From Lepidostoma basale (taxonomy: Eukaryota; Arthropoda; Insecta; Trichoptera; Lepidostomatidae): a stretch of 64,000 bases of DNA. The position numbers and the translations under genes are program-made. The DNA lies in the NCBI GenBank assembly GCA_022606425.2, contig JAHDVF020001509.1:1-64000 (forward strand). The letters are read 5' to 3'. The first letter of the stretch is position 1; every line of letters begins with the position of its first letter. This document shows positions 1 through 64,000 of the stretch, one piece after another. The notes under the pieces were generated by a model. It ran no database searches. It was not told the origin of the DNA and saw only the letters and a list, made by a program, of their open reading frames with translations.

Positions 1-394
1 ATCCTTCTTTAAATATCACTGTCCGTTCGGCCATCCGCTGTGAACATGTTACCTTCTTCTTCTTCAGCCTGTATTGACCGTCCACTCCTGGACGTAGGCC
101 TCCTCTCGCATTTTCCATTCTCTTCTATTCTGAGCGATCCGCATCCAGGCACTTCCCGCACTTCTCCGGACATCGTCGCGCCAACGCAACTGTGGGCGCC
201 CAACTCCACGCTTTGGCGTCCTTGGCCACCAGCACAGCAGTCGCCTTGTCCACTTTTCATCTGGATGCGACATGTCCCGCCCATCGCCACTTGAGGGTTG
301 TGGCCATCTTGCTACCTAACATGCTACCTAAATACACAAATTCCCTCACCTGTTCCAAGTTCTCTTCGTTCACACTTCGTTCTCGAGTCTAACC
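1..394 (-). mobile_element. RTE-B reverse transcriptase fragment, split by an insertion
   Basis: Reading right to left, the outer parts give NEENLEQVREFVYLGSM and then MFTADGRTDSD. These are consecutive in the less damaged RTE-B copy near 57420-57490 (VYLGKMFTADGRTDSD). The two halves are separated by a foreign 264-bp piece. This is the region after the catalytic domain of an endonuclease-reverse transcriptase of RTE type. It is a dead fragment with a stop soon after TDSDI, and it continues beyond the window edge. Confidence 0.75.
54..317 (-). mobile_element. RTE-A 3' end inserted into RTE-B, with candidate target duplication
   Basis: The minus strand encodes KMATTLKWRWAGHV, then DEKWTRRLLCWWPRTPKR and VGRPQLRWRDDVRR, ending in an AAG-rich tail. 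This is the C-terminal part of an RTE-like polyprotein. The same family recurs at 12165-12440. It is flanked by aacatgttacc (43-53) and aacatgctacc (318-328), an 11-bp direct repeat with one mismatch that fits a target-site duplication. It is 5'-truncated, as is usual for LINE insertions. Confidence 0.75.
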
Positions 395-1055
395 TGATAT
401 AATATATTAATTACTGTTCAGTGTGAAACAGTGAGAAGCGAATTTCTTTTCTCCGTTCGTTAATCCGGTAATGTCACTCCGACCGGCTAAAGCCAATCAA
501 TCTAACGCTAACTACAATATCTCGCTTTGTAAGACAGTGGGAGCACGGGGAGTGATCTATGAACAGCGCTCCGAGCACGCGAAGGCGGCGCAATGTAACA
601 CATGCGAATTAATCTGCAATTAACCAAAACTTTCTTCGACTTCCAGATTCGAGCCATTTTTTCTAACGGCCTAACATTTTAATTAATTAAAACAGCAAGT
701 GAGTTGGTAAGTTGCTCACATTACCTTCCGCACGCTATCCGACCATTAGACATTGTCTCGTTGAGATATTATAACGTTAAATAAACACAACATTATAACA
801 CTTAACACTTCTGCACTATGGACAATGTGAGTATTATTTTTACTGTTTCTCGAACGGATCTCTGCGTGATGTACCTGTGTAAATTGCCAAAAAGATCAAA
901 TCAAATAAAAACAGATTTTGGAAGAAGAATTTTAAACACTGTTTTATCTCATAATATTTTTACATACCTAATAAAAATATTATACACTGCATGGTTCGGT
1001 GGTTACCTCCTTCACCCTCAGCGTTAATATAACTTTATTTTATAGCTTTATTATA
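395..1055. other. No gene seen; AT-rich with a GC-richer patch near 480-600
   Basis: No coding pattern or recognised repeat. The patch around 480-600 is less AT-rich than its surroundings and does not recur in the window. Confidence 0.5.
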
Positions 1056-1255
1056 ATTATGAGGCATTGTTATTATACGTATTTATTTTTATAAGATTGT
1101 CACGACTGCTGTTTAACAGCTATCGCATCACAACATCTCGCTTCATCTCTACAAATAAATTGTGATACTTATAACAAAATTAAAACATTTAATAATGTTG
1201 AAGTATCAATAAAGTTTCAGTCAAAACAATGGATTATCTATTACATATATAACTG
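1056..1255 (-). repeat. Degenerate H2 fold-back repeat
   Basis: The left arm contains ttattatacgta and gattgtcacgactgctgttt, a worn copy of the H2 arm. The right arm has ttgtgatacttataac followed by the H2-type terminal module (aagtatcaataaagtttc, then aaaacaatggatt). That module also occurs near 10690-10745 (minus strand) and 56190-56235. The ribozyme-like core is largely lost. Confidence 0.5.
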
Positions 1256-1629
1256 TAATAATGGGGTTTTCTTTAATAGCGCTCAAACTTTGAAATAAGT
1301 TGAAACAATCTATCCAAATGATAATGCAATCATTTTTTTTAAATTTGAAAGGATATTTAATGACATTATGTATGAAATATAATGTCGGGATGGTCGTCGT
1401 AGTTTCGCTGCAGATTCTTTATCCTGGTGGTCAAAGGGTTTTTCAATAGGGATGCTCAAATTTTGACAGCGTATAGCGACTATTTTGATATAGCGATCGC
1501 TGTCAAATTTGACAAGATTACTTATTCAATCTTGAAATTTTACCATGGAATGCGACACGCTTCGACAACGCGTTAAATTTGAAGTCTAATTTTGTTTTAT
1601 TCTCTCCTTTTTTTGAATTCTAAAAGAAC

Positions 1630-1780
1630 TTATTTGAATAATACGAATGAAAACGTATGTTTTCTCGAAAGTTTTATGTTAATTTATGGGAATGAAATGT
1701 TTCTCCTTGCATTATCATTTGATATTCGAATTAATTATTTGATCTGGAGTTTTACACCATTGTTCAAGAAACAATAAAAT
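1630..1780 (-). repeat. H1 dispersed repeat
   Basis: Reverse-oriented copy of the H1 sequence: the paired landmarks acgaatgaaaacgt, tttatgggaatgaaatgttt and ttgttcaagaaacaataaa are all present. The GAAACATGTC block is worn. Confidence 0.6.
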
Positions 1781-1799
1781 AGAAATGATTTCATTCCTT

Positions 1800-1922
1800 T
1801 TTGTAAGTCTTCAAAAAATGTAAGAGAAGCGAGAGAAGCATGTCAGAAAAGAACAGTGTGATGGTCCATTATTTCTGCCTACTACCGCTTCGGGGAGACG
1901 GCGTGATGGTTAGTTAGTTTTT
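1800..1922 (+). mobile_element. RTE-B 3' terminal fragment
   Basis: Matches the 3' end of the other RTE-B copies: a sequence for EAREACQKRTV, the block ttctgcctac, ggggagacggcgtgatgg, and a GTTA-repeat tail. Only about the last 100 bp are present. Confidence 0.75.
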
Positions 1923-1924
1923 TT

Positions 1925-2565
1925 TTTATATAGGTACTATTTTATAAATGGTCGCATCGTGAAAAATAAACTATATTGAAAAATAATCCTAATCGATCCC
2001 AGGACTCCCATGGACTTTTGATTATCAGGAAGTATTCTGTTTATGAAATATACACTTAAGATTCTCCATAAGAATAATAAAATATAGTTTACAATGAGCG
2101 GATCCTAGGCGAATCAGCGTTGTTCGGTATCGTGAGCTAATATCCCTCTCGGGCGGACACGCCGCCCTCCTCACATCTATTCAAATTAAAATTGTTTTCT
2201 TACAAATAATTACCAAACACTAGCCGTGTGATAGATGCTACTATGTTACCGGTGATTGATGGATTGGCTCGACATGCCGCGGTAATTATTCCTGAGAGAG
2301 CAACGTGTTAGTGCGCCATGGACACGGAATACTTGTCAAATTATTTCGCCTCCGGTTGAATACCAAACACTCCATGCGTATATTATAATTAGAGTGATCA
2401 AACCCAATATCTCGACCTGAGTATTCACTAGTTAATCCAAACGAGACGGTTTTATTCGTATTCTCCAGTTAGCTATTCATACGCTTATTAAACAAGTGAA
2501 ACAAATCATAAATTAACTTTTTTGTGAGGATTCTACATTTGAAAATACGACAATTGAAAACATAT
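1925..2565. other. No gene seen; non-repeated GC-richer stretch 2090-2340
   Basis: No reading frame or repeat is recognised. The 2090-2340 stretch has CpG-containing sequence (gggcggacacgccgccc is palindromic) and does not recur in the window, so it could be regulatory. Confidence 0.4.
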
Positions 2566-2567
2566 TG

Positions 2568-2800
2568 ACGACCTTTGTGGCCTAGTGGTAAGCGCTATGA
2601 CTGCCATTGTAATTGTTACACTGTCATTGGTCTGGTGTGGAATTCACGTGAAAATTAAATGGCCACAATATATCACCTACCTATCACATCTCATGAGAAT
2701 CAATATAATAGATATACCTACCCATTACATCGGTTTAGCTTGCGCAGAATTGATGTAAAGAGCGTTTCAATGAAATAATAATAATAATAATAATATGACG
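2568..2800 (+). repeat. tRNA-derived SINE, AAT-tailed
   Basis: Starts with an A-box-like tggcctagtggtaagcgc, followed by a weakened B-box region. The body includes ggtctggtgtggaattcac and ends with gatgtaaagagcg and an AAT repeat. This is the standard layout of a pol III SINE. Related copies lie at 47165-47425 and 53815-54015. Confidence 0.75.
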
Positions 2801-2811
2801 TGTTAAATAAT

Positions 2812-3088
2812 ATACACAATATACTTCTTATTCTTCTTCGAGTCCTGTCACACCTCCGTGGTGCAAAGAGCATCGAGGATCCTTCTCCACTCGACTCTAT
2901 CGCACGCCTGATGCCTAACATCATTCCAAGCGAGGCCTGTCTCCTTAACCTCCTCCTGCAGGATTATTCTTCGTCTGGTGCTAAGTTAAATCTTCCTACC
3001 TATAGGGGACCGGTCTAATGTGCCCTAGAGAGATGTTAACTGGGTTCCATAGAGATTTGCGCCTAGCGACTTGTTCTCTGATTGGCTT
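2812..3088 (-). mobile_element. RTE-E 3' fragment
   Basis: The minus strand matches the C-terminal part of RTE-E at 29705-30320: the blocks for cctataggggaccggtct, gttccat and gcacaccacggaggtg-type ends occur in the same order. Frames are broken. The fragment ends in an AAG-rich tail. Confidence 0.7.
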
Positions 3089-3317
3089 TTCGCCGGCCAT
3101 GATCCATAAAATACAACTTGATGATTTGTTAGATAGTAATATTAATCTAATTCCTTTATAATATTACTAATCCATTTTTCAAATGAAACATTACATACAT
3201 TTTTTTAACACGTTACCTAAATAGAAAAAATATTATCTAATTACAACTATGTACACATACAGACTAGTTGTATTGATAGGTAAATAGATTATTAAAATAA
3301 TAGTTTTATATTTATAT

Positions 3318-4058
3318 TCTTCTTCTTCTTATTCTTCTGATTGTAGATCTTGCGATCTGTTTATGCAGGAAATCAACTTTCTTCCTGTGATGAAGACGAC
3401 CAGCCTTCTCTCCATCTCTTTGGTGGTCGTCCTGTTGGTCGACGGCCCTCTGGAGTCTCGTGCATCACGATCTTAGGAATTCTTGCTGGATCCATTCTCT
3501 CGAAGTGGTCCCTCCAGAATCGTCTTCTCTACCTACTCCATCTCATTATGTCTTAAATTTTGTAGGATTTGCGAATTACTTCACTTGGTATCCTATCTCT
3601 AAGGGTTCTCCACACAATAGGTCGTAAAGTTCTCATTTCTGCTACTCTTAAGTGATGTTTGGTTCTGATAGTGTCTGCTCTTGCTTCGATTCCGTATGTA
3701 ATTATGGGCCTGATGCATGTTTTATAAATTCTAACTTTGCTTTCTACTAGCATATGCTTATTGTCACAGACAGTGTCCCTTAGACATCCAGAGATAAATG
3801 CAGCTTTATCAGTTTGTTTTTTAACTTCATTACACAGATCGCTGCAACTAGATATCTCCACACCCAGATATTTGAACTTCATGACCTGTTCTATGGGTTT
3901 ATCGTCTACAACCAATTTGCATCTGAGAGGCTGTCTGGATATTGTTAGACATTTTGTTTTTGCGATGGATATCATCATATTATACCTCTCAGACGCAAGA
4001 TGGAACCTATAAAGCATTCTTTGTAGATAAAACATGATCATGATTATAAAAATGTTAC
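3318..4058 (-). mobile_element. RTE-D reverse transcriptase C-terminal region
   Basis: Reading right to left this gives KTKCLTISRQPLRCKLVVDD, FKYLGVEISS, TCIRPIITYGIEARADT and RTLRDRIPSEVIRK. After a frameshift come FWRDHFERMD, IPKIVMHETPEGRRPTGRPP and an AAG tail. This is the most complete RTE-D piece, covering the region downstream of the catalytic aspartates. It abuts RTE-A2, which runs the other way, at about 4060. It is not functional. Confidence 0.8.
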
Positions 4059-4064
4059 GCACAG

Positions 4065-4475
4065 TTAACAACGACACAGGCTCAAGTGTACACAGAGGTC
4101 CATGGAAAGACAGATACTTGGTGTGAGCTTGCATGACCGCATAAGAAATGAAGAAATCAGACGCCGCACCAGGGTTGCTGACGTCATGGACCAAGTGGCA
4201 AAATTGAAATGGCAATGGGCTGGACACTTGGCTAGACAGGGTGGCAACAGATGGGCACCCAGGATACTCAGTTGGAGACCATGGGAAAATAGGCGAAGTG
4301 TTGGAAGGCCACCGATGAGATAGACCGATGACATTACAAAAGGGTTGGAAAATCTTGGATACAAAGGGGGCAGGATAGAGACGAGTGGAGGAAATTGGAA
4401 GAGGCCTATATCCAGCAGTGGAGGGAAGAAGGCTAGCAAAGAAGAAAGAAGAAGAAGAACAACGGTTTGGCGCCT
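4065..4475 (+). mobile_element. RTE-A2 C-terminal fragment
   Basis: Translation gives MERQILGVSLHDRIRNEEIR, VAKLKWQWAGHLARQGGNRW, RRSVGRPP and, after an in-frame stop, TDDITKGLENLGYKGG. The end is AAG-rich. These blocks resemble RTE-A but differ enough to be a separate subfamily. A second, reverse copy is at 56268-56690. Confidence 0.75.
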
Positions 4476-4479
4476 TTGA

Positions 4480-4865
4480 ATCATGTCTTGTATATTCTTC
4501 ATTCAGCTAATCATCACACCTCATAAGAGCAGCAATAGTTATAATTCGAAGTCAATAAAAAGTGTGGCCCACAGCGGCGCTCCTCTCGAGTCTCACTTCA
4601 GACTCTGTCCATCAATCATCCCGAATAATGCGATCTCCAGTCCCCAGCATCCACCACGAGGCCCCTGGCTTATTACTTATCATCAACTACTGACACCGCT
4701 TCACTTTGTCTACCAACTAAGGTTATATATATTTTGACACATATTGTTTCACTCGTCACATCTTATTTGGCAACAACTATTTCGTTTTTTTTACTATTAA
4801 TTCAAATTCAAAAATTATTTATTGTATACGAACACATTTTGAATATTATAAATATTTTATTACTC
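4480..4865. other. No gene seen
   Basis: AT-rich sequence with no recognised coding or repeat pattern apart from a modestly GC-rich part at 4565-4700. Confidence 0.4.
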
Positions 4866-4866
4866 A

Positions 4867-5250
4867 TAGAAAGATATAAGAAGTGAATGCGGTGCGAATA
4901 AAAGTGTTATGAACAAAATAATGAAAGGGTATTTAAGATGGTTTGGACACATGGAAAGAATGAGTGAAGACAGAATGGTAAAAAATATATTTATTAACGA
5001 TGTAAATGGAACCAGAAATAGAGGAAGACCGAGGAAAACGTGGCACGATCAAATAAATCAAATATTAAATGTCGGCCATTTGAGGAGTCAGAGAAATCGA
5101 CGCGCGTGCATGACACGATGTATGAATGTCGAGGAAGCGAGAGAAATATGGCAGCAAAGAAAAGGAGAAATATGGCAGCAAAGAAAAGTCCATTCTTTCT
5201 GCCTACCCCTTCGGGGAGACGGCGTGTCGGTTAGTTAGTTAGTTAGTTTA
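4867..5250 (+). mobile_element. RTE-B 3' end with an internal 24-bp duplication
   Basis: Reads MNKIMKGYLRWFGHMERMSE, VNGTRNRGRPRKTWHDQINQ, NRRACMTRCMNVEEAREIWQ and ends in a GTTA-repeat tail. The reading frame is open across 109 codons. The 24-bp unit at 5141-5164 is repeated exactly at 5165-5188, adding eight codons without breaking the frame. Confidence 0.85.
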
Positions 5251-5329
5251 GAAAGAATGAATGAAGCATTAATTGTTTTCGCTAGTTTCAATAGTTTGCA
5301 GCAAAGTGTAACATTTTTACAGGTTCTGG

Positions 5330-5577
5330 GGATGCCATTCGGGCCTTTAATGTGATAGTTTCCCGTTCACGTTTGTATACAGCAGGTTATTTGAATTTTT
5401 TAACTATTGATTCTCATGACATGTGTGAAGGGTAGCTGATCTATTGCCATTTATTGTCACGTGAATTCTACACAAGACCAAAGATAGTGTGACAATCACA
5501 CTGCAATCGCTGGGAATCTAACCTGGGACCTTCGGTGTGACAGTCATAGCTCTTGCCACTCTGCCACGAAGGTCGTC
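5330..5577 (-). repeat. SINE, minus strand
   Basis: The reverse complement has an A box near its right end (ccacgaaggtcgtc side) and a degraded B box, the ggtcttgtgtagaattcac block and a 3' part ending in cccgaatggc-like sequence. It lies exactly at the left edge of the next RTE-B fragment, so one may have inserted beside the other. Confidence 0.65.
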
Positions 5578-5757
5578 AACGAAAGAATGGTAAAGAAGGT
5601 ATATTTAAACGACGTAAACGGGACTAGAAATAAGGGAAAACCAAGGAAAACGTGGCACGATCAAATAAATAAAATATTAAATGTCGACCCCGTGAGAAGT
5701 CGGAGAATTTGACGCGCGTGTAAGAACAGCCTACTCCTTCGGAGAGACGGCGGCATA
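5578..5757 (+). mobile_element. RTE-B fragment
   Basis: Gives ERMVKKVYLNDVNGTRNKGK, then PRKTWHDQINKILNV. A stop follows at the position of NRRACMTR, and the rest is a shortened 3' end. Confidence 0.8.
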
Positions 5758-5833
5758 TAACTGTAGCATTTATTGAGCTTATTTGAAATATTTAATTAAT
5801 AGTTAATGCATAATCATTATTGAACTTGAAGAT

Positions 5834-6128
5834 TTGATAAACCAGGAAACAAGAGTGAGATTCTGTAAGTCTCTACGCCTACGGCGGGCTAGCCATGTGG
5901 AAAGAATGCCAGAGGGTAGAATACCACAAATTATATCCAGATGGGTGCCCCGCGAAAAGAGACCAAGAGGCAGACTGAGGAAAAGTTGGGCGGATTGCGT
6001 GGAAGAAGATTGTGAGAAAATGGAAGGAGCTGGGGAATGGAGAGAGATGACCGGAGACAGAAGTTAGTGGAGGATTGTTGTGGAGAAGGCCAAGTCCCAC
6101 ACCGGGATGTAGCGCCGAGAAATGAATG
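5834..6128 (+). mobile_element. RTE-C 3' fragment
   Basis: Open for 77 codons: LRRASHVERMPEGRIPQIIS, RPRGRLRKSWADCVEEDC, then a stop and VVEKAKSHTG. The order WAGHV/RASHV, RGRPRK, W and AKSHTG is that of RTE-type polyprotein ends. A related minus copy lies at 58880-59070. Confidence 0.75.
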
Positions 6129-6184
6129 AATGAACGAATTTGAAATATTAAAAAAAAATAAGAGATACATTTATTGTCTTCTTC

Positions 6185-6548
6185 GACATGCTGTCGCCTT
6201 AAAGAGTCTGATGTTACAGGATTATACTCCAGAAATGCGGAACTCCAGCTATATCTCTCCAGTGTTTTGGAGGTCTCCCTGGTGGACGTTGTCCATCATT
6301 CATTATCGAAGTCCTTACCGTCCAGAAGTCATTATCTGGACTTGTTGGTACCAGTACCATCGACGTTGTCGCCCCCATCCTATCACATCTTGAACCTCAC
6401 AGGACTCTCGGACCGTGGTGTTTCTTAGACGATCATGAGTCTTCTCAGCAATAGCAGGTAGTCTTCTCATTTCCGTTGTCCTCAGCATACTTTTGGTCTT
6501 GATAGTGTCTGCCTTTATTCCTCCATATAACATCTCTCAGGTTTCCCA
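6185..6548 (-). mobile_element. RTE-D fragment
   Basis: The minus strand gives MLYGGIKADTIKTKSMLRTT, EMRRLPAIAEKTHDRLRNTT and SCEVQDVIGWGRQRRWYW. It aligns with the RTE-D piece at 24570-24905 (RKICNVEDIVRWGRLRRRYW). Damaged. Confidence 0.75.
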
Positions 6549-7175
6549 CCAGAGATTCATTTATTTCAAACAATCTTTATCTCAAGATAAAACAATACCT
6601 TATATCGGTATCTCCGATATAGGAGAGTCGTTTTTTCTGATTAATTTGAATCCAAATATACCAGGGCCTGGACATAATTGATATAAAAAAGCAATTGTTC
6701 TAAGTACATGCTATGTATTATACAATATTTAAAATATCTAACGTAAATACTATGACGCAGAAGTAAACAGAAAATTGGAATGGAAATAATGAATGGACGA
6801 TTAATTTGTTGCGCGCGCAGATTAGTTCGGGTTATTGGAAACCATTTAATGGCGAGCGGGGGTACCTACGGGCGCTGGTCGCCGTAATGGGATCACGATG
6901 TGGGTTCACGGAGGACGCAAAAAATGACGGATTTTCCCGCCAGAAACGGAGTTCCATCACTTCACACACTATTCCACGGCTCTACACAATTATTATAATT
7001 GTTGTTTATATTTTTGTTCGGTAAATGAATACAATTGTTACATCATGCAGTAGGTGAGCACGAGTTTGTAGGTAGGTATCCATCAAATAAACTGTTCAAG
7101 TACTCTAAGATGATGCCTATACAGTTTTCTATCGACCATGAAATTGTGAATTTGTGGTAAGATATCAACCTATGA
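6549..7175. other. No gene seen; GC-richer unique stretch 6790-6990
   Basis: The 6790-6990 stretch (gcgcgcag, ggtacctacgggcgctgg) stands out against the AT-rich flanks, does not recur and has no convincing reading frame. It is a candidate non-coding element. Confidence 0.35.
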
Positions 7176-7177
7176 TG

Positions 7178-7325
7178 GATAATTAATATAAATGAAATCG
7201 TCTGTTTTCTAGAAGTATTTTTTATCCTACTAAAGGGAGTTTCGTTTCGCTAAGGAATTATTCCATTAGAAAGGCAAAAAATCATATAAAAAATAATTCA
7301 ACTTTTAGAAAACAGACATGTGGAG
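7178..7325. repeat. H1 fold-back pair, worn
   Basis: The left end cgtctgttttctagaag and the right end cttttagaaaacagac are inverted copies of the H1 landmark (tctagaaaacagacg). The centre is degraded. Confidence 0.55.
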
Positions 7326-7750
7326 TCTTATATATATGAAAATTACATACCTATGTACATATTTTTGGATAAATTTAGAGCGTTAGCACTATAAAATTCG
7401 ACAGAGAATAATAATGTTTCTTTTTTATATATTGTACTTAGTATACAACACTCACTATATTTAAAAAATAAAAATTAAATACCAAACAAGTTTCGGACAC
7501 ACAAGACTTCATGAGTGATATTATATAAATATAAATATTAAAAAATATATGATATTTTCATATATTAAATATACTCAGTATTTAAAAAAATAAACATTAA
7601 ACATCTACAACACAAAGTTATGGCGAATATAGAAGAAAGAATAATAATGAGCTATTTTCTCATCATATTGGATATTGTAATATAAATTGTATAAATAATA
7701 ATATAAATTCCAAAAAAATCATGATGAAAGCAATAGCTGGATATCTTAGG
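7326..7750. other. No gene seen; very AT-rich
   Basis: Low-complexity AT-rich sequence without a recognisable element. Confidence 0.5.
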
Positions 7751-7754
7751 ATTG

Positions 7755-7952
7755 TGATTTATTTTAATTTAATAGGAACACTTACGGTGAGGTGTAGGAT
7801 GGAGTGAGTAAAGATGCAGCACAGCTTCTACGAGTGGCAAATTGGAAGACGGCGGCTGAAGACAGGGTAAGGGAGTTGGAGCCAAAAGTTGAAGAAGGCC
7901 AAGGCTCGGTTTGAGGTGTAGCGCCATCGCAGAAGAGGAAGAATAATGCTGA
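7755..7952 (+). mobile_element. RTE-G 3' fragment
   Basis: Contains a sequence for LLRVANWKTAAEDRVRELEP, followed by a gtgtagcgccatcgcag-type end. The same phrase (LLQVANWKTVAEDR) occurs in the longer minus-strand RTE-G piece at 50195-50820. Confidence 0.6.
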
Positions 7953-8479
7953 AATGATAATATGTTATACTGTTAAAATTCACGTTTCTAGCGCAATTCA
8001 CTTAGTAACTAGGATCATAATATGTAAATGATTAATCAAAATGATATTAAATCCAACTCCATGACCACCTACCGGACTACATAGTGTCTTTGCCTAAAAG
8101 AGTGTAATGAAAAAGCATCTGTAGGTACATTTGGGATAAAAAAGATGCATAAATCATCGGGCAGGCTCCGCGCGAGTGAGAGGCTGTTTTTGTGAGTAAG
8201 TAATTCATTTTTAAGGAGTGTAAATCGCATATTGTTTTAGAATTATTTACGGCCATTCATTTTTTGCGCCGCTTCTTGTTAATGACTGGCGATTGAAAGC
8301 TTGTGACCCCCTGACGCTGCTGCTCCACCACAAATATCTTTTTCCCTAATTATTCGTATGTTTTCTGAATTTTCATCAACATATTTTCTATTTATAAATA
8401 TTAGTGTTATTATTTGAAAATGAAATAAAATAAATATTCAAAATTCCTTTAAAATATACAATATAATTTTTTTTTTAAA

Positions 8480-8662
8480 GGAACATAGAAGTCCCCGCCA
8501 CATGTCCGAGGCTATTATAGGGCGTAGCGGCGCCCTTTTGTCAGCCTCGCTCGTACACTACCTGGGCCTGTCCCCGGTCCGTCCGGGACTTACATTTAAA
8601 GACGGCAACAACAAGGGGGTGCCAGACCACATTTAATCTACCCCATCTTACTTCTATGCTCC
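8480..8662. mobile_element. Small MITE-like element, copy 1
   Basis: Bounded by ggaacatagaagt and its near-perfect inverse acttctatgctcc (12 of 13). The inside is GC-rich and includes ggcgcccttttgtcagc and ccgtccgggacttacatt. Related copies at 9322-9443 (reverse) and 31548-31735 have the same inner phrases. No coding capacity. No clear target duplication was found. Confidence 0.55.
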
Positions 8663-9110
8663 GCTGTACTTTATTGAATAAATAAGCATAATATATTATA
8701 TAATACATGAACATTTTAGAAACCTTCTATAAAAGATAAAAAGAATAATACACCAGAGAAATATACAGCGGGAAGAACAGGAGAGAACAGAGAAGACAAA
8801 TGCAGGATGGGAAAAAAATAGGGGGAGTACAGTTTTTGGCATGTAGGACAAAGGACGAGGTTTAGGAAGCATTTCATAATATTAAATAAAAACCACAGAG
8901 GGAGAGGAACGAGGCCCGTCACAGAGGAGCAACCCCCTCCTCCCCGCTGGAAAACAGCGCACCCTCAGAGGTCGAGAAACAACACAAATTACGGTGAATT
9001 CCGGTGGGATACAATATAATTAGTTTAATTCCACTTGTGTTGATGGATTTGGCCAGTTTCGGCAGCGCTTCTTGGTTAGTTTAAAAAACAAGGGGATTAG
9101 TTTGAAGGAA
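8663..9110. other. No gene seen
   Basis: Non-coding. A purine-rich stretch runs through 8745-8940 on the plus strand. Confidence 0.4.
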
Positions 9111-9114
9111 AGAG

Positions 9115-9255
9115 TAATGTTTTGCTGGTTCTTGGGATCCCAATTGAGCTTATTAATCTAGTAGTTTCCCGTTGCTTATCACATTTGTATACAGCAGGTC
9201 ATTTGAACCCAATTACTTTATACAGCTTTTTATCTATTGATTCTCGTGTGAGTGG
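9115..9255 (-). repeat. SINE 3' part, minus strand
   Basis: Shares tttcccgtt, atttgtatacagcaggt and catttgaacccaattac with the 3' parts of the SINEs at 5330, 9595 and 13880. The tRNA-like head is missing. Confidence 0.55.
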
Positions 9256-9321
9256 GTGCTGGACATAGAAGGAAAAAATAATAATGTAGATTAAAGGTAG
9301 CCTGGTATCCCATTGCGTTTG

Positions 9322-9443
9322 CGAATATAGCATGTAAGTCCCGGAAGGACGAGAGACATGCCTCAGAAGTGTACGAGCGAGACTGACGAAAGGGCGCCGC
9401 TGCACCCTATAACAACCTCGAGTATGTGGTGAGAACTGCTATG
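9322..9443 (-). mobile_element. MITE-like element, copy 2
   Basis: In reverse it carries gttatagggtgcagcggcg, ccctttcgtcag and ccgggacttacat, matching copy 1 at 8480-8662. Ends are gacatagcagt-like. Confidence 0.5.
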
Positions 9444-9507
9444 TCTATTGATTCTCATGATTCCCTTAAAACTAAGCTAAATAAAACCAAATATATATTA
9501 TAAAATA

Positions 9508-9594
9508 CAGTAAAACCTCGATATAATGGACTAATTGTGGGGAGTAACTTTTAATAATGTGCGTACTATCAACATTTTTTTTTTACGTATACAA
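9508..9594 (+). mobile_element. Possible pogo/Tigger-like terminal fragment
   Basis: Begins acagtaaaacctcgatataa, which resembles the CAGTNNAACCTCGNTATAA type of terminal repeat of pogo-like DNA transposons. No transposase remains. Based on remembered family ends, so tentative. Confidence 0.35.
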
Positions 9595-9815
9595 CAAGTC
9601 GCTTGAACCCAATTACAGTATACAATTTGTTTTTAAGCTGATATATATTGATTCTCGTGACATGTGACAGGTAGCCAATCTATCGCCATTTTATTGTCAC
9701 GAGAATTCTACGCCAGACCAAAGACAGTGGGACAATCACACTGCCATTGCCGGGAATCGAACCCAGAACCTTCGGAATGGGAATCAGAGCTCCTACCACT
9801 CTGCCACGAAGGTAT
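9595..9815 (-). repeat. SINE, minus strand, well preserved
   Basis: In reverse: an A-box region at 9790-9813, a good B box (minus strand ggttcgattcccggca, near 9752-9767), the ggtctggcgtagaattctc block, and a 3' part ending in aattgggttcaagcg. This variant has a different 3' end from the AAT-tailed copies. Confidence 0.75.
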
Positions 9816-10685
9816 AAATAACGCTCTTACATTCCAAAGCTGTAAATGTGAATAATAAAAATATTAAATTGATAATATGAATTATATTAAACAGTTATTT
9901 AGAAACACAAAAAAATGACATGTGATTTAGTTTCCATATTATTAACATTCTTCCTTAACCCCTTACACAAGAACTTGAAGGTGTTATTATCGTTAGAAAT
10001 GTTTCAAGTCGTCATGTAGAGTTTTATAGGAATTGAATATATTTAATGAAGTAATTAAGTTTCTTCCATATTTTGAGCGACTTATTAAAAATCGGGATAA
10101 TTTAATACTGTAAACGTTGGGGTTGATATTAAAACTCACCCCTAACGTATAATTGTAGTAACTTTGAAGGGATATATTCATGCCTTCAGTTTTATTTGAA
10201 GACTTAATTATTAGACGCGGGGGTAGGATTTTTAATGCTAGCTATTATGTTATATCATGGCGGGCATTTTACTTTCGTTAAGTAGAGGAGGCGGAATAGT
10301 CGGAATAGCGATGATTTTGCATCTTACATCTTAATTAATATAATTTGAGCGCGGTGCGAACCAAGATGGGTTTGTGTCTTGTGTCTTCCGCGTTATTGGA
10401 AGAGAAGTCTCAGGATGGGCTGAATTAGCAATTCATCATTGCTAGAGCGAACTGGACCAGACGAAAGTCGATGATATTATGTTATGTAGCTCTGCGCACC
10501 AAGACTTCCGCCCGCGTCTCCGGTTGCCAAATATTGCTTTTATGCAAATGCACCAGTAAAACAAAGCGGGAACAAATAATTACGTTCATGTTATATATAC
10601 TATAATCGAGTTACTTATGGACGTAATCAAATGATGAATAATTGCTACAAATGATATGCTGAATTAATAATAAGTACATTATATA
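9816..10685. other. No gene; candidate regulatory stretch 10200-10570
   Basis: The 10200-10570 part is less AT-rich than its surroundings, occurs once in the window and lacks a coding frame. It contains an octamer ATGCAAAT at 10542-10549, a classical POU-factor site. The left part (9816-10200) shows nothing recognisable. Confidence 0.35.
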
Positions 10686-10689
10686 CATT

Positions 10690-10992
10690 CGATATCTATT
10701 TTTTATATTAATCCATTGTTTTAGCCGAAACACTTATACTTCAACATTATTCAAGTTTTCATTTGAAACACTGTTATTGTACGTATCACGATTCATTTTT
10801 TATGAAATTGTCGCGACAGCTGTTTCGCCAGCCTATGTTAGCATAATCAGGTGTTATTTATTGTTTCTTGAACAAAGATGTTGAAACTCAATATTCAATA
10901 ATTAATAGGTACGAATGATAACGTCTGTTTAATAGTTTAAGTAAGTTTTATTAAATTTTATGTGAATAACATGTTTCGCCTGTCTATTATAT
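10690..10992 (-). repeat. H2 and H1 repeats joined; H2 core present
   Basis: On the minus strand the hammerhead-like core reads CTGATTA (10850-10844), an extra T, stem II GCTAAC/GCTGGC around loop ATAG, GAAA (10826-10823), CAGCTG, then TC (10816-10815). Five of six stem II pairs form, one being U-G. An H1 copy in reverse follows at 10855-10992 (ttgtttcttgaacaaagatg to aacatgtttcgcctgtc). Confidence 0.7.
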
Positions 10993-10994
10993 TA

Positions 10995-11222
10995 TTTTCA
11001 ACAAAAAAAAACTAACTTACCATCACGCCGTCTCCCAGAACGGGTAGGCAGAAAGCGTGGTCTGCCACACTTTTCTTTCCTGACATATTTCATATCGTGT
11101 CAAGCACGTGCGTCGATTTCTCTGACCCCTCACGTGACCGACATTCAATATTTGATTTATTTGATAGTGCCACTTTTTCCTCGGCCTTCCTCTATTTCTA
11201 GTTTGAACTTCCTCTATTAATT
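10995..11222 (-). mobile_element. RTE-B 3' end
   Basis: In reverse it encodes RGRPRKKWHYQINQILNV-like sequence, then RRNRRTCLTRYE, then the 3' block with ggcgtgatgg. It sits between two H1/H2 repeats in opposite orientations, and the sequence at both edges is repeat-derived. Confidence 0.75.
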
Positions 11223-11227
11223 GTCAA

Positions 11228-11425
11228 CAATATTTGATAATACTTTGGATAGGCGAAACATGTCATTCATATACCATAAAAAATAATAAAACTTGTATAA
11301 AATAGACGTTTTTATTCGTATTAATTAACATGTTAGTTAATTGTAATACCTAATGACGCCAACAAAGGTTGGCGAAACATATGTCGCGACAATTCGATAA
11401 AAATTGTGATACGTATAATAACAGT
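11228..11425 (+). repeat. H1 repeat followed by an H2 hammerhead-like motif
   Basis: H1 part: ttggataggcgaaacatgtc and the ataaaacttgtataaaatag block. H2 part: CTAATGA (11350-11356), extra C, stem II GCCAAC/GTTGGC with loop AAAG (six perfect pairs), GAAA (11374-11377), CATATG, TC (11384-11385). The core differs from CTGATGA by one base (G to A). The palindrome CATATG replaces CAGCTG. Confidence 0.7.
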
Positions 11426-11995
11426 GATTCAAAATATAAAATTTAGTTATGAATATTTACATTGTTTGATAGAGAAATGTTTATTGTGTGTTTATAATTC
11501 GGGTTCGAATAAGTTATATACATTAATTCTTTTTACAAATAACTTAAAATCAAAGCGGACCTATTATTGGTCCATTGTCAACCAATAGCGGACGTCTTTG
11601 AACATCACACCTCCGGGTCCTTGAGTGCGCATGTGCCCCATTGTCCTGCCTACGGCATCATGTACCCACACACGTACCGCAATGGGAATATTTGCCTGTC
11701 ACGCCCTCGCACAATATGCGGGTGGCGAGTGACAATGGTACCCTCCAAGTTAACTCTCCATTCAAAGTCATTCTCTATACATACACGTGCACCCAGCCGA
11801 GAATATGTGGTACATATTCCACATTTCAAATATTCTATTGTGTGGGTTCTTATGTATTGTAGATCAAAACCTTTTAATGAAACTCCTACCTGTTGATATT
11901 TGTTCCTTAAGATCAAAATATGTTTAATGTTTCTTGAACAGTCATCTAAAACTCCTTATAAAATAGTTTTATGTAAGTTTTTACTAGGCATTATC
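11426..11995. other. No gene; GC-richer part with a CCAAT pair
   Basis: Between 11550 and 11800 the base composition rises. ATTGG (11566-11570) and CCAAT (11582-11586) face each other 11 bp apart within repeated gcggac words. Possible promoter or non-coding element. The frames here carry no recognisable protein. Confidence 0.3.
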
Positions 11996-11997
11996 AA

Positions 11998-12110
11998 ACA
12001 TTTAATAATGCCTTAGTCAGGCAAAACATGTCATTTACATAAAATATAATAAATCTTCTAGAAAGCAGACGTTTTCAATCGTATTGATTATAAATATGTT
12101 TACGAAAAAA
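11998..12110 (+). repeat. H1 repeat
   Basis: aataatgccttagtcaggca, aaacatgtcatttaca and ttctagaaagcagacgtttt in the normal H1 order. Stem II is GCCT/AGGC. GAAA has become AAAA. Confidence 0.65.
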
Positions 12111-12164
12111 CGAAAAACTTAACTTTATGATATGCCAATTTAACACTAACTAACTAACTAACAC

Positions 12165-12440
12165 AAGTCACAAAAAAGTGCCAACAAGCTAAGAGCCACT
12201 CAGAGAGCAATGGAGAGAGCTATGTTGGGTATCAGTTTACGGGACAGACTCAGAAATGAGGACATAAGAGTCAGGACAAAGGTTTCCGATGTTATCAAGA
12301 TGGCCACAACCCTCAAGTGGCGATGGGCGGGACATGTCGCTCGCGATCCAGATGAAAAGTGGACAAGGCGACTGCTGTGCTGGTGGCCAAGGACGGCAAA
12401 GCGTAGAGTTGGGCGCCCACATTTGCGTTGGTACGACGAT
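12165..12440 (+). mobile_element. RTE-A C-terminal fragment
   Basis: Open frame with MERAMLGISLRDRLRNEDIR, MATTLKWRWAGHVARDPDEK, RRLLCWWPRTAKRRVGRP and HLRWYDD. This is the region of RTE-like proteins after the RT domain. It is 5'-truncated and cut at WYDD by the unknown sequence that follows. Confidence 0.8.
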
Positions 12441-12722
12441 GGTGCTTATGTTATTTTAGAAAAGGTAATTGGCTTCACACGAAGCTGTATGATAATATCG
12501 GCAGTAGATCCTATGATCAAGCCCAGTTTCTTTGCGGCAGCCACACGTAATAATCCTGAAAATGCAGGGTGGGTTGTGGTTGATTGAAATAGATTATTCG
12601 CTGGGTCTACCGTAGTTGTTTTCGACTCCGTTTTACCCAATATATAGCAATACGCTGCCCTTCCATCTGAGCGGCCTTCCAATTCTGCATGTCTTTTTGA
12701 AGTTGTGCATTTGACATTATAA
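12441..12722 (-). other. Unidentified sequence with an open minus-strand frame
   Basis: Wedged between RTE-A and RTE-B remnants. One minus frame is open for 78 codons (GKTESKTTTVDPANNLFQST, HPAFSGLLRVAAAKKLGLII). An overlapping frame starts MSNAQLQKDMQNWKAAQMEG. I do not recognise either. It could be a piece of a mobile element or a captured gene fragment. Its base composition is higher in GC than its flanks. Confidence 0.35.
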
Positions 12723-12732
12723 ATATACTATA

Positions 12733-12855
12733 CAACCATGTATGACTCGCTGTATGAATATGGAGGAAGCTAGAGATGTGTGTCAAGATTGAATAGTGGA
12801 GCGATCCATTCTCTCTGCCTACCCTTTTGTGGCAATGCTGCATTATGTCGCAAAC
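12733..12855 (+). mobile_element. RTE-B 3' terminal fragment
   Basis: Matches the last codons and 3' end of RTE-B (tgtatgactcgctgtatgaa, then cattctctctgcctaccc). Confidence 0.7.
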
Positions 12856-12904
12856 GGCATTATGGTTTGTTTGTTCAATATAACCAACATTACTCATCTA
12901 ATCT

Positions 12905-13060
12905 ACTATGAACGTTATATTCGAATCTTAACCAAACTTTATTCATTGTTTTTTGATCAATGGTGTATTACTTCACATTAAATACGGATAAAAACGTTTA
13001 TTTTCTAGAAGATTTATTATATTATTTGAGAATGACATGTTTCGCGAGGAAAAGAGACGT
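12905..13060 (-). repeat. H1 repeat
   Basis: Reverse copy with aaaacgtttattttctagaa and gagaatgacatgtttcgcg. Confidence 0.6.
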
Positions 13061-13875
13061 TTTATTCTGTATGAATTACTTAACAAAGCTTAGGTATATC
13101 GCTCGCCAGTACAATATAATCTTGTATCGTCGAGATGATTTTCTAGATAAAAGGTACTGACTAGTTCAGTATACATTATTACAATCGGTGTGGACAGTAT
13201 TTAGGTGCAATAATTTTGTAAGGTGAAGTCTTGGAACAACCATCCAGACTATAATATATGGATAGACTTATAACTATCTGTTGAATGGTTGAGCTGGTGG
13301 AGTAAGGGACTGCCAAATAATCGCCCACGTGACCCCGTGAACCCGCCTCGTGTGTCTAATTGTCTCGTTTCCTGCGTAGCTCTAAGGAAGGATAATCGTC
13401 CTGTGCGTTATCCTCGGCTCAGTTGGGATAAAACATCCTTCGCGGGGGTTCAAGGAGCGATCTCCTGATCTACACACCACCAGATAATGAAGGGTGGAAT
13501 CTGCAACGGGGAGTTTGTCCTAATGTTTCCTAATAATTGTCCTATTGTCCTAATAATTTTAAAAATCCGCGGATACATGTTCATGCCGAGAATTGAATGG
13601 TTATCTGTTGAAAAAATATAAACACAAAGTTCCCATGTACTTGATGCATGACAATTAAAAGTATGATATTAATATACCTACATCTAAATAATATTTCATT
13701 GGTGACAAGAATAACGACATATGTTGTGAATAAGATATTAAATTCATAAATTGATCAGCTAATAAAGCATGCTAAGTAGAATTATATCAAAATAATATGT
13801 AAGTATTAAACATTTTGCTGAAAAAGTGATATGTTTTGCTTTAAAAATGTGTATTTTATTGAGTGTCAATTCTAG
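13061..13875. other. No gene; GC-rich unique stretch 13290-13520
   Basis: The stretch 13290-13520 contains hairpin-forming ggataa...ttatcc (13398-13421) and a tRNA B-box-like gggggttcaaggag, but no coherent SINE body. The remainder is AT-rich with nothing recognised. Confidence 0.35.
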
Positions 13876-13879
13876 GGAT

Positions 13880-14202
13880 TGGTTCACAGCAAAGTCTATT
13901 AACATCTTTGCTGGTTCTAAGGATGACACTTAGGCCAATTAAAATGTGGTTGCTTCGCACATTTTCGTACCTATATAATTGGTTATTTGAACCCAATTAC
14001 TATATAATATTTTGTAGCTACTGGTTCTCATGACATGTGATAGGTAGCTAGTCTAACGTCATTATTATTGTCACGTGAATTGTACCAGACCAAAGACAGC
14101 GTGAGAATTTTGATTTATTTCACATTGTCATCGCCTGGAATCGAACCCGGGACCTTCGGTGTGGCAGTTATAGCCGTCGCCACTCTGACACGAAGACAGT
14201 CT
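13880..14202 (-). repeat. SINE, minus strand, long variant
   Basis: In reverse: B box ggttcgattccaggcg (around 14135-14150), an A-box region to its right, and the ggtctggtacaattcacgtg block. There is an insertion of about 20 bp relative to the other copies (tgatttatttcacat), and a long 3' part with aattgggttcaaataacc. Confidence 0.75.
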
Positions 14203-14204
14203 TA

Positions 14205-14290
14205 AATATATTTTGATAATTCCATAGAAAGGCGATTCGTGTCATTTCTATAAGATACTCGTATAAGAAAACGTACGTTTTTCTTAATAT
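14205..14290 (+). repeat. H1 repeat, worn
   Basis: tttgataattccatagaaag, gcgattcgtgtcatttct and aaaacgtacgttttt follow the H1 order. GAAA has become GATT. Confidence 0.5.
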
Positions 14291-14872
14291 TTTTAATACT
14301 TGTAAAGTAAATTGGAGCTTAAGATAAATCGAAATAACAAACACGTGTTTATTGTGGAGTCGTGTGAAATTGGTGTTTTCTATTAGACTACTCGTATCAT
14401 ATTGCTCATCCATCGCGGTGTGGTGTGTATTATATGTACACGGTTCCAGATAGAATTTGGGTGGTAAGTTAACCCGTTAGTTGGCGTCCCATCGCAGAGC
14501 TCCTCGAGTCCTTATAGAATGCGTGCGCGCACCGAAACTGCCTAATTGTCCGGGCCTTATTTCGTGAATCTCCCCAACTATTAGAGCCCCCGACTCCGTG
14601 GGCCCTCTCCCCCCAATTAACACGTCACAGCGGATCCCCCCGTCATGTCAGGCGAGCTCGGTTCAGATTGGAGTTAAATACCTATACCTCCAGTGCCAAA
14701 TTCCCTTTTTTGTTCTTTAAAATAGATTAAGTAGGTAGATATGGAAAAAATGCCTCCAATGTTGTTTGCAAGGCAATATGCGGTAGAATCGGTATTTTGA
14801 TAAAAGTTTTTGATCAAACAAACGTCGAACACACAACAATTAATCGTGTTATCATCAATGTATGTACTCAAT
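14291..14872. other. No gene; GC-rich unique stretch 14450-14680
   Basis: The 14450-14680 stretch has a composition strikingly unlike its surroundings and is not repeated in the window. No open frame fits a known protein. It is a candidate regulatory element of the atonal region. Confidence 0.4.
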
Positions 14873-15300
14873 TTTCATAGTGTCCTAGCAAGGCGACATA
14901 TCTCATTGCCATAAATATAATAAACCTTCTTGAAAAGATACGTTTTCAATTAATTATTTAATTCAAATATTTGATAATGCCTTAGCAAAGTGAAACATAA
15001 TATTCCCATAAAATACTTGTACGAATAAAAATGTCTGTTTACTAGAAGTTTTATTGTAATTTATGGGTATAAAATGTCTCGCTTGTCTAAGGCACTATCA
15101 AATATCTAAATGTGTAAAATAGACATGCGATACATGTATTTTCCATAAATTATAATAAAACTTCTAGAATACAAACGTTTTTAATAATTATTTAAAATGG
15201 AGTTTAAGATCATTCTTTAATAAAAACATAAAAAGCTTTAAAATATAATAAAACTTCTAGAAAATGGACATTTTCATTCATATCAATTAGATTTACATTT
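14873..15300. repeat. Cluster of four or more H1 copies in alternating orientation
   Basis: Landmarks: ctagcaaggcgacatatctc (plus), ttgataatgccttagcaaag (plus), actagaagttttattgtaat (minus), cttgtctaaggcactatcaa (minus), aaaacttctagaatacaaac and acttctagaaaatggac (plus). The region is a heap of truncated H1 copies. Confidence 0.65.
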
Positions 15301-15875
15301 TCTCTAAAAAAAACAATTCCGTTCTAAAATGTTACATCATCTTCTTAAGAAGAATAAAATAGTTTATTTGTGGCTCAGGTGTTTATTACCTGAGGATGTT
15401 GGATGGAAGTGCGAGGGCGCGGTGGGGTGGGCATGCCTGAGGGCCCCGTGGGGTGGTGCTGCTGCGTGAGGAACCAATCACGTGAGAGATGTCCATTGTG
15501 GTCTTCAGCTCTTGCGCATACATATACCTAACCTGTGATAAAACTGTATTTATTAATGACAAAAATCCGTCTCTACAAGTTGCTAACTAATTATCAAAAA
15601 TAATAGTATCATGTCAAAACATGTAAATTTCGTATAATACGAGTATAAACATTATAAAATATTTAAAAAAAAGGAACGTTCTCATCAATATCAAATACTA
15701 CATATGTAGTTGTGCAAGGAATAACAAATAAACATTAGTGCTGCTGATATCTCATGGGGCAGTGCTAAAATATATTATGGTTATACAATTAATACGCATT
15801 ATGAAACACATTGCAAATCAAAATTCCGTGAGATATTATCATAAAGGAATCTTGAATATGTGAAATTCATTTTAA
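15301..15875. other. No gene; short GC-rich island 15365-15490
   Basis: The island contains a perfect 7-bp stem ctcaggt/acctgag (15374-15394) and is not repeated. The rest is AT-rich with no recognised element. Confidence 0.35.
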
Positions 15876-15879
15876 TCGT

Positions 15880-16240
15880 TTATATTTAAATAAAATAAGA
15901 ATACACTTTTAGTCATTTGTATTCACATCACTTTCTTTGGTAACACCAATCGGAGCTTCGTCAGGGTGAGAGAATAAACTAAATATAAAATCAGAGAACC
16001 ACATATGAAGAAATAAATAAATAAAATGTGGATTTTCCTCCATTCGACATTTTATTTATTTATTTCTTCAAAGGTTATTCTCTGATTTCATATTTAGTTT
16101 ATTCTTTCACCCTGACAAAGCGGTTGGTGTTACCAAATAAAGTGGTGTTAATACGAATGACTAAAAGTGTATAATTATTTTATTTAATAATGTCACACCA
16201 CAAATTAAGTGCCTCATACGAAAGTTTCGTTAATATTTAT
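15880..16240. repeat. H3 fold-back element with decayed cores
   Basis: Inverted arms of about 140 bp: tacacttttagtcatttgta and the inverse near 16150-16180, and tctgatttcatatttagttt against its complement. Remnants of the H3 motif (caccctgac, cggttggtg) survive in both arms, but stem II is deleted. The terminal module aatgtcacaccacaaattaa follows on the right. Confidence 0.7.
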
Positions 16241-16389
16241 ACAGCAAAAATATATTTTTTCTTTGAATTGGGTGATTTTTACCTGAATCGTGATAAGTTA
16301 TGTATAAATAAAAAAATCATTGGATTCTAAATTACATCTTCAAATGATATTCTGTATTCTAGAAAAATAGATGTTTAGATTGTTGTATA

Positions 16390-16478
16390 TATTTTTTTAG
16401 TATTATTTCACGGGTTCTTTAGTTTCGATCCATTTCGGCAGTTCCCTGTCATCTTCTGATATACCAGACAGAAATATG
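16390..16478 (-). repeat. H4 hammerhead-like motif, single copy
   Basis: Minus strand: core CAGAAGA, extra T, stem II GACAG/CTGCC around GGAA (one mismatch), GAAA, then TGGATC. Directly adjoins the RTE-A fragment that follows. Confidence 0.55.
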
Positions 16479-16479
16479 G

Positions 16480-16800
16480 AAAGATCAAATTTAGGGATCA
16501 GCATCGCGGACAGGGTGAGAAACACCTCTATAAGAGCCAGAACAGGGGTGTCTGACGTCATCGGAAGAGTGACAGCGTTAAAATATCGCTGGGCAGGTCA
16601 TGTCGCTGGCAGCCATGCTGATGTCCTAGGATTGTGACCCGAAACCCAGGACGTTCCCAACTTCGGTGGAGGAACGACGAAGAGACTGCCGGTACGAATT
16701 GGATTTGTGTTGACTAGAATCAACAGACACGGAAGCAGATGGAGGAGGCATAGTTGCAGGAGTCGACGGATACTGGTGATGATGATGTTGTTGTACAATA
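16480..16800 (+). mobile_element. RTE-A-like C-terminal fragment
   Basis: Gives MERSNLGISIADRVRNTSIR, VSDVIGRVTALKYRWAGHVA and, after a stop, a degraded R-rich end with a gatgatgatgttgttg tail. Clearly the same protein region as RTE-A, but more diverged. Confidence 0.7.
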
Positions 16801-17452
16801 AAATTATCCCATCAAAATATGTTCATTGAGTTTGTTTTCAGAAGTGTGATATTAAAACACCAAATGAGACATAAGAAGTCTGCGATAGTGTTGTAACTAG
16901 TACATTAAAAAGTACTTATAAGCGAATTACACAAATTGGTATGAAAAAATCGATTGTTTGGACAAAAAGTCTGTTAAAGCCCGAGTTCTTTCTTGGAGGA
17001 CGTTCGCCACCGCCGTCTGCCTCATTCTTAAAACCATGAAGCAATGCAATATATACTCAAACTACAGGAAAGACTTGGGAGGAGGCAATCATCGGCTTAC
17101 AGGAGAAAAACACAACCTCTGGCTCGAGCATTGCTCTCAGATTCGCGCTTCTTTATCCCCAGGAACTATAATACGAATACATTTGGTATATATGAAATTA
17201 TAGTTATTTGAAGTTGAACAGTTACAGTCATTTGTCATTACTAACTCCCCCGAGTTTAAAGCTTTCTATTATTTGAACTTTAATAATACAAACAAACAAA
17301 AAAGTTTTTACATACCAAAGGATAATGATGGATAAGAAAAAAATTGTCAATATAATTAGAAAATAAAAATTTTGTTACATACCTACTCATATAATATATT
17401 CGTTGTGGGGTATACAATCAAATTCATGTTGACACCTCCGCAAACTTCAATG
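16801..17452. other. No recognised gene; 81-codon open frame 16958-17203
   Basis: The frame includes VKARVLSWRTFATAVCLILK and GGGNHRLTGEKHNLWLEHCS. It has no ATG near its start and no family resemblance. I treat it as non-coding or a worn mobile-element piece. Confidence 0.3.
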
Positions 17453-17454
17453 TA

Positions 17455-17890
17455 TTTCATAAATCAACTTATTGAACGTTAAGGCATTAAAAATGTGGAA
17501 TTCCATACTTAGGAAATTGAAAATAAATTTGTTTAATCCTCAAAATATTTCTTTTTAAATTAAAAAACACGACATATTTCGGAGGATTTCTCCATCTTCA
17601 GGTGTAAAAATGTAATATGTGTTATTTAATTTTTTTTTAAATGTTTTGTGGATTAAACAAAGTTATTTTCAATTTCCTAAGTATATTACTATGGAATTCT
17701 ATGGAAGTTGGAAGTTGATTAATGTCAGTACGGCTGATAAGGCAAAGTAATACAAAAAAAATTTAAAGAAAGATTATATTTTTACACCTGAAGATGGAGT
17801 TACCTTCGAAACATGTCATGTTTTATAATATTTGGTTAATATTTTGTGGATTAAACAAAGTTATTTTCAATTTCCTAAGTACAAGTTTAT
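17455..17890. repeat. H8 inverted pair with two hammerhead-like motifs
   Basis: Left, minus strand: CTGAAGA, T, stem II GGAG with CTCC, GAAA, TATG, TC (about 17570-17602). Right, plus strand: CTGAAGA, T, GGAG/CTTC around TTAC, GAAA, CATG, TC (about 17789-17819). The arms share gtggattaaacaaagttatt and caatttcctaagta. The terminal module gcattaaaaatgtggaattc is shared with H7. Confidence 0.75.
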
Positions 17891-17894
17891 TTCA

Positions 17895-18170
17895 TAAATA
17901 TATTTTATCTATTGCGAATTCGTTAAATTTCGTTTTAAGTGATGGCGAATAATATAATATTTGTATAGATGAAAATACAGTCGAACTCGGTTTTTACGAA
18001 CGCGGAAATAGCGAGATCTCGGATGTAACGAGTAAACAGATCCTTCATGTCTTCGTGCGATGGATATTTTTCTAAGCATTGAAAAATACATATTATCTGA
18101 TATCACGAGGAATGCTTATAACGAGAAAATTTAGTTGGTCCCACCTTCCCCGTAATAATTGTATATTATT
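17895..18170 (+). other. Possible pogo/Tigger-like remnant, otherwise empty
   Basis: acagtcgaactcggttttta, cgaacgcggaaatagcgag and ataacgag repeats resemble the TIR-proximal sequence of pogo-like elements. No transposase is seen. Confidence 0.3.
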
Positions 18171-18174
18171 TATC

Positions 18175-18440
18175 AACTTAAAAAACTTCTTCTACGATTT
18201 AATGATTTAACGAATTAAAACAAAGTTTTTTTTTTCACTTTTCAGTTTATTTTTCTCGACATGTTTCGAATGTTGTACACCTTCTTCATCGAGATATATT
18301 TTCTTATTTTATATCGCTCTCCCGATGATGAAGGTGTGAAATCTTCAAGACATGACGATAAAAATAAACTAAAAAGTGGAAAAAACTTTGTTGATTCACC
18401 AAACATCAGTATTATGGAATTCATGTTAACGCCTTAAGTT
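18175..18440. repeat. H7 fold-back element
   Basis: Left arm, minus: a core of GATGAAGAAGG type, then TTCGAAACATGTCGAG. Right arm, plus: cccgatgatgaaggtgt and aagacatgacg. The outer arms pair tttttcacttttcagtttat with ataaactaaaaagtggaaaa. Terminal module: atggaattcatgttaacgcc. Confidence 0.7.
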
Positions 18441-19300
18441 TATCAAAACTTGTTCTGCGTTTGGATTTATTTCGTGTCGTAAATTTAAATACAAATTAAA
18501 AAAAGATTATTTATCTAAAAGTTTCCACTGACCATGGTGATGTACACCTGATCTAAAATAAATGTGATGTAATAAAAAATTATATGGAATTTTAATTTTA
18601 ATTTAAATTTATTCAATATTTTTCTCAAGTTTAGATTTATTTTGACATAATATATATTTTTTAATAAATACTCTGTTATATTTATATACTAATAAACAGT
18701 TGAAAAGAATATGTGTTAAGGTCACTTCCGTGATAATTATTAGTTGGAATAAAGCTATCTTAAGAAACAAGTCCGACATGATTAGTGATCGCCCTGTCAT
18801 ATTACGTCACTCATTTCAACCGGCGAGCTTTTTAGCAACAATTATCGCAAAAAAAAAAACAAAGGAGCTTTTCTAATTATAGCTTCAAATGTCTTCATTT
18901 GGACTTCTTAGTAATTATACGACGAAAGAAATAAACTTGCCCACTATTGCCATTTCAAACATGATATATATTATATACCAAATTAAAGTGAACCACTTAT
19001 ACGAGTAGATCACCAAAGCGAGTTAGCTGGCAACCACGTGTTCGTGTGGTTCAATTGCAAACTTTTTATTAAATTAACATTTCGTTTTCTTCGATTCTTT
19101 TCTACGGATTTTTAAAAAGTTTAGAATTTCCATTAAGTCAACTTTACTCCTCAAAAATCAGTATGATTTTATCAAACCAACTTTTTTTCAAATGCAAAAG
19201 ACGATTCTTTATTAATAATGTTTCGACTTAATTTGTGGTGTGACATTTTTAGTAATAAATTAACACACTCGTATATTTTACATATTTTAATAACTTGTAT
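18441..19300. other. No gene seen
   Basis: AT-rich. A short GC-richer patch near 19015-19060 (agttagctggcaaccacgtg) is unique. Nothing else is recognised. Confidence 0.45.
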
Positions 19301-19302
19301 AT

Positions 19303-19560
19303 TCGCTATCACTTTGTGTTGTGGATTCACATTTGAATAACTTTTAGAAAACATTGTATTATCACAACACTTTTTTGCACTTTTCACAAACATGTTTCGG
19401 GACACAAACTTCCCTTCTTCAGTGTATGAATTTTATATTCATACACTGAAGAAGGGAAGTTTGTGTCCCGAAACATGTTGGTGAAAATTGTAAAAAAAAG
19501 TGTTGTGATAAAACAGTGTTTCCAAAAAGTTATTCAAATTTTATTTGAACACCACCAATC
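19303..19560. repeat. H9 inverted pair, two hammerhead-like motifs
   Basis: Plus motif: CTGAAGA (19446-19452), extra A, stem II GGG/CCC (19454-19456, 19467-19469), GAAA (19470-19473), CATG, TT. The left arm (19389-19433) is its mirror copy, so the centre is an almost perfect palindrome. Arms run about 125 bp out to ttcgctatcactttgtgttg on the left and the region of gttattcaaattttatttga on the right. Confidence 0.8.
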
Positions 19561-19924
19561 AAACAAAAGGTTACATACTCGTATATTGTACATATGTAAA
19601 TAGTTTGTTTGGTCACCCTATTGAATTTCTGCTTGGAACGAAACCGGTTGGTAGTATTGGTTTTAAAACAAAATATCAGTTCTTTTAGTGTGCGACTATG
19701 ATTTTGAACTAATGTTTATTAATCATCGCGTGGTAGTGGATGTAGTAACACATGGGTTGGAAGATAAATGATTGATTTTGGTTATTTATTTAATAAAATA
19801 CTTTCACGCTTGATTGTCATTTTTTACTAACAATTAAAGTTTTTTATGAGAATTAGTGATATGTTTCTGATTATGCTATGCTATATTTCTGATAAGTTAC
19901 ATTGGCTGTATTGACGATGTATAC
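19561..19924. other. No gene seen
   Basis: AT-rich sequence with no recognised element. Confidence 0.5.
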
Positions 19925-20135
19925 ATTGTCTGTGTATATTCGCTATCACTTTGTGTTGTGAGTTCACATTTGAATAACTTTTTGGAAACATTGTACGAGT
20001 ATTATCACAACACTTTTCACAAACATGTTTCGGGACACAAACTTCCCTTCTTCAGTGTATAATTTTAAATTTATACACTGAAGAAGGGAAGTTTGTGTCC
20101 CGAAACATGTTTGTGAAAAGTGTTGTTGTTTTTGT
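19925..20135. repeat. Second H9 inverted pair, right arm truncated
   Basis: The left arm is nearly the same as the first copy, including tatcactttgtgttg, and both central motifs keep CTGAAGA, GGG/CCC, GAAACATGTT. The right arm stops after gtgaaaagtgttgt, so the copy is incomplete. Confidence 0.8.
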
Positions 20136-20920
20136 TGAAATCTGAGAGTTTTGCTGTACTTCTGATTTTTTTAAATTTGCTATATATCAGATTATCAAGT
20201 ACTAAATACAAAAACAGTATAAATAAGAGAAGTAAGCGAAACGAAAAAATGTACCCGTATAAAAATATTACCTATCTATTATCGAATACTTTGAATGTTA
20301 CACAAATCCAGGGGACTTGGGTTTATGTCTGGACACGTTTTGTGCTTAACCGTTAATTTAAATCCTTGGTGTGAGTATTAAAAAAATCTTACTTATACTA
20401 TAGCTATATGATTGATCATTAGATACCGAATATGATTGAGATTTTAGATTCGAAGAAAAAGAGAAAATTTGTGTTTTTTTTATAAGTAATTGACGAACAT
20501 GGGGCATATATTTTTTTACCAATTTTTTTTACCTTGAATGTTGATTAAATATTAGTTTTATGCAATTAGAATAAACTTTTTTTTCACTCTTTAGAGGAAG
20601 GTTATATTGTAGGGAGCATCGTACATCAGTATGCAGCAGCTGCAGGAGCTGGTGGAGGAGACAATAAAACAAGTTCTATCTTCAGTGTTTCTGTATTTAC
20701 ATATTTACACACATCTTATCCAATTAATTACTATTTACAGGTTTGAGTATCATCAGGGAGGTACTAGAATAATAATAGAAATAATTTCTAGAATAAATTA
20801 TTACATTTACTAACATTTTGATACTTATCATAAATCTTAATATTTTATAAATATTTTTGAGCAAAACATTGAGGTGGGAATTCTATGCAAAAGCCTCGGC
20901 AGTGTAACGTTTATATCAAT
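20136..20920. other. No gene; possible SINE B-box scrap near 20308-20340
   Basis: caggggacttgggtttatgt is close to the tRNA-like phrase at 23500-23525. Otherwise AT-rich, between the repeats and the 3' end of atonal. Confidence 0.35.
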
Positions 20921-20922
20921 AA

Positions 20923-20928
20923 TTTATT
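20923..20928 (-). terminator. Possible atonal polyadenylation signal
   Basis: AATAAA on the minus strand, about 510 bp downstream of the atonal stop codon. It is the first canonical signal I noticed downstream. A 3' UTR of about 500 nt would be reasonable, but no transcript evidence is available. Confidence 0.3.
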
Positions 20929-21439
20929 TACTTATTAATTGTATGAAATTTGTAAAATTTGCACATAATTTTTGGATTTTCATTTAAGTTTCTATGAAAA
21001 TTATTTGCATCAATTGAAGTAAATATATCTAACATTAATACTGGCTCGTGTCACGCGATTTTTTATATGCAATACACATTTATATTTAGAATTTAAAAGT
21101 AACAGAATACCGCGCTAAAACGTGAACAAATTATTACAAGATTAAAATATATTATATATAATCTTCAGAAAAAAGGGGTACAAATCTGTTTAAAAATGTG
21201 GTAACTAGGACAATTATTTGATCCTTTAAAATAACACAAATTTCACAATAAATCATTTAGGTACTTGTTGAGTATTATACTGGGGTAAATTAGGAACTGC
21301 AAATGAACGCATATAAAGAGTATCATATCGGAGGTAAGTACTGTCTAGCTAAGTACAATCTTTTAGACACTAGAATACATTTTAGATTAAAGGATTTGGC
21401 AAGATTCGGGCACCGGACGGGGCCAGCAGGCTACTGCAG

Positions 21440-22261
21440 TTACTGCAGGAGCTCGTAGAGCGCCGTGATGTAGGTCTGCGCCATCTGGAGGGTCTCGTAC
21501 TTGGAGAGCTGCCGGTCGCTGCCGAGGGAAGGCAAGTAAGTCCTGAGGCGGTCGAAGGCCTTGTTGAGGTTCTGCATCCTCCGCCTCTCGCGCGCGTTGG
21601 CCGCGAGCCGCCTCCTCCTCATCACCAGCGGGCTGACCACCTTCCCCCGCCCCCTGCCGCGCTTCACCTCGCCGAACTCCTCTCCGTATAGCGCCTCGTC
21701 TCCAGAATCCTGCATCAAGCTGTCGTCGTCTTCGAGGAATTCTCCTTCGTCGCCGTCTAGTTTGAACGGTTCGTCCGAGTCACCGGCGAGAATCTGGATT
21801 TTTTGTGAGGATTGATTGAAGGTTTTGCAGTTTTTCTTGTTGTTCTTTAAAGTGCCTTCAATCGGCGCGAGCAGGTCCGAAGTGTAAAATTCCGCGTTGA
21901 ATGGCTGGTTGGCTATCCCTCGGAATGCGATGGTGTTGGAAGAAGGAATCAGATTAGTGAAATGTTTGTCTCCGACGAGTATCTGCTCCTGCAGAGCCAG
22001 TCTCTGCTCGTGGCCCTCCGCGGGACTGATGGACCTGTAGCTATCTCCGGGCGAGGGAGTGGCCAGGTCGGAGCAGTCTCCGTACCTCTGCAGCAGCTCG
22101 GCCGGCTGGGGAGTCGGGTACTCCAGGGACACGTGGCCGGAGTCGGGAGAGCGGGGGTAGGAATATGACGAGAAGTAGCTGAGGCTGTCCGTCAGGCCGT
22201 AAGGGTCCTGCTTGGGCCCTCCGACGTGCATGTAGCGGTGGGCGTACATCTCGGTGGCCAT
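21440..22261 (-). CDS. ato: Atonal-family proneural bHLH transcription factor
   Basis: A 273-residue protein in a single open frame. Its C-terminal 59 residues (about 215-273) form a complete bHLH domain: basic part [17 protein letters not shown], helix 1 [11 protein letters not shown], loop [10 protein letters not shown], helix 2 [18 protein letters not shown]. The [13 protein letters not shown] basic region, the [14 protein letters not shown] helix and the end of the protein right after the domain are all typical of insect Atonal. Neurogenins and the ASC group differ at these positions. An acidic stretch (about 160-198) and KRGRGRGK precede the domain. The N-terminal half is rich in S, P, Y and Q. 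The start is the ATG at 22261, preceded in frame by TAA two codons upstream. Such proteins bind E boxes as heterodimers with Daughterless (E proteins) and specify photoreceptor and chordotonal precursors in Drosophila. Here the gene is alone in repeat-rich DNA and richer in GC than its surroundings. Confidence 0.93.
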
Positions 22262-22480
22262 CACTTATTCTCCAATTTGTTCAAAAACACAACTCGTTTT
22301 ACTATTTTTTTAATCACGAAAAAGTTCCGATTAAAACACTTTCTTGTTAGAGATTCAAATTGTAAGCTTTTAAGTTCGCGAAATAATTTACGATAAAAGC
22401 TCCACTAGGTGTCGGGGACCAGCGTCACTCGATAGAAAGATGTTGCCACAGCGCCGGTCGAAGCGGCATTGAGCCCCATA
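22262..22480 (-). promoter_or_regulatory. Likely atonal 5' UTR
   Basis: Lies between the start codon and the predicted start site about 25-30 bp downstream of the TATA box. No intron is needed to join them. An E box CATATG sits at 22477-22482, near the predicted start site. Extent inferred only from these signals. Confidence 0.45.
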
Positions 22481-22494
22481 TGTTACCTGTCCAA

Positions 22495-22502
22495 TTTATA
22501 TA
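22495..22502 (-). promoter_or_regulatory. TATA box for atonal
   Basis: The minus strand reads ggctatataaattgg. TATATAAA lies about 235 bp upstream of the ATG with a GC-rich surround, so transcription would begin near 22470. Confidence 0.5.
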
Positions 22503-22504
22503 GC

Positions 22505-22800
22505 CTCCGCCATACATTATCCGCACGCGAGGGACGGTCCGGCCGAGCGGGGGCGAAAGTAAAAAAAGCTAACCCACCGAGAGGGTGTTTTACCTGTAGC
22601 TTTGTTTTTTTATAAACCGCCTTTGTTTTAGCTGCCGGCCTGTCAGCTGAGGATAAGGTAGGGGAGGAAAGATGTCCCGCGCGAGGGTGGGAGCGAGACA
22701 GGGTGCCCGGAACAGCGAGTGCCAATAACAATTAGCCGCCAACAGGTGCCGCGGTAAACGTATTCCGATCATGATGGAAGGAAAGATGTGCGCCAAGAGG
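22505..22800 (-). promoter_or_regulatory. GC-rich region upstream of atonal with E boxes
   Basis: A non-repetitive, CpG-containing block just upstream of the TATA box. It holds CAGCTG (22644-22649) and CAGGTG (22743-22748), both E-box forms that bHLH proteins can bind, so autoregulation or cross-regulation is possible. The block ends where AT-rich repeat-laden sequence resumes. Confidence 0.45.
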
Positions 22801-22994
22801 GTACTCGAGAGTTACCATTCTCTGAGATCCTTGGACATCACTAAAACAGTGAACTGTCTTTGTTTTAGATACACAAAACAAAAATCTTCATTTGGATTCA
22901 TACGATTTTATAAATATTATTTACATAACGCATTTTTCCTGCTTATTAGAATATTTTTTTCAAATATAAACTCTGTTATCAAAACAAACCTTTA
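22801..22994. other. No feature recognised
   Basis: Transition from the GC-rich upstream block to AT-rich repeats. Confidence 0.4.
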
Positions 22995-23262
22995 TTATTC
23001 AAATGTTTTGATAATGTCTTAGAGAGGCGAAACATGTCGTTCACATAAAATATAATAAAACATCTAGAAAACAGACGTTTTCATTCGTATTCATCAAAAC
23101 ATTATTACAAATATCACATTTTATAATGCTCTAGCAAGGCGAAACAAGTCATAATAAAACTTGTATAAAACAGGCGTTTACATTCGTACCTATTAATTAT
23201 TAAATATTGAGTTTTTCTTCATTGTTTATAAAACAATAAATAACAAGCACAAATCATTACTT
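22995..23262 (+). repeat. Two H1 copies in tandem; first has a full hammerhead-like layout
   Basis: First copy: TTGATAA (23008-23014), extra T, stem II GTCT/AGGC (with a U-G pair) around TAGAG, GAAA (23029-23032), CATG, TC (23037-23038). Second copy: gctctagcaaggcgaaacaa. Each is followed by the usual ataaaac/tagacg block and, at the end, a ttgtttataaaacaataaat module. Confidence 0.75.
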
Positions 23263-23742
23263 TTTACGTATATATTGAATAAACAAAGTTTTTAAAATGT
23301 TAACATATAAACTTTTGAGGAAAATACATATTATAAGAAACAAATTATTATTACATAAAATATACGTTTGCTAATAGTTTTACTTGAAGTATGGTGGTGT
23401 CATGGTGGCCTTTTTGTAGTTACTAAATTTAATATTTCGTGTGGTTCGAATTAAATAATCGGGTGGTGATAGAACGCTTGGCTCCTGATCTAGGGGACTT
23501 CGGGTTAATTCTGGACACGACCAGATTCCTACTTCATAATAATGAGCTATTTTCTGCTAAATTATAATATCATTTAATTAAATCCTCAGTGTTATTTTTT
23601 AAAAGTAAGCTAGGACTTGCTGGAAGTTCCATAATATTCTCAAAGAGTGTCACGTTTTTGTCTTACTAGGTGAAAAAAGTTTATCTCAAAATGATATGCA
23701 TTACTGTTTTTAGAACATGTACGATGTCTATTTATTGAAAGC
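23263..23742 (+). other. No gene; possible second SINE type at 23455-23530
   Basis: cgggtggtgatagaacgctt followed by ctaggggacttcgggttaat and tctggacacgacc resembles an A box plus B box at tRNA spacing. Only a fragment. The rest is AT-rich. Confidence 0.35.
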
Positions 23743-23744
23743 TA

Positions 23745-24175
23745 ATGCATTAACACTGGAATTCCATAGTAATACACTTCGGATGGAGAAAATAACTTTG
23801 TTTATAATCCACAAAATATAAAAAACACGACATGTTTCGGAGGAAATCACCTTCTTCAGGTGTAAATACGAGTATATTATATAATAAAAACAAAACAAAG
23901 AGACTTATTGAACGCTTAGGCATTAACACTGTGGAATTCCATAGCAATTAAAAATAACTTTGTTTAATCCACTAATTATTAAAAAAAAGAGTATTATAAA
24001 ACACGACATGTTTTAAATAAATTATAATAAAAACTAAACAAAGAAAGACTAATACAAAAACGCATTTGAAATTCGTCTTATTCTTTTATTAAATAAAGTT
24101 ATTTTTAATTTTCTAAGTATAAACAAAGAAAGACTAATAAAAAACGCATTAAAAATCGATACAATACAAAGGAAC
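23745..24175 (-). repeat. H8 copies, one with a hammerhead-like motif
   Basis: Minus strand around 23823-23865: CTGAAGA, extra A, GG...CC stem, GAAA, CATG, TC. Repeated terminal modules (gcattaacactgtggaattc, gttatttttaattttctaag) show at least two overlapping copies. A second motif is reduced to cacgacatgtttt. Confidence 0.65.
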
Positions 24176-24309
24176 AAACAAATTAAAATTTAAAAAATTA
24201 ACCTGGGCTAATTGCTATAAGTAGGTACTAATAATTATTTATATTATCAGTAAGAACTAATAAATAATAATGAACAATAATAATACATAATAATAAAATG
24301 ATAATATAA

Positions 24310-24500
24310 AATTACCACCAGGGTCACCGATATAGGGATACGCATTGCAAGGATGAAGTGGCAAGGGGCTGGGCGTGTGTGCCGACGGGATGATGGAAGA
24401 GAACCAGAAGCCAAGGTTGGGCCGAAGAAGTGCCTACCAGGTGGAGTGAAGATATTGTGCGGACATTGCCGAGAAGGGTGGCGTGGGGGTCTAGAGGTTA
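24310..24500 (+). mobile_element. RTE-A-like fragment
   Basis: RVTDIGIRIARMKWQGAGRV then CRRDDGREPEAKVGPKKC follow the order of RTE-A (TTLKWRWAGHVAR, then the WW/RP block). The frame breaks soon after. Confidence 0.55.
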
Positions 24501-24569
24501 TTTTCAATTTCCAAAGTGTACGATGTCTTATTATTATTTTTTAATGTTCTGATATTTATTAAAAAAGTG

Positions 24570-24905
24570 TTAAGTAAATGATATTTGTACAATCGTATAA
24601 ATTCAGTCCGAGACAGAATAAGAAATTCTGAAATAAGAAAGATCTGCAATGTAGAAGATATCGTGCGATGGGGAAGACTGAGAAGACGCTACTGGAGAGA
24701 TCATGTGGAAAGAGCATGTTCTGAGAGAGTGGTAAATATAGCCGTAAATAAAGTACCAACAGGAAATCAACCTGCAGGAGGCCACCTAAAAGATGGCGAG
24801 ACAGTTGGACATCTGCATCCCAGGAACAAGCTCCGAGAAATAACAGGACACAGTTCTGAATAAAGCAGAAGAAGCAGAAGAAGCAGAAGAAGACGAAGAA
24901 GTATA
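24570..24905 (+). mobile_element. RTE-D C-terminal fragment
   Basis: Open for about 92 codons: SVRDRIRNSEIRKICNVEDI, VRWGRLRRRYWRDHVERACS, NKVPTGNQPAGGHLKD, then a GAAGCA-repeat tail. Clear match to the RTE-D pieces at 3318-4058 and 6185-6548. Confidence 0.8.
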
Positions 24906-25318
24906 AATTCAAATTATTAGAATATTAATTATTTAAATATTAGAAATCAAAGTCGATCGATTAACTATTATATATTTACAGTACAGTCTTCATTATGTTC
25001 AATGGTAGAATAGATTCTATAGGAGATAAAAACATCTAGATCATTCATTCATTCAGCGCGCAATTCCAAGGTGCTGGACCGAGCGTAATCTTTGAGTAGC
25101 CAAAGTACGAGGAGGTACCTACCTACATACAGAGGAGGTACTCGCCCAGCACAGACCATTTCGCTAGCGGTCATTACCGCTATTTGCACATTTGTATTAG
25201 CCATATGTGCCCCCAGTAAGACTCCGGCCCATCTAAATCGGCCATTGCCAATATTAGAATCTTATATTACTCTTATTAAATGTTAAATTGTAAAACTCTG
25301 TTTACTTATCACAATTTT
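24906..25318. other. No gene seen
   Basis: Mixed composition, no recognised reading frame. A ctacctacatacagaggagg patch near 25116 is unremarkable. Confidence 0.4.
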
Positions 25319-25319
25319 T

Positions 25320-25390
25320 ATTTATATTTTTTTATTTTTACGACAGCTGTTTCGTCAACCTGTGTTGACATCATCAGGTGTAATAATAAT
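25320..25390 (-). repeat. H2 hammerhead-like motif, best-preserved single copy
   Basis: Minus strand: CTGATGA (25377-25371), extra T, stem II GTCAAC/GTTGAC with loop ACAG (six perfect pairs), GAAA (25353-25350), CAGCTG (25349-25344), TC (25343-25342). Every conserved core base of a hammerhead is present. No inverted partner is adjacent. Confidence 0.8.
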
Positions 25391-26302
25391 TTATCAACTG
25401 TAAAAATTTAATTTTTGTGATTTTTCGAACCTTTCTCTTTAGTTAGTTAGTTTCGAAATTTAGTTAGCTACCTTTTCGAACCTTTCTGTGTATTTGTTCC
25501 TATGTCAATTGAATAATTTCTAATTTTGAAGTTTTTGATGGAGTTGAGTTTCCTTATTACAGTTAATTATAAAACGGGTTGTTAAAATTTATAGGGCAAA
25601 AAACTCATTCATGCGAAATCTGTTGACAATTTCAATATCATACTAAAACCAATTGACGAATTATCTTCCTAACGTTCGCCAACCTAGCGCGGCCAGACTG
25701 TAGAGCGAAGGCGCCGCTAGCCACCAAAACATTATTAGAGAATTAAACTAACTTTAGTTGCCAAAATTCACACAGTCAGAGCATTTAGTTCGGAGGTTCA
25801 ATTGACCATCACGAGGGAGCGTTTACTATTTCATTTCGCATTACCGTAAACTGGCGCATTAGGAATGCCTGTGTACAAATATCGAGGTCTAAATGAGGCG
25901 ACCGACGAGGAGAATGACTTCAATATAAACTATAATTTAGGTTCAAGCGCAATATTCATATAAATAAGAGTGTGCTTCAATCTTGTACAGTCTTCATACA
26001 ATGTTTAAGAAGCGATATGGCGAGGTTTCAAGTCAAGGGACGAATTTTAGAAGAGGTTGTCAAATTGGCTCTTTATTTTAATTATTTCAATAAAATATTA
26101 TTAAACATTCCTAAAATTGCACAATTAAGATGCTTTAATGGAGTTTTAATGTAAGTATTGTATGAAGCATTAGCGGCTCGTAGGTTGAAATCATGAGAGT
26201 GAGCTGTGAACGACAATTCAGTTACTTCAGTTAGATAAAGTGTATCCAAAAAGCTATAATGGCATTGCACAATGGGGTTCTTTTACCAAATCCTTTGTAA
26301 GG
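25391..26302. other. No gene; unique GC-richer stretch 25680-25920
   Basis: The 25680-25920 stretch (gcgcggccagactgtagagc, gaaggcgccgctagccacc) is not repeated and has no good frame. It is a candidate non-coding element. Confidence 0.35.
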
Positions 26303-26400
26303 AAGCGTAGCATGGAACTGGTAAAAGTAGGATCAAAGTAGAATAGATGAAATAGAAATGAGATTTCTTAGACGAATTTGCATTAAATCTGTAAAATAAC
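26303..26400 (+). mobile_element. RTE-B fragment
   Basis: aagcgtagcatggaactggt and gatgaaatagaaatgagatt correspond to the EAWNW and AVEMRSLR region of RTE-B. Short and frame-broken. Confidence 0.5.
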
Positions 26401-26574
26401 AATCATATGTCATTTTCGAACGAAAGTGGAGATGATAATTTTGGTATTTTATAAGTTGATATCCGTGAATACCATAAATCACTTCGAAAGTCGGAAAATA
26501 TTGCTCAAATAATAAATTTTGTAATTTTTATAATTGCTTAGACTTCATTACAGTAAAATCATTGATACCCCTTT

Positions 26575-26768
26575 TATAAATACCACACCGAAGGTCCTGA
26601 GTTCGATTCCAGGCATGGTAGTATGATTTTGGCACTGTCTTTGGTCGGACGTAGAATTCATGTTTCAATTAAATGGCGATTAATCAGCTACCTATTACAT
26701 GTCGTCAAAAACAATTTATTAGCTAAAAAATATACATAGTAATTGGGTTCAAACAACCCGTTGGACAT
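26575..26768 (+). repeat. SINE, 5'-truncated
   Basis: B box gagttcgattccaggcatgg, then tttggtcggacgtagaattc and a 3' part ending taattgggttcaaacaaccc. The A box is missing. Same 3' variant as 9595-9815 and 13880-14202. Confidence 0.7.
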
Positions 26769-26829
26769 AAAATAAATAAATTCATCTGTCATTATGTCTG
26801 ATTATGTCTCATTCATTTTAGGTAGAAAC

Positions 26830-27470
26830 AAAAAATGTGCTCACAAAACAGCCTGTTGGGGAAGTTCACTGCTCATCTTGGGGCGCACCCCAGAGTCCTC
26901 TTAACATCGGGCTCGCACTCTGCTACTCAGCCGGTGTCTATATGTGTCCTTTCTGGAGTCGATCCAAACTCACTGAGGTAGTGGATGGATATCCCAACGC
27001 AGCCCTCCCCTCCTGGAAAAGTTATATAATATATTAGCATGAATATCCCCCCCCCCCAAATTAGGAGAAGCATTGCCAGCGGTGTGAAAATGAAAAAACA
27101 ACATAATGACCAGCCTCTAAAGAAAAGGATACATAAATACGTGACTCCACCGCACCACTATTGCGTGCACCCAAAGTGGAAAGACTGGAAGAATGGAAGA
27201 CAGGTTATGGGTGCTTCAACTGGTTGGAACCCAAGGAGGTTTTACTAGCCGGACAAGAGCTGTGATGGAGGAACTGAAAGCCCTGAATCGACTGCGTGCA
27301 CGCGTTTGTAGATCCAGAGAGAACTTGGCAAGATGGAGAATTCTTCGTGGCAATGGGGTGCACTCAATCAACATCTAGAAGCGCGGTTCGGCTGGCGCTC
27401 TTCTGGGACAACGATATACTCGTACATATTGACACTAATACCATTGACACGAGAAAGATTTTAGGGAGGA
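26830..27470 (+). mobile_element. Non-LTR retrotransposon RT/C-terminal fragment
   Basis: PVGEVHCSSWGAPQSPLNIG then LALCYSAGVYMCPFWSRS match the post-thumb region (ALALCYSTAEYxCPVWxRS) of a LINE type. After several breaks, LNRLRARVCRSRENLARWRI matches the C-terminal region of the same type. A run of 13 C near 27046 interrupts it. Confidence 0.6.
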
Positions 27471-27474
27471 TTTA

Positions 27475-28228
27475 AACCATGTCCTCTGGACCAGAGGAGT
27501 CGTGTGTTTAATTTTTGATATTGCCACTGTGGAAGCTCGAAATGGTATAATTATGGTTTCGTATAAATTTGAATGTCTGCATTACAGGTAATAATAGAGT
27601 TTAGGGATATCATAAGTTAGCCCGCAAAAACCCCTCTTATTTAGGAGCGCCAAAGCCTATAATGGCGGAGAGATATGGCTAATGGTGGCGCGAGATACTC
27701 CAACTCTCGCGGGCGAAGTGTATTCATATTACCCACTTCCGGATTAGCCAAACTAGAAGCTGTAATAGAACGCGTCTTTACATTGTAATTACTACCTTCT
27801 AAGAATCTCTGAATGCCACCCCTTTATTAATAGTTTTTATTGCCATAGAAACCGTTCACAAACACAATGTTTTTACAATCAATAGTCCTAATGATATTAT
27901 TATGGACTGTTACATAAAAAAATGATAGATTTTATTTTAATTCCTTGCCTAATACAAACAATCCGCCACCTACCTATCTACACGCTCATTGAAAACTAAT
28001 TTAATGTAGAAAGGTTCGGCAAATCTAATACAAAAAACAATAAAAAATTATCAAAGCGTATTTTATTCAATGTAAAAGTTTGGAACGGTATTTCCGTTTA
28101 CCTACGATAGCATAAAAAATACTGATTGAGTATCTATATACAAGAAGTTTTTACTAAGTTAGAAGAATATTTAATGGAGTGTTTAACTCGATAGATAATG
28201 AAAACAATTAAAAATGCAAATTAAAAAA
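27475..28228. other. No gene; unique GC-richer stretch 27610-27780
   Basis: The 27610-27780 part (ttagcccgcaaaaacccctc, cgcgagatactccaactctc) is not repeated in the window. Non-coding as far as I can see. Confidence 0.35.
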
Positions 28229-28229
28229 A

Positions 28230-28395
28230 TGAATATTTAGTTAAAATCCACTAATGTTTGTGTTTTCGATCGGTTTCGGCAGCTCGCTGCCATTTTCTGC
28301 CATCTTCGGCAGCGATCTACCGAAATCGGTCGATGATTCAAATATTGGTGGATTTTAACTAAATACATTATAAATTTAAAATGAAAATATTATCT
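28230..28395. repeat. H4 fold-back element
   Basis: The left motif on the minus strand keeps stem II GGCAG/CTGCC with loop CGAG, then GAAA and CCGATCG. The right copy (cggcagcgatctaccgaaat, cggtcgatg) is worn. Outer arms pair atatttagttaaaatccac with gtggattttaactaaatac. Confidence 0.7.
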
Positions 28396-29700
28396 TTTAT
28401 TAGATAGTATTATATTTTGTAACTTTATAATGGATGGGATTGTGTAGGAAAATATAACACCAAAAAAATGACACAGACTAGGAGTGCAGATCATATACAT
28501 TGTCTGTTATGCGGACAAGAAAAACCTGCAATCACTTTTGAATGCATTCCATATTGCTAGTCAAAAATATAACATGACTATATCAGTAATCTAAGAGTTC
28601 GAGTTCGAGTTTTTATTATTATTATTGCTAGCGTTTTAATAATATAAACAGCCTTTAAAGTCATTCTTCCACCCCTAATGATACTCAATAAATTGGTATG
28701 TTAACAAAAGTAGCTCTGCGAGATTATTGTTTAGGGAAAGCAACGAAAATGCTGGGTGATTGATTGGTAAAGTTCTGATGTTTTTTTGATCGCTAATCAT
28801 ATTACCAAAACTCTTTTAGTACCACGCTTTATCAAGATATCTCTCTGTTTACAAATTGAACTATTTATTAAACCGGCACATGTGTGATGATCCAGAAAAG
28901 CCTCTGAGATTAATCAACGTGAGAGCGATTTATGAAATAATTAATTTAGTGCGGAGATCTGCGGATATTAGAGGGCTTTAATCAAAGTCAACGATAAAAA
29001 TCGCAATTGATTATACTTACACAGTTGCCCACAGTCAATCGAGAGCGGAATTTTTGGAAGAGAGTGAGAAGATATAAATAATGGAGTTGGAATTAATTAC
29101 ACAGAATATTAGATTAAGTTAATAGCCAGTCTGAGCTATGATGGGTACTTGTACGGAAAGTTGCAGTCAAATGTGGGAAGAATACAAATTTCGACCGGAG
29201 CAACTCCGATATTTCACGAGTTCCCAAATAAAATAGATGAGAACAGGAAGATCCCAATCAGTCAGTGTAGAGTCAATAATCGGCTTACACAACTCTTGCT
29301 CGTTATATCGAGTAATAAGCGCGTGTTGTACCGACAAGGAAACACAAGTTTGCATTCATTCAATCACTCCCAAATCATGATTCAGTCCAAAGCACGGACG
29401 TATTAATTGGCGTATATGTGAACAGACCTCTTTCAATAATTACTTCTTTCTCTGTACAGAGCGTAAAAAGTATATCTGTCAGTCAACCGATTGATCCGCG
29501 CCATCGCCCGGGGTGGAGGGGGAGGGGAGGAGGGGGGGACTCAGTGAGATAAACCGCTAATGATAGTCGCCAGGGATACGCGCAGCGTGGTTCTAGTGTC
29601 GCATGCCATACGCAATGCAGTCACGTAATCGCTATGTATGAAAATAATTTACGAAAATTATAATTTTTTCATGTCAACTTATATGCATACGTAATGATTA
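28396..29700. other. No gene; conserved-looking unique parts 28860-29060 and 29400-29640
   Basis: Two non-repeated stretches. The first has an E box inside cacatgtgtg and several ATTA words. The second contains the G-run block at 29510-29538. Frames here are short and unrecognised. Confidence 0.35.
29509..29538 (+). other. G-quadruplex-capable run
   Basis: GGGG-TGGA-GGGGG-A-GGGG-AGGA-GGGGGGG on the plus strand: four runs of at least four G with loops of 1-4 nt, in an otherwise AT-rich area. Confidence 0.6.
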
Positions 29701-29704
29701 TCTT

Positions 29705-30320
29705 TTTCTCTTCTTCTTTTTGTCCTATCACACCTCTGTGGTGCATAGGGCCCCAAGGAACCTTCTCCACCCGACTCTTTCGCATATGAGGCCTGCTGCC
29801 TTAACCTCGTCCTGCAGGGTTCTTCTCCAGGTGGTTCTAGGTCTGCCTCGCTTTCTCTTTCCCCCCATAGGGGACCAGTCTAGTGCATCCTGAGCGATAC
29901 AGACTGGGTTCCATCTCAGAGTGTGACCGATCCACTGCCATTTGCGTCTTGCTAGCGACTTGCTATCTAATCGGAGAGCATGGTCCAGAAGAAGGCATTT
30001 AACACTGTTTGGGGGCCAATAGATTTTGAATATTGAGCGAAGGCACCTATTTATACACACCTGGAGTTTACCAATAACGTCCGCGGTAGATTTCCAAGTC
30101 TCACATCCGTATAGCAGTACGCTTTTAACGCTACTGCTGAATATTTGGAGCTTGAGCTTTCTCGAAATGATACTGGAACGCCATACAGGGCGAAGCATAG
30201 CGAGAGCTCCCTTTGCCTTGTTGAGTCTGCTGGCTACATCTTCCTCCGTACCTCCCGAGCCTGCTACCAAGGTAGCAAAAGCTGGTCGTGGTCACAAGTT
30301 GGACACTGTGGAGCAAGATT
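29705..30320 (-). mobile_element. RTE-E reverse transcriptase C-terminal half
   Basis: A single minus frame of 180 codons: RLNKAKGALAMLRPVWRSS, SVKSVLLYGCETW, LARRKWQWIGHTLRWNP, GKRKRGRPRTTWRRTLQDE. The order LYGCETW, WIGHTLR, RGRPRTTWRR is that of endonuclease-reverse transcriptase ends. A frameshift separates it from an upstream YLGS at about 30260-30316. No catalytic YADD block remains. Confidence 0.85.
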
Positions 30321-30354
30321 GGATGATGAATAATTTATACGATTTAAAATGTAA

Positions 30355-30550
30355 TTATTTTTTGTTTTATTGTATTTCATGGGAATGACATGTTTTGCCT
30401 TACAGAAACATTATCAAATGTGGCAAGGTGAAACATATCATACACATAAAACATTATTAAACATCTGAAAAACAGATGTTTTCATTCATATGAATTGTTT
30501 AATATCGAGTTTTACAATACTGTTCAAGGCACAATAAATATGTAACGATG
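30355..30550. repeat. H1 inverted pair
   Basis: Minus copy (tttattgtatttcatgggaa, tgacatgttttgcctta) directly followed by a plus copy (aatgtggcaaggtgaaacat, atctgaaaaacagatg). Terminal module ctgttcaaggcacaataaat. Confidence 0.65.
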
Positions 30551-31545
30551 AAGTTCAGTATGTACTCGTAGATGCCGCTATATATTACAAAACGCCTTTT
30601 TATTTATTAACCTTAATATGACGAAGCTTGGTGTCCCCGTAAAATTACACGGAAATTTTTATAACATGAACACTTTCCAAAAAATAATATGTATGTATAT
30701 TTAAAAAAAAAAAATTTAGAATAAACAACCTGTTTTTTTTCAATCGTTTAATTGTAGATTTTCATGTTAAGCATTTCTCGCCTTGTAAAGGTAGGTACTA
30801 AAATGCCTCTATCTACAGATTGTTCGAAACAGCTTTATTTTCTATTATTATAGTTCTAAAACATCTCACAATATTTCCTTTAAGAATCCACTAGATCACT
30901 ATTAATTCTATTTTCAGTGGTATTGAGATAAAAGTTGATCCACCGCTGACCGTAATCCATTAATATTTGGCTGATTACGGCGCGGCGGCTCCAATAATGA
31001 CTCTATCGCCGTGTACTGTACCGATATAAAGAAACACCATCTAAATCGTTCCTAATTAATTGATTCGGAACAATTCACAGCGCGCCAATAGTGCAGTGGA
31101 ATAAGAGGCTGCCTCCCACATCCTGCTGGGCCCGCGTGCCATTGTCCCGCCGGTACTGTTAGACAACACGGCGGACTGTATTTATCACTCCAATCAATAT
31201 AATGATATCACCTTAACCGCTGAATTTGGACAGCGCCAACACACGAGGGCCGTGCAGGCACCGCGGTGAATGCACTCTGCGCCCGCTAGATAGATCATAT
31301 TATATTATACATTCACTCTAGTAGCTACCTGCATCTCTTAGTCTTCACTTCTCAGTATCACGTGCTCAATATAGCGCAATCGGATTATTCGGTGATCTTA
31401 TGTGTAAGAAACAGAATGATTAAGTTATCAACGTCGATAATGACCGATACACTTAAAGTTATCGTTATCGCGAACTCAGAGGTACCCAAGGTTGCAGAAA
31501 ACCGTTCGGACGACCATGGCTATGATGGGAGAATGAAGTTGGGAG
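30551..31545. other. No gene; unique GC-richer block 30930-31300
   Basis: This block is non-repetitive and contains TAATCC (30956-30961) and ctgattacgg (30971-30980), an inverted near-match to it. Such TAATCC words suit K50 homeodomain factors. There is no coding frame. It is a candidate enhancer or a non-coding exon. Confidence 0.4.
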
Positions 31546-31547
31546 AG

Positions 31548-31735
31548 ATGCATAGAGGATTCCCACCGCTTACCCGAAGCTGTTATAGGCGAACGGCGCC
31601 TTTCGTCAGCTTCGGTCATCCTATCCATAGGCCCATCCCTCGTTCACGCGGGACTTACGTTAGAAAAATTATATATAAGAAGTCAAGAAGTCAAATTTAA
31701 TCCACTCCTATTTTCCTCTATGTCTTCCTGATGTG
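31548..31735. mobile_element. MITE-like element, copy 3
   Basis: Shares with copy 1 the inner phrases ggcgcctttcgtcagcttcg and gcgggacttacgtt, and ends atgcatagaggatt / cctctatgtcttcc that are imperfect inverted repeats. Confidence 0.55.
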
Positions 31736-31744
31736 CAAATTACA

Positions 31745-31862
31745 AAACGACACTTAAAATATAAAAAGGGAGAGATGCACTGAAATTGCTGCGAGTGTCA
31801 AGTTGGAAAGACGGAATGCTCGATATGGGCTGTAGGGCTATCGAAGAAGAAGAAAATTATCA
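31745..31862 (+). mobile_element. RTE-G 3' fragment
   Basis: gagagatgcactgaaattgc, gtgtcaagttggaaagac and a ggctgtagggc...gaagaagaag end match the RTE-G terminus (LLRVSSWKD). Confidence 0.5.
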
Positions 31863-32099
31863 AGGAAATATAAATCTGCCTTTATACATATACCTATGTA
31901 TTAATAGGCAGTGAACGCCAAATTTTTAATTCCACTATTATATTTTGAAGCAAAGCATGGAATAAGCAAAATATTTTGAATTTATGATGTGAGTGAGATA
32001 TTGATGATATAAAGTTGAATTCCGGTCTATGAAATGTGGCATATACAAAACTACAAAATGACCACACGGTGTAGAAAAAGGAACATCACGAATTAATAC

Positions 32100-32392
32100 C
32101 AGTCATCATCGGCTGTCGCTCGCATCCGAGGAAGACTGTCCTTCGAGGTTGTGGGTCCTTATGTGGCTAAAGAGTCCGATCTTGGACCCTCATACTTTGT
32201 GGCATCTAGAGCAGAGGAAGGCGTTGGCAGTAGAGCCTTCACCGTCTCCCGATAGTCTCTCCTGTCTTCTCCTCCTCCTCTCTGCGGCGTCGTCTTTGCG
32301 CCGTGCTTCAGAGGTCCTGCGTGCCTCAATGTATTGTTGTACTCCACCTAGGTCTGTCTTCTGCAATCTTTTCCCAGCATGATCCCAGCTGA
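32100..32392 (-). mobile_element. LINE C-terminal fragment with zinc-finger-like end
   Basis: Minus strand: CSRCHKV then, after a stop, GSKIGLFSHIRTHNLEGQSS. The C-x2-C ... H-x3-H spacing and the SxIGLxSHxRTH phrase are typical of the extreme C terminus of certain endonuclease-reverse transcriptases. Upstream is an R-rich stretch, RRDYRETVKALL. Confidence 0.6.
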
Positions 32393-32399
32393 CATATGA

Positions 32400-32840
32400 G
32401 TTCTCGAGTGTCCATTATTAGTGGGTAGCAATAAGTGTAGTGTAGTTCTCGAGACGTTTAGTGTGCGATAGTTCTAAATGTGCAATCCGCTGAGCCGCGC
32501 CCGTCGGGATGGCGCGATGATCCCGTGTCCCTAAATCCGACACCGGCCCTCGACTCACACCCGGCGGGCCACATTCTGGGGAGAGGGTGCGAAAAAAATG
32601 ACAAAGTTAGGAGGACTCACGGGAGGTCCGGCGGACCACCGCGGCCCGGCTCGGGTGACGGCGGGGCGGGGCGGGGGCAGGAGCGGCGGGGAGGCCGCGG
32701 GGTGCGATAACCCCACTCTAGGGACGAGTACAACACCCTCGCATGGATTTGGCAACGGAGAAATTAAAATGATCTCCTCCCCATCCAGCATTAATTGGCT
32801 TCAACCCCCACTGTTACCTTCCTCTAATTAAATACAAAGT
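32400..32840. promoter_or_regulatory. CpG-rich island, possible promoter
   Basis: The most GC-rich block outside atonal. It includes a hairpin ggtccggcggacc, and at about 32655-32690 four G-runs (GGGG, GGGG, GGGGG, GGGG) able to form a quadruplex. Frames run open simply because of composition. No protein family is seen. Could mark a promoter or untranslated exon of a gene outside the window. Confidence 0.35.
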
Positions 32841-32899
32841 TAGTGATTTTGTTAGCATTGACATTGTGATCACACATTATAACTACACTTTGATTCATA

Positions 32900-33032
32900 T
32901 GATTTTATTTTCTTCTACATTCGCCATCACCTTATAATTTAATATAATTTTTACAATAAGAAGGGAAAGTGAAACCGGAAACAGGTTTGTGAAAAGTGCA
33001 AAATATTAGTGAAGACACAATATTAAAAAAAA
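32900..33032 (+). repeat. H9 fragment, worn
   Basis: ataagaagggaaagtgaaac and ggtttgtgaaaagtgcaaaa follow the H9 order, with the palindrome and core damaged. Confidence 0.4.
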
Positions 33033-34382
33033 ATATGTTATGAAAAGAGTTGCAATGTTATCCGACATACTACTCGTATTATACGAGTATCATAGAATGC
33101 CATTGCTAGTTTAAAATCCAAGCAATATCGTAAATATATTGTACATAAATAAATAATTTTAATATCTATTAGAAAATCCTTTTTAAACGTGAATGATATC
33201 TAGTACTCGTATAACGAACAGTCCCCCCTGACATCCTTTCACATCCTTTTCTCGGGAGATTAAACACATTTTACCTACTTAAATTGACCTTAACGACATT
33301 AACTCTTGGAGAGATTTAATTGATTTGGAAATAAAATGGAAAAAATGTTGTATTTGAAATTTAACAAAAATTAACGGTTTCTCGCAATACGTTAAAATAT
33401 CAAAATGTGATTATTTAATTTTAAATTAATAAAAAATGTCGATATATAATATAGCAGGGTTGTAGGTAGGTATCCCCGAGGAGATGGAGCCTCTTGGATT
33501 ACACCACGTGTATGGTATGCATCTCTGTGAGATTTTCTCAGACTTACCGTCAAATTGCCGATCATCTTTACTCCTTTTTTGGTAAAAATTTTGACAGCCA
33601 CCGTTACTCAAAGTTTACGGTCAACCCAACATTTTTATGTTAGGTTTTAATTCGTTGAAATATTTTTTCTTATTATTACAGTAGAAAGACAAAAGTCAGT
33701 TTATTCAAATACTAGCATGTGATCAAACGTTAGGGGAGTCTTTTATGACAATCCAGGTTTCTTGCGTGTCCGATCGTTTAAGTAATTTCTATCTCGCAAT
33801 TGTATAACTTACAAGAACTTCATTCCGTTGAAAAGTGTTACGTTCTACTTTATACGTATAACACGTTACTGAAATTAAAAAAGAATTCCAATTTGCAATT
33901 TCTTTAATTTTTTTTTATTACTAGTTACCGCTGCAATAATTGAGTTCAACGACAACACTTCGATCTCAAAATATTAATCTCAGAGTATTAATCCTAAAGT
34001 TTGTAGAGTTATTTTTAAAAACCAAAGCCTTTACGTAATTAGATTAAAGTCTATGAATTTAATGCATTTTGGGGATCTCCAGGAGGTGAGGTCCGAAGGT
34101 TTCAAGTTTCCTCGCGTTCAAAAATTTTGGAAGACATCTTCTTGTGTTTCAGGTTCTTTCGTCATTTTTTATCAATTCTGCCGCAAGGGTGATCCATGAA
34201 ATTTCGATTGGATTTCACTCGCATCCCAATTTCAAGGAATTCTTAAACCATATATTAATAACTTTAGTATTTTAATCTCCTAAAAGAATATAATGTTTGA
34301 ACGAAAGCTTTTCGTTTTATTGTTATAGACAAGGAGAGTATAATTCAAGCAAATTTCTTTGCAATTAAAATTATTCATCAAC
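33033..34382. other. No gene seen
   Basis: AT-rich. A minus-strand frame at 33392-33601 ends in a perfect GTAAGT donor-like word but lacks an ATG and any family resemblance. Confidence 0.4.
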
Positions 34383-34384
34383 AA

Positions 34385-34620
34385 ATTATTAAATGTTTAT
34401 TACAATTCATGCCAACTAGTTTCGCTTGGTGCTTCATCAGGGCAGCATAATAATTATTATTAACTACTATTAAGTTATTATACTGCCCTGATGAAGCTTG
34501 AGTCCAAGCGAAACTAGATCGGATCAATTATAATAACCATACCGTGGTTAAATACAAATTATTCTATTATTATTTATTTTTAAATATCTAACCACAAAGT
34601 GAGTGCTTCATATGAAAATT
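34385..34620. repeat. H6 inverted pair with hammerhead-like motifs
   Basis: Right motif, plus: CTGATGA (34488-34494), extra A, stem II GCTTG/CAAGC with loop AGTC, GAAA (34510-34513), CTAG. Left motif, minus: CTGATGA, partly deleted stem II, GAAA, CTAG, TT. Its flanks TGCC and GGCA pair as stem I. Terminal module ctaaccacaaagtgagtgct follows. Confidence 0.8.
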
Positions 34621-34839
34621 AATTTAATGTTTCATCTTATAACTAAGAAATTATAAAAGAATCGTAACATTTGCATTTGATAAGATATATGTAATTAAAT
34701 TGTGTGCCGTTTCAAAATCTTTAAGATGAGTAAAACATAAAAAAAAACTTAACTCATAAACACTAAAAAATGTGTATTTTCGCCAAATACATTAATGAGA
34801 TGTGACACTCGAAGGGGGTGAACCACGTGACGCAGGTCT

Positions 34840-34980
34840 GCCCCGCGCATGCGTCAACCGACATGCGCATCGCCATGTCATCTGTCAAAACAATGCCGCT
34901 CTAATTCTGCTGACGAGCTCATCCCATTGGCTAAATGGACCCATCCAAAACCTAAATTGCATTTTTTTGTTTCTGTCGAG
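34840..34980 (+). promoter_or_regulatory. Candidate promoter with NRF1-like words
   Basis: GCGCATGCG (34845-34853) and catgcgcatcg (34863-34873) resemble NRF1/Ewg sites. cacgtgacgcagg and tcatctgtcaaaac precede an ATG. Composition is clearly different from flanks and the sequence is not repeated here. Confidence 0.4.
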
Positions 34981-35051
34981 ATGGCGAATGTTTTGTTTTT
35001 TTGTAATGCTCATGTTTCCGACTGCAACAGTGTTGTATCTTGGAATAACAG
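34981..35051 (+). CDS. Candidate first coding exon of an unknown gene
   Basis: Starts GAGATGGCG and ends AACAG followed by GTATTT, an acceptable splice donor. It would encode MANVLFFCNAHVSDCNSV and five or so more residues, with phase 2 at the junction. No downstream exon was identified in the window and the peptide is too short to assign. It could also be chance. Confidence 0.25.
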
Positions 35052-35214
35052 GTATTTTAGATGAACTTTTAAGTGAATGGAAATAAATTTATATTGACAG
35101 TTGAAGCTAGAACTGTTTTCATAAGGATTTTCCTAAATAAATGATTTTTGTCAGTGGCGTATTTGTAAGAAATGCTGGGCTCCAAGCGCTACAAATAATT
35201 TTATACTGTTAAAT

Positions 35215-35400
35215 TAAATAACTCTGTTTTTTGTATCACAATTATATTTTATTTTACGCGACAGCTGTTTCATCAACCTATGTTGACATCTACAACCTAT
35301 GTTATTGTAACACCTGATGATGTCAACATAGGTTGATGAAACAGCTGTCGCGTAAAATAAAATACAAATGTGATACACAATACAAATTTATTTATAATAA
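35215..35400. repeat. H2 inverted pair; right copy complete
   Basis: Plus motif: CTGATGA (35314-35320), extra T, stem II GTCAAC/GTTGAT (35322-35327, 35332-35337; six pairs with one G-U), loop ATAG, GAAA (35338-35341), CAGCTG, TC (35348-35349). The left arm keeps stem II, GAAA and CAGCTG but lost the CTGATGA core. Arms match for about 60 bp. Confidence 0.8.
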
Positions 35401-36572
35401 TTTAACTAATTTGACTATTTAAATAAATTTATGTTTAAAAAGCATTTTTATTGTGTATTTATTTTGTGATTTTTTTATAATACTATTATATTAAAACAAC
35501 ATACAACCGAATTTTGTAAAAACTTATTTAAATATTGAAATATCAAACATGAACCTTTATTTAGAATAACCTTGGGTGAGGCTTTAATGTTGCACGATAT
35601 TTATGTTTTCCATAATACAAATGTATCAATTACATATGAGTATTTCTAATGCAACTAAAAATATTTCGTGTTTTTTTTTAAAACCTACATTTCTCAGTAA
35701 TCGATGCTTACCGCTATTTCCCAAAAATAAGAGTCTTTCTAGGTTGAATATTGTACTACTACTTCTTTTTCCTCTCGGATTAAGTCGTGGGACCTGTTTG
35801 TGTCGTCAAATTGTCCTGGGAGGATAACGTCCAGCCATTCCTCCATCATTTCACTTCATCTTTGTAGATAGTTCTTAATATCGCGAAACCAGAATAAGCC
35901 GAGTCGCCGGGAGAGTGGAGTTGTTGCTAGAATTACTTCCGTATTTTGCAATATCCAGCACTGGAGTATTCTGGCAGATCGCGTGCCGCCGCCTGCGCCT
36001 TGCGAAACTTCCAATTTCCATTCTCCATAACAGAACTTTACCCCTATTGTGTTAGCAACAATAGCGCAGGTTCAGTACGGGACCATGAGACTCGCGGCTT
36101 TATTTATTCCTAATTTAGGGTATTATCCACCGTTTATTTAGCCGAATAAAGAGTCGCTCGCATCCGTCACGCCATCGCGGGATACACACTCCTATAATGC
36201 ACTTTTTATATTTCAAAATTACTATTAAATGATAATACAAGTATTTTACCGAGTGGTGGAAAGAATTTCCAACTCAATTATTGCATTACGAAATACTTTC
36301 TCATTGTGATGCATAATGGTTTGATTACCAATTCACTTATTGAAGAAGTGTACAAATGAGTCAGAATGTTTGGTTGCACCACGAGTCTTGGATTATATCA
36401 CACTCATAACAGAAAATATGGCTTTTGTATAATACGTTCTCGTTTCTTTTTTGGTGAAATATGTCCCGTAACAAGGGGCTGTGGAGTACACTCCTGGCAG
36501 ACATGAAATAACATGCCAGGGATATGGACTCACTTGACCTGGACAGAATTATATAATAATTATGCGTACCTA
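35401..36572. other. No gene; unique GC-richer block 35870-36180
   Basis: The block occurs once, lacks a coding frame and contains a POU- or homeodomain-like mix of ATTA words and cagcactggagtattctggc. It is a candidate regulatory element. Flanks are AT-rich. Confidence 0.4.
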
Positions 36573-36574
36573 GC

Positions 36575-36665
36575 TCAGAAACATCTAGAAAGCGGACGTT
36601 TTCATTCGTATTAATTATTTATTCTGAAGTTTCACATCATTGTTCAAGAAACAATCAATTAATTA
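36575..36665 (+). repeat. H1 3' half
   Basis: acatctagaaagcggacgtt and catcattgttcaagaaacaa. The hammerhead-like part is absent. Confidence 0.6.
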
Positions 36666-36689
36666 TTATATATTTTCGAGCAGGTAAGT

Positions 36690-37045
36690 TTTTGTTATAT
36701 CTATATTAGCGAATCCGACAGACGTTGTCCTGCCCGAAAGTTGGCTTGCCTGCTATTAGCGGGCAAGACAAATAATCACAATACCACAGAATTCGACATC
36801 AACGCCATCTATGGTAAACAAACATAACTATTAATTATTATCAGAAGATCAATTATTCATGAACTTCCCAGAAGGCTTAAACGGTCACCTACCGGGTCCA
36901 ATTGTGAATCTAAACCATTCAGGGACCCCTCAAACATACATAAAAAAATCATCAAAATCGGTCAAGTCATTTAGGAGGAGTTCAACTACATACGCTCGTA
37001 CAGAAGAATTTTATATAAAGATATTAATTACCATATATCATATGA
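36690..37045. repeat. Dispersed repeat of a type frequent in lepidopteran DNA
   Basis: gaatccgacagacgttgtcc, tcaacgccatctatgg, then aaaaatcatcaaaatcggtc and agtcatttaggaggagttca resemble recurring phrases I know from moth and butterfly introns. Single copy here. No coding capacity. Assignment is from memory. Confidence 0.35.
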
Positions 37046-37484
<439 letters not shown>

Positions 37485-37634
37485 TATAATAAAATGTTGA
37501 ACCGCAACCTTTGCTTCAACATCTTTCATATTAAAATAAAAATCTAGAAATGATGTTGAAAATAAATATAATAAAAAATTTCTTTATAATATACATTTAG
37601 TTTGATATTCCACTTGATGAGATCAACGAATCAA

Positions 37635-37910
37635 CAAATGGGTGAGAAAAGATTGGTTAAAAAGATAAATACAAGTGGATAGTATGAATGGAAAATAAGT
37701 CGTGGAAGGCTAAGGAAGATATGTCATGACCAAATTAATCAATTACTGAAAGGCGGCCATGTTCGAAGTCAGAACATCGACGAGCGTGCGTGTCACAGTG
37801 TGTGAATGTAGAAGAGGCGCGGAATTATGTCAGGATAGAACATTGTGGTGATCGATCCTCTCTACCTACTCCTACCGGGAAACGGCGTGATGGTTAATTA
37901 GTTAGTTAGA
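37635..37910 (+). mobile_element. RTE-B 3' end
   Basis: agtcgtggaaggctaaggaa, catgaccaaattaatcaatt and cggccatgttcgaagtcaga match the RGRPRKTWHDQIN...VGHVRSR region. The end ggaaacggcgtgatgg with a GTTA tail is intact. Confidence 0.75.
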
Positions 37911-38060
37911 TTTTCAGCTTCGATCGGTTTCGGCAGCTCGCTGCCATCTTCTGGTAAATGAGATATTTTTATAGGATGGAAACTGGTCGGATTTATTATC
38001 AATTTGAATAAAACTAAATACATATTATAAATTTCTTCTATTATATATACGCCATACTTT
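37911..38060 (-). repeat. H4 element with complete motif
   Basis: Minus strand: CAGAAGA (37953-37947), extra T, stem II GGCAG/CTGCC with loop CGAG, GAAA (37931-37928), CCGATC. Flanked on the right by the H4 arm tactaaatac-type sequence. Confidence 0.7.
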
Positions 38061-38094
38061 ATGTGGTTATGATGGTTTATTTCTATTTTTCTTT

Positions 38095-38420
38095 TTTATA
38101 CACTTTGTATATACGAGTACAACACTTATATTAATAAAATAAAATTACATAGACATGTTTCGGATAAACAGTCCTTCTTCAGTAAATATACATTTTACTG
38201 ATTATACTTCAGTAAAGATACATACAAGAAGAAGGACTGTTTGTTCGAAACATGTCTGTATAATTTTATTTTTTTAATATAAGTGTTGTATATACAAAGT
38301 GTATAAAAAAGAAAAATAGAAATAAAATATTATAAAGTTTTTTTTTTAATTTACATTACTTACAATGAACTCCTACCAAGAAATTTCAATTAGAAACATA
38401 AACATTTCTAATAATAACGA
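38095..38420. repeat. H10 inverted pair with terminal module
   Basis: Left, minus: CTGAAGA, extra A, GGA/TCC stem, GAAA, CATG, TC. Right, plus: the core reduced to AAGAAGA, then GGA...TTC, GAAA, CATG, TC. Arms pair tatacactttgtatatac with its inverse. Terminal module acaatgaactcctaccaaga is shared with H5 and with 60890-61030. Confidence 0.75.
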
Positions 38421-38464
38421 GTGTCAATAGCTCGTTACTAATCTGGTGTCCCTGGCGCCATGAG

Positions 38465-38710
38465 CCGAGATGAGGTGGACCGTGACGAGGGATCCGTAAG
38501 CCGCTGTGACTTAATGCGGTCCCAAATTACCGGCCGAGGAGGGGAGGGAGCTCCTTTGATCTCCCGAGCGAGAAGACCCAAATATGGCACACAACAACCT
38601 GCACACACTTTTTTGGCTGATTTTACGTTTGGTCCCGTTATGGGATGGGGTCCCATACTTCCACGACTTACACAAGTCCAATCAAATATGTATACACACC
38701 TCATCTTATT
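38465..38710. mobile_element. Possible MITE-like element
   Basis: Ten-bp inverted ends agatgaggtg (38468-38477) and cacctcatct (38697-38706) around a GC-rich interior with ggatggggtccc. No coding capacity and no second copy seen here. Confidence 0.35.
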
Positions 38711-38814
38711 GTCGTGTTCAGACTTAATGACAGAGTAATCATTTTATTTTGTAAATTCTTATTCCACGTAATCTAAAAATTGTATACAAGCGATGTGGAA
38801 AAAACAATTTTCCT

Positions 38815-39025
38815 TTTAAATAAAATAATAATACACTTTTAGTATTTGTATCTAAACCACTTTATTTGCTTACACCAACCGGTTTCGCTCCTGCCGGAGC
38901 TTCGTCAGGGTGAGGAACGAATGATACAATGTGGTTTAGATACAAATACTAAAAGTGTATTATTATTTTAATTAATAATGTCACATCACAAATTAAGCGC
39001 TTCATACGAATGTTCAAAAAATATT
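38815..39025 (-). repeat. H3 element with complete hammerhead-like motif
   Basis: Minus strand: CACC, CTGACGA (38908-38902), extra A, stem II GCTCC/GGAGC with loop GGCA (five pairs), GAAA (38886-38883), CCGG, TT, GGTG. CACC and GGTG pair as stem I. Outer arms acacttttagtatttgtatc and the inverse at 38933-38959 close the fold-back. Terminal module aatgtcacatcacaaattaa. Confidence 0.8.
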
Positions 39026-39029
39026 CCTT

Positions 39030-39262
39030 TTTATTTATTGTTTCTTGAACAATGATGTAAAATGACATATTAAATAATTAATAGGAATGAAAACGTGTGT
39101 TTTATACCAGTTTTATAATAATTTATGGGAATGACATGTTTTGTATCTCTAAAGCATTACATTTGATAATGCCTTAGACAGGTAAAATACGTCATTCCCT
39201 TAAATGATAATAAAACTTCTAGTAAACAAACATATTCAATCGTATTAATCATATTTAATCAA
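39030..39262. repeat. H1 inverted pair
   Basis: Minus copy (ttgtttcttgaacaatgatg to gggaatgacatgttttg) then plus copy (ttgataatgccttagacagg, taaaatacgtcattccc). Stem II GCCT/AGGT in the plus copy. Confidence 0.65.
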
Positions 39263-39294
39263 TAATTATGAAAATCTAGTGTACTAACCTCGTG

Positions 39295-39440
39295 AGGATA
39301 GAAGAAGCAGGGGGAGACCCCCCCACAAGAACAATTGTTGGTGGCTGGATGCAGAAGGCCCAAGATAGGAGTGTGTGGAGAGGTATAGGAAGACCAACGT
39401 CCATCTGTGGATGAAATATACTGTATTATTGTATAAGTAA
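39295..39440 (+). mobile_element. RTE-like 3' fragment
   Basis: RRSRGRPP then NNCWWLDAEG resembles the RGRP...W end of RTE-like proteins. Too short to place in a named group. Confidence 0.4.
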
Positions 39441-39559
39441 ATAATAATCAACGCCTCCCGTTTTTTTATTGATAAAATTGTGTTGTTTTTCGAAGCTATT
39501 ATTTTTGTGAATTTCTTTCAATTGAAAGGACAGGTCACTCCAATTGGAAGGTGTGTAAA

Positions 39560-39965
39560 TCACATACATAGTAAATTACGGCCTTTACCAAAACACCCAA
39601 AACATGTAACCTGGCTGTAGAGAACCAACCCATAGAACAGGTAAGAACCTTCAGGTAACTAGGGCATAGATCTGGTTAGAGGAGCTGATCGGCGGGAAAA
39701 AGTACAAACCCAAGTCAAACTCCAGTTCTCTAAAATCCACAATATGGAAAAAACAAAGATATGGCCATTAGGAGTAAGATAAGAATCGTATTGCGTTGAG
39801 GCAAGGGCATACACAGTCAGAACCAAACAAATTCTGAGGACTTCCCAGCTGAAGACAATGAGAACGATAGCAGGCAAGACACCGAGAGATCGCACGAGGA
39901 ATACCAGAATTAGAAAGATATGTGAGGTTGAGGATATTGGAGTGAGGTTGAGGACACCACCAGAC
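39560..39965 (+). mobile_element. RTE-D fragment, heavily mutated
   Basis: aaccaacccatagaacaggt matches the PIEQV part of RTE-D. Then MRTIAGKTPRDRTRNTRIRK and ICEVEDIG match its later part. Many frame breaks. Confidence 0.65.
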
Positions 39966-40074
39966 TCCCCTATATTTATTTATTTATTATTACGATAACT
40001 TCTATTTTAAGTGCGCCGTTTTATAAAATCAATTACTCTAAGGGCGCACTAGTAAAATAATGACCGAACAGTGT

Positions 40075-40325
40075 AGTTTTTAGAATAATAATTAAATTAA
40101 ACGATGTTTTTTAACTACTTCCACTTTTGTCTTTATTTAGACAGCGACCGGTTTCGCCAGGCTTGCTGGCATCGACAGACTGGTGCCAGCGAGCCTGGCG
40201 AAACCGGTCGCTGTCTAAATAAAGACAAAAGTGGAAGTAGTTAAAAAACATCGTTTTATTTAATTATTATTTAAAATGAACTTCCATCAAGAGATTTCAG
40301 TAAAATCATTTGATTAGTTTTTAGA
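40075..40325. repeat. H5 near-perfect palindrome with hammerhead-like motifs
   Basis: The inner arms agree at 71 of 72 bases, with about 20 bp further out nearly matching. Left motif, minus: CTGTCGA (40178-40172), extra T, stem II GCCAG/CTGGC, loop CAAGC, GAAA (40155-40152), CCGG, TC. Right motif is its mirror with a shortened core. The near identity suggests recent insertion or gene conversion. Terminal module aaaatgaacttccatcaaga follows on the right. A second H5 pair is at 56790-57010. Confidence 0.85.
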
Positions 40326-40960
40326 AGTTTCATAAGTTTACCGTTTATCTTCATACTTCATACTAACACGGAGGCTATTCCACGCCAACGGACCCGCAAC
40401 GCTGAAAGCACGATCATAGAAACTTACTTTATTGGCTCTGACTGGAATTGTTATGTTGTTTGCATTTGTTTCAACTGATCGGAGTAAACGTTGCCTTTCC
40501 GTTGGCATGGGTGTCACGAGGTCTGAAATATACGCTGGCGCTCTCTTGTGTTGAGCTTAAAACATAGTAAAACACAATTAGTATTTTACTCGCTCTCGGA
40601 TCTTAAGCCAATGAAGTTCCTTCATGACAGTGTTGTCCCATAATCAATCGGGCAGCATGGAATACGCTTTGTATTCTGTTTAATTGATTATTTGACAATC
40701 CAGCGTACATTCCGTTGCAATAATCTAAACGTGACACCATAAAATAATTTACGAGGGTCCTAGCTTGATCAATAGGTAAACATCTCCTTATATGTTTAAG
40801 CTGTCTCAATTGGAAAAAACCAGACTTAACAAGCCTTGATATGTACGTATCGTAAGACAGATTGCTATCTAAAAACTTTAAACTCTTTGAAGGAGATATT
40901 TCTATCCCTCTTATTTTCAAAGGGTCACTATAAACTTCATATTGCATTACATAATCAGAC
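40326..40960 (-). mobile_element. CR1/L2-like reverse transcriptase C-terminal fragment
   Basis: Minus strand: FLDSNLSYDTYISRLVKSGF, FQLRQLKHIRRCLPIDQA, LVNYFMVSRLDYCNGMYAGL. After a frameshift come ELHWLKIRERVKY, RAPAYISDLV and FYDRAFSVAGPLAWNSLR. The phrases SRLDYCN and FSVAxPxxWNSLP are hallmarks of CR1/L2-type thumb and C-terminal regions. Catalytic blocks are missing. Confidence 0.8.
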
Positions 40961-41085
40961 TCATGGGAATCGTCTTCGTGGAAGACCTCCTAAAAGATGG
41001 AAAGATAGCTGGAAAGGAGGAGCAGTCCTCTGGAGAACAGACCACAGAGATCTACAACAAGGAAGAATAAGAAGAAGGAGTAAAT
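40961..41085 (+). mobile_element. RTE-D-like 3' end
   Basis: HGNRLRGRPPKRWKDSW, then an AAG-rich tail. Confidence 0.6.
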
Positions 41086-41334
41086 GATAAAGTTACTCGA
41101 ATTTCCAATTTATACTGATCTCGTAAGATTTACATTAAATTATTAGGTCACTACAATATATCCCAATCATATCTAGATTTCCAGAATATCCCTCTAGAAA
41201 GAAAAAACTGCTTCTCCTAACGGTAAAGATTCTCGACAAAATTTATAAATGATACAGTTAGTAAAACTTTTTAACATCAATTTAATCTTGGTTATAGTTT
41301 AATTAGATTAATTTGATAATGCTATATTTTCTTC

Positions 41335-41512
41335 GACCGTCATCGGCTACTTTTTCCATTCACCCAGCTTGTATACAATTTTAAACATTCTTCTCTCATC
41401 CATGCGTTCCATGTATCCAAACCAACTGAGTGATCCTTTTTTAATTTTACTTGGACGCATTCGTCTGCCCTACATTTCTTCTTATTTCTTCGTTTAGTAA
41501 TCTACCATACAT
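41335..41512 (-). mobile_element. RTE-B fragment
   Basis: Minus strand gives the KGSLSWFGYMERMDERRMFK-like region. It breaks off before the RGRPRKTW block. Confidence 0.65.
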
Positions 41513-41932
41513 CGATTGTTTGTTCTATCATATATCTTTGTGAATATCATGTAGGGAAAACGACATATGATACAATTTAAGAAATGAAAATGTAGTATTT
41601 AAGATATAAACTGTTATCTCAATAATAAAGGAGGAATTATTCTGTTTGTCCCGATTTTTTTTTCCATCAGAATGTATTTAATGAATGTATTACCAGCAAG
41701 TGAAACAAAAGGTTTGCGATGTAAAGATAGCATGGCTCGGGGTTAGCAACATTTTGTTTATTAAAAACAAAGTCATTTTCTCACAATAATTATTACATTC
41801 AACTAATCGCAACATACAGCGTAACTGTTAGCTAATTCCAAGATCTTACTTCCATTCTGAATTTTGAAATCAGGGATGCAAATGAGTCGTGCACAGGTGA
41901 GAATAATGGATTCCTCTATACTCCCTCATATT
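41513..41932. other. No gene seen
   Basis: AT-rich non-coding sequence without recognised repeats. Confidence 0.45.
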
Positions 41933-41934
41933 GT

Positions 41935-42075
41935 GTTGCAAGGCCGACCCTAAAAGGAAGACGACCCCCGTGCAGACCACCAAGAAGATGAATCGACAGC
42001 TGGGAATTGACCTAGGAGACCAATCCCTTTTGGAAACAGGCCACAAGGCTTACATTAAGAAGAAGAAGAATTATA
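41935..42075 (+). mobile_element. LINE 3' fragment with AAG tail
   Basis: RKTTPVQTTKKMNRQLGIDL, then GDQSLLETGHKAYIKKKK and an AAGAAG tail. The ending style is RTE-like, but the group is not clear. Confidence 0.4.
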
Positions 42076-42149
42076 TTTTCGCTTACAAAACAGGCAAAAT
42101 TCAGAATAAATTCAGAAATCTAAACTTGTGACCGACATTCAAGGAGATG

Positions 42150-42690
42150 CCTACTAGCATTATCAATAAATTAAGAACATTAATTTTACAGGTGTCAAAC
42201 AGGGATGTTTAATATCCCCGTGGTTGTTTAATCTATACATGGACAAGCGTACGAAAGAATTAGATGGCATAAACGCTGGTGCGAAAATGAACGACATGTC
42301 CATCAGCTGTTTGCTAAATGCAGACGACGCTGTTTTAATCGCTGACAGCATGGACGATCTACAAGTCCTAGTGTCAACAATGTACGAAGTATGACCTTGT
42401 GATGAAAGTGTCAAAGTCTAATGGTATTTGGTCTTATGGTATTTGAAAAGGAAGAATGTATGACGGATTGTGACATAAGTGCGAACGGTGAGAAATTAGA
42501 GAGAGAAAATTACCGAATTTTTCTACCTGGGAAGCATGTTTACAAGAGATGGAAAAACGGAGAAAGATATCGGAAGAAGGGTTGGAGCTGGAAACAAAAT
42601 AAATGGTGCACTCAAAGTCATTCCATGCTTCGCTTCCATACATAAGGGTCGGTACAAGAACAGTATTGTAACACCAATAAAGAAAAATCC
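42150..42690 (+). mobile_element. RTE-B reverse transcriptase core fragment
   Basis: The only RTE-B piece here that includes the catalytic blocks: GVKQGCLISPWLFNLYMD (finger/palm), then LLNADDAVLIADSMDDLQVL, where the usual YADD is NADD. Continues through EFFYLGSMFT-like sequence, GKTEKDIGRRVGAGNKINGA, with at least two frame breaks. Inactive. Confidence 0.85.
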
Positions 42691-42739
42691 AAGTATAAGA
42701 AAAAACTTACCAATTTAATTTACAAAATTTCAAAAAGGA

Positions 42740-42897
42740 TAAAGTGGCCATAGTTAGATACATATATTATAGTCGCAGAGACGGCAACAGTTAGGTCGAT
42801 TTACTAGGTGGTGGATGGACTACGTCGTTCAATTATTTAGAAAACTATGGTAAAGATTGGTGTCATAACAAACCGATTAGATAGTCAGACATGTACA
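42740..42897 (+). mobile_element. Possible RTE-A-like scrap
   Basis: Phrases like VDLLGGGWTTSFN and YGKDW vaguely follow the RW-DD ... W pattern of RTE ends. Weak. Confidence 0.25.
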
Positions 42898-43275
42898 GTA
42901 TCAATAAGTACCTACTCGTGTATATCTTATGTTTAGGGCTAATCATTCGTTGATTTTGAATTGTTGACAATCCCTGAACCAATAGTCACCTCTCTGGGGT
43001 AAAAAAGCCGAAATAAAGGTGACGCGAGCGAGAGAGAGCTAGCGGTCTCGTGCGGGAGTGAAGGAGGCGGAGACACTATTACACGCACCTGTACTAACGG
43101 CCGCACTTGTACTCGTATTATACAATAACGACATTTTAGTGACTGTCTGCGCACGCGCCAGGCGGGAGTGCGTCTCTACTCTCTAGATAACGGGCTCGCA
43201 CATTGCGTCAGGATGAGTGGAACCAAAATCTGAGGGAAGAGTAATGGCCGCAGATTATTTCAAATGTTCTATATT
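42898..43275. promoter_or_regulatory. GC-rich unique block 42970-43215
   Basis: CpG-containing sequence (gacgcgagcgagagagagct, actaacggccgcac, gcgcacgcgccaggcggg) without repeats or a protein-like frame. gaccaatag-type CCAAT word at 42979-42985. It is a candidate promoter or regulatory block. Confidence 0.35.
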
Positions 43276-43277
43276 CA

Positions 43278-43368
43278 TAATAATAATGTTTTTCACAATG
43301 GAGTTCTGATTTCAACCCTTATGTATGGAAGCGAAGCGTGAACTGGAATAAAAAGACTATGAAAAACT
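43278..43368 (+). mobile_element. RTE-B fragment
   Basis: ttcacaatggagttctgatt and atgtatggaagcgaagcgtg match the VHNGVLVPT and MYGSEAW region. It meets an RTE-B 3' end in opposite orientation at about 43368, forming an inverted junction. Confidence 0.7.
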
Positions 43369-43500
43369 AACCATCACGCCATCTCGCCGAAGGGGTAGGC
43401 AGAAATAATGGACTGCCACACTTAAACCGACGCGGCACTCTATCCTTCTCTTTTCGCCCCCGCGGGAGACGCGGTGTGATGGGTTGCGAACCTCATCGCC
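43369..43500 (-). mobile_element. RTE-B 3' end, variant terminus
   Basis: Contains the standard terminal block on its left and an extra segment (ctcttttcgcccccgcggga, gacgcggtgtgatgggttgc) not found in most RTE-B copies but shared with 53085-53240. The two copies define a distinct subfamily. Confidence 0.7.
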
Positions 43501-43662
43501 AGCAATAGGCATCTCGGATGACGGCAGAATAAATTTGGGACTAAGAGTATGCAGTGCATTCAAAACATTCTCAACGAACGCTGCCCTCGTGCTGGCTAGA
43601 CTAGTGCCCATGGAATTTATGATTTTTGATTCATCATTCTTTACTTATTTATTAATATTATT
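43501..43662. other. Unassigned
   Basis: Moderately GC-rich sequence beyond the shared variant RTE-B segment. May be more of that subfamily, but no second copy is available here to show it. Confidence 0.3.
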
Positions 43663-43664
43663 TA

Positions 43665-43770
43665 TATGTATTTAATATGAATGAAAACTTTGGTTTTCTA
43701 GAAGTTTTATTATATTTCATGCGAACGACATGTTTCACCTTCGTAAGGCCTTATCAAATATCAAAGCGTA
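43665..43770 (-). repeat. H1 repeat
   Basis: gttttctagaagttttatta and gaacgacatgtttcaccttc in reverse H1 order. Confidence 0.65.
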
Positions 43771-43892
43771 GCTGGTTATACCATATACCCGAGCTAGTGG
43801 AGCTGAATAATGTACTTAAGGTAATTGATGTGGCTTTGACATTGTTAACAAATATTGAGGGGCTACACAAAAATCCCAAAATTTGATTGTAT

Positions 43893-44405
43893 TCATCCTT
43901 CTTCTTTGATGGCCCTACGGCCGATCTCGAGCCTTAGCCTCCAGAAAACATTTTTGGCCACTATAAACGCGAGTTTATGGTGCCCCTTGTTATCGCTGTG
44001 TAGAACCGTGTGAGTTGTGATGTCAAACGTCTCGCTGTTCAGCCACCTTGTCTCCTGCTCCCCCATTATTTGCACCTTATACTTCTTCATCTCTGCAGTC
44101 AGCTCTCTAAGAGCTCCACTTCTACACAGCGTTCTAACATCCCAAGTACCAATTCGTATGTCCATATTTCGTTTGCCAGGCAAAAGCGGAGGCTCCGCGT
44201 CTGGTTTCGTAATCATTGCTTTTTATGGGGAGAAGTTATTAGCATCTCGCACAAACCCCTACCAGGAGGGCCAGGGTTTTTCTGTTGGGGATTTTCTACC
44301 CTTGTTCCGGTTTTTCCATTCACCCTCTCATATCTGCTGCTGATGGTATTGCCAGTGGCCACATTGCCCGGGGCTCGCGGGGCCTAAGAGACCACTCGTG
44401 GACGC
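43893..44405 (-). mobile_element. RTE-like element 5' end: 5' UTR and endonuclease start
   Basis: Minus strand: MDIRIGTWDVRTLCRSGALR, ELTAEMKKYKVQIMGEQETR and W, then LHSDNKGHHKLAFIVAKNVF. The pattern NxGTWNVRTL...QETRW is the N-terminal start of the apurinic-type endonuclease of RTE-like elements. Residue N is D here (TWD). About 180 bp of GC-rich 5' UTR lies upstream (to the right), with gaagttattagcatctcgca and ccccgcgagccccgg. Truncated after about 100 residues. Confidence 0.8.
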
Positions 44406-44439
44406 TAAGCGTAGGACTTTTGGTAGTGTTGCTGATGGA

Positions 44440-45025
44440 ATGCAACTGAGAGATCCAGAATTTTCAAATGTTGCACCGCAATAACGGAGAAGACAAAAAG
44501 AGATAATAGACAGACCACGCTGGCGGAATGGCAGAATAAGTGGAATTAGGCATCCAGCGGAAGATGGACATATCGCCTGATAAAGGAGATCGAGCCCTGG
44601 CTTGCTAAAAAGTTTGGAGAAATAAGCATCAGGATAACCCAATGCATGACAGGCCACGTGGTCAAATACAGAAGCCCTCGGCAGAGAGAAGTATTTACTG
44701 TGAGGCGGAGACGGATGAACCTGAGCACACCTTGTTTGTGTGTGATAGATGGGGGCAAAAGCTAGAAGCCCTGCAATAACGGGTTGCTTCGACGCAGACT
44801 TAATGGTCAAATCCATGCTGCAATCCCAAGAGTTGTGGAGGAAGATGCGAGGCTTCATGGAAGAGATAATGCCCCGGAAGGAAAAATACGAGATGCGGCT
44901 ACAACAACTGGGGTAAATGAAAACAATTTTGCAGCCCTGGGTAGACCGTTAGGTAGGAACCAGGGTGTAAAAGAAGGATCTTTCACTGGTAGGAGTCCGG
45001 TACTACCCAATCTGAAGGACTAAGT
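44440..45025 (+). mobile_element. R1-like non-LTR element ORF2 C-terminal fragment
   Basis: RPRWRNGRISGIRHPAEDG, then CEAETDEPEHTLFVCDRWGQ. The C-x-E...EHTLFVC block (CCHC-like) is characteristic of the end of R1/I-clade ORF2. Later MLRRRLNGQIHAAIPRVVEE and a frame to a stop at 45021. Several frame breaks earlier. Confidence 0.7.
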
Positions 45026-45049
45026 GTCCATGACGGATTTACCCTCCAC

Positions 45050-45200
45050 AAAAAAATTGAATAAATAGACAAATGCAATGCAGATCTGATTCCAACCCTT
45101 GTGTATGGAAGTAAAGCACAAGAAGGAGAACAAGAACAAGAAGGAGAAGAGCAGAATAAATACGGCTGAGATGATATCTCTTAGGTCTCTAAGATGAGAT
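45050..45200 (+). mobile_element. RTE-B fragment
   Basis: tccaacccttgtgtatggaa (VPTLVYGS) and gagatgatatctcttaggtc (EMISLRS) flank an AAG/GAACAA expansion. Confidence 0.6.
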
Positions 45201-45329
45201 AGAGATGGTAAGTTCATTTTTATGATCTACTATCGGTAACAAATCTATTTTAAATGAGACTTTCTGCATATAAAAAAACTATGTTAATTAATTTCATGGT
45301 AAAAATTCATATCTATCTAGAATCTAGAT

Positions 45330-45418
45330 AGGTGTCCCAGGATAGAGTAGTGTGGCGGTCCATTCTCTCTGCCTACCCCTACGGGGAAATGGCATGATGG
45401 TTTGTTTGTTTGTAAGTC
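45330..45418 (+). mobile_element. RTE-B 3' terminal fragment
   Basis: ggatagagtagtgtggcggt, ctgcctacccctacggggaa and a GTTT-repeat tail. Confidence 0.75.
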
Positions 45419-46068
45419 AGGTGTTATTTTTTAATGAGTGGCAAATATGAGTAAAGTCTCCGCTCCGATAGCATCACACAGGAGCTGTTCCAGCCCGTGA
45501 CACGCGATACCCATCTCCATTCGCTGCAACATGTTTTTATAAATAATATCTCCAAATCTCTTTTTTTATACTCCATCCTTCACAATTCTCGAAAAAAGGG
45601 TAAAACTGTAAATCAATCTTCCTGCTGTCATCGCCGAATCGCAAAGGAAAAAATAAAGGTTTAAAATCGGCCATAATAACCGAAAAAATCTCAAATGACA
45701 AACAAATCAGAAATAACAAAAGCTATTTCCTCGAAACGTCAATTTGACGTAGAGGAAGTAAAGACTAACATAGAAGAATTAATCGATTCGAATAAAAAAC
45801 GAATTGCGGAGACAAAAAAACAATAGAGCACTCGTGTAGGTACCTACCTGCGGAGGTTTTGCTAAATTATTATCTTATTATGGACGTAATCTGTGGTGAT
45901 TTGCCTTCGCGGAGGGAGGTCCTTCGCGGATCCTTATTATACTATCAAATTTCATCCACTGAAGATTTTTTAAATAATCTTTAAGGTACAAGAGTATATC
46001 GTCTTAAACTTGTGTTCTGCCATACTTATTGTAAAATTAAAACATGCACATTTTTAAATACACTTATG
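45419..46068. other. No gene seen
   Basis: Mostly AT-rich and non-repetitive. A small GC-richer part at 45440-45530 is unique. Confidence 0.4.
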
Positions 46069-46069
46069 A

Positions 46070-46562
46070 CTAACTAACAATCACGCTGTTTCTCGGAAGG
46101 GTAGGAAGAGGGGATGTACCGCCACACTGTTCTATCCTGTCACAACTATTATGCCTCTTTAATATTAATTCATAGTGACGCGCACGCTCGTCAATTGTTC
46201 CGACTTAGAACATGGCCACCTTTTAGTAATTAATTAATTTGATCATGACATGTCAACCTTGACTTTTCTTAACTATTTATTCCATTCACATTATTTGTAA
46301 ATATATTTTTAACCATTCTTCCCTCATCCAATCATTCCATATGTCCAAATCATCTTTGTAACATTTTATTAATTTTATTTACTTCTGTTCGGTATTCAAT
46401 CATTTATTGTTTTCCTGCAAATTCTTCTTAGTGATCTCATTTCTACGTCATTTATCCTACTTTTTTTTATCCTTCTTCTGCCAAATCCAAGCTTCACTTT
46501 CATATCTTAGTGTTCGAATAAGAACCCCATTCAACGTCATTTCAAAATGTATTCTTTATTTA
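46070..46562 (-). mobile_element. RTE-B, longer but worn copy
   Basis: From the 3' block (gtttctcggaaggg) through the RPRKTWHD, HMER and MRSL regions to the MYGSEAWIW/VRTLI region on the right. Frames are broken throughout. Confidence 0.75.
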
Positions 46563-47162
46563 AAGAGAAATACTATCGCGAATGTTTTAAATCCATGGAA
46601 TTAGAATATTTTATACAATCTCGAATGTGAGCAGAAATAAAAGTTAAAATAAACTAATTTATTTATTTTAAATAAACTTCGATGGTGTAACATAATGAAA
46701 AAACATCTTTATAGAAGACGTGACGTAAATCTTGAAAAGACGACGGTACAATAGGGCCCTTAATATTAAAAACAATATTAAAAAACATAAAAGCGAATAT
46801 GATGAAACCACCCAAAAGTGGAATAATTTGTATAGAAACATCGCCCTGCCCGTCAAGTGGATGCCACTCTGTCCACATTGTCTATGGAATAGTTATTTTT
46901 GAACTTGGAATCCCACGGCGAGGCGCGAACCTTTTCATAACCTCAAATAATTCTAATTTGGACACAATGGACGTCATGCGCGCGCAGAAATAATCGGCAC
47001 AAGAAGGCCGCTCGCCTCCGCTGGGAGCGCGCCGCCAGAAGATTGGAGCGAACTCCGCGAGTGGTGTCTTATTAATATGCGCTCTACTTAGGTACTACTA
47101 CTTAGGGACGTTACCGATTCAATAATGAGCCTTTTTTTATCACGGCAGGTAGTGTTATACCT
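46563..47162. other. No gene; unique GC-richer part 46840-47060
   Basis: The part with cacggcgaggcgcgaacctt and ggccgctcgcctccgctggg is single-copy in the window and could be regulatory. No protein-like frame. Confidence 0.35.
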
Positions 47163-47164
47163 TC

Positions 47165-47427
47165 ATGCCCGATTGGTAGGTACATTGACTGCCACCCCGA
47201 ATGTCCCGGGTTCGATTTCCGACAGTGGCAGTGTGGTTGTCACAATGTGTTTAGTTTGGTGCAGAATTCACGTGACAATAACGTGATAGATAAATAGCGA
47301 TAGATAGACCTATAACATGCCACGAGAATTAATATGATAGCTATACATACCCAATACATCGATTTGGCTTGCGCTGTAATGATGTAAAGAGCAATTCAAC
47401 AAATTAATAATAATAATAATATATTCA
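47165..47427 (+). repeat. SINE, AAT-tailed, nearly complete
   Basis: A-box region cccgattggtaggtac, B box gggttcgatttccgacagtg (near 47208-47227), tttggtgcagaattcacgtg, gcttgcgctgtaatgatgta and an AAT tail. It ends exactly where the Jockey-like element begins. Confidence 0.8.
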
Positions 47428-48315
47428 AATCAAATCAAATCAGTTTATTTCATCAACAGACATTACAAAAATTATTTTTAAGGCATCTATTGAGAACAGG
47501 TAAAATAATATATTATATATAGTATACTACCAGAAACGCATAAGAGATGGTTCAACATTAGGAAGACAGGATACTCTCCAGAATTAAGAGTATTTGCCTT
47601 CTGAACGTACTTTCACTAACATGAAAGACGTCGATCTCCGAGGAGACCGCGTTCAGCAGACTAATTGCTCTTCTCACCGGTGTCACCAGAGGCAGATTGG
47701 TTCTGGCGGCCGGAAGGTAAAACAATCTGTGCTGTCGCTGTCGGAGATATCTATCGGGGACAAAAAGCCGAACACCCTCCAGTATGGCCGAGTTCTCGAA
47801 GTATCCCCTAATTAATCTAAAGAAATGGATAATTAGATGTCCATCTCTTCGAAGCTGTAGAGAATTGGTTCCGAGCATTCCCAAAAGAAATGCCGTGGGA
47901 TAGAGCCAAGGATAGCTACCATACTCCCTCATGTAGAGATACCTCAGAAATTTTTTCTGAACCCTCTCCAGCATAATGGAATATATCGCCTCGTGAGGAC
48001 TCCATATCACAGAACCACTTTCGAGTCTGCTCCGAACCAATGCGTTGTATAGGACTCTGAGCACATTGGGATCCCTGAAAACTCTGCCGGTCCGGACGAT
48101 GAAGCCCAACATCTTCAGTGCAGTGCCACAAATCCTCTCAACATGCGCACGAAAAGTCAGCCTACTCTCATAGATGATCCCGAGATCTCTCATCGTAGAT
48201 ACATGTGCTAGTTGCGGGTTGTTCATTGTGTATCTATAATACACAGTTCTCAATGCTCTAGTAAAAGATAGCATAACGCATTTAGAGACATTGAATTGAA
48301 TATTAACATCGCATA
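47428..48315 (-). mobile_element. Jockey-like reverse transcriptase, C-terminal 239 residues
   Basis: An uninterrupted minus frame: MRDLGIIYESRLTFRAHVER, ALKMLGFIVRTGRVFRDPN, LVRSRLESGSVIWSPHEAI, MLERVQKKFLRYLY, ending RRQILLILESILSS. The LGIxxDxxLxFxxHI, ALKxLGFIxR, LVRSxLExxSVxW, IExVQKKFLRY series is the Jockey/CR1-type region C-terminal to the catalytic domain. The 5' side breaks off after FNVSKCVMLSF, so it is 5'-truncated, but it has no stops, suggesting a relatively recent insertion. Its 3' UTR is about 130 bp with caaat repeats. Confidence 0.88.
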
Positions 48316-48344
48316 AATAGCAAACGATAAAATACTATTGTTCA

Positions 48345-48452
48345 AATATATATTTTTACAATTAATACGAATGATAACTTCTGCTATCTAGAAGTTTTAT
48401 TATATTTGATGACATGATTTGCCTGTCTAGGACATTATCAAATGTTATACAT
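48345..48452 (-). repeat. H1 repeat
   Basis: cgaatgataacttctgctat, ctagaagttttattatattt, tgacatgatttgcctgtcta. Stem II letters are kept, GAAA is changed. Confidence 0.6.
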
Positions 48453-48554
48453 TAGAAAATAATCGCCGGTCTAAGCTATTAACAAATGTTACATTATATT
48501 ACGAGTATACATAGAACAATAAACATTAGACATTTGATAATGCCTTAAACTCTC

Positions 48555-48650
48555 TTCTATACACACCATAAGTTTGTGTTGCGGATTCATATTTGAACAA
48601 TTTTTTTTGAAACACAATAAAAAAAATATTGTTCAATAAAAATGTCACTC
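48555..48650. repeat. H9 arm remnant
   Basis: taagtttgtgttgcggattc and atatttgaacaa match the outer arm of the H9 pairs. The motif itself is absent. Confidence 0.4.
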
Positions 48651-49164
48651 GTTTTTTCTCCAAACCTTTTCCTTTCCGACAGCCGTACACGGCACGCGCG
48701 ACTCAAACCGAGAAGCAAACGAAATAAACGTCCTCGGATACTCTTGATTTGATATTTTGATATTTTTTTTATTTATCCACCTCAATTAACCGTTTTGTGA
48801 GCACTGTAAAATGATAAATGCCCAATCCAAGTAGCCAATTTTTGTAATTAGTGAACCAAAATACACATAATATTATAAGTATATCTTACGATTTGATTTA
48901 TTTTGATCCAGCACGTGAAGCAGGGGCAGCTCTTTGCGGTTAGCGTAAATATTTTAACAAGGCCTACCCACGGAGACGTTTACCTAGACATATTTTTATT
49001 ATAATATTTTATATTCGTGAGGTTACTGGTTAGGGAATTCGAAATTCAGCAGCCATCGCAAATTATATCTATGAGGCGTATTTTAACAAATAAAGTGTGA
49101 CAATCAATCCCCCTTGTCAGGCAATCTTACATGTTATGATAGAGAAATCTTATAATACAAACTA
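48651..49164. other. No gene seen
   Basis: AT-rich apart from 48680-48730. No recognised element. Confidence 0.45.
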
Positions 49165-49262
49165 ATATTTACATTACAGCTCAAGGAAGCTAATCTATCG
49201 CCATTTTATTGTCACATAAAATCTACACCAGACCAAATACTCATTTATGTATTAATATATTA
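49165..49262 (-). repeat. SINE fragment
   Basis: gctaatctatcgccatttta and tctacaccagaccaaata are the SINE body in reverse. Ends are missing. Confidence 0.6.
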
Positions 49263-49299
49263 TTGTGACCTTCAAATATATATTTTTAGATTGATTAGC

Positions 49300-49485
49300 T
49301 TATGGCGTTAACACTGTTGAATTTTATTTTATAATGCCGTTTTTTTATGAATGACGAATTTATATCATTCTCCCGATGATGAAGTTGTAAAGTCTTCGAA
49401 ACATGCCGAGAAAAATATACTTAAAAATGGAAAAAACAGTGTTTTAATTCATAAAAAAATTCGCTTCGAATATTAATATACAACA
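49300..49485 (+). repeat. H7 element, single motif
   Basis: ATGATGA (49376-49382), AAG...CTT pairing, GAAA, CATG, CC. Followed by aaaatggaaaaaacagtgtt and the ttaattcat end. Terminal module gcgttaacactgttgaattt on the left. Confidence 0.6.
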
Positions 49486-49487
49486 AC

Positions 49488-49822
49488 AACAACAAACCAT
49501 CACGCCGTTTTCCCGCAGGGGCAGGCAGAGAGAATGGACCGTCACACTACTCTATCCTGACATACCTCTCTAGATTCCTCCACATTCATACAGCGTCACG
49601 TCTATTCTTCCAGCTTCTAACATGACCAACCTTTAAAATTTGGATCATTTGGCCAAGCCATGTTTTCCTCGGTCTACCTCGACTCCGTACACCATTTACA
49701 TCGTTAAGGTATACTTTTTTAACCATTATTTCTTCACCCATGCGCTCCATATGTCCGAACCAACGCAGCGAACCTTTCATAATTTTGTTCATAATACCTT
49801 CTTTCGCTTCACATTCCTTCTA
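49488..49822 (-). mobile_element. RTE-B 3' end
   Basis: MNKIMKGSLRWFGHMERMGE, VRSRGRPRKTWLGQMIQILK, VGHVRSWKNRRDAV, then a stop and the 3' block with an AAC-repeat tail. Confidence 0.85.
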
Positions 49823-50190
49823 AATATATTAATATAATATTTGATATTGTATAGGTACTCGTCGGCGCAAGTAAATTAACCCGAGAGAAATATTTCTTCT
49901 TTATTCGTTTGAAATTTCTATAATTAAAAACAGATTTTTTCTCGCTTGTAAACAGACTGTTCAAATAATCACACCCCCCTCCACCTCCTCTAACAAGCCG
50001 GTAGCTGTTATCGAGAAGGTAACAATTAGGCGCTTGTCTCAGGCGCCCGGCATGACACCGCAGGCTATAATCTCCACTTTAAAAATCACATATTCGGCGT
50101 AAAACAAACAGCCAAGTACTTGAGCTAGTGGCGTAGCCGTGTTAAAGTCGATACGTTGTTTTAAAATTTGTGAAAAATTAATATAGTGCT
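49823..50190. other. No gene; unique GC-richer part 49960-50080
   Basis: ccggtagctgttatcgagaa and aggcgcccggcatgacaccg are not repeated. No frame. Confidence 0.35.
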
Positions 50191-50194
50191 ATCT

Positions 50195-50822
50195 CTCTAT
50201 CGCTCCCCGATGGCGCTACAGCCCAAATAAGTTGTGCCTCCAATTCCGCCTGTCCTCTGCCACCGTCTTCCAATTAGCCACCTGAAGTAGCTGCTTAGCA
50301 TTCTTCCCGACCTCATCCTCCCATCTCAACCAGGGTCTTCCCACTCATCTCTTTCCACCTGGTTGTCCATTCATTATTATTTTAGGAAACCGTGAGTCTG
50401 GCATCCTCTGTACATGCCCAGCCCATTTCAATTTCAGTAGTCTCATGTGTGCTGAGATGGTAGGGGCCTTGAACATTGTGTTCACTTCTTCATTGTTTCT
50501 GATGCGCCATTGATTATTTCTCTCATGAATCCACAGATTCGTCGCAATATTTGTCATTCGAATTTGTCCAGCATTTCAGTCTTCACCGTCAGTGTTAGCG
50601 CCTCACACCCATATGCCAAGTTTTGTTTTTCTATGGACACTACATGATTTAAACACTAGAATTAGAGAGAAGTATATTTTATTGGCTGCAGTTATTCGTC
50701 TTCTGATTTCTGCTGGCTCTTCATTATTTTCGGTTAGAATGGAACCCAGGTAGGTGAATTGGTTGACTACTTCGAAGGAGTAGCAATCTTTGTACTGGAC
50801 ACTGCCATTTTCTCTTTAAGTT
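50195..50822 (-). mobile_element. RTE-G C-terminal region
   Basis: Minus strand: YGCEALTLTVKTEMLD, then NQWRIRNNEEVNTMFKAPTI, LLKLKWAGHVQRMPDSRFPK, GRPWLRWEDEVGKNAKQLLQ and VANWKTVAEDRRNW. It extends from the YG-EA block to the element end. Several stops. Confidence 0.8.
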
Positions 50823-50849
50823 GGGTTTCTGCTCATGGACAATAATTCT

Positions 50850-51100
50850 TAAACAACAAAAAATAATCTACAGATCTGAGGATAGGATCCTAAGAATAAA
50901 TCTGAAACCCAAACCTGGTATTGCAGCGGGAACTTAGAAGCGTTCGTGTATTTGCAATAGTCTGCCCATCAGCTTGGAACAATCTCCCTTCATACCCAAG
51001 GTACATAAATGATCTGACAGATTTCAGGTCTAAGCTGAAAACCCATATTTTTTACAATTTAAACCCATTTTGTATATTTGTTTTATGATATTATTTTCTA
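50850..51100 (+). mobile_element. CR1/L2-like C-terminal fragment
   Basis: VRVFAIVCPSAWNNLPSYPR, then YINDLTDFRSKLKTHIFYNL: the WNxLP...FKxxLKxHLF end of CR1/L2-type proteins. Confidence 0.7.
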
Positions 51101-51204
51101 AGATAGATGCAGCGTTTATATTTGGATTTTTAGATTTAAAACACGTGTCAATGAGGTGATTAAATCACGAAAACGGCGCTTTTAATGGTACCATTTTATT
51201 ATTA

Positions 51205-51412
51205 TAGGAGTAACCAAAAGTAGCTCTTATAACGAGTAGAGTGAGAGCTGGTCGCCTAGCGTGGATTGGGCACGTATGCCCAGCTGGAGCAAGATCTCTA
51301 GAAAGCGCTACTGGATAATGTTCTGGCTGATCCGGCTAGGTTGGGATCAACAGGCGCAGGTTTGAGGAGCTTGGAATAAAATCAGCAAAGAGGCTAAGAG
51401 TTGTACAGCCAT
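51205..51412 (+). mobile_element. RTE-like fragment
   Basis: TSRVRAGRLAWIGHVCPAGA, then RFEELGIKSAKRLRVV. WIGHV marks the RTE-type post-RT region. The group is not assigned. Confidence 0.5.
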
Positions 51413-51795
51413 ATGAATACTATTCATAACTTGGTGTATAGTGTATAGTAAGCGGTGTGTCAGTGGAGAGGGCCGCTGTTAATACTCGGATGGCGTGCCG
51501 GACCAGCCCGTCTGAACGACTTTATTAGAGCAAACACTTGACGCGGAACGTGTGTAAAGCTTCTTGGCTTAACTTTCCGTTTAGCTGATGGACATTTAAG
51601 TAACATACACGTAATGTTATCGCGCCTCCGCATGAATATCTCGCGATTAAAGGCGTCTTGATTATATGAACATTTAATACAATAACACAGACAATCAATC
51701 TTTTAACGAGAATGGCATTTATCAAGGATCAACCCTATATTGTGAACTTCAAACATTTTCAGTCGATATGTAATGATTTTTGCTAAGCAAAAATA
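51413..51795. other. No gene seen
   Basis: Unique sequence of mixed composition up to the mariner target site. Confidence 0.4.
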
Positions 51796-51797
51796 TA

Positions 51798-53080
51798 TTA
51801 GGTCCTTACATATGAAATTGGCGTTTTGTATGGGAGGAACATAAAGTTATTTTTTTTTAAATATAATATATTTATTTAATCAAAGTATGTACCATTGCTA
51901 TCTATGCACTTTTGCCATCTCATAGGTAGTTCATCGATCCCTTTACTAAAAAAACCATTCGGACGGGAATCAATAAAATCTTTGAACTCGGTTTGGACTG
52001 CCCTATCGGAGTTGAATTTTTTCCCTTGCAAGAAGTTATCCAAATTTCGAAAAAAATACTAATCTGTTGGGGCAAGGTCCGGAGAGTACGGTGGATGTCT
52101 TAGACATTCCAATTGAAGCTCTTCTAATTTGGTAGCCGTCTGTTGTGCAGTGTGTGGTCTAGCGTTATCATGAAGCAGCAGTGGCCTAGAGCGATTAACC
52201 AGCCTCGGTTGTTTAGCAGCTAGCTTTTCCATCATGGTTTGCAGTTGCTGACAATAGACATCTGCCGTAATCGTCTGGCCAGATTTAAGAAAGCTGTAGT
52301 GAACGACACCAGCACTAGTCCACCAAATGCTCACAAGTAACTTTTTTGGAGTCAATTTTCGCTTGGGGCATGGTTTTGGGCATTCGGTAGGGTTCAGCCA
52401 TTGCGATGAGCGCTTCCGATTATCATAAAGGATCCACTTTTCATCACAGGTAATGATTCGATTCAAAATCCCTTCATATTGTGCCGGTTGAGTAATGCAA
52501 CGCAGCAGTCAACGCGCGTTTGTTGATTTGCTTCACTCAATTCGTGAGGTACCCACGTTTCAAGCTTTTTCTTCCCAATTTGCTTCAAGTGGATTAAAAC
52601 ATTTTTATCACTAACACCGCAGCCTGCAGCTAACTCGGACGTGGTTTGCGATGGATCCGCTTCCACAATAGCCTTCAATTCTTCATTATCAACTTTGGTC
52701 TCCGGCCGTCCACGGGGCTTGTTCTGCAGGTCGAAATTTCCAGAACGAAAACGTTGGAACCAAAAACGCACTGTGTTTTCTTTTGCGGCACCGTCGCCAT
52801 ACACATCATTAATCCTTCGAGCCGTTTCTGCAGCACTGGTGCCACGGTGGAACTCGTACTCGTAAATAACGCGATATTTCAAGTTTTCCATTTTGTAAAC
52901 TGAGTGACGCAAAGAAAAAAAACAATTGAGGAAAAAACAAATGAATTATAATTTTCGAAATACAAATACTTGAGTAAATAGCTGTATAAATTTGAATTTG
53001 GAATTCCTAACCAAAGAGAAGATATTTGAGATCAAAGTTGCCAGTACGGCAAAACGCCAATTTCATATGTAAGGACCTAA
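51798..53080 (-). mobile_element. Mariner transposon, structurally complete
   Basis: Length 1283 bp. The terminal 31 bp (51798-51828 and 53050-53080) are perfect inverted repeats beginning TTAGGTCCTTACATATGAAA, and TA is present on both sides (51796-51797, 53081-53082), the expected target duplication. It encloses one damaged transposase gene. Size, TIR length and TA target fit the mariner family. The closest subfamily looks like the cecropia type from memory, unverified. Confidence 0.95.
51876..52891 (-). pseudogene. Mariner transposase, broken by one frameshift and one stop
   Basis: Begins MENLKYRVIYEYEFHRGTSA (the ATG at 52891), with helix-turn-helix segments through FWFQRFRSGNFDLQ and GVSDKNVLIHLKQIGKKKLE. 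A one-base loss near 52465 shifts frame between NRHNMKGF and the catalytic block TCDEKW. The aspartates stand in CDEKW, LLLHDNARPH and DLAPTD, with exactly 34 residues between the last two (D,D34D). A TAG follows DLAPTD. The same frame then runs YFFRNLDNFLQGK to NGTYFD and a stop. About 338 codons in all. Only two lesions, so it decayed recently. It would cut and paste mariner copies if intact elsewhere. Confidence 0.93.
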
Positions 53081-53084
53081 TATA

Positions 53085-53240
53085 AACAAAAACTAACTAA
53101 CTAACCATCACGCCATCTCCCCGAGAGGGTAGGCAGAAAGAATGGACTGCCACACTTGAATCGATGCGGCACTCCATCCTTCTCTTTTCGCCCCCGCGAG
53201 AGACGCGGTGTGATGGGTTGCGAACCTCATCGCCACCAAT
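53085..53240 (-). mobile_element. RTE-B 3' end, variant terminus
   Basis: Tail of GTTA repeats directly next to the mariner right end, then the standard end block and the extra segment (tcttttcgcccccgcgagag) also found at 43369-43500. Confidence 0.75.
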
Positions 53241-53438
53241 AAATCTAAAACAAATTATATAAAATACACTGATATAAAATAAAATAACAAATAAAAATCA
53301 TTTAATACATAATGTTCTTTTAGATGGTGCACTTGTCGTTAGCTGGACGATCCGGACATTTGTGTTTATTAAATTTTTATTCCACTGTTTTTTTAATTAG
53401 GCACTTAAAATAATCCAACACCAGCAAAAACTTATGAC
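53241..53438. other. Nothing recognised
   Basis: AT-rich spacer between RTE-B copies. Confidence 0.4.
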
Positions 53439-53439
53439 A

Positions 53440-53765
53440 AACTAACTAACTAACTAACTGACTAACCATCATGCCGTTTCCCCGGAGGGGTAGGCAGGGA
53501 GGAAGGACTTCTATTCGGCTCTGTCCTGACATACCTCTCTAGATTCCTTTACATTCATACATCGTAACGTGCACGCTCATCTATTTATCCGACTTCGAAC
53601 GTGGCCGCCTTTTATTATTTGATTAATTTGGTCATGTCATGTTTTCCTTGATCTTCTACGGCTTCTCTTTCCACTCACACTGCTTGTATACAACAGTTTA
53701 ACCATTTTCTGTCGTCCATTCGTTCCATATGTCCAAACCACCGCAGGGATCATTTTTTCAGTTAA
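53440..53765 (-). mobile_element. RTE-B 3' end
   Basis: Three-prime block (atgccgtttccccggagggg), then NRRACTLRCMNVKESREVCQ-like and WFGHMERMDDRKWLN-like regions. Frame-broken. Confidence 0.8.
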
Positions 53766-53814
53766 ATATTATGCGGAGAATAAATATATGGGGAAACATG
53801 TCGTTCTAAAAAAT

Positions 53815-54018
53815 AGTCAGGTTCGATTCCCGGCGAGGGCAGTGTGATTGTCACACTGTCTTAGGTCTGGTGTAGGATTCAAGTGACAATAAAATGGCGA
53901 TAGATGATCTATTTATCACATGTCACGAGAATCACTATGATAGCTATAATATCCTTTACTTCGATTTGGCTCATGCTGTCATGATGTAAAGAGCGATTCA
54001 ACAAAATAATAATAATAA
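53815..54018 (+). repeat. SINE, 5'-truncated, AAT-tailed
   Basis: B box aggttcgattcccggcgagg, ggtctggtgtaggattcaag, gatgtaaagagcgattcaac and an AAT tail. It meets the GTTA tail of the next RTE-B copy end to end. Confidence 0.75.
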
Positions 54019-54300
54019 ACTAACTAACTAACTAACTAACCATCACGCCGTCTCCCCGAAGGGGTAGGCAGAAAGAATGGACTGCCACACTTTTCTTTCC
54101 TGACATATTTCTCTCGCTTCCTCAACATTCATACATCGTGTCATGCACGCGCGTCGATTTCTCTGACTCCTCACATGGCCGACATTCAATATTTGATTTA
54201 TTTGATCGTGCCACGTATTCCTCGGTCTTCCTCTATTTCTGGTTCCATTTACATTATTAACACATAATTTTTTTACCACTCTTTCTTCATTCATTAATAA
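54019..54300 (-). mobile_element. RTE-B 3' end, open frame
   Basis: NEERVVKKLCVNNVNGTRNR, GRPRNTWHDQINQILNVGHV, NRRACMTRCMNVEEAREICQ, SILSAYPFGETA, then a GTTA tail. No stop inside about 90 codons. A young copy. Confidence 0.85.
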
Positions 54301-54348
54301 TAATAATAATAATTTCATAATAATAATAATAATAAAAATAATAATTTC
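54296..54348. repeat. AAT-rich microsatellite
   Basis: Imperfect AAT/ATA repeats interrupted by ttcat. It abuts the truncated 5' side of the RTE-B copy. Confidence 0.8.
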
Positions 54349-54808
54349 ATGAAACTGTTGTTAATCTAATATTAATTATACGATTGATAAATATTAATTT
54401 GCGTCCCGCGGGACAGTACAGTCAGCCACGTGTGGTCCAGATCGCGCTTGGTTGATAAATTTAATAGCCCGGCGGGTCTATGAATCATTTATCAAAAAAT
54501 GGCCGAAATTCGTAACATTCACGTGCTCCTCCCGCGCGGGTGATCTGTTTTGACAAATTCCCTTTTCCCACGAGTCATTCATCTCCATCAATCTTGTTTT
54601 TTTCTTCCATGTTACACTCGCGTGTCTCAATTATCACAGGAATCGCCTCTCATCAACCACGGCCCGTGATGTCTATTTTATTATCATATCTTAAGTTGAT
54701 CTAATATAATACAATATTAAATAAATAGATCCTGTATAAAATACCGATAAATTAATCATCTTTATGTCTTCATATTTAACATATTTTTTTAATTAATTCG
54801 AATGAAAA
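54349..54808. other. No gene; unique GC-richer part 54405-54680
   Basis: cgtcccgcgggacagtacag (with palindrome gtcccgcgggac) and ctcctcccgcgcgggtgatc are single-copy. It is a candidate non-coding regulatory element. Confidence 0.35.
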
Positions 54809-54809
54809 T

Positions 54810-54920
54810 TGTTATTCGATAATGCCTTAGTAATGCGAATTATTTCATTCCCTTAAAATATAATAAAACTTCTAGAAAACAGTTTTTTTTATCCGTGCCT
54901 ATCAATTATTTAACATGTGA
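54810..54920 (+). repeat. H1 repeat
   Basis: cgataatgccttagtaatgc, gaattatttcattccct, aaacttctagaaaacagt. Confidence 0.6.
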
Positions 54921-54984
54921 TTTCAGACAATTGTAAAAAAAAACTAGAAATATTTTAGAACACTTATTTATATTACTTATAATT

Positions 54985-55292
54985 AGAGTATCAGATGCAA
55001 ATATAAGAAGTGAATGCAGTGCGAATGAAAGTGTTATGAACAAAATAACGAAAGGGTTCTTAAGATGAATTGGATACATGGAAGAAATATTGATAAATAA
55101 AATATATGCAAACGACGTAAACATAACAAGAAATAGAGGAAGATCGAGGAAAACGTAGCACGATCAAATCAATTAAATATTGAACGTCGAGGTGAGGAGT
55201 CGGAGAAATCGACATGCGTGCATTACACGATGTATGAATTTTGAGGAAATGAGAGAAGTATATAAGGAAAGAATAGTGTGGTGGTTAGTTAG
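54985..55292 (+). mobile_element. RTE-B fragment
   Basis: NKITKGFLR with a stop, then a worn NRGRSRKT-like block, then RRNRHACITRCMNFEEMREV. Its end lacks the usual ctgcctac block. Confidence 0.75.
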
Positions 55293-55374
55293 AAATAATT
55301 TTGTTGCAATAAGAAAAACATATTATTATTATGCATATTGTTATTATTTTATTGAATATCTCTTTACTTTGTTA

Positions 55375-55562
55375 TAGCGCCAGCGCGAGCCAAATCCATG
55401 TAAAGGATATTGCTATAATATTGACTCTCATGATATATGATAGGTAGCTAATCTATCGCCATTTTATTGTAAAATTCCACAGACAGTGTGAGAAACATAA
55501 TGTCATCGCCGGGAATCAAATCCGAGACCTTTCGCTGTTGCCACTCTGCCACGAAGGTGTCT
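55375..55562 (-). repeat. SINE, minus strand
   Basis: Reverse A box at ccactctgccacgaaggtgt, B-box remnant cgggaatcaaatccgagacc, body gctaatctatcgccatttta, and the gcgccagcgcgagccaaatc end variant. Confidence 0.7.
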
Positions 55563-55962
55563 TGTCGTATGCATATTATATATAATAATTTTATAAAATG
55601 AGCTAAAATAATCCACGCGCTTGATAGTGCTACCAAAAGAACCAATTACAAATAACGTTTTGTATCGTGAAATGAAGATATTTGACGTGAAGGGATGACC
55701 CCGTGGGTGACTCGGCGTATTTTTTTCTCGTGGCGCCTGCTATAGAAAGAGGAAGATGAAGAATTCTGTATAAAGCATTGAATAGCTATTCACAATGCGT
55801 ATTCAACAATAAATTATGACTTAAGCGCTGCTCCAAAATTAGTGCAACATTCCGTTAGGGTGTAATTTAATATTGTATTCAATGATGATTTAACACTTAA
55901 TATTTCTAGCTACATTATGGGCCAAAAAAACTAAGTAAACATTATTCACTGTTAAATTAAAA
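55563..55962. other. No gene seen
   Basis: Mixed AT-rich sequence without recognised elements. Confidence 0.45.
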
Positions 55963-55964
55963 AA

Positions 55965-56240
55965 CACTGTTTTAATATCAAAAATTGAGTTTATTTTTTA
56001 TAAAATCGTCGCGACAGCTGTTTCGGCAACCGATGTTACCATCGTCAGGTGTTACAATAAACGTTTATTAAATGTTTATTTCAACACCTGATGATGGTAA
56101 CATCGGTTACCGCTGTTGCGACGATTTTATAAAAAATAAACTAATTTTTTTATATTAAAACAGTGTTTTTAATTTAACAGTGAATAATGTTAAAATATCA
56201 AAGTGTTTCCGCCAAAACAATGGATTTCCTAAATAAACAT
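55965..56240. repeat. H2 inverted pair with a re-paired stem II
   Basis: Left, minus: CTGACGA (56048-56042), extra T, stem II GGTAAC/GTTGCC, loop ATCG, GAAA (56024-56021), CAGCTG, TC. Right, plus: CTGATGA (56088-56094), T, GGTAAC/GTTACC, with the GAAACA that should follow deleted. Arms match to ctgttttaat on either side. Terminal module with aaaacaatggatttcct. Confidence 0.85.
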
Positions 56241-56267
56241 TGAATTTTCAATATAAGAATACACTTC

Positions 56268-56690
56268 TTCTTCTTCCCCTTAGCCATCTATCCACTACTA
56301 GATTTAGGCCTCCTTAAACAGTCTCCCTTATAAACTTATAGATGTAAAATAATGAAACACTTTGTATTTAACCACATACCATGGTTAAATGATTCATTAT
56401 TTTTATCTCTTAGTTTAAAATGTCTAACCACAAAGTGAATGCTTCATTTGTCTCCGTTTTTCTCTCTGCTGTGCGATTCTTTTCAATCTTATTCAGGAAT
56501 TATGACATCAGAACGACTTTTTTAAGATCGATCGACATCTCTTTGTCCTTCCCATGGTCTCCACATCAAGACACTGGGTTTCCATCTATCCGTTTCCTGC
56601 CTGGCGACATATCTTGCTCAATTCATTTTAGTTGAAACACGGTCAATCACATCGACAAGCTTAGCCCGGCGTCTAATTTTGCCATATAAC
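56268..56690 (-). mobile_element. RTE-A2 fragment split by a repeat
   Basis: Right part (about 56440-56690), minus: KLVDVIDRVSTKM, then YVARQAGNGWMETQCLD, matching RTE-A2 at 4065-4475 (VADVMDQVAKLKW...HLARQGGNRW). Left part (56268-56345) gives the VYKGDCLRRPKSSSG end and AAG tail. The two are separated by about 95 bp of H6-type sequence. Confidence 0.65.
56346..56440 (+). repeat. H6-type repeat inserted in RTE-A2
   Basis: ccacataccatggttaaatg and ctaaccacaaagtgaatgct match the right part of the H6 element at 34520-34610. The hammerhead-like motif itself is missing. Confidence 0.55.
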
Positions 56691-56789
56691 TGCCAAGCAT
56701 TTGTATTTTCGTACCCCGTTGTGCAAAATTAAAATACACGCGGTATAAGTAATAATAAACAAATACGTATTATACGAGTATATGTCTAC

Positions 56790-57010
56790 AGAAATTTTTA
56801 ACTACTTCCACTTATGTCTTTATTTCGACAGCGACCGGTTTCGCCAGGCTCGCTGGCATCGACAGACTGGTGTGTCGGTGCCAGAGAGCCTGGCGAAACC
56901 GGTCGCTGTTGAAATAAAGATAAAAGTGGAAGTGGTTAAAATACATTGTTTTATTTAATTATTATTTAAAATGATCTTCCATCAAGAGATTTCAGTAAAA
57001 TCATTTGATT
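56790..57010. repeat. Second H5 inverted pair
   Basis: Left motif, minus, has core CTGTCGA, stem II GCCAG/CTGGC around CGAGC, GAAA, CCGG, TC. The centre is a few bases longer than at 40075. Both pairs share the right-hand flank ending tcagtaaaatcatttgatta, so that flank belongs to the element. Confidence 0.8.
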
Positions 57011-57099
57011 ATCTTTAACTAAAGACTTTCGATGTACTCGTATCGGTCCATGTTAAGTTAATAGATACTGTATTACAGATTCCACTTATTATATTGAGT

Positions 57100-57284
57100 T
57101 TATTATATATTCGCTATCACTACGTGTTCACATTTGAATAACTAAAAACGTTTAATTTTCACACCATTTTCTTGCATTTCTACATTACTGAAATTCCTCA
57201 GTGCAGCCGTAAATATTTCTACACCCAGGAATGACGTGTACGCTCCGAAACGTGTTTGTGAAAATTGTAAAATAATGTTACAAG
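57100..57284 (+). repeat. H9-type element, diverged
   Basis: tatattcgctatcactacgt on the left and gctccgaaacgtgtttgtga on the right. The stem II region has changed beyond clear pairing. Confidence 0.45.
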
Positions 57285-58092
57285 TCTTGGTGTCCGAGAA
57301 TGTATGAGGTATGCAAGTCAAATGATTTAATGATGAATGTCGGAATGTCAAAGGTGATGGTTTTTGAAAAGGAAGAGCGAATGACAGTTTGTAACATTAA
57401 TGTGAACGAAGAGAACTTGGAGCGGGTGAGTGAGTTTGTGTATTTAGGTAAAATGTTCACAGCGGATGGCCGAACGGACAGTGACGTCGAAAGAAGGGTT
57501 GGTGCGGGTAACAAAGTGAATGGAGCTTTAAAAATAGTCATTGGAAACAAGAATTTATAAATGAAAGCTAAAACGGCCGTTCACAATGGAGTTCTGGTTC
57601 CAACAGGAATGTATGGAAGCGAAGCATGGAACTGGCAGAAGAAGGATGAGAACAGAAAAAAAGCGGTAGAGATGAGGTCCCTAAGGTGTATGTGTGGCAG
57701 AACGATATACGACAGAATCTCAAATACTGATATAAGAAAGGAATGTAGAGCGGAAGAAGATATTATGAACAAAATTATGAAAGGATCGCTGCGTTGGTTC
57801 GGACATATGGAACGCATGAATGGAGAAAAAATGGTTAAGAAAGTATACGTTAATGATGTAAATGGAACAGGGAGTCGAGGCGAACCGAGGAAAACATGGC
57901 ATGACCAAATCGATCCAATTTTAAAGGTTGGTCATGTTAGAAGTCGGAAGAATCGACGTGCGTGTATGACTCGTTGTATGAATGTGGAGGAATCTAGAGA
58001 GGTGTGCCAGGATAGAGTAGTGTGGTGGTCCATTCTCTCTGCCTACCCCTGCGGGGAAACGGCATGATGGTTTGTTTGTTTGTTTGTAGAAT
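57285..58092 (+). mobile_element. RTE-B, longest open copy
   Basis: About 256 codons in one frame with a single stop (TAA, 57558-57560): DLMMNVGMSKVMVFEKEERM, EFVYLGKMFTADGRTDSDVE, KTAVHNGVLVPTGMYGSEAW, MRSLRCMCGRTIYDRISNTD, MNKIMKGSLRWFGHMERMNG, RRACMTRCMNVEESREVCQD, SILSAYPCGETA, then a GTTT tail. It starts just past the catalytic ADD block, so it is 5'-truncated. Because it is least damaged it serves as the reference for the other RTE-B pieces. Confidence 0.9.
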
Positions 58093-58880
58093 AATGTGAA
58101 AATATAATGTTCTTTAAAAGTTATTTCAATTTAATTCATTAAGATTTACTGCAATGATCATATTAATTAGTAAGCATTCATTTGTAGGTTACTCTGATTG
58201 ACACATTGATTTAAATCAGGATTTTCACTTAATAATCATGAATTCATTCTCATCTTCCTGGCTTCGGTATGTGTAAAGAGAGTTTCGTAAATCCACTTTC
58301 GAAAGGGAATTTTGAAATAAAATACTTTCCTTATCATGTCTACAAGAGCATTCACGCCTAATTATATTTACGTAATACTTAATAACCTATTCAACATGTT
58401 TTACAAATGTTTTTATTTGTAAAAATAGCTCAAAAGACTTATTGACGTGTATTTTTGTAAAGCCCCAACATTTAAAATCGTCTCTTCGTCTCAAAATGTG
58501 AACAGGACAATACATATAATTACTAGGCAGTAATCGAAAGTCCTTGGGAGCGGGACTCTCTTTAGAATGCGGACTTTGTAGACTTTTGTTACGCGAGATG
58601 GGGGGAGGGCGGGGGGTGTTATTATGCCTCTCGATATGTTCCCCGTTATTAAGAGTCGGGTATAAAAGACAGCGTTAAAAATAATTTTAAATATTCGGAA
58701 AGAATGCTTTAAACGGTGGGAGGGGGGACGTCAATTCTCAGCAGGGTCGGATTGGGACCCTTAGTCAGTTAGGTAATATTAAATATAGTTTAGTAGGAGT
58801 TGGTACGTTTGTATTTTGACTACTGTTATTAAAATATGCATTATGGTGATCAAGTTACTTACACTTAAATAAGTCAATTG
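58093..58880. other. No gene; G-rich unique part 58520-58760
   Basis: Contains gggggg-a-ggg-c-gggggg around 58600-58617 and gtgggaggggggacg near 58716-58730, both quadruplex-prone. Otherwise AT-rich. Confidence 0.4.
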
Positions 58881-59072
58881 TTGTTTCTTCTTCTTCTAGA
58901 CGCTACGTCCGGTGTGGGATTTGGCCTCCTCCTCAATAGTCCTCCACAGGCTCCTGTCCCTGACCAGCCCTCTTCATTATTCAAGTCTTCTCAGTTTCCT
59001 CCAGTCCTTTTCTTGGTCTCTTTTCGTGTTGCACCCATCTGGAAGTAATCATAGATATTCTATAATCATTTC
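58881..59072 (-). mobile_element. RTE-C-like 3' fragment
   Basis: Minus strand: LLPDGCNTKRDQEKDWRKLR, then a worn end with gaggaggccaaatcccacac, which mirrors the RTE-C end at 6085-6100 (aggccaagtcccacaccggg). Confidence 0.6.
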
Positions 59073-60380
59073 ACGTCAAATGAACTACTTAATTGTGTCA
59101 TAAAACTACCGCAAAAAGTATTTTGTTTGATTTAATATTGTAACTGAAATGTTGTAGTGGAGGGCCATCTTAAGTTTAATAATCTAAAATGACACTTCAT
59201 TTCCTCCGCAAGATTATTTCCTTTGTAACAGCTTTTGTCAACGTTCTTGGACGTCTGACCAGAATGTTGATGCCAGCGAACCATACCAAATCAGATACGG
59301 AAATTTTATTTCATAATCAATATTTTGTTTATTTATAATACTTAATTTTTGTTCCACGTTATATTACGACACTAGATGTAATCCTATAAGAGCAATTATA
59401 ATTATGAAGAGATATTAGATTGGTCTTGCAATGTAATATAACATATGTTAAATATTATAATTGGCAGGAGAATGAGGATATCTGATAGAAATGGCCCACG
59501 TGTTAGTAGGTTTCATGAAAAAAGTGTCATTTCCCATGGCATTATGTTATTATTTTATCTTTAGTTATAGCATCAGAATGTATTTGGAATTATTCATAGT
59601 TTCGTTGAATATTTAATGTTATAAATGATGGACAGAAATCAATATTTCCGATGGAGTTGTTAAAAAAACTTACCTTATTAATTTGAGTCCTTGCACCATA
59701 TTTATGAAGTGAGGGAACGCTTCAATCAAGCGTACCAACGCAACGTATCCCTTCTCGCCGGGCCTGGCGCGTGTTGCCAGTGTAAAATATTGACTTTGCC
59801 GATGGCCGCCAACATGTAATTAAATGTCAAAATATTTATATCCCGACTCCGGGCGGTGAGGCGCTCCGGAATAAATGAGTTTAATGACTATATTCGGCCG
59901 ATATTGTACGCTTCCAAGATGATCGAACGTTTGCCACTTTTATTCAATTTGATATGATTTTTTTCGCCGAGCCGCCAGCCCGGCCCGATTATGTTCCACA
60001 CTCATTTTAATGGGCATTTCAAATGTATTCCGCTCGGGCCTGACTAATGAATGGTATTTAAAGTATATTCACTTATAGTTAAACAAAAATATTATCCTTG
60101 TGTATCGTAGGTACCTTCTAGTAACATATCTACCTAAATAGATTCTTCGCTGTACTGAGACATTCATTTATAAACATCTGGAGTAAATACCATGATCATA
60201 TTCGCTTCTTAGGAAAAATACAGAGATAATAAAAAATAAGAATCTGGTAAAGAACTTACTTAACTCGTAAATTTAAAATCGATACCCTTGTTTAATCTTG
60301 AAAACAGCAGATATTTTATTTATTAAGTGACTTTATTCAACTGTTTATTTGTTATTATATTAAAATACTTTTTTTGTTGT
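59073..60380. promoter_or_regulatory. No gene; unique block 59690-60060
   Basis: The block is GC-richer, single-copy, without a protein-like frame, and includes gccgatggccgccaacatgt, ccgactccgggcggtgaggc and gccgagccgccagcccggcc. It stands out as a candidate regulatory region. The rest is AT-rich. Confidence 0.4.
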
Positions 60381-60385
60381 TGCAG

Positions 60386-60657
60386 TTTTCAGCTCTGAAA
60401 ATTTAAAACTAGAATTTGCTCATAGATGGCTCTAATGTTCAATGTAGTGACTGTCAAATGCCGTTTTCTTGCGTTTACATTTATAAAAGACTCTTAACTC
60501 ACAAAAATCAATTTAATAAAACTACACAGTTTTTCATAGCATTGAATGTGTCGAATGTTGTGTCTGAAATTTACGAGTTGCCCGCGGACATGGGATTTTC
60601 TGTTACCATTTGAAGAAAACTGCTGCAAAATCTCATCAAATGCTTGTCGAAATTACG
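60386..60657 (+). other. Exon-like segment, uncertain
   Basis: A T-rich tract and TTGCAG precede it and ACGGTGAGC follows it. One frame reads VQCSDCQMPFSCVYIYKRLL and THKNQFNKTTQFFIALNVSN, with CxxC but no clean zinc-finger spacing. Stops occur in frame both near the left end and before the donor, so it is not a simple internal exon. Possibly a worn coding remnant. Confidence 0.2.
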
Positions 60658-60888
60658 GTGAGCATGCTCTTTGTAAATCACAGTGCTTTGAGTGGTCCTA
60701 AAAATAGTTGCAATTTAGATTTTTTTTACCTTTATTTTAATTTCGAAAGGTATTATGGAAACGCGATATTTTTTATACTTACACAATGAATATCAAATTG
60801 CATTTTATTCTTACTACAGGAAATTCTCAAAGTTTTCTTCCGTAGTTTAATATATTTAATGACAATAAAATGGATGTGTAAAAAATCT
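60658..60888. other. Nothing recognised
   Basis: AT-rich. Confidence 0.45.
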
Positions 60889-60889
60889 T

Positions 60890-61032
60890 TAAAAAAAAGT
60901 ATATTTAGTTAAAAACCGGTCGACGACACAAACATCCGAGAATTTAAACTAAATATATATATTTAAAAGATTTTTACATTTTTTTTTTAATTTTCATTAT
61001 TTACAATGAACTTCTACCATGAAATTTCAAAT
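60890..61032. repeat. Fold-back element of the H4/H10 type, worn
   Basis: tatatttagttaaaaaccgg and aatttaaactaaatatata pair. The terminal module tacaatgaacttctaccatg is shared with H5 and H10. No complete core. Confidence 0.5.
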
Positions 61033-61064
61033 AACGACATTAATTTTCAAAAATATTTATTTGG

Positions 61065-61320
61065 AGATTTTTTTCATCACTATTGGCAAATCCAACCCCC
61101 TTATTAAATGACATCAACATATTGACTTCATCATCGGAGAACGATATAAGCTGCATTTTATATCGCAGTTTATATCGTTCTCCCAATGATGAAGGTGTAC
61201 CTAAGCCTTCGAAACATATCGAGAAAATTAAACTCAAAAGTGAAAAAAACAGTGTTTTAATTCATAAATAAATTGTACGTATGGAATTCCAGTGTTAACA
61301 CCTTAAGTTCATCTAATTAA
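61065..61320. repeat. H7 inverted pair
   Basis: Left, minus: tatcgttctccgatgatgaa. Right, plus: ccaatgatgaaggtgtacct, aagccttcgaaacatatcga, then aagtgaaaaaaacagtgttt. Palindromic centre around gctgcattttatatcgcagt. Terminal module tggaattccagtgttaacac. Confidence 0.7.
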
Positions 61321-61324
61321 ATAA

Positions 61325-61692
61325 ATAAAAATGAACAATGCCAGAATTTCAAATGCTGATATCAGAAAAGAATGTAGAGCGGAAGAAAGTATTATGAACC
61401 AAATTATGAAAGAATTAAGACGTTGGTTTGGACATATGGAACACACGGATGAATGAAAATTTGTTAAGAAAGTGTACGTTAACAATGCGAATGAAGTAGA
61501 GTCAGGGAAGATCAAGGAAAATGTGGGAAAATGTGGAGAAAATGTGGAGTGAAATTAAGGGTCGGCCATGTTGGAATTCGGAAAAATCGACGTGCGTGTG
61601 TTATGATTTTAGAGAAAGCAGGAAGGGTGTGTCAGGATATAGTAGTGCGACGGTTCATTCTCTCTGCCTATCCTTGCGGAGAAATGACATGA
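61325..61692 (+). mobile_element. RTE-B 3' end
   Basis: ADIRKECRAEESIMNQIMKE, LRRWFGHMEHTDE then a stop, and worn downstream blocks to cattctctctgcctatcctt. Confidence 0.8.
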
Positions 61693-61990
61693 TTATTTTT
61701 CTCGACATGTTTCAAAGCCTTAAAGGCAGAAACATACTATTAACACGCGACGTGGCGTGTTTACTCCCACCACCGGCAACACGTCGATCTAGCTCGTCTG
61801 GATCGGGTGGCGTGTGCGCGCATGGCGTCGCGTCGGGTGTTCGTAGTGTGATTCTGTCCATAGAAAACAATACAATTTGATTCGACTCAACACGCATCAC
61901 GTGGCATCGGGTGGCGTGGCGTGTTAATAGTATGTTTCTGCCTTTACACATTCATCATCGGGAGAACGGTATAAACTGAGTTACTCCACT
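61693..61990 (-). repeat. H7 arm interrupted by a MITE
   Basis: ttatttttctcgacatgttt (left) and cacattcatcatcgggagaa (right) are parts of one H7 arm that are adjacent in other copies. They are separated here by 222 bp plus a duplicated TA. Confidence 0.7.
61723..61944. mobile_element. MITE with 26-bp perfect terminal repeats
   Basis: Both ends begin aaggcagaaacatactatta and continue acacgc in mirror orientation. TA flanks each side (61721-61722, 61945-61946). The interior is GC-rich with repeated ggcgtg/cgtcg words and no coding capacity. The interrupted H7 arm confirms the boundaries. I do not recognise the family. The TA duplication suits a Tc1/mariner-type helper. Confidence 0.85.
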
Positions 61991-62330
61991 CTACTCTGAA
62001 CTCTAATAAGTGGGTTTATATTGTTATTTTAAATAATCACAATACGAGTGATAATAAATAAAGTAGAGCGCTAGCCCAGTGTAATATTAGCAGAGCGATA
62101 AAACGGAAGGCGGTCAGGCCTGTCCGTGTAATGGCCGCGGTCCCGGCGAGCTAATTGAATAACGAACCCCAGAAGGACGCTAAGCACTGTAATCAGGAGC
62201 CCCGATATTGCGGACAACACTCCAACAGATTAAATTTTATGTCACTATTTTGGTGCATATTCAATTATCCATAAATCGATCTCAACAGTGGCATTCACTC
62301 GACTTTCTTAACTCCATTTCACTGTGATTT
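61991..62330. other. No gene; unique GC-richer block 62060-62225
   Basis: aggcggtcaggcctgtccgt, ggccgcggtcccggcgagct and ccccgatattgcggacaaca occur once. It is a candidate regulatory element. Confidence 0.4.
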
Positions 62331-62332
62331 TT

Positions 62333-62650
62333 TTTATAAATCAAGGAATGAGTTTTCCACTTTTTATTTTGGAATTCCGCAATGCATCAGATAGTAGCTG
62401 ATTCTAAAAAAATCATAATGAATTTGGAATTTCGATTTTTTATTAATTAAAACACTGTTGTCACTTTTGAGTTTCATTTTCCTCGACATGTATCGAAGGA
62501 CATACACCATTATCTTCGGAAGAATGATGTAAACAGTTTTATCGAAAGTGAGCGTCGTTATCCCAATGATGAAGGCGAAAAACCTATGAAACATGTCGAT
62601 AAAAATAATCTCAGAAGTGGAAAAAACATTATTTTAATTCATTAAAAAAA
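62333..62650. repeat. H7 fold-back element
   Basis: Left, minus: tcctcgacatgtatcgaagg. Right, plus: cccaatgatgaaggcgaaaa, cctatgaaacatgtcgataa. Outer arms cacttttgagtttcattttc and tctcagaagtggaaaaaaca pair. Confidence 0.65.
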
Positions 62651-62725
62651 GTCTCTCCAAATCCCTAGACAGCAAGAATGAATCGCTACACCATTTCTTC
62701 CTGACATAATTCTCACACCATACAA
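62651..62725 (-). mobile_element. RTE-B 3' scrap
   Basis: gcaagaatgaatcgctacac and atttcttcctgacataattc match the last part of RTE-B in reverse. Confidence 0.5.
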
Positions 62726-62789
62726 AAATTCTTCATAACACTATTAATTTTAGAGTATAGATTGAGTATGTGAGAGGGGAGAAAAACAA

Positions 62790-62905
62790 TTCGGAAATTG
62801 TATTCTATTGATATTGTGAAAATCATACGTTTCTAGAAGTTTCGTTTTCTTTCGTGGCATAAACAAATTAGAAAATGCCCTAATAAATCGTCATATTTAG
62901 CTCTC
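62790..62905 (-). repeat. H1 repeat, worn
   Basis: catacgtttctagaagtttc and aaatgccctaataaatcgtc. Confidence 0.45.
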
Positions 62906-62949
62906 TTAAATTATTATTTTTTCTCTATAACATGATAATATATTTTTTA

Positions 62950-63092
62950 TTGCTCTTTACATCATTACAGCGTGAACAAAACTGATGTAAATGCTATGGC
63001 TATCATATTGACTCTCTTGACATGTGATAGGCACCTATCTTCATTTTGTTGTCACGTGTGTTCTACCAGACCAAAGACCGAAAGAATTAAAT
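62950..63092 (-). repeat. SINE fragment
   Basis: gctctttacatcattacagc, ttgacatgtgataggcacct and gttctaccagaccaaagacc in reverse SINE order. The tRNA-like head is absent. Confidence 0.65.
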
Positions 63093-63324
63093 AAAAATAC
63101 TTTCTTTAGTTTGTACAATCCGAGCGGTAGGCGAGCACCTCGACTGAGCTAATGGTCCCCGCCAGATTCTCCACGGCACCTTCGTCCGAGTTATGGCCTG
63201 CAAACTAACTGGTGTGAAGCGCTTCCCCGAGAGGGGGCGCGCCGTGTCCATTAGACGGAATCACACAACCTCCTGCCACATATCGTCGGGAGTACGATAT
63301 AAACAGTTTTGCCGAAATATTATA
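63093..63324. other. Unique GC-rich block
   Basis: gagcggtaggcgagcacctc, aatggtccccgccagattct and gagagggggcgcgccgtgtc are single-copy. No frame. Confidence 0.4.
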
Positions 63325-64000
63325 ATCGTCTTCTTCTTTTTCTGCTGATTGTAGATCTCGCGATCTGTTAATTTATTTATTTATTTTGACATAAACGCCG
63401 CAAGGGCTTTTACAAAAATGACATGTTTAGTTACAAAGGTAATATAAAAGTTTGGGCAAATAGACAGACAACTAACATATAACGGCAAAACACAAAAACG
63501 AGAATAAGGATAACATAAGAGAAATTAGAAATTACATGAGATAGAAAGGAACATAACATAATATAAATTAGAATTTACATGCATAGGATTGATAAGAACA
63601 TAACATGATAGAAATTAGAAATTACGAAAAAAGAACAACAGTAAAGAAACAAAGTGATGGTAATTTACCAGTCCAATATGTGACCGGATCATGTACATGT
63701 GGGGCGAGCGAATAGGAGACGAATACTAATATAAATAAAGTTTAAAATCTATGTGAATTCAAAAAGAGCATGAAGTTGCTTTTTAAAAATAGGAAGACTC
63801 TTACAAAACATGTCCAACGATTGTCCATATACATATGCAGTTTATGCAGGATATCAACTTTCTTCCTGTGATGAAGACGACCAGCCTTCTCTCCATCTCT
63901 TTGGTGGTCGTCCTGGTGGTCGACGACCCTCTGGAGTCTCGTGCATCACGATAATAGGAATTCTTGCTGAATCCATTCTCTCGATGTGGTCCCTCCAGAA
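63325..64000 (-). mobile_element. RTE-D 3' end, split by an inserted element
   Basis: Right part (63840-64000), minus: FWRDHIERMDSARIPIIVMH, ETPEGRRPPGRPPKRWREGW. Left part (63325-63369) is the untranslated end gcgagatctacaatcagcag with an AAG tail. The copy at 3318-3560 is continuous here, so 63370-63839 is an insertion. The element continues off the window. Confidence 0.8.
63370..63839 (-). mobile_element. LINE 3' end inserted in RTE-D
   Basis: Minus strand begins with MFCKSLPIFKKQLHALFEF and a stop, the kind of ending seen in CR1/Jockey-like ORF2 proteins. A roughly 370-bp 3' UTR follows and ends gtcaaaataaataaataaat. Left and right flanks share gtt(t/a)a, a short candidate target duplication. 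Confidence 0.6.

What the first reader, a model, noticed from the sequence alone, without database searches (positions are those of the whole stretch)
25340..25383. Hammerhead-ribozyme-like motifs shared by many unrelated-looking fold-back repeats
Seen: ten sequence families (H1-H10) repeat one layout: CTGANGA or a near match, one extra base, a 2-6 bp hairpin, GAAA, a palindrome, T plus one base. The copy here has every core base (CTGATGA, GTCAAC/GTTGAC, GAAA, CAGCTG, TC). Known: hammerhead ribozymes need CUGANGA, a stem II, GAAA and UH at the cleavage site, and minimal type I hammerheads occur in Penelope-like retroelements. Inference: the fold-backs in this window are remains of Penelope-like or other ribozyme-bearing retroelements, and much of the window's unexplained repeat content has this origin.
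Basis: partly seen in the sequence, partly recalled or inferred. Interest (0 to 1): 0.88.

Follow-up and report, generated by a model that had tools for sequence, protein, structure and literature searches.

The report
Ribozyme-bearing ends of Penelope retrotransposons
Many small hairpin-like repeats in this insect-like genome are back-to-back ends of Penelope-type jumping genes that carry a hammerhead-shaped RNA motif which may once have cut its own RNA; some lineages have altered catalytic cores, which offers a natural test of whether the cutting matters.

Summary
The minus-strand copy at 25342-25377 has every hammerhead core base, and the window has 12 perfect-core sites against 0.4 in shuffles. 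That motif, loop free, occurs 2001 times exactly in the 769-Mb genome, backwards control 0.

The retroelement reading also holds. Motifs lie 310-397 nt past Penelope-like coding in 14 of 16 linked stretches. The fold-backs are head-to-head element ends, and ends cluster at an ORF start codon or about 14 codons past it. Window 40184-40316 is identical to the end of an element with an open 758-codon RT/GIY-YIG frame, and its fold-back lies in an 11-bp target duplication. Penelope-like elements are known to carry minimal dimer-type hammerheads.

Unexpected: family F3, the larger of two families counted (5453 exact copies), has the core CTGTCGA (A6 to U) in 100 of 100 listed copies; family F6 has a compensated U3-A8 pair. 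Whether any copy cleaves is unknown. Rfam reports no hammerhead above its cut-off, and pairing between arms should compete.

The parts
25342..25377 (-). The finding's hammerhead motif (family F1, complete core, extra T after A9, stem II GTCAAC/GTTGAC, palindrome ACAGCTGT, C17)
   Evidence: sequence; descriptor; Rfam Hammerhead_1 aligned at 25336-25383, 16.0 bits, below the cut-off of 34
25272..25377 (-). F1 terminus: hammerhead plus 3' region ending at model position 98, next to the ORF start codon (97); no inverted partner found beside it
   Evidence: nhmmer E 9.7e-9
35182..35292 (-). Left arm of an F1 head-to-head fold-back (core altered to TTGTAGA)
   Evidence: nhmmer E 1.3e-17; pairing; core
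35314..35394 (+). Right arm of the same fold-back, core CTGATGA complete
   Evidence: nhmmer E 1.9e-14
55920..56048 (-). Left arm of an F1-type head-to-head fold-back, core CTGACGA
56088..56227 (+). Right arm of the same fold-back (GAAACA stretch missing in this arm)
10709..10850 (-). F1-type terminus
11351..11430 (+). F1-type terminus with a different palindrome (ACATATGT) and stem II
40079..40188 (-). Left arm of an F3 head-to-head fold-back (core CTGTCGA); ends at the ORF start codon (model position 129)
   Evidence: nhmmer
40177..40316 (+). Right arm with tail, core incomplete at the junction; runs through ATG into the first codons (MNFHQEISVKSFD...); 40184-40316 is 100% identical to L049:4676-4808, the end of an element with an open 758-codon RT/GIY-YIG frame
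40074..40084 (.). Left copy of an 11-bp target-site duplication (TAGTTTTTAGA); overlaps the arm hit by a few bases
40315..40325 (.). Right copy of the same 11-bp target-site duplication
56790..56872 (-). Left arm of a second F3 head-to-head fold-back (core CTGTCGA)
56865..57011 (+). Right arm with tail (MIFHQEISVKSFDYL)
17506..17608 (-). F2 terminus (CTGAAGA core, stem I ACAC/GTGT)
17781..17881 (+). F2 terminus, opposite orientation
23761..23873 (-). F2 terminus, single
19377..19491 (.). F2b head-to-head fold-back, arms 19377-19431 (-) and 19437-19491 (+), both with complete CTGAAGA core
20004..20169 (.). F2b head-to-head fold-back, arms 20004-20063 (-) and 20069-20169 (+), both with complete CTGAAGA core
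34414..34525 (.). F5 head-to-head fold-back, motifs at 34414-34440 (-) and 34488-34525 (+), core CTGATGA in both; not searched by profile
38819..38971 (.). F4 head-to-head pair, 38819-38921 (-) with core CTGACGA and 38888-38971 (+)
39079..39251 (.). F6 head-to-head pair, 39079-39159 (-) and 39162-39251 (+); family core TTGATAA (U3-A8)
22997..23100 (+). F6 terminus (source of the F6 query; best of 17 F6 hits in the window)
18209..18398 (.). F7 head-to-head pair, 18209-18294 (-) and 18312-18398 (+); family core CCGATGA
62439..62644 (.). F7 head-to-head pair, 62439-62528 (-) and 62554-62644 (+)
37895..37959 (-). F9 terminus (core CAGAAGA; nhmmer hit 37913-37959)

Best explanation
The fold-backs and the finding's copy are terminal fragments of several lineages of Penelope-like retrotransposons. 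In F1 and F3 the hammerhead lies just upstream of an ORF start (60 and 66 nt between C17 and the ATG). Insertions tend to end at that start codon or about 14 codons past it, which fits internal initiation of reverse transcription on RNA that runs from one unit into the next (shown for another element in PMC11167929; inferred here). A second, inverted end is often joined head to head, so many 5'-truncated insertions look like short palindromes with the motif in one or both arms. The palindromic stem III has no loop, so cleavage is expected in a dimer, either of two units of one transcript or of two molecules. Shown: linkage to RT/GIY-YIG coding, head-to-head layout, two preferred end points, start codon at the boundary, target duplication, stem layout. 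Inferred: that the motif cuts element RNA and so sets an RNA 5' end; that the inverted arm comes from self-priming or template switching; that cleavage in a fold-back transcript is hindered by arm-to-arm pairing.
For: Pfam: RVT_1 (1.4e-13) and GIY-YIG (6.6e-5) in the L049 frame; 1341 proteins at E<=1e-10 among 7995 scored, the named ones in the listed 120 from a moth, a butterfly, beetles and a locust. Same-strand motif downstream of Penelope-like coding in 14 of the 31 loci with such coding: F3 at 388-397 nt in ten stretches of 8 loci (of 11 loci with F3-type coding), F2 at 310, 316, 325, 349 and 848 nt, F1-type once at 769 nt. Head-to-head against tail-to-tail within 400 nt: F1 23 to 3, F3 9 to 0, F6 8 to 2, F2 5 to 0, F7 5 to 0, F2b, F2c and F4 2 to 0 each, F9 none of either. 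Ends: F1 18 of 69 within 6 nt of the ATG and 30 of 69 36-48 nt past it; F3 17 and 17 of 42. One arm at each point in 7 of 23 F1 pairs (gap to 400) and 11 of 19 F3 pairs (gap to 3500); both at the ATG in 0 and 1, both past it in 1 and 1. Tail peptide against 68 Penelope-like N-termini, mean of ten best scores: F3 1, 1 and 2 of 2000 shuffles, F6 2, F1 6. Target duplications of 11, 11 and 12 bp at the window fold-back, L050 and L034. Published layout: head-to-head pLTRs, junction palindromes, a 31-bp tail, first codons in the pLTR, 8-10-bp duplications (PMC3846280, passages).
Against: 17 of 31 loci with Penelope-like coding gave no motif within 1000 nt; some are other lineages, in L037 and L051 the F3 motif is damaged, L047 and the rest were not followed. 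No coding remnant in the window. F1, the finding's own family, is linked to coding in one locus only, by a related subfamily (L033). By single best score the N-terminal test is weaker: F3 10-21 of 2000, F6 22, F1 191 (not significant). Of the other seven peptides tested by mean of ten, W38226 had 86 of 2000 and six had 412 or more; L024 had 48 by best score; the peptides were picked after looking. Many pairs do not show the one-short-one-long pattern within these limits (16 of 23 F1, 8 of 19 F3). Of eleven insertions checked for target duplications, three gave a clean one; L049 sits in an AT repeat, L036's match is inside element sequence.
Confidence: 0.93

Rival explanations
1. The fold-backs are MITEs, non-autonomous DNA transposons whose terminal inverted repeats look like hammerheads by chance or by a shared terminal hairpin.
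For: Short length and near-perfect arms look MITE-like, e.g. 96% complementary over 93 nt at 40079-40276.
Against: Ends cluster at two points (start codon, or about 14 codons further) with others between, not at one fixed terminus; target duplications 11 and 12 bp; arms match the ends of RT/GIY-YIG elements at up to 100%; 25 of 69 F1 hits are in no head-to-head pair within 400 nt; stems differ in sequence between families.
Confidence: 0.03
2. They are animal retrozymes: small non-autonomous units that spread as ribozyme-cut circular RNAs and are only secondarily near Penelope-like genes.
For: Short, hammerhead-bearing, thousands of copies, as described for animal retrozymes (PMC7229834, passages).
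Against: Retrozymes are described as tandem repeats of 150-450 bp; here same-strand neighbours within 400 nt are rare (F1 2, F3 2, F6 4, 0 in six other families) and head-to-head pairs dominate. The tail carries an ORF start.
Confidence: 0.05
3. The hammerhead shape is kept mainly as a binding or dimerisation site for the element's protein or RNA, and cleavage is dispensable.
For: F3, the larger of two families counted, has A6 changed to U in 100 of 100 listed copies and A6 in 0 of 35 aligned copies, yet its stems are intact and it has an open 758-codon frame. In an Anolis Penelope-like element cleavage was not needed for insertion in vitro (PMC11167929, passages).
Against: Several families keep a canonical core, and F6 keeps C3-G8 as U3-A8 (27 of 28 and 28 of 28), a swap described as active in PMC3088659 (passages); that is what selection on catalysis would leave. 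Low but measurable activity is reported there for an A6C variant, so F3 may still cut slowly.
Confidence: 0.3

Closest known systems
Penelope-like elements with GIY-YIG endonuclease (bdelloid Pen2a_Av and relatives, PMC3846280; Anolis PAc, PMC11167929; passages read of both)
   Same: RT plus GIY-YIG; inverted head-to-head terminal repeats with junction palindromes; optional tail on one arm; first codons of the ORF in the terminal repeat; target duplications (8-10 bp there, 11-12 bp here); hammerhead near the ORF start
   Different: Hammerhead ends 60-66 nt before the ATG here, whereas in PAc the ORF starts within it; thousands of exact motif copies, with coding found in only 1 of the 27 loci sampled by the F1 motif; ten motif families in one genome
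Minimal dimer-type hammerheads of Penelope-like elements (Cervera and de la Pena 2014; Lunse et al. 2017: neither paper held, known here from citations and review text in PMC7761336, passages)
   Same: Type I plan, stem III without loop or absent, no typical loop contacts described
   Different: Extra base between A9 and stem II in the families listed here; stem III palindromes of 6-8 nt that differ between families; core variants A6U, U3-A8, U4C, U4A as family majority. Whether those papers hold such variants could not be checked
Aedes aegypti repeat-type hammerhead with palindromic stem/loop III (PMC3088659, figure legend in passages)
   Same: Palindromic stem III proposed to pair in a dimer
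   Different: Its element context was not compared here
Animal retrozymes (PMC7229834, passages)
   Same: Type I hammerheads in small repeats in thousands of copies
   Different: Head-to-head instead of tandem; ORF start in the tail

Membership tests
Penelope-like element (PLE) | Penelope-type reverse transcriptase joined to a GIY-YIG endonuclease | tested here: met
   758-codon frame in L049: RVT_1 302-478, GIY-YIG 651-734; many listed homologues carry PF00078, PF26215, PF28514, some PF01541. Met by the partner of F3; F2 and F1-type loci show homology to the GIY-YIG end only
Penelope-like element (PLE) | Inverted (head-to-head) or tandem pseudo-LTRs, with an optional tail on one arm | tested here: met
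   F1 23 head-to-head of 28 close pairs; ends at two points; one arm at each in 7 of 23 F1 and 11 of 19 F3 pairs
Penelope-like element (PLE) | Target-site duplication of variable length | tested here: met
   11 bp at window 40074-40084/40315-40325, 11 bp L050, 12 bp L034; 3 clean of 11 checked
Penelope-like element (PLE) | Placement in the Penelope clade of a reverse-transcriptase tree | not tested
   no tree built
Hammerhead ribozyme, type I (families F1, F2, F2b, F2c, F4, F5) | Core CUGANGA...GAAA...UH complete in the family majority | tested here: met
   F4 majority by column, 3 of 10 copies complete; F5 seen in two window motifs only
Hammerhead ribozyme, type I (family F3) | Core CUGANGA complete | tested here: not met
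   CTGTCGA; 0 of 35 aligned copies have A6, 100 of 100 listed have T
Hammerhead ribozyme, type I | Stems I, II and III around the core | tested here: inconclusive
   Stem II and palindromic stem III present by search design; stem I paired beyond swaps over 18 clusters (12 of 20000) but weak in F1 (C-G, A-C mismatch, C-G, A-U) and F6; contiguous-run test 1291 of 20000
Hammerhead ribozyme, type I | Rfam Hammerhead_1 gathering score | tested here: not met
   0 hits in the window; 16.0 bits against 34 for the finding's copy; none for L024:5725-5830
Hammerhead ribozyme, type I | Self-cleavage | not testable with these tools
   needs transcripts
Animal retrozyme | Tandem units with a hammerhead in each | tested here: not met
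   same-strand neighbours within 400 nt: F1 2, F3 2, F6 4, 0 for six other families
Animal retrozyme | Circular RNA | not testable with these tools
   no RNA data

The most novel reading that the evidence does not exclude
In this genome a Penelope-like lineage with an open 758-codon frame (F3) reached more than five thousand exact motif copies after its hammerhead core changed at A6, so full ribozyme activity is not needed for spread; the stems and palindrome are kept for another job, such as pairing two element RNAs or marking where reverse transcription starts. Sister lineages with a complete core or a compensated U3-A8 core give the contrast set.
Probability: 0.3. Interest if true: 0.7.

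Novelty: new member of a known kind. Interest (0 to 1): 0.5.

Why it matters
[quoted passage not shown] Here one genome holds ten motif families with the same plan and different core states, from complete through compensated to altered, with thousands of exact copies and linked coding for at least two of them. That makes the role of the ribozyme testable by comparing sister lineages. It also explains a class of short, near-perfect hairpin repeats that could otherwise be filed as MITEs or miRNA-like hairpins.

Tried and rejected
Rfam at gathering score found nothing; at E<=10 it listed miRNA families, a bacterial sRNA family and others on long hairpins such as 19382-19486, 20006-20126, 34406-34534, 40133-40266 and 56008-56122, all below their cut-offs; I read these as chance matches to long hairpins. 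The reading that the 400 nt upstream of F1 codes for a protein C-terminus was dropped: only about 40 codons are open. A test of core conservation within F1 gave no excess of the core over the flanks in 32 copies not chosen by their core, so single copies decay about neutrally. RNA folding: the predicted dimer of the finding's copy has both stem II hairpins and an intermolecular stem III, but the other five examples mostly fold otherwise; not used as evidence. My first reading that F6 is catalytically dead was dropped after PMC3088659 (U3-A8 is described as an active swap). Literature: fold-back plus hammerhead, 4 papers, none on this by title and abstract start; hammerhead ribozyme plus MITE, 10 papers, none on this by title and abstract start, none of the ten opened; hammerhead plus A6U, 0. 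Exact patterns of F1 and F3 in IMG/VR: 0 hits each. The genome-wide count of all complete-core motifs did not complete.

Full report
What was checked. The finding names a minus-strand motif at 25340-25383. It is there: CTGATGA, one extra T, GTCAAC-ACAG-GTTGAC, GAA, the palindrome ACAGCTGT, C. A structural descriptor finds 12 perfect-core sites in the window against a mean of 0.4 and a maximum of 2 in 20 dinucleotide shuffles; one-mismatch sites are also in excess (13 against 5.9, maximum 11), two-mismatch sites are not (47 against 47.8). The looser tool pattern gives 39 matches, overlapping ends counted, against 7.4 (largest 20) in 100 shuffles. With no stem condition, 11 of 19 CTGANGA..GAAA sites in the window have both stems, while 60 random core permutations over 205 kb of held sequence average 0.12 (the 27 loci in that set were chosen for F1, the window was not).

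Genome scale. The window lies in a 769-Mb assembly of 1572 contigs, unnamed. The exact F1 motif with a free loop occurs 2001 times, the backwards control 0. The F3 motif with position 6 left open occurs 5453 times, control 0. No other family was counted genome-wide. Nearest named protein relatives are from a moth, a butterfly, beetles and a locust; the species itself is not identified.

Layout across families. In 290 kb of held sequence 99 motifs fall in 18 clusters by sequence (the loci were chosen for F1 or GIY-YIG). They differ in stem II, palindrome and flanks but share core, extra base, stem II, GAAA, palindrome and T plus A, C or T. Stem I was not used to find them; pairing of its first four positions is 42 of 72, against 29.7 when 3' flanks are swapped between clusters (12 of 20000 swaps as good). 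The contiguous-run version is weaker (1291 of 20000). F1 has a weak stem I. Single copies evolve about neutrally: in 32 F1 copies not chosen by their core, core positions are about as conserved as flanks. So the families were founded by copies with good motifs, and insertions then decay.

Link to Penelope-like elements. A search for GIY-YIG domains found 62 matches, of 542 candidates with 150 scored. In L049 an open 758-codon frame (RVT_1 and GIY-YIG) is flanked by F3 motifs, minus strand on its left and plus strand on its right. In L050 two such coding stretches lie head to head with F3 motifs at both outer ends. With 121 related proteins as tblastn queries, 31 held loci have Penelope-like coding and 14 of them a same-strand motif within 1000 nt downstream: F3 at 388-397 nt in ten stretches of 8 loci (11 loci have F3-type coding), F2 at 310-349 nt in four and 848 nt in one, an F1-type motif at 769 nt in one. 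Seventeen loci gave none; L037 and L051 have a damaged F3 motif, the others were not followed. The window itself has no coding match.

Anatomy of the fold-backs. F1 ends occur as 23 head-to-head, 3 tail-to-tail and 2 same-strand close pairs, F3 as 9, 0 and 2; F2, F2b, F2c, F4, F6 and F7 lean the same way, F9 shows no pairs. Among the 100 listed F3 places I count 19 minus-plus neighbours within 700 nt and no plus-minus ones (by eye). Ends cluster at two places: within 6 nt of an ATG (F1 18 of 69, F3 17 of 42) or 36-48 nt past it (F1 30 of 69, F3 17 of 42); 21 and 8 lie elsewhere. The F1 and F3 queries stop at 142 and 170 nt, which caps the far end; BLAST with the whole of L049 also stops mostly at 4808-4831. 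One arm at each place: 7 of 23 F1 pairs and 11 of 19 F3 pairs; both at the ATG 0 and 1; both past it 1 and 1 (F1 gap to 400, F3 to 3500). The finding's own copy ends at model position 98, beside the ATG at 97. The tail reads MNFHQEISVKSFDY in F3 and MLKYHSVSAKTMDYL in F1. Against 68 N-termini of Penelope-like proteins, such as MEFHQVPTTTSIECI, the mean of the ten best scores is reached by 1-2 of 2000 shuffles for F3, 2 for F6 and 6 for F1; by single best score 10-21, 22 and 191; seven other peptides were tested, one with 86 of 2000 and six with 412 or more by the mean. Published elements have head-to-head terminal repeats, junction palindromes, a tail, first codons in the repeat, and 8-10-bp duplications (PMC3846280, passages). 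In the window, the F3 fold-back around 40079-40316 shows this: arms ending at model positions 129 and 169, an 11-bp duplication, and 133 bases identical to L049. That settles its origin; three of eleven insertions checked had a clean duplication.

How it probably works. Reverse transcription of an Anolis element starts inside the start of the ORF, on RNA that reads from one unit into the next, and cleavage by its hammerhead is not required in vitro (PMC11167929, passages). The same would give the observed ends here, with 60 (F1) or 66 (F3) nt between C17 and the ATG. The palindromic stem III lacks a loop, so a dimer is expected, as for other minimal hammerheads. In fold-back transcripts the two arms should pair with each other and compete with the ribozyme fold; this is inference.

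Core variants. F6 has U3 in 27 of 28 and A8 in 28 of 28 copies; C3-G8 to U3-A8 is described as an active swap in PMC3088659 (passages). F3 has U at position 6: 0 of 35 aligned copies have A, 100 of 100 listed copies have T, in a pattern that fixes the other core letters. An A6C hammerhead in that paper cut slowly, and the paper notes that such decreases are generally taken as loss of function. F7 has U4 to C and F9 U4 to A as majority (13 and 5 copies, with variation). F3 is the larger of the two families counted, and other F3 loci match L049 mostly at 92-99% over the coding end, so a full-rate ribozyme seems unnecessary for its spread; slow cleavage is not excluded.

Rfam. The proposed covariance-model test fails at the curated threshold; Hammerhead_1 is the best family for the 81-nt stretch alone at 16.0 bits, cut-off 34, E 0.12, with SNORD81 at 15.8 bits behind it. 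The extra base, missing loop III and weak stem I may explain the low score; this is inference.

Verdict. Observation confirmed; Penelope-like origin supported; extent in the window 6.7% by these families; activity untested. Known kind, with core-variant lineages that make a useful test.

Noticed in passing
window 20006-20126, 19382-19486, 40133-40266, 56008-56122: Rfam families (mir-5014, MIR2599, mir-2733, mir-977, MIR7526, and the sRNA STnc400) score E below 1e-4 here but under their cut-offs; these are the head-to-head hairpins, so hairpin-based miRNA annotation of such genomes may pick up Penelope ends.
   Followed up: partly
window 4843-5247, 53425-54300, 57561-58087, 61328-61708 and others: Many copies of a LINE-like 3' end with coding (...NVNGTRNRGRPRKTWHDQINQ...) and (TTAG)n or (TTTG)n-like tails; these are the longest repeats listed in the window. 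The LINE label is by eye.
   Followed up: no
window 52059-52945 (-): Two overlapping frames that look like a mariner-type transposase in two pieces (recalled resemblance, no search run).
   Followed up: no
window 21440-22264 (-): 274-codon frame ending in a bHLH-like domain (atonal-like by eye), a likely host gene.
   Followed up: no
L049:1540-1640 and 4809-4900: The Penelope-like element with an open frame is inserted in an (AT)n repeat, in line with the AT-rich target preference reported in PMC11167929.
   Followed up: no
F1 majority sequence, 3' of the motif: UGUAACAC before the core could pair with GUGAUACA about 20 nt after the cleavage site (7 of 8 positions by eye), a possible alternative stem I with a large bulge.
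   Followed up: no
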